From the NCBI RefSeq assembly GCF_023100845.1, contig NZ_CP095864.1, positions 1,984,001 through 2,048,000 on the forward strand: a DNA stretch of 64,000 nucleotides, read 5' to 3'. Shown here piece after piece: positions 1 to 64,000 of the stretch. Source of the DNA: Gordonia sp. PP30 (GTDB lineage: Bacteria > Actinomycetota > Actinomycetes > Mycobacteriales > Mycobacteriaceae). The notes beneath the pieces are model-generated. The model made no database searches, was not told the DNA's origin, and was given only the letters and a program-made list of their open reading frames with translations. Within the stretch, counting starts at the first letter, position 1. Each line of letters starts with the position of its first letter. The position numbers were made by a program, and so were the translations under genes.

Positions 1-567
1 TTCGGGCGACGAGCCGCCGAAGTAGACCGGCGGGGTGGGCAGCGGGAGAGTGGCCAGGTGGGCGTCGTCGACGGTGAGGAATTCGCCGTGGTGGGTGACG
101 GTATCGCCCCGCCAGAGGCCGCGCACGACGGTCAGGAACTCATCGGTGCGCCGGTAGCGGGCGGCCTTGTCCAGGTGATCGCCGTAGGCGCGCTGCTCGG
201 CGGGCTCGCCTCCGGTCACGACGTTCAGCAGGATCCGGCCCGGTGCGTGCCGGGAGAACGTGGCGGCCATCTGTGCGGCCAGCGTGGGGCTCACCAGGCC
301 GGGCCGGAAGGCGACCAGGAAGCCGAGCCGTTCGGTCTCGCGGGCCACCATCGCGGTGGTCAGCCAGGCGTCCTCGCACCAGGCCCCGGCCGGGGTGAGG
401 GCGGCGGTGAAGCCGAAGTCCTCGGCGGCCCGGGCGATCGAGCTCAGGTAGCCGATCGACGCGTCGCGGTCGCCGCGGGCGGCCCCGGCCGGAAGCCCGT
501 GGCCGCCGCCGACGATGAAGCGGGAATCGCCGTAGGTCGGAAGGAACCAGTGCAGTTTCAGTGACAT
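1..567 (-). CDS. ssuD: Alkanesulfonate monooxygenase, SsuD-type (partial, cut by window edge)
   Basis: This is an FMNH2-dependent LLM-class monooxygenase that would cleave alkanesulfonates to an aldehyde and sulfite in the cytosol. Only the N-terminal 189 codons are present, because the frame stays open through position 1. It starts MSLKLHWFLPTYGD, and SsuD proteins start MSLNMFWFLPTHGD. It keeps the family pattern CEDAWL, FLVAFRPGLVSPT and, at the very edge, VYFGGSS. The ATG at 565-567 lies 23 nt downstream of the sfnB-like stop, with an AGAAAGAAG stretch ahead of it, so it is the last visible gene of the sulfur cluster. A reductase partner (SsuE-like) is not visible and could lie further left. 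Substrate range (C1 versus longer sulfonates, SsuD versus MsuD) cannot be decided from the fragment. Confidence 0.9.
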   Translation of the reverse strand, partial: MSLKLHWFLPTYGDSRFIVGGGHGLPAGAARGDRDASIGYLSSIARAAEDFGFTAALTPAGAWCEDAWLTTAMVARETERLGFLVAFRPGLVSPTLAAQMAATFSRHAPGRILLNVVTGGEPAEQRAYGDHLDKAARYRRTDEFLTVVRGLWRGDTVTHHGEFLTVDDAHLATLPLPTPPVYFGGSSPE

Positions 568-590
568 GGGGAGGGTCTTCTTTCTCTCGG

Positions 591-1784
591 TCAGAGGGTG
601 CCGTGGCTCGGCGGGAGCTCCCGCGCGAGGGCCCAGCGGCCGAGGTGATGGAGTTTCCAGCGTTCTGGGTCGTGCAAGGTGTGGGTGCGGGCGTCACGCC
701 AGTAGCGGGACAGGTTGGCTCCTTCGGCCGCGGTCCGGGTGCCGCCGAAGTCGAACAGCTCGCTGCCGGCACGACGTGCCGCGCGTCCGGCGGCGACCTT
801 GGCCGCCGCGGTCGCCAGCGAGGCCTCGGCGAGGGCCGCGGGGTCGTCGGCGGGCGCGGCCTCGGCGTCGTCGATCCGCCGGGCCGCCGTGCCGAGCAGC
901 GACTCGGCGCCGCGGACGGCGAGCTCGAGGTCACCGGCCTGCGCCAGGAGCAGCGGGTCGTCGGCGGCGCGGGTCGCGCCAGCCTCGTAGGCCTCGAACC
1001 AGGGCCGGGCCCCGGTCACCACGCTCGCCGCCGCATCGAGGGCGCCGCGCGCGATCCCGGTGTCGATCGCGGCGTGCACCAGCTGGGCCCGGGCGCCGTA
1101 GGTGCTCGGCGTGGCCAGCAGGGCGGTGTAGTCCACGAGGTGATCGTCGGCGACGGGGGTGCCGTCGAAGGTGACGGTGCCGCTGCTGGTGGTGCGCTGG
1201 CCGAAGCCGGCCCAGTCGTCGTCGATCGTGATGCCGGGTGCGGTGGCATCGGCGTAGGCGATCACGGTGGTGCCGTCGTCGGCGACGGCGCGGACCGCCA
1301 GGATGTCGGCGAAGGCCGCCCCGGTGCAGTAGTACTTTGTGCCGGTCAGGGTGAGTCGCCCGCCGGGTCCGCGGGTGAGCCGGGTGGCGTCGTCGCGGAC
1401 CGTGGTGCCACCGCGTTCGGTCTGTGCGTTGGCGATCCGGGCACCGCGCAGGACCCGGCCGAAGATCTCCTCGCCCAGGGCGGGGCTGCCGCCGCGGGCC
1501 AGCGCCTCGAGGAAGACGAAGTGGCTCTGCGGGATCTGGGCGATGCTGCCGTCCGCGGCGGCGAGGGCCGCCACCACCCGGGCCAGCACCGTGGCGCCGA
1601 GCCCTGGACCGCCGAATCGCCGCGGCACGGTGATCGTGAGCAGTCCGGACTCGGAGAGCGCGGCGATCTCGGCGCGGGGGAGACGACGATCCCGGTCGCG
1701 CTCACTCGCCCCCGCTGCGAGGGCGGGGGCGAGCTTGGCGACCCGGTCCAGCGCCTGTTCGGCGTCACCGATGGACTCGGGCAC
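591..1784 (-). CDS. sfnB: SfnB-like acyl-CoA dehydrogenase-fold oxidoreductase
   Basis: A 397-residue member of the acyl-CoA dehydrogenase superfamily, of the SfnB/DszC type used in sulfur acquisition. These proteins use reduced flavin rather than acyl-CoA. Visible family signatures are VPRRFGGPGLG near residue 55, AAADGSIAQIPQSHF near 77-91, a DDWAGFGQRTTSSGT stretch, and the C-terminal SRYWRDARTHTLHDP motif shared with DszC. The start is GTG at 1784, because AAAGGA lies about 8 nt upstream. It sits between a DszC-like gene and ssuD, so a role in oxidising an organosulfur intermediate (dimethyl sulfone to methanesulfonate route) is inferred. The exact reaction of SfnB proteins is not firmly settled. 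Confidence 0.82.
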   Translation of the reverse strand: MPESIGDAEQALDRVAKLAPALAAGASERDRDRRLPRAEIAALSESGLLTITVPRRFGGPGLGATVLARVVAALAAADGSIAQIPQSHFVFLEALARGGSPALGEEIFGRVLRGARIANAQTERGGTTVRDDATRLTRGPGGRLTLTGTKYYCTGAAFADILAVRAVADDGTTVIAYADATAPGITIDDDWAGFGQRTTSSGTVTFDGTPVADDHLVDYTALLATPSTYGARAQLVHAAIDTGIARGALDAAASVVTGARPWFEAYEAGATRAADDPLLLAQAGDLELAVRGAESLLGTAARRIDDAEAAPADDPAALAEASLATAAAKVAAGRAARRAGSELFDFGGTRTAAEGANLSRYWRDARTHTLHDPERWKLHHLGRWALARELPPSHGTL

Positions 1785-1811
1785 GTCGGGTGTCCTTTCT
1801 TTCTGAGATGA

Positions 1812-1940
1812 GCGTTTCGACTCGGCCGGGCGGGGGCACAGCAGCAGCCCGCCCCGCCGGTCGAGCCGCTAGGCGCCCTTCGACGCCGCGTCGTCGCAAG
1901 CTCCGCCGCGCCAGCTCAGGACCCGACCGTGTCGAAACGC
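1812..1940. repeat. Dispersed repeat element, long copy, with 10-bp terminal inverted repeats
   Basis: The 184-nt spacer 1785-1968 between sfnB and the DszC-like gene holds a repeat unit. It begins GCGTTTCGAC (1812-1821) and ends with the exact inverse GTCGAAACGC (1931-1940). The first 64 bp (1812-1875) recur nearly identically at 3299-3361. After the right terminus both copies continue with CCGCAGTAC-like sequence. Relatives of the GTTTCGAC end occur elsewhere in the window (11901, 12111, 34271, 34328, 42892, 52400). No protein is encoded. Confidence 0.8.
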
Positions 1941-1968
1941 CGCAGTACAACGGGCGGAGGGGCGGGGC

Positions 1969-3192
1969 TCAGCTGTAGAGGCTGAACTGCGGAGCGCGGC
2001 GGTTGAGCACCCAGTCGCCGATCTCGCGCGCCTTGTAGGCCACCGGGTCATGCACGGTATGGGTGCGCAGATTGCGCCAGTGCCGGTCGAAGCCGTACGC
2101 GCTGGTCGTGGCGCGGGCGCCCTGGATCTCGAACAGCCGCGAGGCGACCTCCAGCGAGACCTTGGTGGTCAGGTACTTGGCCTCGGCGATCGCGATCGCC
2201 GCCTCTGCGCGGCCTTCCGCGGTGAGGGCTTCGCCGGTGTCGAGCGCCGCCTGGAGGGCGTCGCCCGCACGATCGGCGAGCAGGGCCGCGGCGGTGACCT
2301 GCGCCTGCAGTTCGCCGACCAGCTCGAGGATGTACGGATCGTCCGACGCCGACTCCAGGCCGGAGGTCTCCCAGGCGGCGGCGTGCAGACGGGTCCAGTC
2401 CAGCGCTTCCTCCAGCGCGCCCTGCGCGGTGCCGATGTAGAAGTCCACGAAGGCGAGCTGCCAGTGCGGGGTGACGAGCTGCTGATACGGCGACAGTTCA
2501 CGACCGGTCAGCGGGTCGGCGCCGAGGATCTGGTCGCGCGTCACCGGGGTGTCGCGGAACTCGACGCCGCCGGAGTCGGTGAGACGCTGGCCGATGTTGT
2601 CCCAGTCGCCGAGCGGCGTGAATCCGTCGAGACCGGCCGGCAGCGACAGGAACACCAGGTCGCCCTCGAAGGCCGCGGTGACCGACAGCTGGTCGGCGAC
2701 GCTCGCGCCCGACGCGAAGGTGCGCCGCCCGTTCAGGAGGAAGCCGTCGCCGTCCCGGGTGAGCTCGAGCCCGGCGCCGCCGCGCGGATTCTGCACGCCG
2801 CCCCAGAAGAGCTTCTCCTCGGCGTTCCGGCGGGACAGCGCCTCGGCCTGCTCGGGGGTGCCGAACAGGTGCGGAATGCGCTGCTGCGCGTAGTGGTAGC
2901 CGAGCAGGTGGGCGATGGAGGTGTCGCCGCGGGCGATGCGGCGGGTGATCTGCTGCGCCTGCGCGTAGTTCAGGCCGTCGCCGCCGAATTCGACGGGCTC
3001 GCCGACCTGGAGCAGGTCGTGGGTGCGGAGCAGATCGATCTCGGCGAGGGGCGCGGCGTTGGCTCGGTCGCGCTCGGCGGCCGTCGCCCGCAGTTCGGCG
3101 GCGACCAGGTCGGCGCGGCGCAGGGCGTCGGCGAAGCGGGTGGAATCGTCGTCGGTGAGGGCGCCGTCGGGACGGTGCTCGGTGGTGGTCAT
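1969..3192 (-). CDS. DszC-like flavin-dependent monooxygenase (acyl-CoA dehydrogenase fold)
   Basis: A 407-residue protein whose best recalled match is dibenzothiophene monooxygenase DszC of Rhodococcus. Shared stretches include RATAAERDRA near residue 36, a GDTSIAHLLGYHYAQ segment (DszC has AADGSLGHLFGYH), DNIGQRLTDSG, GTAQGALEEALDWTR and the C-terminal GFDRHWRNLRTHTVHDP. DszC-type enzymes S-oxygenate organosulfur compounds using FMNH2 and O2. In this cluster the likely substrate is a small sulfur compound such as dimethyl sulfide, sulfoxide or sulfone rather than dibenzothiophene; that is inference. ATG at 3192 has AAAGGAAC upstream. The gene is separated from both neighbours by repeat-filled spacers of about 180-220 nt. 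Confidence 0.8.
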   Translation of the reverse strand: MTTTEHRPDGALTDDDSTRFADALRRADLVAAELRATAAERDRANAAPLAEIDLLRTHDLLQVGEPVEFGGDGLNYAQAQQITRRIARGDTSIAHLLGYHYAQQRIPHLFGTPEQAEALSRRNAEEKLFWGGVQNPRGGAGLELTRDGDGFLLNGRRTFASGASVADQLSVTAAFEGDLVFLSLPAGLDGFTPLGDWDNIGQRLTDSGGVEFRDTPVTRDQILGADPLTGRELSPYQQLVTPHWQLAFVDFYIGTAQGALEEALDWTRLHAAAWETSGLESASDDPYILELVGELQAQVTAAALLADRAGDALQAALDTGEALTAEGRAEAAIAIAEAKYLTTKVSLEVASRLFEIQGARATTSAYGFDRHWRNLRTHTVHDPVAYKAREIGDWVLNRRAPQFSLYS

Positions 3193-3298
3193 GCTGGGTG
3201 GGTTCCTTTGCGGTGCAGGGGGTTTCGGAGTTGTCTAGATGGTCGTTTCGACTCGGCCGGGCCCTGGCGGGCCCGTCCGGCTCAACGGGCGGTGGGGG

Positions 3299-3377
3299 CG
3301 TTTCGACTCGGCCGGGCCGGGGGACAGCAGCAGCCCGCCCCGCCGGTCGAGCCGCTAGGCGAGACCGTGTCGAAACG
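3299..3377. repeat. Dispersed repeat element, short copy
   Basis: The spacer 3193-3412 between sfnG and the DszC-like gene carries a second copy of the element at 1812-1940. It opens GCGTTTCGAC at 3299 and closes GTCGAAACG at 3369-3377. It lacks about 50 bp present in the middle of the long copy, so it looks like an internal deletion derivative. A partial third GTTTCGAC end lies just upstream at 3244. Confidence 0.78.
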
Positions 3378-3412
3378 GCCGCAGTACGGGATCGCCCTCG
3401 GTGAGTAGCGGT

Positions 3413-4588
3413 TCACGCGAGGACCCCGTGGCGGGCCAGTTCGGACTCCAGCCGGCCGCTCGCGGCGAGGTCGGCCTCGATCTCGCGGACCAGCGGCAGG
3501 ATCTTCTCGCCGAAGTAGGCGACGTCCTCCAGGTAGTGCAGGAAGCCGAGGAGGAAGAGGTTCACGCCGCGCGTCTTGTAGGCGACGATCCGCTCGGCGA
3601 TCTGCTCGGGCGTGCCGATCAGACCGGTACGGAAACCGTCGTTGTACTGGACCAGGTCGGCGAACTCGGAGTCCTGCCACATGCCCTTGCCGTCCGACGC
3701 CGAGCGGCCGGCCTGCTTCACGGCCGAACCGAAACCGGCGACCGCCTCGCGGTCGGCCTTGTCGACGATCTCGCGAAGCACGTCGCGGGCCTCGCGCTCG
3801 GTGTCCCGGGCGATCAGGAAGCCGTTGAGACCGAACTTGACGGTCCGATCGTGCAGCGCCGCTTCGGTATTCACGTCGATCACCTGCTCGGTGATCCCAT
3901 CGAAGTCCTTGCCGTTGGAGAAGTACCAGTCCGAGACGCGCCCGGCCATCGCCCGGGCCGCGGTCGAATTGCCACCCTGGAAGATCTCCGGATGGCTCCG
4001 GCCCGGAACCTCCACCGGCTTCGGCTTGAGGTCGAAGTCGTGCAGCCGGTAGAAGTCGCCGCGGTACTCGGCGTGCTCGCTGGTCCAGATCTCCCGCAGA
4101 TAGCCGATGAACTCCTCGGCGCGACGGTAGCGCTCGTCGTGCTCCAGCCAGGGCTCGCCGAGCTTGGTGAATTCGTCCTTGAACCAGCCGCTGACCACGT
4201 TGACCGCGGCGCGGCCGCCGGAGAGCTGATCGGCGGTGGCGATGAGCTTGGCCAGCACGCCCGGCTGCCAGAGACCGGGGTGGACCGCCGCGATCACCTT
4301 GAGTCGCTGCGTCGCCAGCAGCAGCGCGAGCGAGAAGCTGGTCGACTCGTGCTGGTAGGCGGCGCCGTACGACGCGATGTAGCGCACCTGGGTGAGGGCG
4401 TAGTCGAAGCCGTTGTTCTCGGCGAGGACCGCCAGCTCGCGGTTGTAGTCGTAGCTCCAGTCGGTGCGCTGTTCGATGGTCGAGACCACCAGCCCGCCGC
4501 TGACATTGGGCACCCAGTAGGCGAACTGGAGCGGCTGATGGGCGGCTTCGAGCCGGCTCTCGGCGGTGCGGGACGCGTTCTCGGGCAT
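3413..4588 (-). CDS. sfnG: Dimethyl sulfone monooxygenase SfnG
   Basis: A 391-residue LLM-class FMNH2-dependent monooxygenase that converts dimethyl sulfone to methanesulfinate and formaldehyde. It matches Pseudomonas SfnG closely: FAYWVPNVSGGLVVS near residue 24, the IEQRTDW stretch after it, NVVSGWFKDEFTKLGEPW, HPEIFQGGNS, VSDWYF, DLVQYNDGF and LIGTPEQIAERI. The upstream frame is open for another 68 codons, but the ATG at 4588 is chosen because AAGGAGGT (within 4599-4607) gives a strong ribosome binding site 10 nt away. It is the first gene of the minus-strand sulfur cluster, and its product feeds the SsuD-type enzyme encoded last. Control is probably by sulfur status through the palindromic region upstream. 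Confidence 0.92.
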   Translation of the reverse strand: MPENASRTAESRLEAAHQPLQFAYWVPNVSGGLVVSTIEQRTDWSYDYNRELAVLAENNGFDYALTQVRYIASYGAAYQHESTSFSLALLLATQRLKVIAAVHPGLWQPGVLAKLIATADQLSGGRAAVNVVSGWFKDEFTKLGEPWLEHDERYRRAEEFIGYLREIWTSEHAEYRGDFYRLHDFDLKPKPVEVPGRSHPEIFQGGNSTAARAMAGRVSDWYFSNGKDFDGITEQVIDVNTEAALHDRTVKFGLNGFLIARDTEREARDVLREIVDKADREAVAGFGSAVKQAGRSASDGKGMWQDSEFADLVQYNDGFRTGLIGTPEQIAERIVAYKTRGVNLFLLGFLHYLEDVAYFGEKILPLVREIEADLAASGRLESELARHGVLA

Positions 4589-4703
4589 GACGGAGTGGAC
4601 CTCCTTGAGGTCTTGAATCGGTGGATCGGTTGCGGCCCTTGTGGTTTCGGGCGCCGCTGCGGTGTCTGAAACGAGTCTGCGCTCCGGCGCCGGAAAGATC
4701 GAT

Positions 4704-4728
4704 GGTTGCGCGCACCGTGCGCGCAACC
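4704..4728. promoter_or_regulatory. Perfect 25-bp palindrome, candidate operator
   Basis: Arms GGTTGCGCGCAC (4704-4715) and GTGCGCGCAACC (4717-4728) are exact inverse complements around one C. It lies in the 275-nt divergent spacer between sfnG (minus) and the lipase gene (plus), about 115 nt upstream of sfnG. A dyad with a one-base centre is typical of a repressor or activator site rather than a terminator. The regulator is unknown and not encoded nearby. Confidence 0.65.
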
Positions 4729-4752
4729 CGTTCGGGTCGCGGTGCCGAACGG
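4728..4752. promoter_or_regulatory. Second inverted repeat beside the 25-bp palindrome
   Basis: CCGTTCGG (4728-4735) and CCGAACGG (4745-4752) are exact inverse repeats separated by 9 nt. They share one base with the end of the 25-bp dyad. The pair could be a second operator or part of a composite site serving either divergent gene. No binding protein can be named. Confidence 0.45.
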
Positions 4753-4863
4753 TGCTGTGCACGAACGACGAGTGACGGGGAGGGCGACGCACTAGGGTGT
4801 GGTCTATCTCCGAGGCGGTGCCGCTGGGACCCCCACGGGCGCATCTCCACAGAAGGGGAAGGC

Positions 4864-6195
4864 ATGGCCTCTCGCAGGACTCAGATCGTGATCGCCCTGC
4901 TCGCCGCGGTCGTCAGCGGCGGCGTGCTGTTCGGTACCGCGGCGCCGTCGTCGCTGGTCGACGCGCCCATCAACGCGGAATCGCAGAAGCAGGGCGGTGA
5001 GTTCGACACCCTCGTCACGCCCGAACTCACCCGCTTCTACGACACCCCGCTGCCGCCCGGCGCCAAGATCGGGCAGCTCGTCGCGGCGGAGCCGGTCGAC
5101 GGTGTGCCGGCCGGCGTCAAGGCGTACCGGATCATCCACGTCTCCACCGATCTGCAAGGCCGCAAGATCCCGGTGTCCGGGTTGTACGCGGCGCCGGCCG
5201 GCCCGTAGGCGAGCGGGTATCCGCTGGTCTCCTTCGCGCACGGCACGCTCGGCGTCGGACGCCCGTGCGGGATCAGCCAGACACCGTTGCAGCCCGGCAC
5301 CCCCGCGTACACGGCCTGGATGCCGCACATCAAGCCCCTCGTCGACGCGGGGCTGGCGGTCGTCGCCTCGGACTACTCGGGCATGGGTGCCCCGGGACCG
5401 TCGTCGTACCTGGTCGGACCGCTGGAAGGCCGCGGCGTCCTCGACGCGATGCGCGCGGTGGAGAATCCGTCGCCGATGATCGGCGACATCCCCGTCGACA
5501 AGAACAAGCTGGCCGTCTACGGCAAGTCGCAGGGCGGCGAGGCGGCGAACAGCGCGCTCGAGATCGCGCCCGAGTACGCGCCGGAGCTGAAGATCGGCAG
5601 CGGTGTGCTCCTGGCGCCCGGCTACACCCCGCCCATCCGCGGGATCCTCGACGCGGTCGCCAGCAACCCGACCAGCAGCAAGCAGAACATGTTCGTCCTG
5701 CTCATCGCCAAGTCGTACGCGGAGAGCTACCCGGACATCGTCAAGCTCGACGAGATCCTCAGTCCCGAGGGCATGGAGAAGGCCAAGCTGCTCGACGGCT
5801 ACTGCGGCCAGAACCTGATCGACCGCGTGTCCGACGTGCCGCTCACCAAGCTGATCAACACGCCGGTCCCGGGGAATCTGATCCGCGCCATGAGCAAGGG
5901 CATGCCGGGGACCAAGCGGATCGGTGTCCCGATCGCGTTCTGGCAGGGACTGAAGGACACCACGATCATTCCGCAGTTCACCCATGCACAGGTGATGACC
6001 CAGTGCGCTCTGGGCACCACGACGTTCTACGTGCGGTATCCCGAGGACGACCACGGGTCGATGAACTATCAGGCGCGGACGCGCGACCCGAACGCCATCG
6101 AGTACATGAAGAACATCTGGGCCGGGAAACCGGCGCCGGACAACTGCGCCAACCAGTTGCTCGGCACCGTCGGCACCGCGACCGGGGTGAACTGA
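4864..6195 (+). pseudogene. Secreted lipase (secretory lipase family), interrupted by in-frame TAG
   Basis: The frame from ATG 4864 (GAAGGGGAAGGC just upstream) encodes an N-terminal hydrophobic signal segment (residues 8-25, ALLAAVVSGGVLFGTAAP). It runs to a TAG at 5206-5208 (codon 115) and then continues in the same frame with recognisable lipase sequence to TGA 6193-6195, 443 residues in all. Downstream of the stop are YPLVSFAHGTLGVG, the GKSQGG nucleophile elbow (Ser about 222), a likely acid in GLKDTT (about 365) and the His in EDDHGS (about 397). There is no frameshift and no other stop, so one substitution, or a sequencing error, explains it. An internal ATG at 5287 could give a protein without signal peptide, which would not be secreted. 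The next gene overlaps its stop. Confidence 0.8.
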
Positions 6196-7511
6196 TGAAC
6201 CGGGACATCGCGCTGGAAGCCTCGCTGGCCGTCGCCGTCGGTCTGCTGATCGTCACCTGGGCGGCGTTCCGGAGTACCGGGGCGCCGACCGCCGGGGCCA
6301 TGCGCCGCGGTGGGATGGCCGTGGTCCTCGTGTATGCCGTGCTGGCCGTTCCGCTCCTCGCGTCGAGCGGACTGGCGCTGGCCGGGCTCGCGGTACTGGT
6401 CGTCGTGATCGCGCTCGCCTTCGCGGCCGGCGTGGTCGCGCTGCGCCGGTCGATCGGCGACGACGGCCGCCCGCGTCCGGAGACCGCCGGCGAACGATAC
6501 GCGCGGTGCGCGGTCTCGGTCGGCATGACCGCTGTGCTGCTCATCGCCGCCGCGCAGACGCTCTCCCTGCTGAGCCGGCTGGATCCGCGGATCATCGTCC
6601 TCGCGCTCACCGTGGTCGCGGGCTGGCTCGTCGTGGCCCAGGGACTCGCCGCCACGCACCGCATCGGGTCGACGGCCTTGTGGTTCATGATCGTGCCGGT
6701 GGTCGCGTCCCTCGCGATCGGCTTCTATCTCGGCGGCCCCGGTGTGGTCGCCGACCCGATCCGGCTGGTCGACGGAGTCTCCGCCGCCTCCGCGGTCGGT
6801 CTCGCGGTGGTGCTGGTCGTCCTGGGCTGGGCCGACGGCGCGCTGCGCACCAGCGCGCTGCTGGGCTCCTGGTCGCGTCCGCGCGTCCTCGGCGGTGCGC
6901 TCGGAGTGGTGATCCTGATCGTCCTCGGCCTGCTGATGCTGCTCGGCGGTGCGATCCTGGTGCCGTCGATGGAGTTCTTCACCGTCCCCGCGAACCTCGA
7001 CATGCTGCCGGGCCTGGCCGGCGTGGTGCTGGCGGTCCTCACCGTCGTGTTCACCGCGCTCATCGCGCACACGCTGTCCGCCGCGGCGGGCGCGGTGGGG
7101 GTGACCTCGCCCGCGGACGCACCCGCCGCGGACGACCACCGCCAGCCCGCTTCCGCCCTCGCACTGCCCGCCGAGTGGGTCCTCGGCGCTGCGATCGTGG
7201 CGGCGGCGCTCGCCCTGATCGACGTCGGCGCACCGGTCCTGCTGCTGTGCACCGCCCTGGTCGCGGCGGCCGTGACGGGCGCGCAGCTGGCGGGCCCGCG
7301 CATCGGCGCGCCGGGCGTGACCGTCGGCATCGCGGTGGCCGTCGTCGCGGCGATCGTCCTGGCCGCGACCGGTCAGCGGGAGATCGGCTGGTGGACCAGC
7401 CTCGCGATCGTCGTGACCGCCGCCGCGGCGTTCGCGGCGGCCCGGCTGACCGCCCCCGCGGCGAGCGACCCCGAAACGGTCAGCGGCCAGGCACCGCGGA
7501 CGGCAGGATGA
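6195..7511 (+). CDS. Multi-pass integral membrane protein, function unknown
   Basis: A 438-residue, very hydrophobic protein with roughly 11-12 predicted membrane spans and almost no soluble domain, apart from short loops near residues 90-105 and 305-325 (the latter Ala/Asp/Pro rich). Its ATG (6195-6197) overlaps the lipase stop codon as TGATG, so translation was designed to be coupled to the lipase, and the lipase nonsense codon may reduce its expression. I recognise no transporter signature. A role in transport or envelope lipid handling alongside the lipase is only a guess. Its 3' end overlaps the convergent gene by 32 nt. Confidence 0.75.
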   Translation: MNRDIALEASLAVAVGLLIVTWAAFRSTGAPTAGAMRRGGMAVVLVYAVLAVPLLASSGLALAGLAVLVVVIALAFAAGVVALRRSIGDDGRPRPETAGERYARCAVSVGMTAVLLIAAAQTLSLLSRLDPRIIVLALTVVAGWLVVAQGLAATHRIGSTALWFMIVPVVASLAIGFYLGGPGVVADPIRLVDGVSAASAVGLAVVLVVLGWADGALRTSALLGSWSRPRVLGGALGVVILIVLGLLMLLGGAILVPSMEFFTVPANLDMLPGLAGVVLAVLTVVFTALIAHTLSAAAGAVGVTSPADAPAADDHRQPASALALPAEWVLGAAIVAAALALIDVGAPVLLLCTALVAAAVTGAQLAGPRIGAPGVTVGIAVAVVAAIVLAATGQREIGWWTSLAIVVTAAAAFAAARLTAPAASDPETVSGQAPRTAG

Positions 7512-8658
7512 TCCGGTTGAGGTCCACCGTGGCGGCCGATTCCGGAACCGGCAGCGCGGTGCCGACCTCGCCGAACGTCACCGTCGCGGTGCCGGCGGGC
7601 AGCGGCCCGGCGCCACGGAAGCCGGTCTGCGTCAGGATCTTCATCTCTTCCGGCTTGCGCGCGAAGGTGAAGAACTCCGCGGCTGCGGCCGCCATCGCGT
7701 CGGACACGCCGTCGCCACCGAGCATGATCACCGGGTAGTCGGCGACCGGCGTCGGGCCGGACGGCGCCACCACGGCGACCTTCGCCTTCGCATCGCCCTT
7801 GGTCAGCAGGTACAGGCGCTGCTCGCTGATCGGGACCGCCCGCACCTTGGCGTCGGCGGGATCTCGGGTGTCGGCGATCGCGCGCACCGCGGCCTCGGCG
7901 GTGCCGTCGCCGACGCGCGGCGGCGCGGACATCAGCTCGTGCATCGCGGCGACCACGGGTTCGGAGCGGGCCTGCGCCGCGGTCAGGGGACCGGTGGCCT
8001 CCGCGGTGACCGCGGCGACCGCCTGAGCGGCGAGCGCGGTGGCGTCGGACTCGGCGCCGGTGGGCATCGCCATCCGCAACGACCCCCAGCTGCTGTGTCC
8101 GAAGGCGCGCAGGGCGTTGTCGCGGGTCAGCGAGGGGAGGTCGCCCCACGCGATCTTGCCCTTCGCCTCCCTGGCGAGCTCGGGCTCCATCGCGAGCCGG
8201 ATCGGGGAGCTGACCAGTGAGTCCGGGGTTCCGGCCAGGAGTGACGGGTTCGCGGTGGCGAGCGCGGCCGACCAGACGGACGACTCGGGCACCCAGGCGG
8301 CCGGGTACAGACCATGCGCCTGCGCATCCCACTTCGGGGCGGTGAGACCTTCGAGCATCGCCCCGGCGTCGACCGGCCGGACGTCGACGCTCACGCAGTA
8401 GTCGCGGATCACCGGCCGGGCCGCGTTGAAGGTCGTCGCGATCTCCTGCAGCGCCGGGGCGACGGCCGGGTCGGCGGCGATCGGCAGGAGCGCGTCGCCC
8501 GACAGGCACGATGCGGCCTTGGTGCTGCCGTCGTCGATCCGGTCGCCGTATTGATTCCACGCCACGATCAGCGCGACGACGAGAATGATGCCGAGCAGCC
8601 CGGCGAGCAATGGCCGGCTGAACAGTTGGCGAGTCCGCCCGCTCCCGTGTGTACCCAC
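7480..8658 (-). CDS. Membrane-anchored extracytoplasmic protein, solute-binding-like
   Basis: A 392-residue protein with a short basic N-terminus and one membrane segment (residues about 18-34, LLAGLLGIILVVALIVAWN), followed by a long extracytoplasmic region. The sequence resembles the periplasmic-binding-like domain found in actinobacterial proteins that also carry a VWA domain (ALQEIATTFNAARPVIRDYCVSV early, AHGLYPAAWVPESSVW after it). No VWA domain follows here. Two Cys (about 50 and 88) could form a disulfide. The frame stops at 7480, inside the convergent membrane-protein gene. The ligand is unknown. Confidence 0.65.
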   Translation of the reverse strand: MGTHGSGRTRQLFSRPLLAGLLGIILVVALIVAWNQYGDRIDDGSTKAASCLSGDALLPIAADPAVAPALQEIATTFNAARPVIRDYCVSVDVRPVDAGAMLEGLTAPKWDAQAHGLYPAAWVPESSVWSAALATANPSLLAGTPDSLVSSPIRLAMEPELAREAKGKIAWGDLPSLTRDNALRAFGHSSWGSLRMAMPTGAESDATALAAQAVAAVTAEATGPLTAAQARSEPVVAAMHELMSAPPRVGDGTAEAAVRAIADTRDPADAKVRAVPISEQRLYLLTKGDAKAKVAVVAPSGPTPVADYPVIMLGGDGVSDAMAAAAAEFFTFARKPEEMKILTQTGFRGAGPLPAGTATVTFGEVGTALPVPESAATVDLNRIILPSAVPGR

Positions 8659-8760
8659 ACGTCACCCCTTTGTTGTCGTGGACGTCCCCCTCGTCTCTAT
8701 CACACCCGCGGCGGGCGGACGGTGCGGCTCACCGCGACACGGCCGGCCCCGCCTCACGCA

Positions 8761-8793
8761 CCGAGCCCGGACCCGCGCGGGGTCCGGGCTCGG
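8761..8793 (-). terminator. Strong hairpin downstream of glcB
   Basis: CCGAGCCCGGACCC (8761-8774) and GGGTCCGGGCTCGG (8780-8793) form a perfect 14-bp stem with a 5-nt loop. It begins 19 nt beyond the glcB stop codon. No T-tract follows on the minus strand, as is usual for high-GC actinobacterial terminators. Confidence 0.7.
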
Positions 8794-8811
8794 CGCGCGG
8801 CTACGCCTGGA

Positions 8812-10983
8812 TCAGGCGTTCGCGGCCTTGTACTCGCGGCGCGCGGCGTGCAGCAGAGGCTCGGTGTAGCCGCTCGGCTGCACCGCACCCTGCAGGATCA
8901 GCGCCTTGGCGGCCTGGAACGCGATGTTCGAATCGAAGTCCGGGGCCATCGGCCGGTAGTCCGGGTCGCCGGCGTTCTGCCGGTCGACGACGGGGGCCAT
9001 CCGCTCGAGCGCGGCGACGATCTCGTCCTCGGTCACGATGCCGTGCGCCAGCCAGTTGGCCAGCAGCTGGCTGGAGATCCGCAGGGTGGCGCGGTCCTCC
9101 ATCAGGGCGACGTCGTGGATGTCGGGCACCTTGGAGCAGCCGACGCCGTGGTCGATCCAGCGGACCACGTAGCCGAGGATCGACTGGCAGTTGTTGTCCA
9201 GCTCCTCGCGCTTCTCCTCATCGCTCCAGTTCGGGTCGGCGGCGAGCGGGATGGTGAGGATCTCCTCGATGGTCTTCGGGTCGCGCTTGGCGATCTCGTC
9301 CTGGCGCTCGAAGACGTCCACCTCGTGGTAGTGCAGCGCGTGCAGGGTCGCGGCGGTCGGCGACGGCACCCACGCGGTGTTGGCACCGGCCATCGGGTGA
9401 CCGATCTTCTGCTCGAGCATGTCGTGCATCAGATCCGGCATGGCCCACATGCCCTTGCCGATCTGCGCCTTGTGCTGGAGGCCGGCGGCCAGACCGGTGT
9501 CGACGTTCCAGTCCTCGTAGGCCTTGATCCAGGTCTGCTGCTTCATGTCGGCCTTGCGGACCATCGGCCCGGCCTTCATCGAGGTGTGGATCTCGTCGCC
9601 GGTGCGGTCGAGGAAGCCGGTGTTGATGAACACCACGCGCTCGGAGGCGGCGTTGATCGCGGCCTTCAGGTTGGCGGTGGTCCGGCGCTCCTCGTCCATG
9701 ATGCCGACCTTGAGGGTGTTGCGGGGCAGGCCGAGGACGTCCTCGACGCGGCCGAACAGCTCCGAGGTGAAGGCCACCTCGTCGGGACCGTGCATCTTCG
9801 GCTTCACGATGTAGATCGAGCCGGTCCGCGAGTTCTGCAGCCCCTCGGCGCTCATGCCGTGGATACCGATCGCCGAGGTGACCAGCGCGTCCAGGATGCC
9901 CTCCGGGACCTCGTTGCCGTCGGCGTCGAGGATGGCCGGGTTGGTCATCAGGTGGCCGACGTTGCGGACGAACAGCAGCGAGCGGCCGTGCAGCTCCACT
10001 GGCTGCCCGTCGCGCCCGGTGTAGACGCGGTTCGGGTTCAGCACACGGGTGAAGGTCTTGCCGCCCTTGGTGACCTCCTCGGCCAGGTCGCCCTTGTTCA
10101 GGCCGAGCCAGTTGGTGTAGCCGAGGACCTTGTCGTCGGCGTCGACCGCGGCGACCGAGTCCTCGAAGTCCATGATCGTGGTGACCGCGGACTCCAGTTC
10201 GACGTCCTTGACTCCGGCCTTGTCGGTGGAACCGATGGGGGAGTTCGGGTCGAAGAGGATGTCGATGTGCAGGCCGTGGTGGCGCAGCAGGATCGACGAC
10301 GGCGCCAGCGCGTCGCCGGTGTAGCCGATGAACGCGTCCGGATCGGCGAACGTGGTGACCTCGGTGTCGTCGCCGAGAACCACATCGACCTTGTCGCCGT
10401 CGACGACGTACTTGGTGGCGTCGGCGTGGCTGCCGTTCTCCAGCGGGACCGCCTGGTCGAGGAAGGCCTTGGCGAAGGCGATCACCTTGTCGCCGCGGAC
10501 CTTGTTGTACGACGAGCCCTTCTCGGCCCCGTCGGTCTCCGGGATGGCGTCGGTGCCGTACAGCGCGTCGTACAGCGATCCCCAGCGGGCGTTCGACGCG
10601 TTCAGCGCGAAGCGCGCGTTGAGCACCGGGACCACCAGCTGCGGGCCCGCGGTGTCGGTGATCTCGACGTCGACGTTCGAGGTGGTGATCTGGAAGTCGG
10701 CGGGCGGCTCGACGAGGTAGCCGATCTCCTTCAGGAACGCCAGGTAGGTGTCCTGGTCGACGGCACCCGGGTTCGCGGTATGCCACGCGTCGAGCTTGGC
10801 CTGGAGCTCGTCGCGGACGGCGAGCAGTTCACGGTTGCGCGGCGCGAGGTCGTTGATGACGCCCGCGGCACCGGCCCAGAAGGCATCGGGGTCTACACCG
10901 GTGCCCGGCAGCGCCTGGTCGTTCACGAAGTCGTACAGCACCTTCGCGACCTGCAATCCATGGACGTTGACGCGTTCGGTCAT
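8812..10983 (-). CDS. glcB: Malate synthase G
   Basis: A 723-residue cytosolic malate synthase of the G isoform, condensing glyoxylate with acetyl-CoA to malate in the glyoxylate shunt. Length and sequence fit the actinobacterial enzyme (about 741 residues in M. tuberculosis). Visible family segments include [62 protein letters not shown], a [16 protein letters not shown] run, [15 protein letters not shown] and [19 protein letters not shown] 10983 has AGAAGGG upstream and overlaps the preceding gene's TGA as ATGA. A strong hairpin follows the stop codon. It opens a block collinear with Rv1837c onward. Confidence 0.95.
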
Positions 10984-11933
10984 GGCAACCCTTCTGTCGG
11001 CCGTGTTCTTGACACCGCCATCCTACTAGGCGCCTGGTGAAAGGTACTTTCCGGTAGGAGGTGACGGCAGACACCGCGGACCCGTTCCCGCAGTTCCGCG
11101 CCGCGCCGGGCGAGGGCGGTCTGGCGGCGGACGTAGTCCGCCCGGCCCGCGGGAGTCTCGATGGGCACCGCGCGGTAGCCGAGCGACGACAGGTCGTACG
11201 GGCTGGCCTCCATATCGAGAGTGCGGGCGTCCAGGGCCAGTGCGAACGACGCGGCCAGCAGTTCGCCGTCGACCAGCGGCCCCAGTTTCAGGCAGTGCCG
11301 GTACAGGTCCATGGTCGCGTGCAGGCAGCCGGGCTGTTCGTGGTCGCGCTGGGTGTCCCGGGACAGGGCGGTCGCGTTGCGGCCCACCGCCTCCGGGGTG
11401 AAGAAGCGGAATGCGTCGTAGTGGGTACAGCGCAGCGGCATCGACTCGACGACGGCGTCGGTGCCCGCGGCGCCGAGCCGCAACGGCAGCGGATGCCGCG
11501 TGTCGGTGTCCCGGTAGACCATCGCCCACTCGTGCAGGCCGAAACAGCCGAAGCGGGCGGGCCGCGACGCGGTGGCCCCGGTGAGTCCGGCGATCGCGCC
11601 GATCAGCGAGGCACGGGCGTCGCGGAACTCCCCGGTCACGGCCACCGTGCCGTCGTCGCGGCGGGCGTAACCGGCCAGCGTCAGATACTCGTCGCCGTGC
11701 TCCAGGGCCGTCCCGAACCCGGGATGCCAGCGGGTCACCTGGATCGGCCGCGCCGAGTAGTAGGTGAACAGGAAGTCGATCACCGGGTGTTTGATGCCGC
11801 GCTTCCGGCCGGCCAGGTAGGGCCCGATCAGGGCGTCGACGCGGGCGGCGTGGGCCGCGGCCCGGGCACGCCAGACGGGCTCGGGCAGCGTGTCGGGGGT
11901 CGTTTCGACACGGTTCGTCACTTCGTTCCTCAC
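10980..11933 (-). CDS. Conserved actinobacterial protein, sometimes annotated as 3-methyladenine DNA glycosylase
   Basis: A protein of about 317 residues with [15 protein letters not shown] near residue 22, then [15 protein letters not shown] and [14 protein letters not shown]. This pattern is shared by a widespread actinobacterial family often labelled 3-methyladenine DNA glycosylase, but no helix-hairpin-helix glycosylase motif is visible, so that function is doubtful. The only in-frame starts are GTG at 11933 or GTG at 11921. Both lie inside the dispersed repeat 11891-11936, so the first residues ([14 protein letters not shown]) are repeat-derived. The stop overlaps glcB's start as ATGA, suggesting coupling. 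The function is not known. Confidence 0.7.
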
Positions 11934-12145
11934 CGGCTCAACGGGCTATCCGGGATTTCGTCACTTCGTTCCTCACCGGCGGGGCGGGCTATCCGGGATT
12001 TCGTCACTTGTTGACAGCCCTTTGAGCCGACCCGAGGCTGTTTGCAGCCCTTTGAGCCGCCTCGAGGCGCTAGCCGAGGGGCGTGTCGAAAAGACCTTCT
12101 GTCGGGGGTCGTTTCGACACGGTTCGTCACTTCGTTCCTCACCGG
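11891..12145. repeat. Cluster of dispersed repeats with exact 46-bp direct copies
   Basis: Positions 11891-11936 and 12100-12145 are the same 46 bp (TGTCGGGGGTCGTTTCGACA at the left end). Between them are further degenerate units: ATTTCGTCACTT appears twice, CAGCCCTTTGAGCC twice and a GTGTCGAAAAGA inverted end at 12083. The whole stretch 11934-12242 is non-coding, apart from the repeat-borne start of the upstream gene on the minus strand. The units share the GTTTCGACACGG end with the elements at 1812 and 3299. Confidence 0.8.
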
Positions 12146-12242
12146 CGGGGCGGGCTATCCGGGGTTTCGTCACTTGTTTACAGTCCTTTGAGCCGACTCG
12201 AAAAGACTCGCTGACGGCGGGGCGGGCAGGGGACACGCTCGG

Positions 12243-13322
12243 TCATGCCATGCGGTGGGTGGCGTCGCGGAGGTTGCCGACGAAGGCCTCGGCCAGGTCG
12301 GCGAGGGCGATCACTCCGATCAGGGTGCCCGTCTCGTCGGCGACGCCGCCCATGTGCGCGCTCTGGCGGCGCAGGACCGCCGCGGCCTCGTCGAGCGGGG
12401 TGGTGGCCGGCACCCGCGGCAGCGGCCGGATCTTGTCCCGGCCCAGCACGCTGTCCGGGCCCAGATCCTCGTCCAGGATGTCGTCGAGCACATCCTTGAG
12501 GTGCAGGTATCCGATATAGGTCCCGTCGAGTCCGAGCACCGGGAAGCGCGAGTAGCCGGTCTCCCGGACCGCACGCTCCACGTCGCCCAGCCGCGGGCCG
12601 AGGCGGCCGGTGGTGGCGCTGACCGCGGCCTGGACGGCGCGGACCCGGCTGAGCGGGATCATCACCTCGGCGACGGTCCGTTCCACGGTCTGCAGCGCGC
12701 GGGTGAGCCGCGCGTGCTCCTCGGCGTCGAGCAGTCCCAGTTCGCGGGACTCGCCGATCATCTGGGCCAGTTCGGTCTCGGTGACGGTCGACGACACCTC
12801 GTCCTTCGGCTGCACGCCGAACAGCCGGAGTGTGCCGTTGGCGAGGGCGTTGTAGAACCAGATGATCGGCCGGACCAGCCGGATGAACATCAGCTGCACC
12901 GGGATGAGCAGCATCGCGGCCCGCTCGGGGCCGGCCAGCGCGATGTTCTTCGGCACCATCTCGCCGAGCAGGATGTGCAGGATCACCACCAGGCTCAGCG
13001 CGATGACGAACGAGATCGGATGCAGCAGGCCGTGCGGGACCGACGCCCAGTGCAGCGGCTTCTCCAGCAGGTGGGCGATCGCCGGTTCGCCGACGCGGCC
13101 GAGCAGGATCGAGCAGATGGTGATGCCCAACTGCGAACCGGCCAGCATCAGGGACAGCTGTTCGGACGCCGTGATCACCGTGCGGGCGCGCTTCTTGCCG
13201 CTCTCCTCGAGAGCGACCAGGCGGTCGCGCCGCGCCGCGATGAGCGCGAATTCGGCGCCGACGAAGAAGGCGTTGGCGGCCAGCAGCACCAGGGTGAGAA
13301 CCACCCCCCAGAGATCACCCAC
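12243..13322 (-). CDS. CNNM/CorC-family (DUF21-CBS) membrane protein, second of pair
   Basis: A 359-residue HlyC/CorC-type protein with an N-terminal DUF21 region (several membrane segments to about residue 165, with ANAFFVGAEFALIAARRDRL and LGEMVPKNIALAGPER). Two CBS domains follow (about 200-330, with VAEVMIPLSRVRAV and SRFPVLGLDGTYIGYLHLKDVLDD). These proteins are linked to Mg2+/Co2+ handling or toxin-like functions by family resemblance. GTG 13322 is preferred because GTGGGTGA overlaps the stop of the preceding paralogue by 8 nt; an upstream in-frame start would extend it by 9 codons. It corresponds to Rv1841c by position. Confidence 0.85.
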   Translation of the reverse strand: MGDLWGVVLTLVLLAANAFFVGAEFALIAARRDRLVALEESGKKRARTVITASEQLSLMLAGSQLGITICSILLGRVGEPAIAHLLEKPLHWASVPHGLLHPISFVIALSLVVILHILLGEMVPKNIALAGPERAAMLLIPVQLMFIRLVRPIIWFYNALANGTLRLFGVQPKDEVSSTVTETELAQMIGESRELGLLDAEEHARLTRALQTVERTVAEVMIPLSRVRAVQAAVSATTGRLGPRLGDVERAVRETGYSRFPVLGLDGTYIGYLHLKDVLDDILDEDLGPDSVLGRDKIRPLPRVPATTPLDEAAAVLRRQSAHMGGVADETGTLIGVIALADLAEAFVGNLRDATHRMA

Positions 13323-14703
13323 GACCGGCCTCCTCGGCGGCGGCGTCACCGGAGGCGACTTCGATCGGGGTCAGCCACACCGCATCCACGCGGCGTCCGT
13401 CCATGGCGACGACGGTCGCCCGCCACGCCGTCTCCGGCTCGTCGTCGCGGTCGACGACGAGATGACGCGGCGGCAGGTCGACGATGTCGCCCACCCGCGG
13501 GATCGCGCCGAGCAGGAACATCACCTGCCCGCCGAGCGTCTCGTAGGCGCCGTCGGGGGCGCGGTAGCCGATCGCCTCGGCCACCTCGTCGACGCGGAGC
13601 AGACCCGAGCAGCGGAATCCGTTGCCGACGCGCGTCACCTCCGACTCCTCGTCGTCGTGCTCGTCGGTCACGTTGCCGAGGATCTCCTCGATCAGGTCCT
13701 CGGAGGTCACGATGCCCGCGGTGCCGCCGTATTCGTCGACCACCACGCAGATCTCCAGGCCGTCGGCCTTGATCCGTTCCATCAGGGCGTCGCCGTCCAG
13801 GCTGTCCGGAACGCGGGTCACCGGCCGGGCCAGTGACCGCAGCGAGACGGTGGTCTGTGCGTGCGGCGGCACCGTGAACGACTGTTTGATGTGCACCACG
13901 CCGACCAGATTGTCCAGGTCGCCGTCCTCGGCGATGAGGAACCGGGAGTGCCCGGTCTGCGAGGCCGCGGACACCAGGTCGCGGACGGTGTCGCCCGGTT
14001 CCAGGGCCTGCACCCGCACGCGAGGGGTCATCAGGTCGTCGGCGTTGAGCCCGCCGAAGCGCAGCGACCGGTCCACCAGGTGGGCGGTCTCCGGATCGAG
14101 CGCGCCGCGCAACGCCGAGTTGCGGACCAGCGCGCCGAGTTCGGCGGCCGACCGGGCGGACCCGAGTTCCTCGGTCGGTTCGACGCCGAGGCGCCGCACG
14201 ATCGCGTTCGCCGAGCCGTTGAGCCCGATGATCGCGGGCTTGAACACCGCCGAGAAGGCGGTCATCAGCCCGGCGGTGGCGCGGGCCACCCGCAGCGGCG
14301 CGGTGATCGCGAGATTCTTCGGGATCAGCTCACCGAGCACCATCGACAGTGAGGTCGCGATGATCAGGGCGAGCGCCAGGGACACGCCCGACGCCGCGCC
14401 GGCCGACAGCGGCAGATGTTTGAGCAGCGGGTCGAGCAGCTGCGCCAGTACCGGCTCGGCGAGGTAACCGGTGATCAGCGTGGTGATCGTGATGCCGAGC
14501 TGGGCGCCGGAGAGCTGGAACGACAGGGTGCGGTGGGCGCGGGCCACGGACCGGGCACGACGGTCCGCCGAGCGCGCGACGTCGTCGTTGACGGTCGAGC
14601 GCTCCAGCGCGGTGAGGGAGAACTCGGAGGCGACGAACAGTGCCGTGCCGAGGGTGAGGGCCAGAAAGCCGACGAGTTTGGCGAGGATCAGCGCGATCTC
14701 CAC
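13315..14703 (-). CDS. CNNM/CorC-family (DUF21-CBS-CorC_HlyC) membrane protein, first of pair
   Basis: A 462-residue paralogue of the next gene, with the complete three-part layout. DUF21 membrane domain: TALFVASEFSLTALERS at about 20-36, then LSMVLGELIPKNLAIT. CBS pair: DDLMTPRVRVQALE and VVVDEYGGTAGIVTSEDLIE. C-terminal CorC_HlyC domain: RVGNGFRCSGLLRVDEV onward. The VDEYGG motif is diagnostic of the family. Its start lies 9 nt after the guaB1 stop and its stop overlaps the next start, so guaB1 and both membrane proteins probably form one transcript. It corresponds to Rv1842c. A role in divalent-cation efflux is inferred from the family only. Confidence 0.88.
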   Translation of the reverse strand: MEIALILAKLVGFLALTLGTALFVASEFSLTALERSTVNDDVARSADRRARSVARAHRTLSFQLSGAQLGITITTLITGYLAEPVLAQLLDPLLKHLPLSAGAASGVSLALALIIATSLSMVLGELIPKNLAITAPLRVARATAGLMTAFSAVFKPAIIGLNGSANAIVRRLGVEPTEELGSARSAAELGALVRNSALRGALDPETAHLVDRSLRFGGLNADDLMTPRVRVQALEPGDTVRDLVSAASQTGHSRFLIAEDGDLDNLVGVVHIKQSFTVPPHAQTTVSLRSLARPVTRVPDSLDGDALMERIKADGLEICVVVDEYGGTAGIVTSEDLIEEILGNVTDEHDDEESEVTRVGNGFRCSGLLRVDEVAEAIGYRAPDGAYETLGGQVMFLLGAIPRVGDIVDLPPRHLVVDRDDEPETAWRATVVAMDGRRVDAVWLTPIEVASGDAAAEEAGRG

Positions 14704-14712
14704 GGACAGTGG

Positions 14713-16197
<1,485 letters not shown>

Positions 16198-17136
16198 TCA
16201 GTGCGAGACGAGGCGCTGCAACTCGGTGAGCCACGGGATGACGACGGCCAGCGTCGGCACCACCAGCAGGGCCGCGGCCAGCGTGTAGGCGGTGACCGAG
16301 ATCCGGCGGCGGCGATCCTGCGGACCGATCAGCCGGCGTACGCGGGTGATCGTGGTGGGACCGCCCACGGCCATCGCGCCGCGCGGGGCGGTCGCGTCGG
16401 CGCAGGCGACGAGGGCACGGCCCACGGTGGTGCGACCGGTCACCCGGACGGCCTGATCGTCGGCCAGCGCCTCGGCCAGCAGTTCGACGGCGCTCAGCGC
16501 CGAGCGGGACCGCACGAATCGGGGGAATGCCGCATGCAGGGCGATGAAGGCCTCCAGCACCAGGTCGTGCCGGGCGCGCAGGTGGGCGCGCTCGTGCTCG
16601 ATCACCGCGGCCAGTTCGTCGGCGGACAGCCGCGCGAGGACGCCCTCGGACAGCACCACCCGCGAGCGGAGCCCGGGCAGGCAGTAGGCCATCGGGACGG
16701 GGACGTCGAGCACCCGGATGTCGGCGCCGGCGTGCCGATGCAGGTCCACCCGGTCGACCAGGTCGATGAGGGTGCGGTGGCGCCGGCGGCGGGCCCGGGT
16801 GCGGGCGCCGATCCGCATCACGGTGACGGTCAGGCGCACCCCGATCACCAGAGTGGCGGCGAAGACCAGCATGTACACCGACCAGGTGAACCAGCCGAGC
16901 CGGTGGAGTTCGGCGCCGAGCGTGGTGGTGGGGGTGCCGTCGGGACCGGGGGCGAGCAGGTTGGCGGCGATCGCCAGGCCGGTGCTGAACGCGGAGAGCA
17001 CGGCGGCCAGTGCGATGGACTGCCAGAGGGTCATCGCGGCGCGGGGCGCGTACAGCGGCCACTCCGCGCGGGCGAGGGCTTCTGGGATCGGACCGACCAG
17101 CGCAACGGTGAGGATGCCGAACAGCAGCGCGGTCAT
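16198..17136 (-). CDS. M56-family membrane metallopeptidase (BlaR1-like)
   Basis: A 312-residue membrane protease with helices near the N-terminus, at about 35-60 and 85-110, and at the C-terminus. A cytoplasmic-side zinc protease domain has the HExxH motif in VIEHERAHLRARHD (about 193-206), followed by an EALADDQAV third-ligand region. There is no penicillin-sensor domain, unlike staphylococcal BlaR1. It follows blaI after 48 nt, the classic arrangement in which the protease inactivates the repressor. No beta-lactamase gene is nearby. It corresponds to Rv1845c. Confidence 0.85.
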   Translation of the reverse strand: MTALLFGILTVALVGPIPEALARAEWPLYAPRAAMTLWQSIALAAVLSAFSTGLAIAANLLAPGPDGTPTTTLGAELHRLGWFTWSVYMLVFAATLVIGVRLTVTVMRIGARTRARRRRHRTLIDLVDRVDLHRHAGADIRVLDVPVPMAYCLPGLRSRVVLSEGVLARLSADELAAVIEHERAHLRARHDLVLEAFIALHAAFPRFVRSRSALSAVELLAEALADDQAVRVTGRTTVGRALVACADATAPRGAMAVGGPTTITRVRRLIGPQDRRRRISVTAYTLAAALLVVPTLAVVIPWLTELQRLVSH

Positions 17137-17184
17137 CGAGGTTCCTTGCGGGTCTGGCGGACGTCGGTCGGGTCCAGCCTACCC

Positions 17185-17577
17185 TCAGCCGAGGGCGCGC
17201 TCGGCGGCTTCGAGTTCGTCGAGCGCCTCGCGCAGGGCCGCGGCCTCGTCGGCGCCGACACGGCCGACGAAGGAGACGAGGGCGGCATGCCGGGAATCGG
17301 GGGCATCGGCGGCGCGCAGCGCGTCGACCATGAGGCTGGCGACCAGGTCCTCACGCGGGCGCGTCGCGGTGTAGCGATGGGCGCGGTCGTCGCGGATCTG
17401 CGTGACCAGATCCTTCTTCGCCAGACGTTGCAGGACGGTCATCACCGTCGTGTACGCGAGCGTCCGGGTCTTGGCCAGCTCGGCGTGCACCTGCCGCACG
17501 GTCTGCGGGGTCGGCGACGCCCACAGCGTGTCCATCACGGCGCGCTCAAGATCTCCGAGTCCGTTCATCTTCTTCAT
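17185..17577 (-). CDS. blaI: BlaI/MecI/CopY-family winged-helix repressor
   Basis: A 130-residue DNA-binding repressor with the family core LGDLERAVMDTLWASPTPQTVRQVHAEL and AYTTVMTVLQRLAKKDLV in the N-terminal winged helix, then a helical dimerisation tail. ATG 17577 (MKKMNGL) is chosen for the GTGGGAG sequence about 10 nt upstream; ATG 17568 is an alternative. It is paired with the M56 peptidase gene, which probably cleaves it. The Rv1846c homologue represses itself, the peptidase and distant genes. No clear TACA/TGTA dyad was found upstream here. Divergent from an iron-box promoter. Confidence 0.9.
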   Translation of the reverse strand: MKKMNGLGDLERAVMDTLWASPTPQTVRQVHAELAKTRTLAYTTVMTVLQRLAKKDLVTQIRDDRAHRYTATRPREDLVASLMVDALRAADAPDSRHAALVSFVGRVGADEAAALREALDELEAAERALG

Positions 17578-17689
17578 TCTACGCCCGCTCCCACATTCTG
17601 ATTCCGGTCGTCCTCTCATCTAACGGACGACGGCCGCCAGGTGTTCCCGGCCGGCCGGCGAACCGTTGACCTCGGCGTTCCCGCCGGAG

Positions 17690-17718
17690 TTGACACCGAG
17701 GTAAGGCTAGCCTACATT
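17690..17718 (+). promoter_or_regulatory. Near-consensus sigma-A promoter with embedded IdeR/DtxR-type iron box
   Basis: TTGACA (17690-17695), a 17-nt spacer and TACATT (17713-17718) make an almost ideal vegetative promoter. The spacer carries AGGTAAGGCTAGCCTA (17699-17714), which fits the IdeR box TWAGGTWAGSCTWACCTWA at about 15 of 19 positions. Iron-loaded IdeR would sit between -35 and -10 and repress. The expected transcription start is near 17725. Confidence 0.8.
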
Positions 17719-17724
17719 ATCTCT

Positions 17725-17815
17725 CAGGGATCGCGAGAGTGTCCTGAGGGCTGCAGAGACCCCCGATCCTCACACGGTGATGACCCCCGGTGCATTCGCA
17801 CCGGGGGTCATCACC
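17725..17815 (+). ncRNA. mrsI: Candidate iron-responsive small RNA, MrsI-like
   Basis: No protein frame follows the iron-box promoter before a very strong hairpin: an 18-bp perfect stem (17776-17793 with 17798-17815) and ATTC loop. This ends a putative transcript of about 90 nt. A smaller 5' stem, CTCAGG (17723-17728) with CCTGAG (17743-17748), would expose a loop of about 14 nt. In M. tuberculosis the IdeR-controlled iron-sparing sRNA MrsI (ncRv11846) is named for its place beside Rv1846c. Here the same place, between blaI (Rv1846c) and the Rv1847-type thioesterase, holds this unit. Homology of the RNA itself is inferred from position, promoter and structure, not from sequence alignment. Confidence 0.7.
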
Positions 17816-17846
17816 GCTTCACGGCCGGGGTGTCTACGCTCGGTGC

Positions 17847-18263
17847 ATGGGAAACGAATCAGTCGCGGAATTCGGTGGCAGGGGACTCGACGGCCTGCTC
17901 GGCCTGCAGATCAGCGAGGCGAGCGGGGACGGGGTACGGGCCACCTTGGAGATCAGGCCCGACCACCACCAGCCGTTCGGCATCGTGAACGGCGGGGTGT
18001 ACTGCGCGGTCGCCGAGAGCACCGCGAGTATCAGTGGCTACTGCTGGTTACAGGAGACCGGCATGGGCGGCGCGGCCGTCGGCGCCAACAACAGCACCGA
18101 CTTCCTGCGTTCGATCAGCGAGGGCACGCTGCACATCAGCACCACGCCGATCCACCGCGGACGCCGCCAGCAGCTGTGGCAGGTCGACATGACCGACGGC
18201 GACGGCCGCCTGCTCGCTCAGTCGCGGGTGCGGCTGCAGAACATCGAACTGCCCGAGGGCTGA
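17847..18263 (+). CDS. PaaI-type hotdog-fold thioesterase
   Basis: A 138-residue single hotdog-fold thioesterase with the PaaI-like pattern HHQPFGIVNGGVYCAVAEST (about 47-66), in which HxxP..N-GG..A..E includes the catalytic residues, and NNSTDFLRS further on. It likely hydrolyses an aromatic or short acyl-CoA in the cytosol; the substrate is unknown. ATG 17847 is chosen since TACGCT at 17835-17840 lies 6 nt upstream, the spacing of a leaderless mRNA. The longer frame to 17790 would run into the sRNA hairpin. It is the Rv1847 counterpart. Confidence 0.85.
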   Translation: MGNESVAEFGGRGLDGLLGLQISEASGDGVRATLEIRPDHHQPFGIVNGGVYCAVAESTASISGYCWLQETGMGGAAVGANNSTDFLRSISEGTLHISTTPIHRGRRQQLWQVDMTDGDGRLLAQSRVRLQNIELPEG

Positions 18264-18282
18264 GGCCCCCGGGCGGCCCGGC

Positions 18283-19761
18283 TCAGGCTTCCTTGGCGGT
18301 TTCCTTGGCCGGGGCCTCGTCGGCGACCGACTTCTCCAGTTCCTTGGCCACGGCGATCGGGTCCTCGTTGTCGCGCTCGGCCTGCGAGAGCCGCAGCCGC
18401 TCGAGGTAGCTGAGCTCGTTGAGCGCCGAGCGGGCGTAGACCTGCTGCTCGGTGATCGCCAGCTGGGTGCGCCCGCGCGTGGTGAACGAGAAGAACCAGT
18501 TGACCAGCGTGTTCAATCGGTTGCGGTAGCCCACCAGATACACCAGGTGCAGAGCGAGCCAGCCGAGCCACGCGAAGTAACCCTCGGTCTCGAACTTCTT
18601 CTTGGTGCCCGGGATCGGCACCTGCATCACGGCGCTGAACCGGGAGACGGTCGCCATCGAGCCCTTGTCGAAGTATTTGAACGGCTTGCGCTGATCCGGC
18701 GTCTGGCCGTGCTTCAGCTCGGCCAGGATCGCGTCGGCGGCGTACCGGCCGCCCTGGATCGCGCCCTGCGCCACCCCGGGCACACCGTCGACGGCCATCA
18801 TGTCGCCGACGACGAAGATGTTCGTGTGGTCGGCGACGGTCAGGTCCGGACCCACCTTGACCCGGCCGGCCCGGTCGAGTTCGACGCCGGTCTTGTCGCG
18901 CAACACCTCGCCGAGGGCGCTCGCCTGCACACCCGCCGACCACACCTTGCACTGGCTCTCGATGCGGCGCTCGGTGCCGTCCTTGTCCTTCACGACGAGA
19001 CCGTCGTAGTCCAGGTCGACCACCATGGCGCCGAGCTGGATCTCCACCCCGAGCTTCTCCAGCCGCTTCGACGCCTTGGCGCCGAGCTTGGGGCCGAACG
19101 GCGCCAGCACGGCCGGAGCGGCGTCGAGCAGGATGACGCGGGCCTTGGTCGGGTCGATGTTGCGGAAGGCGCCCTTGAGGGTCTTGTCGCTCATCTCGGC
19201 GATCTGGCCGGCCATCTCGACGCCGGTCGGGCCGGCGCCGACGACCACGAAAGTCATCAGCTTCTCCTGCTCGGCCGGATCGTCGGAGAGTTCGGCCTGC
19301 TCGAAGGCGCCGAGGATACGGCCGCGCAGCTCGAGGGCGTGGTCGATGGTCTTCATGCCGGGCGCGTACTCGGCGAACTGGTCGTTGCCGAAGTACGACT
19401 GGTCAGCGCCCGCGGCGATGATGAGATCGTCGTACCGGGTCTCGGTGATGCGCTCGAGGAGCTGGCTGCGCACCACCTGCTGCTCGACGTCGATGTCGAA
19501 GACCTCGCCGAGCAGCACCCGGGTGTTCTTCTGCTTCTCCAGCACCACGCGGGTCGCCGGCGCGATCTCACCCTCGGCGACGATGCCGGTCGCGAGTTGG
19601 TACAGCATCGGCTGGAAGAGGTGCGTCGTGGTCTTGGCGATCAGCGTGACGTCGACGTCCTTCGCCTTCTTCAGGCGCTGGGCCGCGAACAACCCGCCGA
19701 ACCCCGATCCGACGATGACGACCTGACGGCGAGTCGTACCGGTGGCGGGGGCGTTGGTCAT
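18283..19761 (-). CDS. ndh: Type II NADH dehydrogenase
   Basis: A 492-residue peripheral membrane flavoprotein that oxidises NADH and reduces menaquinone without pumping protons. Two dinucleotide folds are visible: VVIVGSGFGGLFAAQRLKK (FAD, residues about 14-32) and TFVVVGAGPTGVEMAGQ (NADH, about 170-186). The FAD-ribityl motif NIFVVGDMMAVDG follows. A C-terminal region with LGWLALHLVYLVGYRNRL gives membrane attachment. The last 40 residues are charged and Lys/Glu/Ala-rich. It is the Rv1854c equivalent; the urease genes that precede it in M. tuberculosis are absent. ATG 19761. Confidence 0.95.
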   Translation of the reverse strand: MTNAPATGTTRRQVVIVGSGFGGLFAAQRLKKAKDVDVTLIAKTTTHLFQPMLYQLATGIVAEGEIAPATRVVLEKQKNTRVLLGEVFDIDVEQQVVRSQLLERITETRYDDLIIAAGADQSYFGNDQFAEYAPGMKTIDHALELRGRILGAFEQAELSDDPAEQEKLMTFVVVGAGPTGVEMAGQIAEMSDKTLKGAFRNIDPTKARVILLDAAPAVLAPFGPKLGAKASKRLEKLGVEIQLGAMVVDLDYDGLVVKDKDGTERRIESQCKVWSAGVQASALGEVLRDKTGVELDRAGRVKVGPDLTVADHTNIFVVGDMMAVDGVPGVAQGAIQGGRYAADAILAELKHGQTPDQRKPFKYFDKGSMATVSRFSAVMQVPIPGTKKKFETEGYFAWLGWLALHLVYLVGYRNRLNTLVNWFFSFTTRGRTQLAITEQQVYARSALNELSYLERLRLSQAERDNEDPIAVAKELEKSVADEAPAKETAKEA

Positions 19762-19849
19762 CGAAACTCCTGGTGGCTGTGGGTTCAGGGTGCATGACGG
19801 ACGGTACGGGTGGCCGGCCGCGGCGGCAATCGCTGTCGATCGCAGTCTC

Positions 19850-20440
19850 TCACGCTAGCGCGCGCGTGTCAGGCCGTCGTATCAGCACCCGGCCGCGGCC
19901 GCGGGTGGCCTGCCACTGCTCCCGCAGGATCTCGTATTCGACGACGGCATCCGGGCCGGTCAGGTCGACCGCGGCGCTGTCCGCGGCCAGCCGCATCCCC
20001 AGCTTCTCCATGACCCGGACCGAGGCCGTGTGCACCACGTGGGTGCCGGCGAAGATCCGGGTGGTGGGGGTCTGGGTGAACATCATCGCGATCAGCGCGT
20101 TCGCCGCCTCGGCCGCGTATCCCCGGCCCCAGGCGTCGCGCGGCAGCCGATAACTCAGCTCGAGTCCGTCGGTGCCGCCGTGCCGGGGTGTGCGCAACTG
20201 GATCCAGCCGGCGAAGGCCTCGTCGTCGCCGAGAGGGGACAGCAGCCACATTCCGGTGCCGTACTCGCGGTGCTGCGCCTGCATCCGCGGAATCACCCAG
20301 TCGGCGATCGTCGCGCGGCCGGTGGCCGGTCCGCCGCTGACGAAGCGCATCACCTCGGGATCGGCGTCGAGGCGGGTGAGCAGGTCGGCATCGGCGGGGG
20401 TGACCGGCCGCAGGCGCAGCCGGCGGGTGTGGAGCAGCAC
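19850..20440 (-). CDS. GNAT-family N-acetyltransferase (RimJ/RimL-like)
   Basis: A protein of about 196 residues with the GNAT pattern of the RimJ group: LLHTRRLRLRPVTPADADLL at the start, ELSYRLPRDAWGRGYAAEAA containing the acetyl-CoA loop (R/QxxGxG/A equivalent), and NALIAMMFTQ...SVRVMEKLGMR at the end. The frame is open far upstream. GTG 20440 is preferred because TACTGT (20448-20453, minus strand) stands 7 nt upstream, fitting a leaderless mRNA; GTG 20449 is the alternative. The acceptor substrate is unknown. Divergent from the thioesterase gene with only 60 nt between starts. Confidence 0.8.
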   Translation of the reverse strand: MLLHTRRLRLRPVTPADADLLTRLDADPEVMRFVSGGPATGRATIADWVIPRMQAQHREYGTGMWLLSPLGDDEAFAGWIQLRTPRHGGTDGLELSYRLPRDAWGRGYAAEAANALIAMMFTQTPTTRIFAGTHVVHTASVRVMEKLGMRLAADSAAVDLTGPDAVVEYEILREQWQATRGRGRVLIRRPDTRALA

Positions 20441-20500
20441 CTGATCCACAGTAGCGGCCGGGCGCGGTCGCCGGGCGGGGGTTCGATAGCGTTTCCCGAT

Positions 20501-20971
20501 GTGTCGGAGACGTCGTGGGTTAACCCCCAATCCGGAAACCTCGAGTCCGGTGTCACCACGGTCCAGATCGCCCTCCGCTGGGGCGACATGGATGCGCTGG
20601 GGCACGTCAACAACGTGCAGATCGCCCGTCTCTTCGAGGAGGCGCGGGTGCGGGCCATGTCGGGCTGGTTCGGCGGTGAGCGCCCGGCCGAGTTCGTGAC
20701 GCTGCTGGCCCGGCAGGAGATCGAGTTCGCGGCGGTGCTGCACTACTCGGGCCGTCCGGTGACCTGCGAGTTGTGGGTCTCGCGGATCGGCGGCAAGTCG
20801 TACGACCTGGGCTGCCGGCTGACCGACGCCGACGGCGGCGTGAGCGCGCTGTGCGAGACCACCCTCGCCGTCGTGGACATGGCGAGCGGCCGGTCGCGGG
20901 AGATCCCGGAGGCCATGCGCACCGTGCTCGAGGCCCACCTCGGTGAACCGGTTCCGTTCCGCAGGCGATGA
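20501..20971 (+). CDS. 4-hydroxybenzoyl-CoA-thioesterase-like hotdog protein
   Basis: A 156-residue hotdog-fold acyl-CoA thioesterase with RWGDMDALGHVNNVQIARLFEEAR (about 27-50). The D-A-x-GHVNN motif carries the catalytic Asp typical of the YbgC/4HBT group. GTG 20501 is chosen: TAGCGT at 20487-20492 is 8 nt upstream, consistent with a leaderless message. Substrate not known. It ends 63 nt before recC and could be read with it, although a -10-like TAGTAT occurs at 21001. Confidence 0.85.
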   Translation: MSETSWVNPQSGNLESGVTTVQIALRWGDMDALGHVNNVQIARLFEEARVRAMSGWFGGERPAEFVTLLARQEIEFAAVLHYSGRPVTCELWVSRIGGKSYDLGCRLTDADGGVSALCETTLAVVDMASGRSREIPEAMRTVLEAHLGEPVPFRRR

Positions 20972-21034
20972 CGCCCGCCGGGATTGTCGGACCCCGTCGA
21001 TAGTATCGGCGACGAGGTGAGAGGGGGATCGACG

Positions 21035-24000
21035 ATGCTGACCGTTCATCGTGGTGAGAACGCCGGCGTGCTCGCCGACGTACTCGCCGAACAGCTCGCG
21101 GTGCCGCTCGCCGATCCGATGGCCACCGAGGTGGTGTCGGTACCCGCGTACGGCATGCAGCGGTGGTTGCAGCAGCGGCTCGCGACGCGACTCGGGACGG
21201 GCACGGGCGGGGACGGGATCGCCGCGAACATCGACTTCACCGCGCCCACGGCGCTGTTGCGGCGGGTCGTCGTGGGGATCTCCGACGATCCGGAGGCCGC
21301 CGAGCACTGGTACACCGACGCCCTGGTGTGGCCGGTGCTGCGGGTCCTCGACGCCCATCTGAGCGCCCCCGAACTGGAGGTGCTGGCCGGTCACCTGCGC
21401 GGGCGCGGCCGCCGCTTCGCCGCGGCCGCCACCATCGCCCGGCTGCTCGGTGACTACGGCTGGCAGCGGCCGGCGATGCTGGCCGACTGGTCGGCGCATC
21501 GGGACACCGACGGCGCCGGCCGCCCGCTGCCGGAGCCGCTGCGCTGGCAGCCGTGGCTGTGGCGGCTGGTGCGCGAGGAGGTGGGGCAGCCGCATCTGGC
21601 CGAGCAACTGGACGACGTCGCCGGCCGATTGCGATCCGACCCGGGCGCGGTCGATCTGCCGCCGCGGTTCGCGCTGTTCGGACCCGTCCGGCTGCCGGAG
21701 TCGTTGCGGGTGGTGCTGCACGCGCTCGCCGCCGGGCGCGAGGTGTCGCTCTATCTCCCGCATCCGTCCGACGCGCTGTGGCAGGCGGTCGCGGCGCGGC
21801 CGGTCACGGTCCCGCAGCCGCGGGAATCGGGATCGAGACACCGCGGGGCGCATCCGCTGCTGGCGGCGCTGTCGCGGGACATCGTCGAACTGCAGGAGGT
21901 GCTGGCACCGTCGATCGGTGACGACGTCTACCACCCGGAGTCGCCGGCAGCGGCACCGGCGACGCTGCTCACGGCGGTGCGGTCCGGGCTGCGCGAGGAT
22001 GCCGTCGGGCCGGCCGCGGGTCTGCCCGCCGCCGACGACTCGCTGGAGATCCACGCCTGTCACGGGCCGGAACGGCAGGTCGAGGTGCTGCGGGACCGGC
22101 TGCTCCGCCTGTTCGACGATCATCGCGATCTGGAGCCGCGCGACGTGCTCGTCGTGTGCCCCGATGTCGAGACCTTCGCGCCGCTGATCGCTGGGGCGTT
22201 CGGGCGGCACGAGCAGGACCATCCGGGGTCGGCGCTGCGGGTCCGCCTCGCTGACCGCGGGCTCGCCGAGACCAACGAGGTCCTCGACGTACTCGATCAT
22301 GTTCTGTCACTGGCGGCCGGGCGCGTGCGATCCGGTGATCTCCTCGACCTCATCGCCCTGCCCGCGGTGCGGCGCCGTTTCGCGTTCACCGACGACGACC
22401 TCGACACCCTCGCCGGATGGATCGAGAGGTCGGGCATCCGCTGGGGCATCGACGGCACCCAGCGCGACCGTTTCGGGCTCGCCGGTTTCCCACAGGGCAC
22501 CGCGGTGGCCGGGCGGGACCGCATCCTGCTCGGGGTGCTCGCCGAGGAGGCCGAGAATCAGTGGCTCGGCGTCGGACTGCCGCTGGAGGGCATCGACTCG
22601 ACCAAGATCGATCTGGCCGGGCGGTTCGCCGAGTTGATCGACCGGCTCGGCACGCTGCTCGGCGCCGCGGACGGATCGCACCCGGCTCGCGAATGGGCCG
22701 AGCTGCTGACCGGGGCGGTGGACCGGCTGACCGAACCCGACCGCGAGACCCAGTGGCAGCGGGCGCAGGCGATCGGCATGCTCACCGACGCGCTCGCCTC
22801 ACCGGGTGCCGCAGCGGTCGAGCTCGATCTCACCGACGTGCGCGATCTGATGCGCGGGCTGCTCGCCGCCCGGCCGTCGCGCACCAACTTCGGCACCGGC
22901 GAACTGACCGTCACCTCACTGGCGCCGATGCGCTCGGTGCCGCACCGCGCGGTGATCCTGCTCGGGCTCGACGCCGAGGTCTTCCCACGCACGAGCGTGG
23001 TCGACGGCGACGACGTGCTGGCACGCGTCCCGCTGGTCGGTGAGCGCAACCGCCGCGACGAGGACCGGCAGATCTTCCTCGACGCCCTCACCGCGGCGAC
23101 CGATCACCTGCTGATCTTCTACACCGGCTCCGATCCGGTCACCGGCGCGACGGTCCCGCCCCCGGCCGTGGTCGCGGACCTGATCGAGACCGCCGGCCGC
23201 GTGCGGCCGGGGCCGCCGGGAATCGTTCAGCGCCACACCCTGCACGCCTTCGACGAGCGGAACTTCACCGCGCACGACGGGGCGGCGCCGGCGAGCTACG
23301 ACGCCCGCCTGCTCCCCGGTGCCCGGGCGCTGAGCGGGCTCGTCGCGTCCGGCGACCTGGGCGAACCGGGCCCGCGGCTGGCGGACGCCGTCCTGCCGCC
23401 GGCACCCGGCGGCGACATCGACCTGGACGACCTGATCGACTTCCTCGCCTCGCCGCTGGAACGCTTCGTGCGGCAGCGGCTCGGCGCGGTGCTGCCGGAG
23501 AGCGCCGAGACGCATCCCGATCAGCTCGACGTGACCCTCGACGGCCTGCAGGCGTGGAAGATCGGCGACCGCTACCTGCGGGCGTTCCTGCGCGGCGAGG
23601 ATCCGCGGGTCCTCGGCGGTGCCGAACTGCGGCGCGGCACGCTGCCCCCGTTCGCGCTCGGCACGGCTGCGCTGCGCCCCATCGAGGAGAACGCGCGCGC
23701 CATCGGGGTGGCGGCACAGTCGCAGCAGGCCGGCGATCCCGACACCGTCGACGTCGTGGTGCGGTTGCGCGGCGGCCGCCGTCTCTACGGCACGGTGGGC
23801 GACGTGTTCGGCGACAAGCTGGTGGCGGTCAACTACTCCAAACTCGCCCCCAAACACCGGCTGGAGGCATGGATCCGGCTGCTGGCGATCGCCGCGGGCG
23901 CGGCGCGTCCCGTGCGCGAGGCGGTGGTGATCGGGGCGCCGTTCGGGTCGGAATCGGGGGCATCGCTGCGCCGGCTCACCCGGCCGGACGAGGCCGAAGC

Positions 24001-24355
24001 GTTGCTCGGTGTGCTGGTCGCCATCCGTGACGCCGGACTGCGTGGCCCGCTGTGGCTGCCGCCGCGCGTGGCCGAGGCGGCTGCGGGATCGTACGGCCGG
24101 GCGCAGCGCGTGCCGAGTGCGATGGCCCGGGTGCGCGGACTGAAGGAGTGGATGTACCGCGACCGATACACCGGTCTGGTGGTGTTCGACGATCCGGCGC
24201 GGCTGCCGTCGATCGACGAGTTGATGGACCTCGACGAGGTTCCGCTGTTCGGCGACCTGGATCCGGTCCTGCCCGCGATCGACGGCGCGAACCGTTTTCT
24301 GCGGTTGTCCGAGGCGGTCTACGGACCGCTGCTGCGGCACGAGGGGAACCGATGA
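21035..24355 (+). CDS. recC: Exonuclease V gamma subunit
   Basis: A 1106-residue RecC subunit of the RecBCD helicase-nuclease, which recognises Chi and holds the unwinding DNA during double-strand break repair. It opens MLTVHRGENAGVLADVL, has VPAYGMQRWLQQRLA (RecC N-terminal signature), DSLEIHACHGPERQVEVLRD, VTSLAPMRSVPHRAVILLGLD and the PD-(D/E)XK-like C-terminal domain. ATG 21035 is supported by GAGAGGGGG upstream; the longer frame from 20984 is rejected because it spans the promoter region. The stop overlaps recB as ATGA. Order recC-recB-recD matches mycobacterial operons. Confidence 0.95.
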   Translation: MLTVHRGENAGVLADVLAEQLAVPLADPMATEVVSVPAYGMQRWLQQRLATRLGTGTGGDGIAANIDFTAPTALLRRVVVGISDDPEAAEHWYTDALVWPVLRVLDAHLSAPELEVLAGHLRGRGRRFAAAATIARLLGDYGWQRPAMLADWSAHRDTDGAGRPLPEPLRWQPWLWRLVREEVGQPHLAEQLDDVAGRLRSDPGAVDLPPRFALFGPVRLPESLRVVLHALAAGREVSLYLPHPSDALWQAVAARPVTVPQPRESGSRHRGAHPLLAALSRDIVELQEVLAPSIGDDVYHPESPAAAPATLLTAVRSGLREDAVGPAAGLPAADDSLEIHACHGPERQVEVLRDRLLRLFDDHRDLEPRDVLVVCPDVETFAPLIAGAFGRHEQDHPGSALRVRLADRGLAETNEVLDVLDHVLSLAAGRVRSGDLLDLIALPAVRRRFAFTDDDLDTLAGWIERSGIRWGIDGTQRDRFGLAGFPQGTAVAGRDRILLGVLAEEAENQWLGVGLPLEGIDSTKIDLAGRFAELIDRLGTLLGAADGSHPAREWAELLTGAVDRLTEPDRETQWQRAQAIGMLTDALASPGAAAVELDLTDVRDLMRGLLAARPSRTNFGTGELTVTSLAPMRSVPHRAVILLGLDAEVFPRTSVVDGDDVLARVPLVGERNRRDEDRQIFLDALTAATDHLLIFYTGSDPVTGATVPPPAVVADLIETAGRVRPGPPGIVQRHTLHAFDERNFTAHDGAAPASYDARLLPGARALSGLVASGDLGEPGPRLADAVLPPAPGGDIDLDDLIDFLASPLERFVRQRLGAVLPESAETHPDQLDVTLDGLQAWKIGDRYLRAFLRGEDPRVLGGAELRRGTLPPFALGTAALRPIEENARAIGVAAQSQQAGDPDTVDVVVRLRGGRRLYGTVGDVFGDKLVAVNYSKLAPKHRLEAWIRLLAIAAGAARPVREAVVIGAPFGSESGASLRRLTRPDEAEALLGVLVAIRDAGLRGPLWLPPRVAEAAAGSYGRAQRVPSAMARVRGLKEWMYRDRYTGLVVFDDPARLPSIDELMDLDEVPLFGDLDPVLPAIDGANRFLRLSEAVYGPLLRHEGNR

Positions 24356-27300
24356 GCGATTTCGATCCATGCGGCGAGCTACCGACCGGGACGGTGGTCC
24401 TGGAGGCGAGTGCCGGCACCGGCAAGACCTACGCGATCGTGTCACTGGCGCTGCGCTACCTCGCCGCCGGCGTACCGGTCGAGCGGCTGCTCATGGCGAC
24501 CTTCTCCAACGCTGCGTCCAACGAACTGCGTGACCGTACGCGCAGCCGCATCGCCGAGGCCGTCGCCGCGCTGGAGCAGCCCGGCGTTCCGGTCGGCGAC
24601 GAGGTGATCGCGGCGCTGCGGGAGGGAAGCCCGGCCGAGGTCGCGCTCCGGCGCGACCGGCTCGCCGTCGCGCTCAGCGATTTCGACGTCGCGACCGTCG
24701 CCACCACGCATACCTTCTGCAACCGGATGCTCGCCGCGCTCGGGTTCCTCGGCGAGCGCGCGCAGGAGTACCCGATCGTGGAGAACGTCGACGATCTGGT
24801 CGCCGAACTCGCCCGCGATCTGTATCTGTCGGAGTTCGCCGGGGGCACGGGCGGCGCGCCGTCGCCCGAGGCGGTCGAAGCGGTCGCGGTGGCGGCGGTG
24901 GCGCAGACACGGGTGCCCCTGGTCCCGGACGAGGATGAGGCCGACGAGGCGGCGCGGGTCCGCGTCGAACTCGCGCGCGCGGCGCGTGACCGGATCGCCG
25001 AGCGCAAACGGCTCGCGCGCCTCCGCACCTACGACGACCTGCAGAACACGCTGTGCGCCATCGTCTCCGATCCCGGGATCGGGCCGGCCGCCTGCGCGCG
25101 CATCCGCGAGCAGTTCTCGGTGGTGCTGATCGACGAGTTCCAGGACACCGATCCGGAGCAGTGGGAGATCGTGCGGACGTGTTTCGCCGGTCATCTGCCG
25201 CTGGTGCTGGTCGGCGACCCGAAGCAGTCCATCTACGCGTTCCGGGGCGCCGAGGTGCTCAGCTACCTGAACGCGGTGACCGAGGCGGGCGAGGTGCGGC
25301 GGCTGGCGACCAACTGGCGATCGGACCAGCCGCTCGTCGATGCGCTCGGCACCCTGTTCGCCGGCGCGGCGTTCGGCGACCGGCGGATCGCCGCCCAGCC
25401 GGTCGCCGCACGACAGGAGACCTCGCGGCTGCACGCCGCGCAGCCGTCGGCCGGGCCGGTGCCCGCGCTGCGGATGCGCGCCTTCCTGGAACGCGACTTC
25501 CCCGACTGCGAGGGGGCACCATCGGTCGGCGTGCTACGCAAGCGGGTGATCGCCGATGTCGCCGACGATGTGGCCGCCACACTGTCGTCGGGGCTGCTCA
25601 TCGACGACGACGCCGCGCCCTCCGGGCGGCGGCCGGTGGAACCGGGGGACATCGCGATCCTGGTGCGCACCAACGTCACCGTCGAGCCGTTGCAGGAAGC
25701 TCTCGCCGGTCGCGGCGTGTCGTCGGTGGTGCGCTCGGGCACGTCGATCTTCAAGACCGCCGCCGCCCGCCACTGGTGGTACGTACTCGGTGCCGTCGAG
25801 CAGCCGTCGCGGTCCACGCGGGTGCGGCTGGCGGCGCTGACCCCGCTGGTCGGCCTGACCGCGGACCGGCTCGACGCCGGTGGGGACGAACTCACCGGCC
25901 GACTGGCCGCGATCTTCGCCGAACTCGGCAGGATCTTCGCCGAGAGCGGGTTCGCGGCCATGGCGGCGAGCCTGTTCGAGCGCTTCGGCACCGAGGAACG
26001 CCTGCTCGCGGGACGCGGCGGCGAACGACTGCTCACCGACCTGCGACAGCTCTCCGACCTGGGCAACGGGCGGGCGTCGTCCGGCTCGTCCGGGCTGGCC
26101 TCGCTCGTCGCGTGGCTCGGGGAGCAGATCGACGACAGCTCGCGGCTGCGGCACGGCGGCGCCCAGACCAGGCGGCTCGATCGCGACACCCGCGCCGTCC
26201 AGATCATGACCGTGCACGCCAGCAAGGGACTGGAGTTCCCCATCGTGTATCTGCCGTTCGGCTGGGACGGCGCGGCCAACCCCAGTCCGGAGACCTTCAC
26301 CTTCCACGACGGCGGGGTCCGGATGCTCGACGTCGGCGGCCGGGACGCACCCGGGCGCGGCCGGCGGGAGGCGCTCGCGCTCACCGAGGAGGCCGGGGAA
26401 GACCTGCGGCTGCTGTATGTCGCGCTGACCCGGGCCCGGTCGCAGGCCGTCGTGTGGTGGGGGCCGAGCTTTCCCACCGAGCGCGGGCCGCTGCACAGGC
26501 TGCTGTTCACCGCCCCCGACCGCGCCCGCGCGGTCGCCGCGGGTCTCGGGCCGCAGGCCGTGCCGGAGCGGGTCGAGCTGCCGTCGGACATGGAGACGGT
26601 GATGACGCTGCGATCCGTCGCCGAGTCGTCGGCCGCGCCGATCGCCGTCGAGACGGCGGTGCGGGACGCGCCGGTGTCGTGGCGGCGGCCGGGCGACGGC
26701 GGACCGGCGCCGGAACTGGGCGTCGCGACCTTCTCCCGGCGCATCGACCAGGAATGGCGACGGACGTCCTACTCGGCGATCGTGCACGATGCTCACGCCC
26801 GTGTGCTCGGGGCCGAGCCGGCCGCCGCACCCGTCGCGGCCGAGGACGGCTTCCTCGACGACGAACCGGAGGAGACCGATGCCGCCGAGCTGGTGGTGGC
26901 CGCCGAATCCTCGTCGGACGGGATGCCGTCGCTGATGAACGGGCTGCCGTTCGGCGCGGGCTTCGGCACGCTCGTGCACGAGGTCCTGGAACACGTCGAC
27001 ACCTCCGCACCGGACCTCGCCGCGCACGTACGGCTGCGCACCGCGGAGGGTGCCGCGCACCGCGGTGTCGACATCGACGTCGATCAGCTCGCGGCGGCGT
27101 TGCTGGGCGTATTGACCACACCGCTCGGCTTCGGCGACCTGGCGGGTGTCCCACCCGCCGACCGGCTCGCCGAACTCGACTTCGAGATCCCGCTCGCACC
27201 ACCGGGTTTCGGCCTCGACGCGGTCGGGGATCTACTCGCCGAACACCTGCCGTGCGGCGACCCGCTCGCCGACTACGCGGACCTGGTGCGGGAGGTCTCC

Positions 27301-27708
27301 GACCAGCGCTTCCGCGGGTTCCTCACCGGCAGCATCGACTCGGTGCTGCGGATCGCGGGGGAGAGATTCGTGATCGTCGACTACAAGACCAACCGTCTCC
27401 GGCCGGGTGAACTGACCGTCGAGGACTTCGGCACCGCGGCGATGGCCGGGGAGATGATGGCCGCGCACTACCCGCTGCAGGCGCTGCTCTACTCGGTGGC
27501 GCTGCACCGCTACCTGCGATGGCGGCTGCCCGGGTACCGGCCGGAGCACCACCTCGGACCGGTGCAGTATCACTTCGTGCGCGGCATGGCCGGCCCCGAC
27601 ACCCCGCCCGGCTGCGGCGTGTTCGAGTGGCATCCGCCGGCCGCCCTGGTCGTCGCGCTGTCGGACCTGCTCGCCTCACGCCGGTCGAGCGAAGTCGAGA
27701 CCCGATGA
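24352..27708 (+). CDS. recB: Exonuclease V beta subunit
   Basis: A 1118-residue UvrD-type 3'-5' helicase fused to a C-terminal nuclease. Walker A is ASAGTGKT (residues 19-26). Further helicase motifs are LIDEFQDTDPEQWE, VGDPKQSIYAFRGAE, IMTVHASKGLEFPIVYLPF and LLYVALTRARSQ. The nuclease motif IVDYKTNRL holds Asp about 1010 and Lys about 1012. ATG overlaps recC's stop and TGA overlaps recD's start, so all three subunits are translationally coupled. The last ten residues (SRRSSEVETR) are encoded by a piece of the window's dispersed repeat, so this tail is probably a recent add-on outside the nuclease core. Confidence 0.95.
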   Translation: MSDFDPCGELPTGTVVLEASAGTGKTYAIVSLALRYLAAGVPVERLLMATFSNAASNELRDRTRSRIAEAVAALEQPGVPVGDEVIAALREGSPAEVALRRDRLAVALSDFDVATVATTHTFCNRMLAALGFLGERAQEYPIVENVDDLVAELARDLYLSEFAGGTGGAPSPEAVEAVAVAAVAQTRVPLVPDEDEADEAARVRVELARAARDRIAERKRLARLRTYDDLQNTLCAIVSDPGIGPAACARIREQFSVVLIDEFQDTDPEQWEIVRTCFAGHLPLVLVGDPKQSIYAFRGAEVLSYLNAVTEAGEVRRLATNWRSDQPLVDALGTLFAGAAFGDRRIAAQPVAARQETSRLHAAQPSAGPVPALRMRAFLERDFPDCEGAPSVGVLRKRVIADVADDVAATLSSGLLIDDDAAPSGRRPVEPGDIAILVRTNVTVEPLQEALAGRGVSSVVRSGTSIFKTAAARHWWYVLGAVEQPSRSTRVRLAALTPLVGLTADRLDAGGDELTGRLAAIFAELGRIFAESGFAAMAASLFERFGTEERLLAGRGGERLLTDLRQLSDLGNGRASSGSSGLASLVAWLGEQIDDSSRLRHGGAQTRRLDRDTRAVQIMTVHASKGLEFPIVYLPFGWDGAANPSPETFTFHDGGVRMLDVGGRDAPGRGRREALALTEEAGEDLRLLYVALTRARSQAVVWWGPSFPTERGPLHRLLFTAPDRARAVAAGLGPQAVPERVELPSDMETVMTLRSVAESSAAPIAVETAVRDAPVSWRRPGDGGPAPELGVATFSRRIDQEWRRTSYSAIVHDAHARVLGAEPAAAPVAAEDGFLDDEPEETDAAELVVAAESSSDGMPSLMNGLPFGAGFGTLVHEVLEHVDTSAPDLAAHVRLRTAEGAAHRGVDIDVDQLAAALLGVLTTPLGFGDLAGVPPADRLAELDFEIPLAPPGFGLDAVGDLLAEHLPCGDPLADYADLVREVSDQRFRGFLTGSIDSVLRIAGERFVIVDYKTNRLRPGELTVEDFGTAAMAGEMMAAHYPLQALLYSVALHRYLRWRLPGYRPEHHLGPVQYHFVRGMAGPDTPPGCGVFEWHPPAALVVALSDLLASRRSSEVETR

Positions 27709-29618
27709 CCGCCCAGATCGTCGCCGCCGAGACCGGCGTTCTCCGCGTCTTCAACGAGGCCGGGGTCTTCGCCGCCGCCGACGTACACGTCGCGCGGCGG
27801 GTCGCCGCGCTGAGCGGCGCCCGGATCGGCGACGACGAACTGATCGCCCTCGCGCTCGCGGTGCGCGCGGTGCGCACCGGCTCCACCTGCGTGCAGCTGC
27901 GCCGCATCACCGAGATCGTTCCCGACGAGCCGATCGGGGACGACGACGCCGCCGAGCCGTCGATCGAGCTGCCCTGGCCGGATCCGGACGCGCTGGAAGC
28001 GGCGCTTCGGGAGTCGCCGCTGGTGCGCGGCTGCCCGAGCGGCCCGCTGCGCCCGCTGGCGCTCGTCGACTCGGCCGACGGCCCGCTGCTCTACCTGCGG
28101 AAGTACTTCCGGCAGGAGGAGAGCATCCGGGAGATCCTGGCGCGCCGTCGCAGCGGCCACCCCGACGTCGACCCGCGTGTGCTCACCGCGGCACTCGACA
28201 CCGCCTTCGGCCCGGAGGACGCGGACGCGTACGACAGGCAGCGGGCCGCGGCGGCGCTCGCGGCGACGTCGTGGACCACGGTGCTCGCCGGTGGCCCCGG
28301 CACCGGCAAGACGTACACGGTCGCGCGGATCCTGGCGGTGATGGAGTCGGTCCTCGGCAGCGACGTCCGGATCGGTCTGTGCGCGCCGACGGGTCGTGCG
28401 GCGGCGCAGATGCAGTCCGCGATCAACGACTACCGGGCCGAGGCCGGTGTGCTCGCCGGGGCGCCGACCGCCGTCACCGTGCACCGGCTGCTCGGCTGGC
28501 GACCGGACGGCACCTACGGGCGCGGGCCCGGCAACCGGCTCCCGTACGACGTCGTGGTCGTCGACGAGACGTCGATGATGGCGGTCACCATGATGAGCCG
28601 CCTCCTCGAATCGCTCCGCGAGGACACCCGGCTGATTCTGGTCGGCGACCCGCACCAGCTCGTGTCGGTCGACGCCGGTGCGGTGCTGGCGGATCTGGTC
28701 GATCGTGAGCGGACCGGTGGGGCGTTGCCGTCGTCGTTCCGCGCCGTCGCCGCGCCGGAGGGGCACTTCACCGAGGCGGAGACGGCGGCGCTGGCCGACG
28801 GGGTGATCACGCTGCGGCGCGGGCACCGCTACCACGGGCAGATCTCCGAGGTGTCCGCCGCGATCAACGCCGGGGACGCCGATCGCGTCGTCGAGTTGGT
28901 GACGGCGCCCGCCGATTCCGCAGTGGAGGGTGGCCGCGTGGTGTTGCTCGATCCCGAGGATCTGGACCGCGTGCGGCGCCAGGTGTCGTCGTGGGCGAGG
29001 GATCTGCGGGCCGCCGCCCGCGACGGTGATGCGGAGGCGGCGCTGCGGGCGCTGGTCACCCATCGGGTGCTGTGCGCGCACCGCGACGGCCGGTACGGCG
29101 TGTCGGGCTGGTCGCGGCGGATCACCGGCTGGATCGCCGAGGATCTGCGTGAACCGCTGCCGCTGGACGGCTGGTACGCGGGGGAGCCGCTGCTGGTCAA
29201 CGCGAACGACCCCACGCACCGCATCTTCAACGGCGACTCCGGTGTCGTGATCGACGACGGCGACAACACGGAGGGCGGGGGCCTGCGCGTGGCGTTCGCC
29301 CGCGGTGGCGAGGTGGTGCGTCTGCATCCGAGTCAGGTGGCCGACGCGTCGCCGGTGTACGCGATGACGATCCACCGCAGCCAGGGCAGCCAGTTCGGCG
29401 CGGTGACCGTCGTGCTGCCCGACGCCGGGGCCGAACTCCTGACGCGGGAACTGCTGTACACCGCGGTCACCCGCGCCCGGAATACCGTCTACATCGTGGG
29501 TACCACCGAGGCGCTGCGGGCGGCCGTCGGCCGTCGCGTCCAGCGGGCGTCGGGACTGCGCTCCGCGGTCCACGAGATCGCCGTCTCCACCGGTGGAGGC
29601 GCCCCCGACGCCGGTTGA
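27705..29618 (+). CDS. recD: Exonuclease V alpha subunit
   Basis: A 637-residue SF1B 5'-3' helicase, the fast motor of RecBCD. Walker A is AGGPGTGKT (residues 195-203). Next come IGLCAPTGRAAAQM, VVVDETSMMAVTMMSRLLE (Walker B), LILVGDPHQLVSVDAGAVL and the late motif YAMTIHRSQGSQFGAV with LLYTAVTRARNTVYIVG. The ATG at 27705 overlaps recB's TGA as ATGA. The C-terminal tail after about 610 is short and unstructured. Location cytosolic, on DNA ends. Confidence 0.95.
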   Translation: MTAQIVAAETGVLRVFNEAGVFAAADVHVARRVAALSGARIGDDELIALALAVRAVRTGSTCVQLRRITEIVPDEPIGDDDAAEPSIELPWPDPDALEAALRESPLVRGCPSGPLRPLALVDSADGPLLYLRKYFRQEESIREILARRRSGHPDVDPRVLTAALDTAFGPEDADAYDRQRAAAALAATSWTTVLAGGPGTGKTYTVARILAVMESVLGSDVRIGLCAPTGRAAAQMQSAINDYRAEAGVLAGAPTAVTVHRLLGWRPDGTYGRGPGNRLPYDVVVVDETSMMAVTMMSRLLESLREDTRLILVGDPHQLVSVDAGAVLADLVDRERTGGALPSSFRAVAAPEGHFTEAETAALADGVITLRRGHRYHGQISEVSAAINAGDADRVVELVTAPADSAVEGGRVVLLDPEDLDRVRRQVSSWARDLRAAARDGDAEAALRALVTHRVLCAHRDGRYGVSGWSRRITGWIAEDLREPLPLDGWYAGEPLLVNANDPTHRIFNGDSGVVIDDGDNTEGGGLRVAFARGGEVVRLHPSQVADASPVYAMTIHRSQGSQFGAVTVVLPDAGAELLTRELLYTAVTRARNTVYIVGTTEALRAAVGRRVQRASGLRSAVHEIAVSTGGGAPDAG

Positions 29619-29631
29619 GCGGTCCTGCCCG

Positions 29632-30435
29632 TCAGAAACGCACCCGCGTCAAGGAGGGCCGGATGTCCCGGATCTTCGGCAGGCTGCTGAGCGTCCGCAG
29701 CAGTGACGTCTTCCATGGGCCGCGGCCAGGCGGGAGTTCCAGGTCGGTCACCTCGGTGACCCCGGGAAGGTCGATGAGCGCCGCGGCCTCACTGACGGTC
29801 AGCGCGAACGGCATCGGTGGCGCCTGGTAGCCGGTGCTGAGCTTCAGGCCGGCCAGCGTCTTCCGGGAGAACCAGTGCGGGATCGAGTCGAAGACCAGCA
29901 CCCCGCCCGGGAATCGTCCGGCGAGGAAGGCGATCAGGCCGCGCGCCTCCTCCGGGGTGAGATACATCAGCAGTCCCTCGGCGGTGACGATCACGCCGTC
30001 GTCCGCCTCGATGTCATCGGCCCAAGAGGTGTCCAGCGCTGACATCGCGCGGTACTCGATCGCCTCCTCGGGCGGGAACAGGCGCTCGCGGAGGGCGATC
30101 ACCGGCGGCAGGTCGACGCTGAGCCACCTCCGGACCGGCCGCCCGAGCCGCCAGTACGACGTCTGCAAGCCCTCGGCGAGGGCGACGACGGTCGCCCTCG
30201 GATGCGCGTCCAGATAGTCGCGGATCTCCTGGTCGACGGCCAGCGCCCGCAGCGGGTGCGTCTGGCTCGGCTTCCCGAATCGCGTGAAATCGGTGTCGAT
30301 CGCGCGATATGCCTCCACGGCGAGCGGATCGTCGAACGACGAGTCCGCGCGCATCGCCTCCTCGGCCCGGTTGCGCAGGGTCCAAAGCGTCGTCGCCGAC
30401 ACGCCGTCGAGCTGGTCGCCGTCGATACGTTCCAT
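29632..30435 (-). CDS. LCMT/TcmP-family SAM-dependent O-methyltransferase
   Basis: A 267-residue class I methyltransferase of the leucine carboxyl methyltransferase-like group. It has a helical N-terminus, FGKPSQTHPLRALAVDQEIRDYL, TVVALAEGLQTSYWRL (motif I region, with an unusual A-E-G-L-Q instead of the common LGAGLDT), WLSVDLPPVIALRERLFPP and VIVTAEGLLMYLTPEEARGLI. Such enzymes methylate small carboxylates or hydroxyls, often in secondary metabolism. ATG 30435 lies 6 nt after a TAACCT -10 (minus strand 30447-30442), and an iron-box-like sequence overlaps that -10, so iron control is plausible. Its 3' end faces recD across 13 nt. Confidence 0.8.
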   Translation of the reverse strand: MERIDGDQLDGVSATTLWTLRNRAEEAMRADSSFDDPLAVEAYRAIDTDFTRFGKPSQTHPLRALAVDQEIRDYLDAHPRATVVALAEGLQTSYWRLGRPVRRWLSVDLPPVIALRERLFPPEEAIEYRAMSALDTSWADDIEADDGVIVTAEGLLMYLTPEEARGLIAFLAGRFPGGVLVFDSIPHWFSRKTLAGLKLSTGYQAPPMPFALTVSEAAALIDLPGVTEVTDLELPPGRGPWKTSLLRTLSSLPKIRDIRPSLTRVRF

Positions 30436-30439
30436 CTAC

Positions 30440-30453
30440 TTAGGTTACCCTAA
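30440..30453 (-). promoter_or_regulatory. Iron-box-like site overlapping the methyltransferase promoter
   Basis: TTAGGTTACCCTAA (30440-30453, plus-strand reading) matches the first 14 positions of the IdeR box with one mismatch, but the outer half-site CCTWA is missing. It covers the -10 TAACCT of the leaderless methyltransferase gene, a position where a bound repressor would block transcription. A partial site, so binding is uncertain. Confidence 0.5.
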
Positions 30454-30591
30454 TTCGAGGTGGATGCGCCGTCGAGCGAGTAGGCAGGGCCGGACGGCGT
30501 GGATGTCCGCAGAACACCTGCCGCCGCAGCGGCGCGAGTGGCGCGGTGTCCACCGCTCTCGGCGCGGTGAGCCGGGCTCGTCGCCGGCCCG

Positions 30592-31347
30592 TCAGGCCAG
30601 GTCGCAGCCGCCGGGGACCAGATCCCGCCGCCGGTACGACTCCCAGCCCAGGAACAGCCGCTGCATGTCGCGGGGGAGCTTCATGAAGTTCTGCATCGAG
30701 GCACTGCGGGCCACCTCGGTCTTGTGCGCGTTGATGGCGCGGACCTTGTCGCCCAGGCGGGCCTGCAGGTCGAGGGTCACGTCGACCAGGTCGGGTGCCG
30801 TCCCGGCGATGATGATCTTGGAGTCCTCGAAGAGGTACGGGCGAAGAGTCTCGACCGTGGCCTTCGGCAGCGTCGCGAAGTACAGCGACTTGGTGCGCCA
30901 CGGCGCGCCGAGCTCGGGGGCGTAGCTGCCGATCGCGGCGGCGTCGGCGGCGATCACCGCCAGCCGGTGCGCGTGCATGTGGTCGGGATGCCCGTAGATC
31001 CCGTAGGCGTTGTAGGTGACGATCACGTCGGGCCGCAGCCGGCGGATGTGCTCGACGACGCGGCGCACGGCGTCGTCGAACGGCACATCGATCATCCGGG
31101 GTGCGCCGGGCGCCGATTCGGGGACGAAGCAGTCGGCGTAACCGAGCATGATCGGGGGCTCCGCCATGCCGAGCGCGGCGACCGCGTCGACCAGTTCGCG
31201 GTGGCGGCTGGTGCCCTCCGCCCAGGTACAGGTGATGAGCGACGTCTGGCCGCCGCGCGCGGCGAGTTCGGCGATGGTGCCGCCGGTCCACAGCGACTCG
31301 TCGTCGGGATGAGCATGGACGAAGAGAGCGTTCGCGGCACCGGGCAC
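30592..31347 (-). CDS. PIG-L/LmbE-family zinc deacetylase (MshB/Mca-like)
   Basis: A 251-residue deacetylase of the family that removes acetyl groups from GlcNAc-inositol (MshB) or cleaves mycothiol conjugates (Mca). The zinc-binding motif AHPDDE stands at about residues 12-17 (HAHPDDESLWTGGTIA) and the third ligand in GHPDHMHAH at about 118-126. It is shorter than MshB or Mca (about 290-300), so a different substrate is possible. GTG 31347 has a TATCCT -10 exactly 7 nt upstream, implying a leaderless mRNA. Positions 30436-30591 upstream of the next gene hold no other ORF. Divergent from htpG. Confidence 0.82.
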   Translation of the reverse strand: MPGAANALFVHAHPDDESLWTGGTIAELAARGGQTSLITCTWAEGTSRHRELVDAVAALGMAEPPIMLGYADCFVPESAPGAPRMIDVPFDDAVRRVVEHIRRLRPDVIVTYNAYGIYGHPDHMHAHRLAVIAADAAAIGSYAPELGAPWRTKSLYFATLPKATVETLRPYLFEDSKIIIAGTAPDLVDVTLDLQARLGDKVRAINAHKTEVARSASMQNFMKLPRDMQRLFLGWESYRRRDLVPGGCDLA

Positions 31348-31450
31348 AAGGTCGAGGATACGGGGTGTGGGCGACCGGTAAACTGTGCTCGCGCATGACG
31401 CGCGACATTCCGACTACTTTGACCTCCGACGAAGGGGAGACCGAACAGAC

Positions 31451-33424
31451 ATGAGTGCGCAAACCCATGAGTTCCAGGCCGAGGCGCGGCAACTGCTGGA
31501 TCTGGTCGTGCATTCGATCTACTCGAACAAGGACAGCTTCCTGCGCGAGCTGATCTCGAACTCCTCCGATGCGCTCGACAAGCTGCGCATCGAATCCCTA
31601 CGCGACAAGGAACTCGTCGCCGACACCTCCGACCTGCACGTACGACTCGCTCCGGACGCGGAGGCGCGCACGCTCACCGTCTCCGACAACGGCATCGGGA
31701 TGAGCCGCGACGAGGTGATCGAGCTGATCGGCACAGTCGCCAAATCGGGCACCGCGCAGCTGCGCGAAGCCCTCTCCAAGGCCGGCGACTCGGCGTCGTC
31801 GGAGGAACTGATCGGCCAGTTCGGCATCGGCTTCTACTCGGTGTTCATGGTCGCCGACACCGTCACCATGATCACCCGCAAGGCCGGCGAGACCGTCGGC
31901 ACGCGGTGGGAGTCGACCGGCGACGGCACCTACACCATCGACGACGTCGACGACGCCCCGCAGGGCACCGCGATTACCCTCGCGCTCAAGCCGGTGGACG
32001 ACGAGAACGCCGTGCACGACTACGCCGACCCGCAGGTGCTGCGCCGCCTGGTGAAGAAGTACTCCGACTTCATCGCGTGGCCGGTGCGGATGACCGAGGT
32101 TTTGACGAGCGCGGCCGGCGGGGACCGCTCAATCGGCGGGGACGGCGCAACCGCTGAGGAAGAGGGCGGCGAGGTTTCGACGGGCTCAACCGGCGAAACG
32201 GAGGTCGTCGACGCCGTCCTCAACTCGCAGAAAGCGTTGTGGGCCAAGAGCAAGGACGAGGTCTCCGAGGAGGAGTACGCCGAGTTCTACCGGCACATCA
32301 GCCACAACTGGGATTCGCCGCTGGAGACCATCTCGCTGCACGCCGAGGGCACCTTCGAGTACCAGGCGCTGCTGTTCCTGCCCAGCCAGGCGCCGTTCGA
32401 CATGTTCATGCGCGAGCGCAAGTCCAGCCTGCACCTCTACGTGCGGCGCGTCTTCATCATGGACGACTGCCCGGAGCTGATGCCGGAGTACCTGCGGTTC
32501 GTGCAGGGCGTGGTCGACGCGAACGACCTGTCGCTCAACGTCTCTCGCGAGATCCTGCAGCAGGACCGGCAGATCCGGGCGATCCGCCGCCGTCTGGTGA
32601 AGAAGGTGATCGGCACGGTCCAGGAACTGCAGGACCGTCGGCCCGAGGACTACCAGACCTTCTGGACCAACTTCGGCCGGGTGTTCAAGGAGGGGCTGGT
32701 CAACGATCCGGACAACCTTCCGGCGCTGCTCAAGGCGTCGGTGTTCGAGTCGACGAACTCCGATTCCGAGCCCACCACCCTGACCGACTACCTCGCCCGC
32801 GCCGCCGCCGGCCAGGAGGTCATCTACTACATGACCGGCGAGTCCCGGCAGCAGATCGAGCACTCGCCGCACCTGGAGGGCTTCCGCGCCAAGGGCATCG
32901 AGGTGCTGCTGCTGTCCGACCCGGTCGACGAGATCTGGACCTCGCAGATGCCGGAATTCGAGGGCAAGCGATTCGTCTCGGTCGCCCAGGGTGAGGCCGA
33001 TCTCGATGATGAGGACGCCGAGGACACCACCGAGCGCGACGCCGAGTTCGCCGGCCTGCTGACCTGGCTGACCGGGGTGCTCGACGACGACGTGAGCGAG
33101 ACCCGCCTGAGCAAGCGGCTCACCGACTCGGCGGCCTGCCTGGTGGGTGACGCCTTCGCGATGTCGCCGCAGCTGGAGAAGCTGTACCGGGCGTCGGGCC
33201 AGCCGGTCCCGCACATGAAGCGGGTCCTGGAGCTGAACCCGGGCCACCCGCTGGTGACCGGCCTGGCGAAGGCCTTCGCCGACGGCGGCGACGATCACGC
33301 GGCGCTCGAGCCGACCGCGAAGCTGGTCTACGCGATGGCGCTGCTGGCCGAGGGCGGGGAGCTGGCCGATCCGGCGGAGTTCGCGAAGCTGCTGTCCGAC
33401 ACCCTCGTCGCCGGGCTGCAGTGA
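31451..33424 (+). CDS. htpG: Chaperone protein HtpG (Hsp90)
   Basis: A 657-residue cytosolic Hsp90 ATPase chaperone. GHKL signatures are visible: ELISNSSDALDKLR (about 34-47), DNGIGM and GQFGIGFYSVFMVAD. The middle domain with SLHLYVRRVFIMDDC and LSLNVSREILQQDRQIR and the C-terminal dimer domain are complete. Between residues about 220 and 250 there is an acidic, Gly/Ser/Thr-rich insert. Its DNA (GAGGTTTCGACGGGCTCAAC at 32171-32190) resembles the dispersed repeat, at a loop that varies in length among HtpG proteins. ATG 31451 has AAGGGGAG upstream. A TAAACT box at 31379 may be the -10. Confidence 0.95.
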   Translation: MSAQTHEFQAEARQLLDLVVHSIYSNKDSFLRELISNSSDALDKLRIESLRDKELVADTSDLHVRLAPDAEARTLTVSDNGIGMSRDEVIELIGTVAKSGTAQLREALSKAGDSASSEELIGQFGIGFYSVFMVADTVTMITRKAGETVGTRWESTGDGTYTIDDVDDAPQGTAITLALKPVDDENAVHDYADPQVLRRLVKKYSDFIAWPVRMTEVLTSAAGGDRSIGGDGATAEEEGGEVSTGSTGETEVVDAVLNSQKALWAKSKDEVSEEEYAEFYRHISHNWDSPLETISLHAEGTFEYQALLFLPSQAPFDMFMRERKSSLHLYVRRVFIMDDCPELMPEYLRFVQGVVDANDLSLNVSREILQQDRQIRAIRRRLVKKVIGTVQELQDRRPEDYQTFWTNFGRVFKEGLVNDPDNLPALLKASVFESTNSDSEPTTLTDYLARAAAGQEVIYYMTGESRQQIEHSPHLEGFRAKGIEVLLLSDPVDEIWTSQMPEFEGKRFVSVAQGEADLDDEDAEDTTERDAEFAGLLTWLTGVLDDDVSETRLSKRLTDSAACLVGDAFAMSPQLEKLYRASGQPVPHMKRVLELNPGHPLVTGLAKAFADGGDDHAALEPTAKLVYAMALLAEGGELADPAEFAKLLSDTLVAGLQ

Positions 33425-33428
33425 TCCG

Positions 33429-33905
33429 ATGGGCCTCCTGACACCTCTCGCCGTCCGCGTCGGCGCCCTCGGTTGGCTGCCGGAGTATCTGCCGTGGATC
33501 GTCAAGGTCGACGACGGCATCCAGAAGGTGTCGGGAGGCCGCGTCGACCTGCTCACCATCGCAGGGCTGCCGAGCGTCACCATGCTGATCCCCGGGCGGA
33601 AGTCCGGCATCGAGCGGAGCACCACGGTGCTCGCCGCTCCGGTGGGGGACGAGTGGATCGTCGCCGGGTCGTACTTCGGCGGCCCCAAGACGCCGGCCTG
33701 GGTCTACAACCTGCGCGCCGCCGAAACGATCGACGTCGAGATCAAGGGCAGGCGGGTGCCGATGTCGCGCCGCGAACTCGACGGCGACGACCGCGCACAG
33801 GCCTGGCAGACCCTCCGCGGCGTCTGGCCCAACTTCGACCTGTACGAGCAGCGCACCGACCGGGTGATCCCCCTCTTCCGGCTCAGCCCGGTGGTCGCCC
33901 ACTGA
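33429..33905 (+). CDS. F420-dependent nitroreductase-like protein (Ddn family)
   Basis: A 158-residue split-barrel protein of the deazaflavin-dependent nitroreductase family, with the usual layout MLIPGRKSGIERSTTVLAAPVGDEWIVAGSYFGG (about 52-85; the RKSG and the glycine-rich step contact F420) and a PAWVYNLRAAETIDVEIKG region. It probably uses coenzyme F420H2 to reduce quinones or other electrophiles at the membrane. It starts 4 nt after the htpG stop, so the two may be co-transcribed. Its stop codon lies within the first palindrome of the element at 33897. Confidence 0.88.
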   Translation: MGLLTPLAVRVGALGWLPEYLPWIVKVDDGIQKVSGGRVDLLTIAGLPSVTMLIPGRKSGIERSTTVLAAPVGDEWIVAGSYFGGPKTPAWVYNLRAAETIDVEIKGRRVPMSRRELDGDDRAQAWQTLRGVWPNFDLYEQRTDRVIPLFRLSPVVAH

Positions 33906-33984
33906 GTCAGTGGGCACCGCCCGGCCGGTTCGTTGTGGCCCGCTCAGCAGAGTGGGCCACAGCGAACTCGCTGGCAGTGATCGG
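33897..33984. repeat. Double-palindrome element, copy A
   Basis: This 88-bp unit starts with a perfect 19-bp dyad, GCCCACTGA-G-TCAGTGGGC (33897-33915). A larger hairpin follows: GTTCGTTGTGGCCC (33928-33941) pairs with GGGCCACAGCGAAC (33954-33967) with one G-U pair and a 12-nt loop. It is about 87% identical to copy B at 34514-34601. It overlaps the last codons and stop of the Ddn-like gene and may act as its terminator. Confidence 0.8.
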
Positions 33985-34006
33985 ATGGCCGGATAACATT
34001 CGGGGC

Positions 34007-34162
34007 ATGACCGAGCTGGGACCGGATCGACCGGTCGACGCGAATGAGTTGATTCGCCGCCGTCGTTCGCTATCGACCGTCGATCCCGCCCAGCTACGTG
34101 CAGACATCGACAAGTTGCTGGCGTTCGGTGAAGTCCGGGCACCCGAGATCGCGGATCGTTGA
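34007..34162 (+). CDS. Small ORF resembling the C-terminus of a Phd/VapB-type antitoxin
   Basis: A 51-residue ORF, MTELGPDRPVDANELIRRRR at the start, then LSTVDPAQLRADIDKLLAFG. The E-LI-RRR-x(5)-V-D-x(2)-xLRADID pattern recalls the toxin-neutralising C-terminal tail of actinobacterial antitoxins, but no DNA-binding domain and no toxin gene are present. A TAACAT -10 (33994-33999) stands 7 nt upstream of the ATG, so it could be expressed as a leaderless mRNA. It may be a remnant of a decayed toxin-antitoxin pair or a true orphan. It lies between the two double-palindrome copies. Confidence 0.45.
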   Translation: MTELGPDRPVDANELIRRRRSLSTVDPAQLRADIDKLLAFGEVRAPEIADR

Positions 34163-34513
34163 AGCGGCATGCTCAGCCGTTGGGGCACACGGCCTAGGAC
34201 GCTGCTGAATAATGACCGCGATCGCCTACAGCAGCCCGTTGAGCCGGAACGGAGCGCTAGCGAAGTTCCGTGTCGAAACGCCGCGACAAATGCTGGGCCA
34301 CAACGGCTTCCGGTCAAATGAGGATGGGTTTCGACACGGCTCCTCGCTGCGCTCGTCATCGGCTCAACCAGCTGACGGGGGGCAGATATCCGGATTCTTC
34401 AGCAGTCTCCTAGCCACTGGTTGAGCGGGGCGAACGAAGTGAGGCCGCGTCGTCGCTCCGCTCCGCCAACAATGCTCAGGACCCTCCAAGCCGCTCGTCG
34501 ACAGATGGTTGTT
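34163..34513. repeat. Non-coding spacer with degenerate dispersed repeats
   Basis: No credible gene is seen. The stretch holds a GTTGAGCCGG...GTGTCGAAACG unit (34239-34280), an opposite GTTTCGACACGG...GGCTCAACC unit (34328-34369) and a TGGTTGAGCGGGGCGAACGA piece from 34418. These are facing copies of the same repeat family found at 1812, 11891 and 52400. Local base composition is lower in GC than the flanks. Confidence 0.65.
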
Positions 34514-34601
34514 GCCCACTGACTCAGTGGGCGCCGCCCGGCGACTTCGTTGTGGCCCGCTCAGGAGAGTGGGCCACAACGAAGTCGCCGGCACGGATCG
34601 G
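34514..34601. repeat. Double-palindrome element, copy B
   Basis: The second copy of the 88-bp unit. It has a perfect dyad GCCCACTGA-C-TCAGTGGGC (34514-34532), then a perfect 20-bp stem with left arm CGGCGACTTCGTTGTGGCCC (34539-34558), right arm 34571-34590 and a 12-nt loop. Differences from copy A include paired changes in the stem, so the fold is conserved. It ends 20 nt beyond the crotonase stop codon and may terminate that gene. Confidence 0.82.
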
Positions 34602-34621
34602 CGCCGAGCGGCGGACGGGGG

Positions 34622-35455
34622 CTACTCGCCCCGGAACTCCGGGGGGCGCTTCTCGAAGACGGCGGTGATGGCCTCGGTGAGGTCGTTGCTCGGGAGGAAG
34701 GCGGCGTTCCAGGCGGCGACGTAGCGGAGGCTGTCGTCGACGCGGGCGGCGCGGCTGTGGTCGAGCACCGTCTTGACGCCCTGGACTACCAGCGGGGGAT
34801 TGGCGGCGATCTGTGCCGCCGACTCGCGGGCGGCCGCCAGGACGGCGTCGCGGTCGTCGTACACCTCGGTGACCAGTCCGATCCGCTCGGCGCGGGCGGC
34901 GTCGATGTCCTTGCCGGTGAGGGCCAGGTCGCGGGTGTGGCCGTCGCCGACGATCAGCGGCAGGCGGGCGAGCGAGCCCATGTCGGCGACGATGGCCACC
35001 TTGACCTCGCGCACCGAAAACTTCGCATCGGCGCTGGCCAGCCGGATGTCGGCGGCCGTGATCAGGTCGACGCCGCCGCCGATGCACCACCCGGCGATCG
35101 CGGCGACGACCGGCTTTCGGCAGTCGGCGACGGCGTTGATGCCGTCCTGCATGCGCTTGATCAGGTCGTGGAAGTCGGTGCGCGCCTTGGCCTTCGCACC
35201 GTCGGCGAGGACGGAGCCGAAGTCGCCGGCCATCGCGGGCAGGTCGAGGCCGTAGGAGAAGTGCTTGCCCGAGCCGGTCAGCACCACCGAGCGCACGTCG
35301 GGGTCGGCGTCGATACCGCGGAAGATCGGCACCAGCTCGGCCCAGAACGCCGGCCCCATCGCATTGCCACGGCCCGGACCGATCAGGGTCACCTCGGCGA
35401 CGTGCTCGGCGACGGTGACCTCGAAGGCCTCGTACTCGACGGTGCGGTAGCTCAT
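34622..35455 (-). CDS. Enoyl-CoA hydratase/isomerase family protein (dienoyl-CoA isomerase-like)
   Basis: A 277-residue crotonase-fold enzyme. The oxyanion-hole segments are KHFSYGLDLPAM (about 63-74) and VAAIAGWCIGGGVDLITAAD (about 116-135). The DAKFSVREVKVAIVADMGSLARLP run (about 142-165), with acidic residues in E-V and A-D-M-G, matches the delta3,5-delta2,4-dienoyl-CoA isomerase group rather than a standard hydratase, so it likely helps oxidise unsaturated fatty acids. ATG 35455. Its expression unit appears separate: convergent repeats follow and a membrane hydrolase gene precedes it by 52 nt on the same strand. Confidence 0.85.
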   Translation of the reverse strand: MSYRTVEYEAFEVTVAEHVAEVTLIGPGRGNAMGPAFWAELVPIFRGIDADPDVRSVVLTGSGKHFSYGLDLPAMAGDFGSVLADGAKAKARTDFHDLIKRMQDGINAVADCRKPVVAAIAGWCIGGGVDLITAADIRLASADAKFSVREVKVAIVADMGSLARLPLIVGDGHTRDLALTGKDIDAARAERIGLVTEVYDDRDAVLAAARESAAQIAANPPLVVQGVKTVLDHSRAARVDDSLRYVAAWNAAFLPSNDLTEAITAVFEKRPPEFRGE

Positions 35456-35507
35456 TCGATGACTCCTGGGTGGTGCGGATGCTGTCGGCTCCGAACCTTA
35501 CTCGGTC

Positions 35508-37289
35508 TCAGCTGCGGGTCAGTTTGGGGATGAGCCGCTGTGTCTTCTCCGGGGTCCAGCCCGGCGGCGTCAGGATCCACGCCCACGCCTGCGGGATCGC
35601 CGCGAGGTAGGTGTGCCCGTGGCCGTCGGGGACGTTCGCCGCGACCGCCATGTCGGCAGAGACCTGCAGGAAGGTGACGACCGGGATCCAGCGGGTCGCG
35701 GGCAGCACATCCGGTCCGCGCTTCTCACGGAGCCAGTCCGGTTTGTTGAACAGGAGTTTCGGCGACCACCACGAGATGGGATCAGAGGCGTGCTGCACGT
35801 AGACCATGCGGGTGTCGTGCGGTGCGGCGTCGGTCCGCGGCAGGTCACCGCCGTCGGCGATGAACCGCACCTGATCGCCGTAGCGATAGACCGGCTGCCA
35901 CTCGGGCGAGCCCGGCTGGCGGTTGCGCGTCACGTCGTTCCAGAGCGTGTTGCTGAACGTCGGGCCGGTGAACAGCGCGCCGTTGGTCCGGGCCAGCAGT
36001 GTCGGCATCGAGCCGAACGGCGCCTCACCGCCGAACGACCCCAGGCTCTCGCCGAAGACGACGACCTTCGGCCGCTGCGCCTCCGGGATCCTCCGCAGCC
36101 GGACGTCGATGGCCTCGAACAGCGCGACACCGGCCTGTCGTGCGCGTTCCTGATCCACCAGGAACGACAGCCAGCTCGGCAGCATCGAGTACTGCATCGA
36201 GGCCATCGCGGTGTCGCCGTTGTACATGTATTCGAGCGAGTCGGGCATGGAGCGGTTGATCCAGCCGGTGCCGGTCGTCATGCCGATGCCGATCAGCTTG
36301 CGCTGGAAGGCACCGGTGCGCTCGAGTTCGTCGACGACGAGCTGCGCGGTCGCGAGCGGGCCGTCGGCCGACTCCAGCCCGGCGTAGACGCGGATCGGCT
36401 GCTTCGCCGGGGTGCCGTTGAACTCGGTCAGCTGCTCGGTGGTCGGCCCGGACGACACGAACGCCCGGCCCATGCGGCCCAGACTCTTCCAGCTGACCTT
36501 CGATTCGGGGCCACCCGACCGGAGGCTCGACGTCGGCGGGTCCGAATCCGGTGTGCTCTCGCTGTTCAGCGCGGCGAACGACGAGTTCAGCGCCCGCATC
36601 CCGTAATCGGCGACCATGCCGTTCACCACGAACACGGTCAGCACGACGGCGATGGCCACCGCGGTGACCGCCGAGATCCGCGGCGGGACACGGCGATTGA
36701 GCCGGCGTGTCAGGTCACGGACACCGGCGCCCCACAGCTGACCGATCACCACGAGCAGGGTGAAGGCGATCACCGTGACCACGACCAGGATCGGGTACGC
36801 CGTCCACGACGAGTGCGCCACGCCCATCAGGTCGCGGATCTCGTTCTGCCACCGCCCGTAGAAGTAGAGCATCACCGCGGTGCCGATCACGCACGCGACG
36901 CCGAGTGCGCTCCAGGCCGTGGTACCGGCCCGCCGCCACGGTTCCTTGCGCGAGATCAGGTAGCGCGCCAGGTAGGCGAAGAAGGTGCCGATCATGTAGC
37001 CGACGGCGGCGGAACCGCCGCTGACCAGGCCCTGGAACAGGGGGCCGCGGGGGAGCAGGGACGGCGTGAACGACAGCCAGAGCAGCAGCGTCCCGACCAG
37101 CGCGCCGGCGTAGGAGAAGTGGGTGATGTTCCGCTGCCACCACGCGCCGAAGCGCCGCCACCTGCTGGGCGCGGGAGATTCGCTGGGAGTGTCGTCCGCG
37201 GTGGCGCCCTCCGCAGCGGGGGCCGTCGCGTCGTCGGCGGGAGGTTCCGTGGCTTCGCTGTCGGGAGTGCCGGCTTCGGGTGAGGACAT
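35508..37289 (-). CDS. Polytopic membrane protein with C-terminal alpha/beta-hydrolase domain
   Basis: A 593-residue protein. An acidic, Ala/Pro-rich disordered N-terminus (about 1-45) leads to 5-6 membrane segments (about 60-225, e.g. VVVTVIAFTLLVVIGQL) and then a large hydrolase domain. The nucleophile elbow is FGESLGSFGG (about 412) and a late His lies in DGHGHTY. This matches an actinobacterial alpha/beta-hydrolase membrane family (long known as tropinesterin-like or DUF-type). A role in cell-envelope lipid ester turnover is an inference; the active site probably faces outside. ATG 37289. Confidence 0.8.
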   Translation of the reverse strand: MSSPEAGTPDSEATEPPADDATAPAAEGATADDTPSESPAPSRWRRFGAWWQRNITHFSYAGALVGTLLLWLSFTPSLLPRGPLFQGLVSGGSAAVGYMIGTFFAYLARYLISRKEPWRRAGTTAWSALGVACVIGTAVMLYFYGRWQNEIRDLMGVAHSSWTAYPILVVVTVIAFTLLVVIGQLWGAGVRDLTRRLNRRVPPRISAVTAVAIAVVLTVFVVNGMVADYGMRALNSSFAALNSESTPDSDPPTSSLRSGGPESKVSWKSLGRMGRAFVSSGPTTEQLTEFNGTPAKQPIRVYAGLESADGPLATAQLVVDELERTGAFQRKLIGIGMTTGTGWINRSMPDSLEYMYNGDTAMASMQYSMLPSWLSFLVDQERARQAGVALFEAIDVRLRRIPEAQRPKVVVFGESLGSFGGEAPFGSMPTLLARTNGALFTGPTFSNTLWNDVTRNRQPGSPEWQPVYRYGDQVRFIADGGDLPRTDAAPHDTRMVYVQHASDPISWWSPKLLFNKPDWLREKRGPDVLPATRWIPVVTFLQVSADMAVAANVPDGHGHTYLAAIPQAWAWILTPPGWTPEKTQRLIPKLTRS

Positions 37290-37456
37290 CGGGTGTTCTC
37301 CATTCTCGCCGGGCGCGCCCGTGCCGGCGTGGGCCTGTTACCGAGTGCGCGGTCAGGGCTACAGCGTAGCGGTGCCGGCCGGGTGCGGCGGCCGGTGTGC
37401 GTGGAGTGTCGAGGTGACGGACACCGGCGTGAACCGTCGATGTCCGGTATGTCACG

Positions 37457-38134
37457 ATGGCCGGCATGTTCGACGATCCGCTCGCCCTCTCCGACGTCGC
37501 CGTGACCGTCCCGTCCGGGGATCCCGCCGCCGCGGCCGCCGTCTACACCGCGATGATCGGGGAACCGGAGCCGGGAACCGCCCGGTGGCGGGCGGGGAAC
37601 GGCTCGCTGACCGTCGTACCCGCTTCGGCGGACGACGAAGCCCCGCGCGTGCGGTTCCAGGCGCACGACGCGGAAGCTGCGCAGAAGCTGCTCACCCGGC
37701 GCGGGCTGCGGCCCGACGAGGTGCGCGCGGTCGGCGTGACCGCCGCTGCCGGGGCGCGATCCGGTGCGCCGGTGCTCGATCACGTCGTCTTCACCGCGCC
37801 CTCGGTCGATACGGGGATCGCCCTGTTCGGCGGACGGCTCGGACTGAATCTGCGGCTGGTCCGCGAGTTCGGGCCGGTGTCTCAGCTCTTCTTCCGGACG
37901 CCGAGCGTGGTGGTCGAGGTGCTCGCGGGCGCGGAGAATCCCGGGATCGCGCTGTGGGGCCTGGCCTGGCACAGCGACGACCTCGACGCCGAACACGACC
38001 GGCTCGTGTGCGCCGGCCTGGCCCTGAGCGAGATCCGCGCCGGCCGCAAGCCCGGTACACGGGTGACGACGGTCCGCGAGCCCGCCCTCGGTGTGCCGAC
38101 GATCCTGATCGAGCAGCAGCCGCGCCCGCGTTGA
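37457..38134 (+). CDS. VOC-superfamily (glyoxalase-like) protein
   Basis: A 225-residue protein with two vicinal-oxygen-chelate modules. The second (from about 108, VLDHVVFTAPSVDTGIALFGGRLGLNLRLV) is the clearer: it keeps a metal-type His after L-D and ends VEVLAG. The first module has decayed metal positions (SDVAVTVPSGDPAAAAAVY). VOC proteins are isomerases, dioxygenases or resistance proteins, and none can be chosen here. ATG 37457 is used, with an alternative ATG at 37466. A 22-nt gap separates it from the next gene. Confidence 0.7.
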   Translation: MAGMFDDPLALSDVAVTVPSGDPAAAAAVYTAMIGEPEPGTARWRAGNGSLTVVPASADDEAPRVRFQAHDAEAAQKLLTRRGLRPDEVRAVGVTAAAGARSGAPVLDHVVFTAPSVDTGIALFGGRLGLNLRLVREFGPVSQLFFRTPSVVVEVLAGAENPGIALWGLAWHSDDLDAEHDRLVCAGLALSEIRAGRKPGTRVTTVREPALGVPTILIEQQPRPR

Positions 38135-38156
38135 CGCCGCCCGATACGGTGAGCGC

Positions 38157-39170
38157 ATGACCGAATCCACCGAGTCCGGCGCCGAGCGCGATCCCGTCGT
38201 CCCGAACGCCGCGAGCCCGGAAGTCCCGAACCCGGAGGCCCCGAACCCGGAGGCCCAGCACCCGGACGCGGCGAATCCGCCGGCCGCGAGTTCGTACGAG
38301 GCGGGCGGGTACGGCCAGAATCCCTACGCACAGAATCCGTACGCACAGAATCCCTACACGCAGAACCCGTACATGCAGGGCCGGCCAGGCCAGCCGCCGT
38401 ACGCCGCGGTCCCGCCGTACGGGGCGTACCCGCCGCCGATGCCGCCGGTCGCGCCTCCGAAGGTTCCGGGGAAGGCGGATCTGGGCGGGGCGTTCAAGTG
38501 GTCGTGGACGACGTTCTCGCGCTACACCTGGCCGATGCTGGTGCCCGGGCTGCTCTTCGTGGTCACCTGGGCGATCGCCCTCGTCGTCATGATCATCGGC
38601 ATGCTCTGGATGGTGCCGGTGAAGACCGTCCGGACGTACGACGAGTACGGCTACGCCACCACCACGACGACCACCGAGTTCCACGTCGGCGGCCTGATCC
38701 TGCTGGTCGTGGCTTTCCTGGTGATGATGATCGTGGTGACCTACCTGCAGGGCGCGGTCTATTCGGGTGTGTTGCGGGTCGCCGACGGTGAGCCCGCGGG
38801 AGTCCGCGAGTTCCTCACGCTGCGGCGGCCGATCGCGTACTTCGTGACGGTGATCCTGCTCGGTCTGGTCACCCTGATCGGCTTCGTGCTGCTGATCGTG
38901 CCCGGCCTGATCGCGGCCTTCGCCTTTCAATTCGCGCCGATCATGGTGATCGAGCAGAAGATGTCGCCGACGGCCGCGATGGCGGCGTCGGCCCGCCTGG
39001 CGTTCGCCAAGAAGTCCGACAGCATCCTGGTGCTGCTGATCCAGATGGCGTACAGCTACGCCGGCAGTCTGGCGATGGTCGGGGTACTGGTGACGCTGCC
39101 GACCGGTGCCGCGTTCGACGTCCACGCCTACCGCGACCTCGTCGAGCGTCCGGTCCCTCCGCAGCTGTAG
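38157..39170 (+). CDS. Membrane protein with Pro/Tyr/Asn-rich repeat N-terminus
   Basis: A 337-residue protein. Residues 1-100 are disordered and low-complexity, with Pro-Asn-x-Glu repeats followed by tandem NPYAQ units (about 60-78) and a PPYGAYPPPMPP stretch. Then come about five membrane segments (about 128-152, 178-200, 225-255, 265-285, 300-325) with the DUF975-like arrangement GAFKWSWTTFSRYTWPML. TACGGT (38145-38150) stands 6 nt upstream of the ATG. Function not known; related proteins are common in actinobacteria as putative glycerophosphodiester-phosphodiesterase-type membrane domains. A strong hairpin follows its stop. Confidence 0.78.
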   Translation: MTESTESGAERDPVVPNAASPEVPNPEAPNPEAQHPDAANPPAASSYEAGGYGQNPYAQNPYAQNPYTQNPYMQGRPGQPPYAAVPPYGAYPPPMPPVAPPKVPGKADLGGAFKWSWTTFSRYTWPMLVPGLLFVVTWAIALVVMIIGMLWMVPVKTVRTYDEYGYATTTTTTEFHVGGLILLVVAFLVMMIVVTYLQGAVYSGVLRVADGEPAGVREFLTLRRPIAYFVTVILLGLVTLIGFVLLIVPGLIAAFAFQFAPIMVIEQKMSPTAAMAASARLAFAKKSDSILVLLIQMAYSYAGSLAMVGVLVTLPTGAAFDVHAYRDLVERPVPPQL

Positions 39171-39203
39171 ACGGCGGCCGGCTTCCCATCGGGGCCGACG
39201 GAA

Positions 39204-39244
39204 TGCAGATGGCCCTCGTTTCGGAGAAACGAGGGCCATCTGCA
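39204..39244. terminator. Bidirectional terminator hairpin, 19-bp perfect stem
   Basis: TGCAGATGGCCCTCGTTTC (39204-39222) pairs exactly with 39226-39244 around a GGA loop. It separates the membrane-protein gene on the plus strand from tRNA-Leu on the minus strand and can serve both. Confidence 0.85.
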
Positions 39245-39248
39245 CGTG

Positions 39249-39334
39249 TGTCCGAGGGGGGACTTGAACCCCCACGTCCGTTAATAGGACACTAGCACCT
39301 CAAGCTAGCGCGTCTGCCATTCCGCCACTCGGAC
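39249..39334 (-). tRNA. tRNA-Leu (anticodon GAG)
   Basis: The minus strand folds as a class II tRNA of 86 nt. The acceptor stem is GTCCGAG/CTCGGAC with discriminator A, and the anticodon stem-loop is CTAGC-TTGAGGT-GCTAG with anticodon GAG. A long variable arm and a T-loop GTTCAAGTC with a GGGGG/CCCCC stem complete it. CCA is not encoded. It reads CUC/CUU leucine codons. Confidence 0.95.
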
Positions 39335-39430
39335 TCGTGCTGCGCTCCGCGTTGCCGCGGTGCGCCGTGTAACTCTAACCAACGTCGCCTGGGTATCCCA
39401 AATCGCGTGGAAATGGGCTTGAATGAGGGG

Positions 39431-40765
39431 GTGAGCACTCCCCGCGCGACCGACGAAGTAGTAGATCTGGTGAGCCGGCTGATCCGGTTCGACACCTCGA
39501 ACACCGGAGAGCTGGAGACCACCCGCGGCGAGGAGGACTGCGCCAAATGGGTGGCGCAGCGCCTGGAGGAGGTCGGGTACGTCACCGAGTACGTCGAGTC
39601 GGGGCAGCCGGGGCGCGGCAACGTGTTCGCGCGGCTGGCCGGACCGCCCGATGCCGAGCGCGGCGCCCTGCTGGTGCACGTGCATCTCGACGTCGTCCCG
39701 GCCGCCGCCGAGGACTGGAGCATCGATCCGTTCTCCGGTGCCGTCCGCGACGGCTACATCTGGGGCCGCGGCGCCGTCGACATGAAGGACATGGCCGGCA
39801 TGGTGCTCGCCCTGGCCCGGCAGCTCAAGCGCGACGGTGTGGTGCCGCCGCGCGAGCTGGTGTTCGCGTTCCTGGCCGACGAGGAGGCCGGCGGTACGTG
39901 GGGCTCGCAGTGGCTGGTGAAGCACCGTCCCGACCTGTTCGACGGCGTCACCGAGGCCGTCGGCGAGGTGGGTGGTTTCTCGCTCACCGTCGACCGGCCC
40001 GACGGCGAGGTGCGCCGTCTGTACCTCGTGGAGACCGCCGAGAAGGGCCTGTCGTGGATGCGGCTCACCGCGGAGGCACGGGCCGGGCACGGCTCGTTCC
40101 TGCACGACGACAACGCGGTGACCCGGATCGCCGAGGCCGTCGCCCGGATCGGCAGTCACACCTTCCCGCTCGTGATGACCGAGTCGGTCGCCGAATTCCT
40201 CACCGCGCTGTCGGAGGAGACCGGGCTGGAGTTCAGCCCGGACACCCCCGACCTGGAGACCGCGCTGTTCAAGATCGGCAATCTGGCCCGCATCATCGGC
40301 GCCACGCTGCGCGACACCGCCAACCCGACCATGCTGACGGCCGGCTACAAGGCCAACGTGATCCCGCAGCGGGCCGAGGCGGTGATCGACTGCCGCGTCC
40401 TCCCGGGCCGTCAGGCCGAGTTCGAGGCCACCATCGACGAGCTGATCGGTCCGGACGTCCGCCGCGAATGGATCACCCATCTCGATGCCGTGGAGACCAC
40501 GTTCGACGGCCACCTGGTCGATGCGATGAACGACGCGATCCTCGCCTACGACCCGCAGGGCCGCACCGTCCCGTACATGCTCTCCGGCGGCACCGATGCC
40601 AAGGCGTTCGCCAAGCTCGGGATCCGCTGCTTCGGTTTCGCGCCGCTGCAACTGCCGCCCGAGCTCGACTTCGCCGCGCTGTTCCACGGGATCGACGAGC
40701 GCGTCCCGGTCGACGCCGTGCTGTTCGGCACCCGGGTCCTGGAGCACTTCCTGCTGAATTCGTAG
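39431..40765 (+). CDS. M20-family metallopeptidase (Rv2141c-type)
   Basis: A zinc aminoacylase/carboxypeptidase of the M20 family (ArgE/DapE/CPG2 group), about 444 residues. The metal sites are visible in HVHLDVVPA (about 83-91), GRGAVDMKDMAG (about 111-122), and ADEEAGG (about 150, the general base Glu plus ligand). The dimerisation domain contains AGHGSFLHDDNAV. Three in-frame starts exist, GTG 39407, ATG 39413 and GTG 39431. The last is preferred because the codons before it are AT-rich and unlike the gene. It is the first gene of the inverted Rv2141c-Rv2121c block. Natural substrate unknown. Confidence 0.85.
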   Translation: MSTPRATDEVVDLVSRLIRFDTSNTGELETTRGEEDCAKWVAQRLEEVGYVTEYVESGQPGRGNVFARLAGPPDAERGALLVHVHLDVVPAAAEDWSIDPFSGAVRDGYIWGRGAVDMKDMAGMVLALARQLKRDGVVPPRELVFAFLADEEAGGTWGSQWLVKHRPDLFDGVTEAVGEVGGFSLTVDRPDGEVRRLYLVETAEKGLSWMRLTAEARAGHGSFLHDDNAVTRIAEAVARIGSHTFPLVMTESVAEFLTALSEETGLEFSPDTPDLETALFKIGNLARIIGATLRDTANPTMLTAGYKANVIPQRAEAVIDCRVLPGRQAEFEATIDELIGPDVRREWITHLDAVETTFDGHLVDAMNDAILAYDPQGRTVPYMLSGGTDAKAFAKLGIRCFGFAPLQLPPELDFAALFHGIDERVPVDAVLFGTRVLEHFLLNS

Positions 40766-40789
40766 CCTGTCGCGCTGATCTTCCGCGGT

Positions 40790-40999
40790 TTACCCGCAAA
40801 ACACGAAATCCGCGAGGCGCAGGCCGTGGGAGACGAATGCGCCGTCGTCTCGACTCAGGTCGAGTCCGCGCCCTCCGAGCGGGATGTTCCAGCGACCGTG
40901 GCCGTCTCGGACGATCCCCAGTCGGATAGCCGGCAGACTGTGAGAGCCGCGTTGAAACATGGTCGTTTCGCCCGCGGCAAACGGGAGTGCGAGGCACAT
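40790..40999 (-). CDS. Hypothetical small protein in a decayed region
   Basis: A 69-residue ORF beginning MCLALPFAAGETTMFQRGSH and containing GIVRDGHGRWNIPLGGRGLD. The sequence looks protein-like but I recognise no family. It may be the end of a lost larger gene. It is read divergently from the sigma-factor remnant 20 nt away. No ribosome binding site stands out. The stretch 40766-41019 holds nothing else that I can support. Confidence 0.3.
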   Translation of the reverse strand: MCLALPFAAGETTMFQRGSHSLPAIRLGIVRDGHGRWNIPLGGRGLDLSRDDGAFVSHGLRLADFVFCG

Positions 41000-41019
41000 A
41001 CGGTTGGACGTGAGGCCAG

Positions 41020-41484
41020 ATGTGGGCCGTCTGCCTGCAGATCTGCGGCAATCAACACGACGCGGAGGACGCGCTCCAGGGCGCCCTGGTGGCCGCCTGG
41101 CGGCATCTCGACCGGTTTCGCGGCTAGGCCCGGTTCGCCACCTGGCTGCATCGGATCGCCGCGAACAACGCTATCGAGGTGGTCCGCCGCAGACCCGGCA
41201 CCACGTCCACCGATTTCACCGACGCCGACGGGCCGGTCCTGCTGGAGGACTCGCCCGGCGCGATCGGCTTCGACGAACGACTCGCCCTGAACGATGTGTT
41301 GCGCGCCGCCCTCGCCGGCCTCTCCGGAGACCTCCGCGAGGCCGTGGTGCTGCGCGAGTTCGTCGACTTCACCTACGCCGACATCGTCGAACACCAGGGC
41401 GTCGGCGTCCAGACCGTCAAGTCGCGGCTGAACCGCGCCCGCCGCCAGCTCGGCGAGGCTCTGCGATACCAGTTGGCGGAGTAG
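41020..41484 (+). pseudogene. ECF sigma factor remnant, N-truncated and with in-frame TAG
   Basis: The frame from ATG 41020 encodes sigma region 2 (QICGNQHDAEDALQGALVAA, WRHLDRFRG), reaches TAG 41125-41127, and continues ARFATWLHRIAANNAIEVVR. After a linker comes region 4 (LREAVVLREFVDFTYADIVE and VGVQTVKSRLNRARRQLGEA) to TAG 41482. The residue lost at the stop is normally Asp or Glu (FRGxARF), so GAG to TAG is the likely change. A TGA at 41011 directly precedes the ATG and region 2.1 is missing, so the 5' end is also gone. An internal GTG at 41179 opens a region-4-only frame of 101 residues, unlikely to be functional. Confidence 0.75.
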
Positions 41485-41733
41485 CGGGCCGGGGCCGCAG
41501 CTATTCGAACATCATCTCCGGAAGATGGTTGACCGATGGCTTCCGGTGGCACTGATCGGAGGCGACGGCGGGCCGGTGGGCCGGGCTGGTTTTCATATCC
41601 TAACCAGGTCCTTATCTTCATGGTGAAGCGACGGAAAATCATCGTGGTACACACCGTGGTGTGAGAGTAATATCGTTCATAGACAGATCGAACATGGAAA
41701 GTCTTCTTGGGGGAGAGGGAGGTGACGATCGCG

Positions 41734-43653
41734 ATGTCCGATGAGTTCGCGTCTCGGTGGGCGCTGGTGGACTTCGGTCCGGCGGGGATGGCCGCTGCCG
41801 ATGAGGCGGAGGACGCGAAGTCGCAGTGTCACTCCTGGATGGTCTATGCGGAGGCGGCATGGCGAGGTCAGGCATATCTGTACTCGCGGCAACTGTTCGC
41901 GATCGGGCAGTTTCTCGATCTGGAACTGGCCACCCTTGACGACCGCGTGTGCGCCGGGACGGAGCAGAAGGACCTGCTCGACCCGTACGCGGTGGCGGTG
42001 GACTATGTCGCGATAGCTTTCGCCGGAACCCAGCGGGCCGCCCGTGCCCTGGTCGCGATGGCGGTCGCCGCTTCCGAGCGTCTCCCCAAGACCGCGGACC
42101 TGCTCCGGCGGACCGTGATCAGCCCGGAGATGTTCGAGAAGGTCGTCGACCGCACCGACATCATCGATGACCACGAGATCGTCGCGCAGGTCGACGACGA
42201 CCTCGCTGACACATTGGCGCGGGCGGGACACATCTCGGAGAAGGCGGCCGAGCGGATCGCCGACCGCATCGTCGACAAGCGTGACGCCGACGCGAACAAG
42301 AAACGCCGCGAGAAGGCACAGCGGCGCAAGAACGTCACCAACCGGGACTACCCCGGCGGCCTGGGCGGGATCAACATCACCGCCGACGCCGAAGAATCCC
42401 GTCTCGCCTACGAGGCGGTCGAGGTGATGATCGCCGGCGTCTGCCCCAACGATCCGCGCACCAGGGGCGCGTTGCGGTCGGCGGCGGCGATCGCCCGATT
42501 GCGGAAGCTGCCGTTCACGTGCGCCTGCACCGACAAGGAGACGTGCACCGCGAGCCAGGGTGAGGAGGAGATCTCCGAGCGGCAGGCCCGAATCATCGTG
42601 CGCGCCGTCTGCCAGAAGTCCACGCTCGCCGGGGCGGATGACGATCCGGGCTTCCTCGACGGGCACGGCCCGATCAGCGCAAGCCATGTGCGGGATCTGG
42701 CGCAGCGGCCCGACGCTCTGGTGCGGGACCTCGACCTGGACAAGCTCCTCACGCCCCGCATGACTCTCAAGCCCTGCACGGCCCTCGCGCCTGAGCCCGC
42801 ATCGGCCGACCGTGACGGTGACAGTGGAGGCGGCGATGGTCCGGCACGTCATGACGCTGATGAACAGGCGGCTGCGCTCACTGCCAGAACGGCGTTTCGA
42901 CACGTCTCGGCTAACGCCTCGACGGCTCAACGGGCGGAGGGGCATGTCTCGACGGCTCAACGGGCGGAGGGGCATGTCTCGATGGGTCAACGGGCTGAGG
43001 GGCGTGTCTCGACGGGGCAACGGGCGGAGGGGCCCGTGCCGCCGGTGTTTCTCACCGGTACCGCCCAGCGCAGTGATCCGTACCGGCCGACCGAGGCCCT
43101 CGACGTCCTGGTCCGGGCACTCTTCGGGACATGCACCGTGCCAGGCTGTAACCGGCCGGCCTGGAACTGCGAGCTCGATCACTGCGAAGAGTTCGACCAC
43201 GTCTGCCCGGCCTCGGGCGGTCCGACCTGCTTGTGCAACCTCAATCCCAAGTGTAAGCGCCATCACCTGCTGAAAACCCATCTCGGCGCGTCGAATCCTG
43301 CAGACGGATGGGTCGATGAGCAGTGGATCGACGACGACGGCACCGTCTGGACCGCGATCACCGTGCACGGCATGACCTTCGAGACTCGTGCGGCGAATCA
43401 ATGGCTGTTCCCGCAGCTGGCGGGGGTGAGGTGTGCCCATCAGGCCCAAGCGCCACCCGAACCTGCGCCACCCGGTCCGGCGGGGGCCGATGGCACCGGT
43501 GGGTGCCGCACCGGGGGAGGTCTTCGGGTCGTCACCGAGTACAAGCACGCCTGGCGCCGGGCCCTTCGACTCCGCTCAGGAACCACCGAACGTGCCCGAC
43601 TGCGCCGGATCCGGGAGCGCGCCGCCGAAGCCGGCGGGCCGCCACCGTTCTGA
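41734..43653 (+). CDS. DUF222/13E12-family protein with HNH endonuclease domain and internal repeats
   Basis: A 639-residue protein of the 13E12 repeat family, abundant in Mycobacteriales. The N-terminal DUF222 region (about 30-330, including an RERAD-like lysine/arginine stretch) is followed by a linker and a C-terminal HNH domain: [21 protein letters not shown], then [20 protein letters not shown]. Paired Cys residues suggest zinc binding. The linker (about 396-435) has four 10-residue repeats ([10 protein letters not shown] type) encoded by 30-bp tandem units. ATG 41734 is chosen for AGGGAGGTG about 9 nt upstream. Family function is unproven; nuclease or mobile-element links are suspected. 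Codons are less GC-rich than in neighbours. Confidence 0.85.
42919..43038 (+). repeat. Four 30-bp tandem repeats inside the HNH gene
   Basis: Units start at 42919, 42949, 42979 and 43009. The first two are identical; the third and fourth differ at a few bases. Each begins TCGACGGCTCAACGGGCGGA or close to it, which is also the core of the window's dispersed repeats. A degenerate fifth unit with TTTCGACACG precedes them at 42895. As 30 is a multiple of three, the frame is kept. Confidence 0.9.
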
Positions 43654-43744
43654 CGACGGAAGGGCGGGGCCGAATCGCCGCCGAATCACCCAGGTGCGGC
43701 CCATCGCCCGGCACGGCGCCCCGCGGTGCGGTAAGGATGAAGGC

Positions 43745-44287
43745 ATGACCGACTACGACCCGTACGCCGCCCTGCCCGTCCTTCCCGAGATCACCGTCAC
43801 CTCCGAGACCTTCACTCAGGGTCAGACCCTGCCGATGCCGCAGGTGTCGGGGATCTTCGGCGCCGGCGGCGAGGACGTCTCACCGCAGCTGAGCTGGTCC
43901 GGATTCCCGGCCGAGACCAAGAGCTTCGCCGTCACCGTCTACGACCCCGACGCCCCGACCGCCTCCGGGTTCTGGCACTGGGCGGTCGCCGACATTCCGG
44001 CGTCGGTCACCTCGCTCCCGGTCGGGGCGGGCGGCCCGGACGCCGACACGCTGCCCGATCAGGCCGTCACCCTCCGGAACGACGCCGGGCTGGCCCAGTT
44101 CGTCGGCGCCGGCCCGCCTCCCGGCCACGGCCCGCACCGCTACTTCTTCGTCGTGCACGCCGTCGACGTCGAATCGCTCGACCTCCCGGAAGGCGCCTCC
44201 CCGGCGTTCCTGGGCTTCAACCTGTTCTCCCACGCGATCGCCCGCGGCTCGCTGGTCGGCATCTTCGAGCAGCCCGGCGACGAGTAG
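43745..44287 (+). CDS. YbhB/YbcL-type phosphatidylethanolamine-binding protein (Rv2140c-type)
   Basis: A 180-residue PEBP/Raf-kinase-inhibitor-like protein. Signature stretches are [27 protein letters not shown] (about 46-72, the ligand-pocket D-P-D-A-P) and [26 protein letters not shown] (the second pocket segment) and [20 protein letters not shown] follow. The Rv2140c protein binds phospholipid-type ligands; the role in the cell is not known. ATG 43745 has GATGAAGGC upstream. In M. tuberculosis it is adjacent to the M20 peptidase and pyrD genes. Here the sigma remnant, HNH gene and toxin-antitoxin pair separate them. Confidence 0.92.
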
Positions 44288-44351
44288 CCCACGTCGGGAC
44301 AGGAGGCGATTCTCCGGCAGCCGCGCCCGGCTCCGCGCAGGCGTAGACTGT

Positions 44352-44368
44352 CGTAGCAGAGTGCTACG
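44352..44368. promoter_or_regulatory. Inverted repeat in the toxin-antitoxin promoter, candidate autoregulatory operator
   Basis: CGTAGCA (44352-44358) and TGCTACG (44362-44368) are exact inverse repeats around GAG. A TAGACT -10-like box lies just upstream at 44344-44349, so a bound antitoxin would cover the transcription start. GAGGAGGT (44378-44385) is the ribosome binding site of the antitoxin gene. Confidence 0.65.
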
Positions 44369-44388
44369 CATGGTTCGAGGAGGTCCTG

Positions 44389-44799
44389 ATGTCCGTCGCC
44401 GATCGAGTAACCCGATTCTCGGCCGATCTGTACGACGAGGCCGCGCAGGAGTCTCGTGCCCAGAACCGGTCCGTTCGGCAGCAGTTGGAGCATTGGGCCC
44501 GTTTCGGGCGGCGGTTCGCCGCCGAGACCAGTCCGTCCTTCATCGAGGCCCGGGCCGCGCTGGAAGGCAGGCGACCCGTCGAGGACCTGGGGGACACCGC
44601 TTCGAGGATCTTCGACGCCGAGTTGATGGCCCGGGTGGAGGAGGACCTGGCCGCGGTCGATTTCGCGGCGCCGGAGCGCCAAGCGCCGACCACCATCGGG
44701 ACGTACGAAACCGATGCGGACGATCGGGTGTTTCTCACCTCCGCGAGTGGTGAGCGGATCTATGTCGGAACCACCGTGAACGGAACCCGCTCTCGGTGA
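44389..44799 (+). CDS. Antitoxin of a zeta-type toxin-antitoxin pair, ParD-like
   Basis: A 136-residue acidic/charged protein opening MSVADRVTRFSADLYDEAAQ, then ESRAQNRSVRQQLEHWARFG. This ribbon-helix-helix-like start resembles the ParD-like antitoxin family (R-S-x-x-QQ-L-E-HW-AR-G). The tail (about 100-136) may wrap the toxin. A strong GAGGAGGT site precedes ATG 44389 and a palindrome overlaps its promoter, consistent with autorepression. Its TGA overlaps the toxin GTG by four bases. It is not an epsilon-type antitoxin, so the pairing with a zeta-like kinase is non-classical. Confidence 0.75.
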   Translation: MSVADRVTRFSADLYDEAAQESRAQNRSVRQQLEHWARFGRRFAAETSPSFIEARAALEGRRPVEDLGDTASRIFDAELMARVEEDLAAVDFAAPERQAPTTIGTYETDADDRVFLTSASGERIYVGTTVNGTRSR

Positions 44800-45365
44800 A
44801 TCCGCGCCTCGACCTGGTAGTCGGGTGCAATGGTGCGGGAAAATCGAGTCTGGTGCGTGAAGTCCTGTCGAGGCGATTGCCGCGGAGCCCGTTCGTCAAC
44901 GCGGATGAGATCGCCGCGCTGGTGTACCCGGACGATCCCGAAGGCCACTCGTACGAGGCGGCCGGTCGGGCCGAGGCCGTGCGGGACGAACTGCTGGTGG
45001 CTCGGCGATCCTTCATCGCTGAGACCGTGTTCTCGCACCCCTCGAAGCTGAAACTTCTCACCCGAGCCCAGCACAGCGGCTTTCGCGTCGTACTGCACGT
45101 CGTGATGGTTCCGGAAGACACCGCGGTGCAGCGAGTTGGTCGCCGGGTGGCCGCTGGCGGTCATAGTGTGCCGGAGGACAAGATTCGCGGTCGGTACCGG
45201 CGGCTGTGGGACAATGTGGCGATCGCCGTCGGGATGGCCGATCAGGCGTATGTCTACGACAACTCGGCGAATCACATGTCCCTGGTCGGTGAATACCGAT
45301 CGGGTATCCCGCTGTCGCCGCCGCGGTGGCCCGACTGGGCTCCGGACGCGCTGCGGTCGATCTGA
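44796..45365 (+). CDS. Zeta-toxin-family P-loop kinase
   Basis: A 189-residue AAA/zeta-type kinase. Walker A is GCNGAGKSS (residues 10-18), next NADEIAALVYPD (catalytic Asp), then FIAETVFSHPSKLKLL (the E-T-x-F-S-H signature) and VGRRVAAGGHSVPEDKIRGRYRRL (lid arginines). Zeta toxins phosphorylate UDP-N-acetylglucosamine and block wall synthesis; other members of this family act on nucleotides, so the substrate is open. GTG 44796 overlaps the antitoxin stop as GTGA. It ends 8 nt before the convergent pyrD stop. Confidence 0.82.
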   Translation: MNPRLDLVVGCNGAGKSSLVREVLSRRLPRSPFVNADEIAALVYPDDPEGHSYEAAGRAEAVRDELLVARRSFIAETVFSHPSKLKLLTRAQHSGFRVVLHVVMVPEDTAVQRVGRRVAAGGHSVPEDKIRGRYRRLWDNVAIAVGMADQAYVYDNSANHMSLVGEYRSGIPLSPPRWPDWAPDALRSI

Positions 45366-45373
45366 CGCCGGTC

Positions 45374-46471
45374 TCAGACGCCGGAGCCGACGGCGTCCGA
45401 CAGAGATCCGAAGCCGCCGGCGCGGAGGCGCTGCGCCACACCGTCGTTCAGCTCCTTCAGCCACACCGGGCCGCCGTAGATGAAGCCGGTGTAGACCTGC
45501 AACAGACTGGCGCCGGCGCGGATGCGCTCCCAGGCGTCGTCGACGGTCTCGATGCCGCCGACGCTGATCAGGGCCACCCGGCCGCCGACGCGGGCGTGCA
45601 GGCGGCGCAGCACCTCCAGCGACCGGGCCTTGACCGGCGGGCCGGACAGGCCGCCGGCGCCGATCGCCTCGACCTCACCGGCCGGGGTCCGCAGGCCGGC
45701 GCGGGAGATGGTGGTGTTGGTCGCGACGATCCCCGCCAGGCCGAGCTCCAGTGCCAGGTCGGCCACCGCGTCGACGTCGTCGTCGGAGAGGTCGGGGGCG
45801 ATCTTCACCAGCACCGGCACCGTCGTGACCTCCTGCACCGCGGCGAGGATCGGGCGCAGCGATTCGACGGCCTGCAGGTCGCGCAGACCGGGGGTGTTGG
45901 GGGAGCTGACGTTGACCACCACGAAGTCGGCGAGCGGGCCGAGGAGCCGGGCGCTGATCCGGTAGTCGCCGATCGCGTCGTCGACGGGCACCACCTTGGT
46001 CTTGCCGATGTTCGCGCCGATCGGGACGCGGCGCGGACCGGGCCGCGGCTCGGCGAGCTTCTCCGCCGCGGCGGCCGCCCCCGGATTGTTGAAGCCCATC
46101 CGGTTGATCAGCGCCTTGTCGGCGGGCAGCCGGAACAGCCGCGGCTGCGGATTGCCCGGCTGACTCTGCCCGGTGATGGTGCCGATCTCGGCGTAGCCGA
46201 ATCCCAGCTGACCCCAGACGTTCACCGCCTCGGCGGACTTGTCGAAGCCCGCTGCCAGGCCGATCGGGGAGGGGAAGTCCACGCCGAAGACGGTGGAGCG
46301 CAGGATCTCGTCGCGCGGCGCGAACAGCGCCGCCACCAGGTTGCGGACACCCGGCGCCGCACCCGCGAACCGCAGCAGACGCGCGATGAGGCGGTGGATC
46401 CGCTCGGGCGGCACCAGGAACATCAGCCGCAGCAGCGGCGGGTACAGGAACCGATTCAGGGTGGACAGCAT
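45374..46471 (-). CDS. pyrD: Dihydroorotate dehydrogenase (quinone)
   Basis: A 365-residue class 2, membrane-associated enzyme oxidising dihydroorotate to orotate with menaquinone in pyrimidine synthesis. The N-terminal helical extension ([20 protein letters not shown]) is the quinone-side membrane element. FMN-barrel signatures are [44 protein letters not shown] (catalytic Ser), [22 protein letters not shown] and [12 protein letters not shown]. It follows lppL by 10 nt on the same strand, as in M. tuberculosis (Rv2138-Rv2139). Confidence 0.95.
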
Positions 46472-46481
46472 CGCGGTGCTC

Positions 46482-47531
46482 CTATCCGTGGGTGTCGACG
46501 GCGGACCGAGGCACCACCTGGAGGCCGTCGCCGCGTGCGGAGATCAGGTACAGCATGCCGCTGCCCGCGTCGACCGCGAGGGCGCCCACCTGACCGACCG
46601 TCCCGATGCGGGCCCGCTCGCGCGGCTCGCCGGTCGCGAGGTCGTAGGCGATGGCGGCGTTGTTGCCGGTGGTCGAGACCCACAGCAGGTTCGCGGACTC
46701 GTCGTAGGCCAGCGCGTACGGGCTCGGTGCGACCGGGAAACGGAAGCGCATCACGATCGGGGCGCCGTAGAAGCCGAGGAGTTCGTCGTCGCGGGTGTTC
46801 GACGCGACCACCCGGCCGTACCGGTCGACGACGGCGTCGGTGACACCGTTCCCGGCCCGCAGCGCCGCCTTGATGTCGCCGTCGTCGATACCGACCGGGG
46901 TGATCGACGACTGCGCGCGGTCGATGACGCTGACCTGGCCGGCGACGCCGGATCCCTTGGGCGCCACCAGGATCTGATCCACGCGGACGAACTTGTGGAT
47001 GTCCCGCTGTACTTTCCCGTCGCGCGCCAGGACCAGCAGCCGGCCGTCGTCGGTACCGGCCAGGATCCGGCCGTCGTTCGCGACGGCCAGGGAGAGGACG
47101 TGGCCCTTCACCTCGGCGACCCTCGTCACCGCGCCACCCGGCGCGATACGGACGATCTGTCCGGGCGCGGCGGCCAGGAAGCCGTCGCCGTCGCCGATCA
47201 GCGCGGTGGTCGCGGGCAGATCGACGGGGCGCGGCGGCGGGGTGTCCTGCGCGCCGGGCGCGGTGTGCAGGGTCACCGTGCCGTCCGTACCGAGGATCGC
47301 CAGCGTGCTGCCGGCCTGGGCGAGTGCGGTCCCCGGCGCCGCCGGGATCACCGTGCCGGGCAGCTGTGCGGCCTGCGGCGGCGAACCGGCCGGGGTGGCC
47401 GGCGCGACGGTCGCCACGTCACCGGCGCCGTCGTCGTCGCTCAGATCGGACTTGCTGGAGCCGCAGGCAGACAGGGTGACGGCCATCACCAGGGCCGTGG
47501 CCGCCGCGGTGACTCGGGTTCGGGCGCGCAT
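46482..47531 (-). CDS. lppL: LppL-like lipoprotein, beta-propeller type
   Basis: About 349 residues. It has a lipoprotein signal peptide [20 protein letters not shown] with lipobox LSAC, so it is lipidated and anchored outside the membrane. A Pro/Ala-rich linker and repeated beta-blade segments (e.g. [19 protein letters not shown] and [20 protein letters not shown]) follow, recalling YncE/NHL propellers. ATG 47531 places the signal peptide at the true N-terminus; an ATG at 47555 adds 8 residues. Function unknown. Its position upstream of pyrD matches Rv2138. Confidence 0.85.
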
Positions 47532-47689
47532 GAATCCATCTTGCGCGAACGACATAGGTCACAGTGCGGTGGGGTTGGGTTTCGACGGGTGGGGCCCGGC
47601 CGACGGGATGGAGCGGGTCCGCCGGCGGTTAAGCGTCCGCTCAGGCTGGACCGCGCCGCCGCCGCGGCCGCCCGGTAGGGTGTGGCCTC

Positions 47690-48529
47690 GTGACCGACAT
47701 GACCTGGATGCAGTCCATCGTTCTCGGCGCCGTCCAGGGGCTGACCGAATTCCTGCCGATCTCCTCGTCCGCGCACATGCGGATCGTGTCGCAGCTGTGG
47801 TTCCACGACGACGCCGGCGCGTCGTTCACGGCGGTCAGCCAGCTGGGCACCGAACTGGCCGTGCTGCTGTACTTCGCCAAGGACATCTGGCGCATCATCG
47901 TGGCGTGGTTCGCCGGGCTGACGAACAAGGAGCGGCGCGGCCTGGACTATCGGGTGGGCTGGTACGTGATCCTCGCGACCATCCCGATCGTGATCCTCGG
48001 CTTCGTGTTCACCGATCAGATCCGGACCGCCGGCCGCAACCTGTGGCTCATCTCCATCATGCTGATCGTGTTCTCGTTCGTGTTCCTCGCCGCCGAGGCG
48101 TACGCCACCCAGCGGCGCGGCCTGGAGAAGCTGACCACCCGCGACGCGATCGTGATGGGTGTGGCGCAGTGTCTCGCGCTGATCCCGGGCGTCTCCCGGT
48201 CGGGTGCGACCGCCAGCGCCGGTCTGTTCTGCGGCCTCAACCGCGAGGCCGCGTTCCGGTTCTCGTTCCTGATCGCCATTCCGGCCGTGCTCGGGTCGGG
48301 CCTGTACAGCCTCAAGGACGCGTTCTCGCCGTCCAGCGACGGATTGCAGGCCTCCGGCGGGCAGATCGTGCTCGCGACGGTGATCGCCTTCGTCCTGGGC
48401 TACGCCTCGATCGCCTGGCTGCTGAAGTTCGTCAGCCACCACTCGATGGACTGGTTCGCCCTCTACCGCGTGCTACTGGGCAGCGCGGTGCTCGGGCTGC
48501 TGATCACCGGTACCGTCGCGGCGACCTGA
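47690..48529 (+). CDS. uppP: Undecaprenyl-diphosphatase
   Basis: A 279-residue polytopic enzyme recycling undecaprenyl pyrophosphate to the phosphate carrier for peptidoglycan and arabinogalactan synthesis. It also confers bacitracin resistance. Active-site signatures are [18 protein letters not shown] (residues about 13-30) and [17 protein letters not shown] (about 163-179). About seven to eight membrane spans. GTG 47690 stands 8 nt after TAGGGT (47676-47681), so the mRNA is probably leaderless. It is the Rv2136c equivalent and starts a plus-strand run through mshC. Confidence 0.95.
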
Positions 48530-48543
48530 CTAGGCTTTCCTTC

Positions 48544-49215
48544 ATGACGGTGATCCTGCTGCGGCACGGGCGTTCGACGGCCAACACGTCCGGAGTGCTC
48601 GCCGGCCGCACCCCCGGGATCGGGCTCGACGAGAAGGGGGCCGCGCAGGCCGCCGCCCTCACCGAACGACTCGCCGCGGTCACCGGCGACGTCCGCGCCG
48701 TGGTCCGCTCACCGTTGCAGCGGTGCGCCGAGACCGTCGCCCCGCTCGTCGGTGCGCTCGGCGAGGTCCCCGAACTGGTCGACGACCGCTTCGTCGAGGT
48801 GGACTACGGCGACTGGAGCAACCGGCCGCTGAAAGAACTGCTCGCCGAACCGCTCTGGAAGACGGTGCAGACCCATCCGTCGGCCGCCGTCTTCCCGGGC
48901 GGGGAAGGGCTCTCCGCGGTCTCCCAGCGGGCGACGGCCGCGGTCCGGGAACTCGACCGGCGGCACGGCGGTGAGGACGGGCACGGCCTGTGGGTGCTGT
49001 GCAGCCACGGCGATGTGCTCAAAGCGATCCTGGCCGATGCGCTCGGCATGCACCTGGACGCGTTCCAGCGGATCGTGGTCGACCCGGCGTCGATCAGTGT
49101 GATCCACTACGCGGCCGCCCGCCCATATGTGCACACGGTGAACAACAATGGAGTCCTGACCCCGCTTCCGCGGCCCGCGCAGGCCGCCGCGGTCGGCGGA
49201 TCCACCGGTACCTGA
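48544..49215 (+). CDS. Histidine phosphatase family protein (Rv2135c-type)
   Basis: A 223-residue branch-1 histidine phosphatase/phosphoglycerate-mutase-like enzyme. The RHG motif is LLRHGRSTAN (His about 8). VRSPLQRCAETV carries a phosphate-binding Arg, ELVDDRFVEVDYGDWSN the acid region and VLCSHGDVLKAIL the second His. The substrate is unknown; the family includes mutases and small-molecule phosphatases. TAGGCT (48531-48536) is 7 nt upstream of the ATG, giving it its own likely leaderless start as well as read-through from uppP. Confidence 0.9.
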   Translation: MTVILLRHGRSTANTSGVLAGRTPGIGLDEKGAAQAAALTERLAAVTGDVRAVVRSPLQRCAETVAPLVGALGEVPELVDDRFVEVDYGDWSNRPLKELLAEPLWKTVQTHPSAAVFPGGEGLSAVSQRATAAVRELDRRHGGEDGHGLWVLCSHGDVLKAILADALGMHLDAFQRIVVDPASISVIHYAAARPYVHTVNNNGVLTPLPRPAQAAAVGGSTGT

Positions 49216-49230
49216 AGGACGAGGGAGACG

Positions 49231-49938
49231 ATGTCCCGCAACATCCACGAATTCCGCGAACCCGAGCGCTTCGTGGCCGGCACGGTCGGCCAGCCCGGTG
49301 ACCGCACCTTCTTCCTGCAGGTCACGGCCGGTCCGGAGACGGTGAGCGTGCAGATCGAGAAGCAGCAGGTGATGATTCTCGCCGACCGGCTCGGCTATCT
49401 GCTCGACGAGGTGGCGCGCCGCTTCGGCACCCGGGTGCCGCCGGAGTCGTCGTCGGTGGCCGATACCTCGCCGCTGGCGATGCCGATCGACGCCGAGTTC
49501 CACGTCGGTTCCATGGGGCTGGGCTGGGATGCCGAGGCGTCGGCCGTCGTCGTCGAACTGCTGGCGGTGACCGAGGAGCCGATCGACGAGACGGTGATCC
49601 TCGACGACACCGCCGAGGGGCCGGACACCGTCCGGGTCTTCCTCACCGCCGAGGCCGCCCGCGAGTTCTCCGCGCGATCGATGAAGGTGGTCGCCGCCGG
49701 ACGTCCGCTCTGCCCGCTCTGCCATCAGCCGCTCGACGCCGCGGGCCACATCTGTGCCCGCAGCAACGGCTATCACCGCGGTGCCGAGTTCAGCCGGTCG
49801 CTGGAGTTCGTCGATCCCGACGTCCTCGCCATGCTCGGCCGGCTGGTGCCGGGGATTGACGCGACCTTCGAGGTCGACGACGACGAGAACCCGGCCGACG
49901 ACGACGCGGACGACTCCGACGACGATGATCGGCCTTGA
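49231..49938 (+). CDS. DUF3090 family protein (Rv2134c-type)
   Basis: A 235-residue conserved actinobacterial protein starting MSRNIHEFREPERFVAGTVG, with FFLQVTAGPETVSVQIEKQQ and a likely zinc site CPLCHQPLDAAGHIC (about 151-165). Beyond residue 205 the tail is almost purely Asp/Glu. The family always travels with the next gene and mshC, and its biochemical role is not established. Start 15 nt after the phosphatase stop with an AAGGACGAGGGAGACG leader. Confidence 0.9.
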   Translation: MSRNIHEFREPERFVAGTVGQPGDRTFFLQVTAGPETVSVQIEKQQVMILADRLGYLLDEVARRFGTRVPPESSSVADTSPLAMPIDAEFHVGSMGLGWDAEASAVVVELLAVTEEPIDETVILDDTAEGPDTVRVFLTAEAAREFSARSMKVVAAGRPLCPLCHQPLDAAGHICARSNGYHRGAEFSRSLEFVDPDVLAMLGRLVPGIDATFEVDDDENPADDDADDSDDDDRP

Positions 49939-49940
49939 GC

Positions 49941-50765
49941 GTGACCGATCCCGCTCCGGCCGGTCTGCGGCGGCAGCTCCTCGAGGGCGAGCTGTCACTC
50001 CTGGGCCAGATCCCGTCGGCCAGCAACCTCACCCTGGTCTGTGAGGCCGCGCGCGGCGGCACCGTCGTCCGCTGCGTCTACAAGCCGGTCCGTGGGGAGA
50101 CGCCGCTGTGGGACTTCCCGGACGGTACCCTCGCCGGGCGAGAGGTGGCCGCACGGCTGATCGACGCCGCCCTCGGCTGGGATCTGATCCCGGAGACCGT
50201 GCTGCGCGAGGAGGGGCCGCCCGGCGCCGAATTCGGTCCCGGCATGCTGCAAGCCTGGATCGACCAGCCCGACGAGCCGCCGCACCCGGAGCCGGTCGAG
50301 GTGTTCCCGGCGAACGCCGTCCCCGACGACTACCTGCCGGTCCTGCGTGCCCACGAGGACGACGGCACGGTGATCGCGGTGGCCCACGCCACCACCGAGC
50401 AGCTGCACCGGCTCGCCGTGCTCGACGCCGTGCTGAACAACGCCGACCGCAAGGGCGGGCACATCCTGGTCGATGGCGACGGCCGCCTCTACGGGATCGA
50501 CCACGGCCTCACCCTGCACACCGAACCCAAACTGCGGACCATGCTGTGGGGCTGGGCCGGCGAGCCGGCGGCCGAGCCGCTGCGCGCCGACCTGGCGATG
50601 CTGAGCGACCGCCTCGCCGGTGACACGACCTTCGCGGCGAGTCTGTGCGGACTCATCACCGGGGAGGAGTATCAGGCCCTCGCCGAGCGCGTCGCCGCAC
50701 TCGCCGCGGGCCAGACGCTGCCGCGCCCGCCCGGGCAGCGGGCGATCCCCTGGCCGCCGTTCTGA
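49941..50765 (+). CDS. SCO1664-family protein with PI3K-like kinase fold (Rv2133c-type)
   Basis: A protein of about 274 residues. The central and C-terminal parts resemble a phosphatidylinositol-kinase-type fold: [19 protein letters not shown] (nucleotide-binding Lys), then [20 protein letters not shown] (the catalytic D-x(4)-N) and [13 protein letters not shown] (metal Asp). The substrate is unknown. GTG 49941 is chosen; a TTG at 49935 would overlap the DUF3090 stop as TTGA and is also possible. It is conserved beside DUF3090 and mshC across actinobacteria. Confidence 0.87.
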
Positions 50766-50814
50766 CGGCCACCCTTCGGCCGGCCGCCGGGACCGGTCGC
50801 TAGAGTCTTGGGTT

Positions 50815-52071
50815 ATGCACTCCTGGCCGTCGCCCACCGTCCCCGAGATCGCCGGCAGCGGTCCCGCGCTGCGTCTCTACGACACCTCGGATGCCCAGGT
50901 CAAGCCGGTCGCGCCGGGCCGTGTCGCCACCATGTACGTCTGCGGCATCACGCCCTACGACGCGACCCATCTCGGGCACGCCGCGACCTACCTCGCGTTC
51001 GACACGGTGAACCGGGTGCTGCGCGATCAGGGACACGACGTGCACTACGTCCAGAACATCACCGACGTCGACGATCCGTTGTTCGAGCGGGCCGCCCGCG
51101 ACGGCATCGACTGGCGTGATCTCGGCAGCGGCGAGATCGAATTGTTCCGCGCCGACATGACCGCGCTGCGGGTGCTCCCGCCGCGCGATTACATCGGCGC
51201 GATGGAGTCGGTCGACGAGGTGATCGACGCCGTCGGCAAGCTCCTGGAGTCCGGGGCGGCCTACGTCGTGGACGACGCCGAGTACCCGGACGTGTACTTC
51301 CGCGCCGATGCGACCGGCGTCTTCGGATACGAGTCGAACTACGACCGGGCGACGATGGAACGCTTCTTCGCCGAGCGCGGCGGTGACCCGGACCGGCCCG
51401 GCAAGCGCGACCCGATCGACGCGCTGCTCTGGCGCGCCGCGCGGCCGGGGGAGCCGTCGTGGGAGGCGCCGTTCGGGCCCGGCCGCCCCGGCTGGCACAT
51501 CGAGTGTTCGGTGATCGCGCTGAACCGGCTCGGCGAGGCCTTCGACATCCAGGGCGGCGGCAGCGACCTGATCTTCCCGCACCACGAGTACTCCGCGGCG
51601 CACGGCGAGGCCCTCGCCGGTCAGCGCCGCTTCGCCCGGCACTACGTGCACACCGGCATGATCGGGCTCGACGGCGAGAAGATGTCCAAGAGCCTCGGCA
51701 ACCTGGTCAAGGTGTCCGTGCTGCGCGCCGAGGGCGTCGACCCCGCCGCGGTCCGCCTCGGCCTGCTCTCCGGGCACTACCGCGCCGACCGGATGTGGAC
51801 CGCCGCCACCCTCGACGAGGGCGTCGCGCGGCTCGACCGCTGGCGCCGCGCGGTCGCGCTGCCGACCGGTCCGGACGCGGAGGCCACCGTCGAGCGGGTT
51901 CGCGCGCACCTCGCGAACGACCTCGACACCCCGAAGGCCCTCGACGCCCTCGACGCCTGGGCGGGCGACGCGCTCGCCGGTCTCGGGTCGTCGACGGAGG
52001 CGCCGGACCGGATCGCCGGTGTCGTCGACGCGCTGCTCGGGGTGGATCTGCGGGCTCCGCAGGCCGGATAG
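50815..52071 (+). CDS. mshC: Cysteine:1D-myo-inosityl 2-amino-2-deoxy-alpha-D-glucopyranoside ligase
   Basis: A 418-residue ligase joining cysteine to GlcN-inositol, the penultimate step of mycothiol synthesis. It is a CysRS paralogue with zinc and ATP sites: [20 protein letters not shown] (zinc Cys and HIGH-type motif, about 43-62), [10 protein letters not shown] (zinc Cys/His), [14 protein letters not shown], and [10 protein letters not shown] (KMSKS). The short length and the T-P-Y-D start separate it from CysRS. TAGAGT (50801-50806) lies 8 nt before ATG 50815, suggesting a leaderless mRNA. The cysQ gene found nearby in M. tuberculosis is absent. Confidence 0.95.
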
Positions 52072-52078
52072 GCGCCGC

Positions 52079-52387
52079 ATGACTCGGGTGAAGCAGATTC
52101 CAGGCAGCGCCGCCACCGGGGTGTTCACCGTGGTGACGCACACCTCGACCTATGTGATCGACCTCGACGAGATGACCCTGCTGCGCGCTCCCGGCATCGG
52201 ACGGCACGACGACGAGTCGTGGGAGGTCAGCGCCCTGCGCCGCGACTCCGAAGACATCCCGCTCCTCGAAGTGCGTACCTGCCGGGTCGGTGAACCCGCG
52301 CAGTTCTGGGTCAGCGCCGTCGACGACCCCGACGTGCGCACCTGGCGCATCACCACCCCGGTGATCGAGATCGAACGCATCGGGTAG
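52079..52387 (+). CDS. Small conserved hypothetical protein
   Basis: A 102-residue protein beginning MTRVKQIPGSAATGVFTVVT, predicted mostly beta-strand, with Asp/Glu-rich loops and no membrane segment or catalytic motif I can name. It starts 7 nt after the mshC stop, so it should be co-transcribed. No function can be assigned. The repeats that follow it begin 13 nt downstream. Confidence 0.6.
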   Translation: MTRVKQIPGSAATGVFTVVTHTSTYVIDLDEMTLLRAPGIGRHDDESWEVSALRRDSEDIPLLEVRTCRVGEPAQFWVSAVDDPDVRTWRITTPVIEIERIG

Positions 52388-52399
52388 GTACGCGGACCC

Positions 52400-52553
52400 T
52401 TCGACACGCCGACTCACTTCGTTCGCCGGCGGCTCAGGGGGCGGTGGACAGCCGCCCGCCGGTCGAGGTGCTTGGACAGCCCGCCTCGCCGGTCGAGGTG
52501 CTTGGATAGCCCGTTGAGCCGGACGAGGCGCTAGCCGAGGCCTTGTCGAAACG
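52400..52553. repeat. Dispersed repeat element with two 30-bp tandem units
   Basis: The spacer between the hypothetical gene and the PAC2 gene starts TTCGACACG (52400) and ends TTGTCGAAACG (52543-52553), the inverted ends seen elsewhere. Inside are two 30-bp units (52457-52486 and 52487-52516) beginning CGCCGGTCGAGGTGCTTGGA, and a GGCGCTAGCCGAGG piece shared with 12066-12080. Confidence 0.78.
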
Positions 52554-52572
52554 ACGCCGGCACGACGGACCG

Positions 52573-53445
52573 TCAGTCGCCGGGGTGGCGGCGGCGCAGG
52601 TACTTCTCGAACTCCGCGGCGAGCGTGTCGCCGTCCACCTCGGTGAGCTCGGCGGCGGCCTCGGCGCGGTCGGCGTCCTCGCGTTCCTCCAGCTCGTGGA
52701 CGTAGCCGGCCATCTCGTCGTCCTCGAGGGTCATCTCGGAGATGGTCTGTTCCCACTGCGCGGCCTGGTCGGGCAGGACACCGAGCGGGATCGACAGGTC
52801 CAGGAGGTCTTGCAGCCGGGTGAGCAGGGCCAGCGTCGCCTTCGGGTTCGGCGGGTGGCCGATGTAGTGCGGTACCGACGCCCACAGCGCGACGGCGGGC
52901 ACCCCGGCCTGGATGAACGCATCCTGGAGCACCCCGGTGATGCCGGTCGGCCCCTCGTACTTCGATTCCTGCAGGCCGTACCGCTCGGCCGCCTCCGCGG
53001 TCGGCGCCGAGCCGCTGATCGGGACCGGCCGGGTGTGCGGGGTGTCGGCCAGCAGCGCGCCCAGCGTCACGACCGTCTCCACCTCCATGATCACCGCGAG
53101 GTTGACGATCTCCTGGCAGAAGCTGCGCCAGCGCAGATTCGGTTCCAGACCGAGCACCAGGATCAGGTCGCGGTCGGCGTGCGGGAGCCGGCAGTACGAG
53201 ATCCCGGTGGACGGCCATTCCAGCCGCCGCGTGACCCCGTCGCGCAGCGTCACGATCGGCCGTGAGGACTGGTAGTCGTAGTAGTCGTCGGGGTCGATGT
53301 CGTACAGCTCGGTCGCATCCCAGGTCAGCGACAGATGCTCGATCGCGGCGGACGCCGCGTCGCCGGCGTCGTTCCAGCCGCCGAACGCCGCGATCAGCAC
53401 CGGCCGGCGCAGTTCGGGCAGGTGATCGGGGATCTGTGGGCTCAC
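52573..53445 (-). CDS. PAC2-family protein (Rv2125-type)
   Basis: About 290 residues of the proteasome assembly chaperone 2-like family, with RPVLIAAFGGWNDAGDAAS near the start, ILVLGLEPNLRWRSFC, VVTLGALLADTPHTRPVPI and GITGVLQDAFIQAGVPAVAL. Mycobacteriales have a proteasome, but a chaperone role for this protein is not proven. GTG 53445 is preferred: AGCCTA (TAGGCT on the minus strand, 53453-53458) is 7 nt upstream. GTG 53451 is an alternative. Divergent from metH. Confidence 0.87.
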   Translation of the reverse strand: MSPQIPDHLPELRRPVLIAAFGGWNDAGDAASAAIEHLSLTWDATELYDIDPDDYYDYQSSRPIVTLRDGVTRRLEWPSTGISYCRLPHADRDLILVLGLEPNLRWRSFCQEIVNLAVIMEVETVVTLGALLADTPHTRPVPISGSAPTAEAAERYGLQESKYEGPTGITGVLQDAFIQAGVPAVALWASVPHYIGHPPNPKATLALLTRLQDLLDLSIPLGVLPDQAAQWEQTISEMTLEDDEMAGYVHELEEREDADRAEAAAELTEVDGDTLAAEFEKYLRRRHPGD

Positions 53446-53452
53446 GCACACC

Positions 53453-53500
53453 AGCCTACGGTCGCGCGGATTTCGGGGCGAACCAACCGGGAACTAACCT
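53453..53500. promoter_or_regulatory. Compact divergent leaderless promoters for PAC2 and metH
   Basis: Minus-strand TAGGCT (53458-53453) serves the PAC2 gene and plus-strand TAACCT (53495-53500) serves metH, each ending 7 nt before a start codon. The 62-nt gap is too short for a cobalamin riboswitch. Confidence 0.6.
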
Positions 53501-53507
53501 GGTGGGC

Positions 53508-57088
<3,581 letters not shown>

Positions 57089-57092
<4 letters not shown>

Positions 57093-57925
57093 CCGGGCTT
57101 GCCGTCGGGCTGTCGCTGCTGGCCGCGGCCCTGTTCGCGGTGGCGGCGGTGCTGCAGCATCGCGGCACCGAGGGCATCGACGACGACGCCGCGCTCGGGG
57201 CCGGATTCGTCGCGCAACTGGTCCGGCGCCGCGTGTGGCTCGCCGGGGTGGCGGCGGATGCGGCGGGGTTCGGCGCGCAGGCCGGGGCGCTCGCGGTCGG
57301 CAGTCTGCTGCTGGTGCAGCCGCTGCTGGTCACCACGCTGCTGTTCGCGCTGCCGCTGGCGGCCTGGACACGCAAGCGGCGCCTGAACGCCGCCGAGTGG
57401 TCGTGGGCGGGTGTCCTGATCGTGGCGCTCGTGGTCTTCCTGCTGCTCGGTGAACCGCGCGGCGGGATCACGCGGCCGTCCTTCACGGCCTGGATCGTGC
57501 CGCTGGTGGTTCTGGTGGCGGTCGTCGCGGTGTGCATCGGCGGCGGTGCGCGGATGCGGCGGGGCGCCGCCCGCTCGTTCGTGCTTGCGCTGGGTGCCGG
57601 CGTGCTGCTCGGCTACGCCGCGCCGCTCACCAAGACGGCGATGGATGCCTTCGGCCGGGGCATCGTGGCCGGGCTGACGACCTGGGAACTGTGGGCGATG
57701 ATCGTCACCGTCGCGCTCGGCGCCCTCTGGCAGCAGTCCAGTTATCAGGCCGGCAGCGTGCAGACCTCGCTGCCGACGGTCACGGTGGCCGAGCCGGTGG
57801 TCGCGACCGCGCTCGGTCTCACGCTCTACCACGAGCGACTGGGCGGCCGGGGCGGCGATGTGGCGGTCGTCGTGGCCGTGGCGGCCATGGTCGTCGCGAC
57901 CATCGCTCTCGCCCGCCGCGAATAG
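57089..57925 (+). CDS. DMT-like ten-helix membrane protein, copy 1
   Basis: A 278-residue protein with about nine to ten membrane segments and no soluble domain, of the actinobacterial DMT-superfamily group (LAAALFAVAAVLQHRGTEGI, SLLLVQPLLVTTLLFALPLA, LWQQSSYQAGSVQTSLPTV). GTG 57089 overlaps the metH stop, so it is translated with methionine synthase. Substrate unknown; a methionine-pathway metabolite or Mg2+ (NIPA-like resemblance) are both possible. It is about 60% identical by eye to the next gene. Confidence 0.8.
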
Positions 57926-58027
57926 GTCCGGACTATCGGGCCGATGCGCGCGAACGATGGGCGGATTGCGTAGGGTTACCGAACGACCGCCCGGCGAGAA
58001 CGCCAGGTGAGAAGGGGAGAGCGGGAC

Positions 58028-59119
58028 GTGCACTTGCATTGGATGGACGTGGTGGCGGTCATACTGTCGCTGGTCGCCTCGCTGCTGTTCGCGGTCGCCG
58101 CGGTGCTGCAGCAGCAGGGGACCGAGGGGGTCAGCGACGAGAACGCGATGGGGCTGGGTTTCTTCGCCACCCTGATGAAGCGCAAGGTCTGGGTGGCCGG
58201 TATCTCCGCCGACATCGCCGGGTTCATCTTCCAGGCCGCGGCGCTCGCCGTCGGCAGCCTGCTGCTGGTCCAGCCGTTGCTGGTCAGCTCGTTGCTGTTC
58301 GCCCTGCCGCTCGCCGCCTTCGTCAACAAGCGCAAACTCAAGCCCGCCGAATGGGCGTGGGCGGCGCTGCTCATCGCCTCGCTGGTGGTCTTCCTGGTTC
58401 TCGGTGAGCCGTCCAGCGGCATCCAGCAGCCGGCCCTGCGCTCCTGGATCTTCCCGATCGCGTTCCTCGTCGTGGTGGTGACGGTCTGCATCCTGGGCGC
58501 CCGGCGGATGCCGCACGGCAGCCTGCGATCGCTGGTGCTGGCGATCGCCGCGGGTCTGCTGCTCGGCTACACCGCGCCGTTCACCAAGACCGGTATCGAC
58601 GCCTTCTCCGAGGGCTACAAGAACGGCCACGGCTTCTTCAGCGGGCTCGGTGACGCGTTCGTCGGCGGTCTCTCGTCGTGGGAGTTCTGGGCGATGGCGA
58701 TCACCGCGACCCTCGGTACCCTCTGGCAGCAGTCCAGCTACCAGGCCGGTGACGTGCAGACGTCGTTGCCGACGGTGACCGTGATGAAGCCGATGGTCGC
58801 CATGGCGCTCGGCCTGACCATCTACGAGGAGCATCTGCGCGTGGAGAAGGCGGGCGACGTGGCGGTGGTCGTCTCGCTGATCGTGATGTGGCTGGCCACC
58901 TTCGCGCTCGGCCGCCTCGGTGCTCCGGCGCCGGAGAACGGCGGCGCCGTCGCATCCTCCCCGCCGAAGCCGGCGTACAAGAAGGCGATCACGCCCGAGG
59001 AACGTCTCGCCGAGGCCAAGGCGGCCAAGGAGAAGGCCGAACGACGCGCGGCGCGCAAGGCCGCCGCCTACGAGGAAGCCGTCCGCGAGGCATCCGAACC
59101 CGATCCCGGAAACGTCTGA
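58028..59119 (+). CDS. DMT-like membrane protein, copy 2, with charged C-terminal helix
   Basis: A 363-residue paralogue of the preceding gene sharing FAVAAVLQQQGTEGV, SLLLVQPLLVSSLLFALPLA and LWQQSSYQAGDVQTSLPTV. It adds a loop of about 20 residues (EGYKNGHGFFSGLGDAFVGG) and a cytoplasmic tail from about 305. That tail ends in a highly charged Ala/Lys/Glu helix (TPEERLAEAKAAKEKAERRA) likely to be a coiled coil. GTG 58028 is preceded by AAGGGGAG. A TAGGGT box at 57972 may be its own promoter. It corresponds in position to the Rv2120c membrane protein, although order differs. Confidence 0.8.
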   Translation: MHLHWMDVVAVILSLVASLLFAVAAVLQQQGTEGVSDENAMGLGFFATLMKRKVWVAGISADIAGFIFQAAALAVGSLLLVQPLLVSSLLFALPLAAFVNKRKLKPAEWAWAALLIASLVVFLVLGEPSSGIQQPALRSWIFPIAFLVVVVTVCILGARRMPHGSLRSLVLAIAAGLLLGYTAPFTKTGIDAFSEGYKNGHGFFSGLGDAFVGGLSSWEFWAMAITATLGTLWQQSSYQAGDVQTSLPTVTVMKPMVAMALGLTIYEEHLRVEKAGDVAVVVSLIVMWLATFALGRLGAPAPENGGAVASSPPKPAYKKAITPEERLAEAKAAKEKAERRAARKAAAYEEAVREASEPDPGNV

Positions 59120-59120
59120 C

Positions 59121-59813
59121 ATGACCGGCGCGCGCACTCCGTCGCCGGCTCTGCCCGACGCGGTCCTGTGGGATATGGACGGCACCCTGCTCGACACCGA
59201 GCCGATCTGGGACGAGGCGATGGAGGCCCTCGCCCGCAGACACGGCATCGAGATGACGGCGCAGCTGCGCGAGGCCACCCTCGGCAACAACGCCGTCGAC
59301 GCGCTGACCAAGGTGTACGACGCCGCGCACCTGCCCGAATCGGGCCGCGACTTCGCCGCCGACGAGGCGTGGATGATCGACTACGTGGTCGACCTGTTCG
59401 ATCGGGAACTGCCCTGGCGACCGGGGGCGCGGGAGACCATCGACCTGGTCGCCGCCGCCGGGATCCCGATGCTGCTGGTCACCAACACGCAGCGGGAGAT
59501 CGCCGACGTCGCGATCACCACCATCGGCGCCGGCCGCTTCCTCGCGACGGTCTGCGGCGACGAGGTGGCGGTCGGCAAACCCGCGCCCGACGTGTACCTG
59601 CGCGCCGCGGAACTGGCCGGTGCCCACCCGCACCGGTGCCTGGCGATCGAGGACTCGCCGACCGGTGCCGCCGCCGCGCACGCCGCGGGCATCCCGACTC
59701 TCGTCGTGCCCTCGCAGGTGCCGGTCCCGCGGGCGAGCCGCCGGGCCTTCCGCGAGACCCTCGCCGGGCTGACCCTCGACGACCTCGCCGCGGTCTTCGC
59801 CGCGGCCCGCTGA
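59121..59813 (+). CDS. HAD-superfamily phosphatase (beta-phosphoglucomutase-like)
   Basis: A 230-residue HAD hydrolase with a helical cap. Motif I is LWDMDGTLLDTEP (nucleophile Asp about 18, acid Asp about 20), motif II MLLVTNTQ, motif III with Lys in GDEVAVGKPAPDVYL, and motif IV AIEDSPTGAAAAHAAG. It probably removes phosphate from a sugar phosphate or phosphonate; substrate unknown. ATG 59121 follows the previous stop by one base, so it belongs to the metH-DMT-DMT transcript. Confidence 0.88.
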   Translation: MTGARTPSPALPDAVLWDMDGTLLDTEPIWDEAMEALARRHGIEMTAQLREATLGNNAVDALTKVYDAAHLPESGRDFAADEAWMIDYVVDLFDRELPWRPGARETIDLVAAAGIPMLLVTNTQREIADVAITTIGAGRFLATVCGDEVAVGKPAPDVYLRAAELAGAHPHRCLAIEDSPTGAAAAHAAGIPTLVVPSQVPVPRASRRAFRETLAGLTLDDLAAVFAAAR

Positions 59814-59820
59814 CCACGCG

Positions 59821-60837
59821 TCACACCGCCAGGCGGTGCTCCTCGCGCAGCCACCGCGCGAAGCCGTCGCCGTCGCAGTCGGTGACCTGAAGGCGGGGCA
59901 GCGCGAGCGGGTCGTCGCCGCGCACGGCCGGCAGTGCCGCGCTGGTGCATGCCAGTTCGATCCCGGCCGCCGCGACGGCCCGGCGGGCCGAGGCGTTCAG
60001 GCGGCCGTAGGGATAGGAGAACCGGGTGACGGGCGCGCCGGTGTACTCCTCCATGCGCGCCCGGCCGCGGGCGATCTGTCTGCCCTGCTGTTCCGGCGGC
60101 AGATCGGTGAGCGAGACGTGATCGAGGGTGTGGCTGCCGATCGTGATCAGGGGGTGGGCGAGCAGCGTGTCCAGCTGCGCCTCGGTCAGCGCGGGCCGCT
60201 CGGCCGGCCGTGCGGGCCGGCATTCCGCCCAGGCGAGCAGGTGATCCACCGCGTCGTCCTGCGCCGCGGGTTCGAGCACGACGATGAGGTCCCAGAGGGT
60301 GCGGAACAGAAGTTGCCTGGCGTTCCGCGGCGGCTCACGGTCGGCGCGCCAGCCGCGGTTCTCCTCGGCGGTGCCCGGGGCGTCGCCGAGCACGAATCGG
60401 CGCGGGCCGTCGCCGAAGGGGAAGTCCAGTTCGGCCGGGAGACGCGGCGACGAGACGATCGCCCGATCGAGGGCGTCCCACCAGAAGTCCCGAGTGCGCC
60501 CGATCGCGTCGCCGATCACGAACACCGTCACCGGAATGTCGTGCCGCTCCAGCACCGGCAGGGCGGCGAGGAGGTTGTCGGCGTATCCGTCGTCGAAGGT
60601 GACGGCGATCGGCGACCCGGCGCGGGTGTACGACGCGTCGTCGGTCAGCACCCCGAGGTCGGCCGCGACTCGCCGGCCGGCCAGGACGGACATCTGCTCA
60701 TCGAACGCCCGCGGCGAGACGCAGATGCCCCACGGGTCGTGGGAGGCCTCGGTGATGCAGTGGTACATCAGGATGCCCGACCGCCGGCGGTAGCGGCGAG
60801 TCCGGTCGCCGAGGCGCCGGGCGCGCGGCCCGATCAT
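59821..60837 (-). CDS. Polysaccharide deacetylase (NodB domain)
   Basis: A 338-residue carbohydrate esterase family 4 enzyme without an obvious signal peptide. The NodB motifs are ILMYHCITE, AVTFDDGYADNLLAALPVL (catalytic Asp and metal Asp, about 100-118) and TIGSHTLDHVSLTDLP (metal His pair), with SYPYGRLNASARRAV near the end. It would de-N- or O-acetylate a cell-surface glycan or its precursor. ATG 60837 overlaps the upstream methyltransferase stop as ATGA, so the two act as a pair. Confidence 0.88.
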   Translation of the reverse strand: MIGPRARRLGDRTRRYRRRSGILMYHCITEASHDPWGICVSPRAFDEQMSVLAGRRVAADLGVLTDDASYTRAGSPIAVTFDDGYADNLLAALPVLERHDIPVTVFVIGDAIGRTRDFWWDALDRAIVSSPRLPAELDFPFGDGPRRFVLGDAPGTAEENRGWRADREPPRNARQLLFRTLWDLIVVLEPAAQDDAVDHLLAWAECRPARPAERPALTEAQLDTLLAHPLITIGSHTLDHVSLTDLPPEQQGRQIARGRARMEEYTGAPVTRFSYPYGRLNASARRAVAAAGIELACTSAALPAVRGDDPLALPRLQVTDCDGDGFARWLREEHRLAV

Positions 60838-61586
60838 CGAGGCCGTCTCGCGCGCACGGTGATGATCACCGGGTACTCGGGATCGGTCGTGTCCATCTCC
60901 GCGTCCGTCAGTTCTCCGACGGCCAGGCCCTGCAGGAACGCGGTCGCGGTGAGGACGTTTCCGTGGGTCCGCGTGGTGACGTTCCCGGCGCCGAATTCGT
61001 CGCCGAAGAGGCGGTCCGCGGACGGCACGGTGAAGTTCCAGAACCACGACGGCCCCCAGTGGGGGTCGCCGAGGTGGCTGATACCGGGCAGCGTGCACAG
61101 CACCGTCCCGCCGGGCTTGACGATCCGGTGCAGGGTCGCGACGGCGGCCTGGACGTCGTAGATGAACTGCAGGGTCTGGGTGATGATCACGCAGTCGTAC
61201 GAGCCGTCCGGGATGCCCGGTGCGTCGGTCAGATCGGCGATGTGGGTGGCGCCGGGGACGTCTTCGACATGGCACATGTCGGACCGGGTGACGCCATGCC
61301 CGAATCGTTCGGTGTAGGTGCGTTCGCCGACCTCGAGGACTGCGCCGGTGATCAGCGGCCCGCTGCCGGCGAGGAAGTTCTCGATGTAGTAGCGGTCGAG
61401 CGGCCGGCCGCGCAGATTCCCGAACTCGCGGCACACCGGTTCGGTGCGGCGGAGATCCCCGAAATCCACTCCGCCCACCCGGGGCCGCTGACGGCTCCGC
61501 GTGTAGCCGGTGATCGCCCGCCGGTATCGGTCCTCGCCGAGGATCGCCTTCGCCAGCATGGTGCGGCGGTCCCGCAGTCGTGTCAC
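60834..61586 (-). CDS. SAM-dependent methyltransferase (class I), glycan-pathway type
   Basis: A 250-residue protein with [15 protein letters not shown] (SAM motif I, about 75), [20 protein letters not shown] (post-I and motif II region), and [19 protein letters not shown] (motif III). Such methyltransferases often sit in surface-polysaccharide loci, which fits the coupled deacetylase gene. GTG 61586 is chosen for AAGGGAG 8 nt upstream. An iron-box-like site lies about 40 nt upstream over the probable promoter, so low iron may switch on the pair. The natural substrate is unknown. Confidence 0.8.
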
Positions 61587-61625
61587 CTGTGAACTCCCTT
61601 GGTATTCGCTGAATGTCGCAATTGA

Positions 61626-61644
61626 GAAGGGTAGCCTAACCGAA
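61626..61644 (-). promoter_or_regulatory. Candidate IdeR/DtxR box upstream of the methyltransferase-deacetylase pair
   Basis: GAAGGGTAGCCTAACCGAA (61626-61644) matches the 19-bp IdeR consensus at 16 positions, the best of the three sites in this window. On the minus strand it overlaps TAGGCT (61638-61633), a plausible -10, and abuts TATATT (61648-61643). Repression by iron-loaded IdeR is the natural prediction. Confidence 0.65.
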
Positions 61645-61680
61645 TATACGGAGCCCTTCGCGGACTCCCGGGCCGTCGGT

Positions 61681-61703
61681 GGCCGAGCCGGGCGGGCTCG
61701 GCC
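61681..61703 (+). promoter_or_regulatory. Hairpin in the hisE leader
   Basis: GGCCGAGCC (61681-61689) pairs with GGCTCGGCC (61695-61703) around a 5-nt loop, ending 37 nt before hisE. It could be an attenuator, or a terminator for transcription entering from upstream. No leader peptide rich in His is seen. Confidence 0.4.
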
Positions 61704-61740
61704 GGTGGCGGCGGACGGCGTCGTGCGAAAATGGGTAACC

Positions 61741-62004
61741 GTGAAAACCTTTGACGACCTCTTCGCCGAGCTGACCGAGAAGGCGGCGACCCGCCCCGAG
61801 GGGAGCGGCACCGTCGCCGCGCTCGACAAGGGCGTCCATACCCTCGGCAAGAAGATCATCGAGGAGGCCGGTGAGGTCTGGCTGGCCGCCGAGCACGAGT
61901 CCGACGACTCCCTCGCCGAGGAGATGAGCCAGCTCGTCTACTGGCTGCAGGTGATGATGATCAAGCGGGGCCTGACGCCCGCGGACATCTACCGCTACCT
62001 CTGA
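61741..62004 (+). CDS. hisE: Phosphoribosyl-ATP pyrophosphatase
   Basis: An 87-residue all-helical MazG-like enzyme of the second step of histidine synthesis, hydrolysing phosphoribosyl-ATP. Motifs [20 protein letters not shown] and GEVWLAAEH carry the E-E-x(2)-E metal cluster, and [21 protein letters not shown] closes the fold. GTG 61741 is the only suitable start. It is followed after 30 nt by hisG, as in Rv2122c-Rv2121c. Confidence 0.95.
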
Positions 62005-62034
62005 ACCCACCAGCACTCACCAGAAAGCCTCGCC

Positions 62035-62883
62035 ATGCTGCGCGTCGCCGTGCCCAACAAGGGCGCCCTGTCCGAAGCCGCCGTCGGAATCCTCGCCGAG
62101 GCCGGCTACCGCAAGCGTTCGGATCCGAAGGATCTGACCGTCCTCGATGTCGCGAATGACGTCGAGTTCTACTTCCTGCGCCCGCGTGACGTCGCCATCT
62201 ACGTGGCCGCCGGGCAACTCGACCTCGGCATCACCGGCCGCGACCTGGCCGCCGACTCCGGTGTGCAGGTGATCGAAGAGGTGTCGCTCGGTTTCGGGGC
62301 GTCCACCTTCCGCTACGCCGCGCCGAAGGACCAGTCGTGGACGGTCGACGACCTCGCGGGCAAGCGTATCGCGACGTCGTACCCGAACATCGTGCGCGCC
62401 GACCTCGCGGCCCGCGGTCTGGAGGCGGAGATCATCCGGCTCGACGGCGCGGTGGAGATCTCGATCCAGCTCGGGGTGGCCGATGTCATCGCCGACGTCG
62501 TCGGCTCCGGCCGCACGCTCCGCCTGCACGACCTGGCCGCGTTCGGGAAGTCGCTCTGCGACTCCGAGGCGGTACTCATCCGCGGCGGCGCCGCCGGTGA
62601 CGCGTCGAAGGCCGCGCAGCGGTTCATCGCCCGCGTGCAGGGCGTGGTCTTCGGTCAGCAGTACGTGATGATCGACTACGACTGCCCCAAGCCGCTGCTC
62701 GAGATGGCGGTCGCGCTGACGCCCGGCCTGGAGTCGCCGACCATCTCGCCGATGGCCGACGACAACTGGCTCGCCGTCCGCGCGATGGTCCCGCGCAAGA
62801 CCCACCAGCAGCTGATGGACGAGCTCTCCGAGCTCGGCGCCCGCGCCATCCTCGCCTCGGACATCCGCTCCTGCCGCTTCTGA
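62035..62883 (+). CDS. hisG: ATP phosphoribosyltransferase, long form
   Basis: A 282-residue first enzyme of histidine synthesis, joining ATP and [24 protein letters not shown] opens the periplasmic-binding-like catalytic lobes. [14 protein letters not shown] and [18 protein letters not shown] (the PRPP loop near 150-167) follow. The C-terminal ACT-like regulatory domain (from about 210, [20 protein letters not shown]) is present, so histidine feedback inhibition is expected and no HisZ is needed. ATG 62035. Confidence 0.96.
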
Positions 62884-62905
62884 CGGGGCCGGCCGGACCG
62901 GCCGG

Positions 62906-63775
62906 TCACCCCAGCTCGGTCAGCAGCACCGTCTGCGCGGACCGGCCGAGGTAGCCGCGCTCGTCGTACAGCTCGGCGAAGCTCGCGCCGTAGCCCTCAC
63001 GACCGGCCGCCATCGCCGAGTCGATGCCGATCCACTCGCCGGTGGGCTGTCCGGTCAGGTGCACGGTGGTGTCGGTGTTCATCCACGACCACTCGCTCGG
63101 GTTCATCGTCGAACCGACGCCGTTCGCGACGTCGACCACGGTGAACGCCGAGGCCAGCGGGCTGGTCGGCGACCCGGCGACGAGCGGCAGCAGCGGCCGC
63201 AGCCACACCGCCGGGGTCGGCTCGTTGCGCCCGGGCGCCCCGGCCACCTCGATGGTGCCGATGAATCCGATGCGGCCCCACGGCACGGCGACGCCGTCGA
63301 CCTCGGGGAACCCGATGGCGTGCGGGACGTCGGCGGGTGACGGCGACAACGGTTCGCGCGGCAGCCGCTCGACGGCCGCGGTGTCGGTGACCTTCAGGCG
63401 CCAGGCGACGGCGCGCCCGACCACCCGGTACGACCCGTCCGGCTGGCGGGCCTCCAGTTCGGCCGCGACCTGGCTGATCTGCCGCCCGGGCCGCGGGATC
63501 CAGGCGCGGACCCGGTTCACGTCGAGCCCGATCGCGCCGAGGATCTCCATGGTCACCCGGGTGACGGCCTGGCCGTCCGCCGGATCGGCGACGCCTTCCA
63601 TGGCGCGCACCAGCAGTCCGGTCGGCGGTCCGCCGTGCTGGATGTTCGGCGACCACACGCTGACCGTGGCCGGGGTGGGCTGGAAGTAGTCGTAGGCGGG
63701 ATCGTCACCGTCCGGCGCGGCGAGGGGAAGGTAGTAGGCGCCGTGGTCGGTCGGGGAGGTGGAATCTGCGGCCAT
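62906..63775 (-). CDS. Acyl-CoA thioesterase, TesB-like double hotdog
   Basis: A 289-residue protein with two hotdog halves: SPNIQHGGPPTGLLVRAMEG (about 42-61) with VTRVTMEILGAIGLDVNRVR in the first, and PLASAFTVVDVANGVGSTMN with WSWMNTDTTVHLTGQPTGEW in the second. It likely hydrolyses medium or long acyl-CoA in the cytosol. ATG 63775. Its 3' end faces hisG across 22 nt. The 20-bp tandem repeats and a perfect hairpin lie upstream. Confidence 0.85.
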   Translation of the reverse strand: MAADSTSPTDHGAYYLPLAAPDGDDPAYDYFQPTPATVSVWSPNIQHGGPPTGLLVRAMEGVADPADGQAVTRVTMEILGAIGLDVNRVRAWIPRPGRQISQVAAELEARQPDGSYRVVGRAVAWRLKVTDTAAVERLPREPLSPSPADVPHAIGFPEVDGVAVPWGRIGFIGTIEVAGAPGRNEPTPAVWLRPLLPLVAGSPTSPLASAFTVVDVANGVGSTMNPSEWSWMNTDTTVHLTGQPTGEWIGIDSAMAAGREGYGASFAELYDERGYLGRSAQTVLLTELG

Positions 63776-63820
63776 GCCCGCACTCTAGGACACGTCTCGT
63801 CCTGCCCTCCGACTTGCCCC

Positions 63821-63907
63821 ATGCCGGTCGAGAACGGTCCATGTCGGCTGAGAACGGTCCATGCCGGTCGAGCGAGGTTCCCTGCCGGTCGAGCGGAGTC
63901 GAGACCC
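63821..63907. repeat. 20-bp tandem repeats upstream of the thioesterase gene
   Basis: Units at 63821, 63841 and 63861 (ATGCCGGTCGAGAACGGTCC, one variant with TGTCGGCT) are followed by CTGCCGGTCGAGCGGAGTCG from 63882. The last unit closely matches the end of recB (27683-27703). No ORF is supported here. Confidence 0.85.
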
Positions 63908-63924
63908 GGCCGCCCGACGATAGC

Positions 63925-63963
63925 CTGCTGTTCCGTGGTCGCTGAGCGACCACGGAACAGCAG
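63925..63963. terminator. Perfect 18-bp-stem hairpin
   Basis: CTGCTGTTCCGTGGTCGC (63925-63942) and its exact inverse (63946-63963) surround a TGA loop. It would end transcription coming from beyond the right edge on the minus strand, or from the left. A second hairpin, CCCGACCA/TGGTCGGG (63980-63998), lies at the edge. The interval 63776-64000 holds no gene that I can support. Confidence 0.65.
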
Positions 63964-64000
63964 ACGAGCCTCCGCCGACCCCGACCATCGTGGTCGGGCC

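What the first reader, a model, noticed from the sequence alone, without database searches (positions are those of the whole stretch)
17690..17815. Probable MrsI-type iron-sparing sRNA between blaI and the thioesterase gene
Seen: TTGACA, 17 nt, TACATT with an iron-box-like dyad inside the spacer, then about 50 nt with a small stem-loop, then an 18-bp perfect hairpin and no coding frame. Known: in M. tuberculosis the IdeR-regulated sRNA MrsI is named for its place beside Rv1846c (blaI). Inference: the same locus here encodes the orthologous RNA, which would extend it outside Mycobacterium.
Basis: partly seen in the sequence, partly recalled or inferred. Interest (0 to 1): 0.8.

Follow-up and report, generated by a model that had tools for sequence, protein, structure and literature searches.

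The report
MrsI-type iron-sparing RNA in Gordonia
A Gordonia genome carries, beside the same neighbour genes as in mycobacteria, a conserved predicted small-RNA gene with an iron-box promoter motif, and this RNA would likely shut down iron-rich proteins when iron runs short, with a ferredoxin message as its predicted main target.

Summary
At 17690-17816 lie a sigma-70-like promoter with a DtxR/IdeR-type iron box in its spacer, a predicted RNA of about 92 nt, and a 19-bp perfect hairpin. The RNA core is conserved in sequence and structure in Gordonia, Williamsia, Mycobacterium, Mycobacteroides and some Nocardia, with a 7-nt apical loop, AGGGCUG, in all 54 aligned sequences. The same thioesterase gene follows in 82 of 82 testable loci; blaI lies upstream in 82 of 84. 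An IdeR orthologue is encoded. An iron-box search of the genome (one mismatch allowed) finds four loci; this promoter is the only perfect match. No member was found in 243 genomes of other families of the order (strict filters). It stands in bfr leaders of Williamsia (7 of 7) and Mycobacterium (6 of 8 copies); the window's genome has no bfr. Transcription, iron response and repression are untested. A new member of a known kind; the conserved ferredoxin site is the new part.

The parts
17690..17718 (+). sigma-70-like promoter: TTGACA (17690-17695), 17-nt spacer, TACATT (17713-17718)
   Evidence: read
17697..17715 (+). DtxR/IdeR-type iron box inside the promoter spacer (core AGGTAAGGCTAGCCT 17699-17713)
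   Evidence: a box of 13/19 or better upstream of the RNA core in 82 of 82 distinct loci of relatives
17725..17816 (+). predicted small RNA, about 92 nt (start inferred as 7 nt after the -10 hexamer; end at the hairpin)
   Evidence: inference from promoter and hairpin; fold
17728..17769 (+). conserved RNA core: outer helix 17728-17733/17764-17769, inner helix 17741-17746/17754-17760 with one bulged base at 17757
17747..17753 (+). invariant 7-nt apical loop AGGGCUG; predicted seed GGGCUG (17748-17753)
   Evidence: present in 54 of 54 aligned sequences; 0.88-0.99 unpaired in the predicted RNA
17761..17763 (+). C-rich stretch between the helices (CCC), mostly conserved; possible second contact
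   Evidence: role not tested
17775..17816 (+). 19-bp perfect hairpin without a T-run, probable I-shaped terminator
   Evidence: downstream hairpin of at least 8 perfect bp in 69 of 82 loci of relatives, at least 6 bp in 74
17185..17619 (-). blaI (penicillinase-repressor family)
17847..18263 (+). hotdog thioesterase gene (position of Rv1847; similarity to MenI and EntH below their cut-offs), downstream on the same strand in every testable locus

Best explanation
The interval holds a predicted small-RNA gene of about 92 nt that is likely the Gordonia orthologue of the mycobacterial iron-sparing RNA MrsI: IdeR would repress it while iron is plentiful, and when iron is short its predicted exposed 7-nt loop AGGGCUG would pair with CAGCCC sites in mRNA leaders, above all that of a 7Fe ferredoxin, and likely block or destabilise those messages. 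Shown by sequence: promoter hexamers, iron box, conserved core with covarying helices, invariant loop, hairpin, synteny, IdeR gene, and recurrence of CAGCCC in ferredoxin leaders. Inferred: transcription, start site, termination, IdeR control, pairing and repression.
For: RNA core aligned in 54 distinct sequences: 96.8% of pair cells are standard pairs, 19 cells changed on both sides against 4.7 in shuffles (0 of 500 reach it); helices slid by 1-3 columns pair 31-45%. Loop columns invariant. Iron box 13/19 or better in 82 of 82 loci, shuffle means 9.1-10.1, 0 or 1 of 100 shuffles reaching it per locus. The genome-wide box search (one mismatch allowed) found four loci: this promoter, sdhC, a divergent isochorismatase-domain/AMP-ligase pair, and a periplasmic-binding-protein gene beside a condensation-domain (NRPS-type) gene; the reversed pattern matched once. 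IdeR: best PDB match 1fx7, E = 4e-103, over the NCBIfam cut-off. Ferredoxin leader: CAGCCC within 150 nt in 29 of 30 Gordonia loci and in the 31st genome's locus, fetched later, so 30 of 31; the 30 permutations of the 6-mer, itself included, average 4.0, the next best (CCAGCC, overlapping) 19; it ties with the Shine-Dalgarno AAGGAG as commonest 6-mer. Mycobacterium 21 of 28, permutation mean 3.3, next best 16. bfr leaders: Williamsia 7 of 7, Mycobacterium 6 of 8 copies.
Against: No RNA data. The published seed letters were not seen. In Mycobacterium ferredoxin leaders only the 6-mer recurs: 0 of 28 have CAGCCCT, against 23 of 30 in Gordonia. Within 100 nt of the start the Gordonia count is 20 of 30. 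In the window's own genome nuoB also has a site, but only 1 of 29 Gordonia nuoB leaders does, so single-genome hits are weak. The own-genome pattern CAGCCCT-GGA-RTG has 36 matches, fewer than the reversed control (53). Gordonia bfr leaders have no site (0 of 5). Across 56 bfr copies the site goes only weakly with detected RNA (21/36 against 7/20, Fisher p = 0.16). The ferredoxin site often lies far from the start codon (-40 to -119 in Gordonia), and in the own leader it is only partly unpaired (0.31-0.82). RNAalifold on its own called only the inner helix. Of the covariation measures, the number of further pair types is reached by 65 of 500 shuffles.
Confidence: 0.75

Rival explanations
1. The element is mainly a cis-acting, iron-controlled leader of the downstream thioesterase gene: the iron-box promoter drives that gene and the hairpins tune read-through. 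The trans-acting role would be secondary or absent.
For: The thioesterase gene lies downstream on the same strand in 82 of 82 loci with enough sequence, also where blaI is about 1 kb away or not found. The protein resembles EntH and MenI thioesterases, though below their cut-offs.
Against: A 19-bp hairpin stands between. In L117-L121 the gene starts about 520-560 nt from the core, in L087 about 457, in L137 and L138 about 340. Reviews describe a transcript of about 100 nt in M. tuberculosis (passages). An invariant loop complementary to ferredoxin and bfr leaders is not expected of a pure leader.
Confidence: 0.12
2. CAGCCC in the ferredoxin leaders is a DNA or RNA element for something else (a transcription factor or leader structure), and its match to the RNA loop is chance; the RNA exists but has other targets.
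For: Distance to the start codon varies widely (-40 to -119 in Gordonia) and pairing was not shown. Genomes without the RNA could not be tested systematically; for bfr the association with RNA presence is not significant.
Against: The motif is the exact complement of six letters of the invariant loop, recurs in two genera with different flanks, and recurs in bfr leaders of Mycobacterium, bfrA being the published MrsI target.
Confidence: 0.2
3. The promoter, box and hairpin are chance or remnants and no RNA is made.
For: No expression data for this genome.
Against: Conservation of box, core and hairpin across genera and a fold z-score of -7.5.
Confidence: 0.03

Closest known systems
MrsI (ncRv11846), Mycobacterium
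   Same: Same locus, IdeR-type box at the promoter, about 100 nt, structured, 7-nt apical loop, terminator-like hairpin (review passages); alignable core in named Mycobacterium genomes.
   Different: Lies in Gordonia. The published target bfrA is absent from this genome; a ferredoxin leader is the predicted conserved target.
RyhB / PrrF / FsrA / IsrR iron-sparing RNAs
   Same: Works like them by prediction: repressed by an iron regulator, pairs with messages of iron proteins (passages of PMC9410917).
   Different: Not compared by sequence here. [quoted passage not shown]

Membership tests
MrsI | Gene between blaI and the Rv1847-type thioesterase | tested here: met
MrsI | IdeR box at the promoter | tested here: met
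   (consensus recalled; binding not tested)
MrsI | IdeR present in the genome | tested here: met
MrsI | RNA core homologous to the copies in Mycobacterium at the same locus | tested here: met
   (named Mycobacterium loci; the H37Rv sequence itself was not fetched)
MrsI | 7-nt apical loop | tested here: met
MrsI | The published 6-nt seed | tested here: inconclusive
   seed GGGCUG inferred from complements in bfr and ferredoxin leaders; the published letters were not seen
MrsI | About 100-nt independent transcript induced by iron limitation | not testable with these tools
   needs RNA
MrsI-bfrA regulatory pair (a target, not a mark of orthology) | bfr gene with a CAGCCC leader in the same genome | tested here: not met
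   no TIGR00754 match in G000; its one PF00210 gene is another ferritin
Any Rfam 15 family | Match at the gathering score | tested here: not met
   (best microRNA hit 26.3 bits against 75, best sRNA hit F6, 18.4 against 46)

The most novel reading that the evidence does not exclude
The conserved core target of MrsI across its family range is a 7Fe ferredoxin, not bacterioferritin: under iron shortage the RNA turns down an iron-sulfur electron carrier, and it persists in Gordonia, where bfr is absent (3 of 8 genomes) or lacks the site (5 of 8), because the ferredoxin leader keeps it.
Probability: 0.5. Interest if true: 0.62.

Novelty: new member of a known kind. Interest (0 to 1): 0.5.

Why it matters
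It carries an iron-sparing RNA known from mycobacteria to relatives outside that genus. It supplies an alignment, a covariance model and a seed that can be tested by comparison, and it names a new conserved candidate target, a ferredoxin, that a simple reporter could test.

Tried and rejected
Rfam gave no member (the low-score microRNA and F6 hits match the long hairpin). A pattern of the full 19-mer box consensus with 3 mismatches gave nothing, so the box was scored instead. A first fold from 17720 gave another 5' hairpin; from the predicted start 17725 the conserved fold is the minimum. The own-genome seed scan alone is not informative (36 matches against 53 for the reversed pattern; 9-mer 34 against 57). 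nuoB was a good-looking own-genome target, but only 1 of 29 Gordonia leaders has the site: rejected as conserved. A Mrp-type gene (start-codon overlap, L157), a kinase-like gene (L145), an acyl-CoA synthetase-like gene (L207) and a CtaB-like gene (L222) (the last three named by eye) were not followed. A hairpin loop CAGCCCT after the ferritin gene was not followed. bfr sites against RNA presence: p = 0.16, inconclusive; the RNA-presence list was typed by hand, and the DNA search probably misses diverged copies. Dropped rows: one bfr copy (G031, start not found) of 57; for G052 the script took a start 13 nt off (one search gives -26, counted as a site either way). In the Mycobacterium ferredoxin set (31 genomes, 30 loci) L306 and L314 were dropped (start not found), G569 had no locus, and L329 and L330 are more distant copies (71-72% identity) that were kept as misses. 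Only the best ferredoxin copy per genome was examined; second copies exist in some genomes. In one search the thioesterase was translated in a wrong frame; one search replaces it.

Full report
What is there. The window lies in a 4.48-Mb single-contig genome. It is a Gordonia by its relatives: two genus-mates of the window's genome carry loci identical to named G. paraffinivorans and G. liuliyuniae records, and BlaI is 86% identical to that of G. liuliyuniae over residues 10-137. Gene order around the finding: guaB1-type gene (14713-16152, -), M48/M56 peptidase gene (16198-17136, -), blaI (17185-17619, -), the interval, a hotdog thioesterase gene (17847-18263, +), and a pyridine-nucleotide-disulphide oxidoreductase gene, NDH-2-like (18283-19761, -).

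Conservation. A DNA search of 301 genomes of the family found the element in 171 at E <= 0.001; one of those rows, G289, matches only the hairpin part, and rows below the listing were not inspected. The BlaI scan of named genomes kept the best 80 loci. With an expression for the inner hairpin (up to 3 mismatches), 66 of 112 loci then held, named and unnamed, contained a match; two of these (L049, L082) look like chance and were dropped, and after removal of the window's own copies and 8 duplicates 53 remained; with the window 54 sequences were aligned. Of the named loci, 22 of 27 of the Mycobacterium group, 3 of 23 Nocardia and 0 of 7 Rhodococcus/Rhodococcoides hold the core; the model found no convincing further copy among those without (its second hit, L019, was in the training set, and two weak hits have E 0.15 and 0.91). 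In those genera the RNA is absent, moved or diverged at the blaI locus.

Structure. I named the structure from the alignment: an outer helix (GGAYCG with CGRUCC) and an inner helix (GUC-CUG with CAG-n-GAC) closing a 7-nt loop. 96.8% of cells pair. Four pairs show changes on both sides, for example C-G to U-A in 11 sequences of the outer helix and U-A to C-G in three Nocardia sequences of the inner helix. Cells changed on both sides: 19 against a shuffled mean of 4.7 (0 of 500); pairs so changed: 4 (5 of 500 shuffles reach it); further pair types: 10 (65 of 500 reach it). Shuffling does not remove relatedness; the slid control pairs 31-45% and shows 0-8 double-change cells. RNAalifold by itself called only the inner helix. 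A covariance model found the RNA in 43 of 298 genomes of the order; all 43 belong to the window's family (55 such genomes by the order of the listing), 0 of the other 243 (strict filters, not all rows listed). By nearest named locus the matching genera include Gordonia, Williamsia, Mycobacterium and Nocardia.

Regulation. Each of 82 distinct loci with enough sequence has a DtxR/IdeR-like box of at least 13 of 19 letters upstream of the core; the consensus is recalled. In the window's genome the pattern AGGTWAGSCTWRCCT with up to one mismatch hits four loci: this promoter (no mismatch), the sdhC promoter, a divergent pair of an isochorismatase-domain and an AMP-binding gene, and a periplasmic-binding-protein gene (weakly like enterobactin and hydroxamate binding proteins) next to a condensation-domain gene; the reversed pattern hits once. 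The genome encodes an IdeR whose best solved match is M. tuberculosis IdeR 1fx7 (the species of that entry is recalled). IdeR control is therefore the likely reading; it is not shown.

Targets. Reviews say that MrsI uses a 6-nt seed and a 7-nt apical loop and represses bfrA, hypF and fprA (passages); the original paper was not held. The loop AGGGCUG predicts target sites with CAGCCC. In bfr leaders (120 nt) this is found in Williamsia 7 of 7, Mycobacterium 6 of 8 copies, in some other genera (g27 6 of 6, g21 5 of 6, g19 2 of 2, g2 2 of 2) and not in others; Gordonia 0 of 5. Over 56 bfr copies the association with detected RNA is not significant (21/36 against 7/20, p = 0.16). The window's genome has no bfr. 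A scan of that genome pointed to a ferredoxin gene (C1:3281006-3281329, -), over the cut-off of NCBIfam FdxA_Actino with the closest solved relative 2v2k. In 31 Gordonia genomes 30 loci came with the search: 29 carry CAGCCC within 150 nt of the start (20 within 100 nt), 23 CAGCCCT; the miss is L255. The 31st, fetched apart, has it at -76. Other 150-nt stretches of the same loci have it in 0 to 8 of 30, apart from the first 150 bases of the gene (17 of 30, none with CAGCCCT). In Mycobacterium 21 of 28 loci carry CAGCCC upstream, none CAGCCCT; other stretches 0 to 5. One Mycobacterium genome in which the model found no RNA (G285) has no site, but its locus is a more distant copy, so this says little. 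The flanks and the distance to the start differ widely between species, which fits a trans-acting contact better than a promoter part (inference). nuoB leaders, which serve as a control, have it in 1 of 29.

Neighbours. The thioesterase gene lies downstream on the same strand in 82 of 84 distinct loci; the two others are cut off by the end of the stored sequence. blaI lies upstream in 82 of 84, more than 900 nt away in 29 of those, and was not found in the 3-kb loci L131 and L136. This leaves room for read-through into the thioesterase gene, kept as the main rival.

Print. No paper in the held open library has MrsI with Gordonia or MrsI with fdxC; MrsI with Rhodococcus gave 4 papers, seen as listing only. 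This covers open-licence PubMed Central only, and the MrsI paper itself is not in it.

Verdict. A new, well-supported member of the MrsI kind outside Mycobacterium; the mechanism is inferred by homology and by site conservation. The ferredoxin site is the point worth testing.

Noticed in passing
window 61626-61644: A second iron-box-like dyad (15 of 19 letters) lies about 100 nt upstream of a gene with a phosphoribosyl-ATP pyrophosphohydrolase domain, hisE-like; hisE is recalled as IdeR-linked in M. tuberculosis.
   Followed up: partly
window 30435-30458: Another box-like site (14 of 19 letters) at the start of a leucine-carboxyl-methyltransferase-domain gene.
   Followed up: no
L143 1973-1987: After the only PF00210 ferritin gene found in the genome stands CCCG-CAGCCCT-CGGG, a possible small hairpin whose 7-nt loop is the exact complement of the RNA loop: kissing contact or chance.
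   Followed up: no
L298 (C1:1356258-1356272): An iron-box match lies before sdhC, so succinate dehydrogenase may be under IdeR directly.
   Followed up: no
L157, start of gene: A Mrp-type gene (FeS_assembly_P plus NUBPL P-loop domains) begins GTG ACT AGT GCAGCCCTC, overlapping the loop complement.
   Followed up: no
L117-L121: In five Mycobacterium loci the thioesterase gene starts about 520-560 nt from the RNA core; most loci have 100-250 nt.
   Followed up: no
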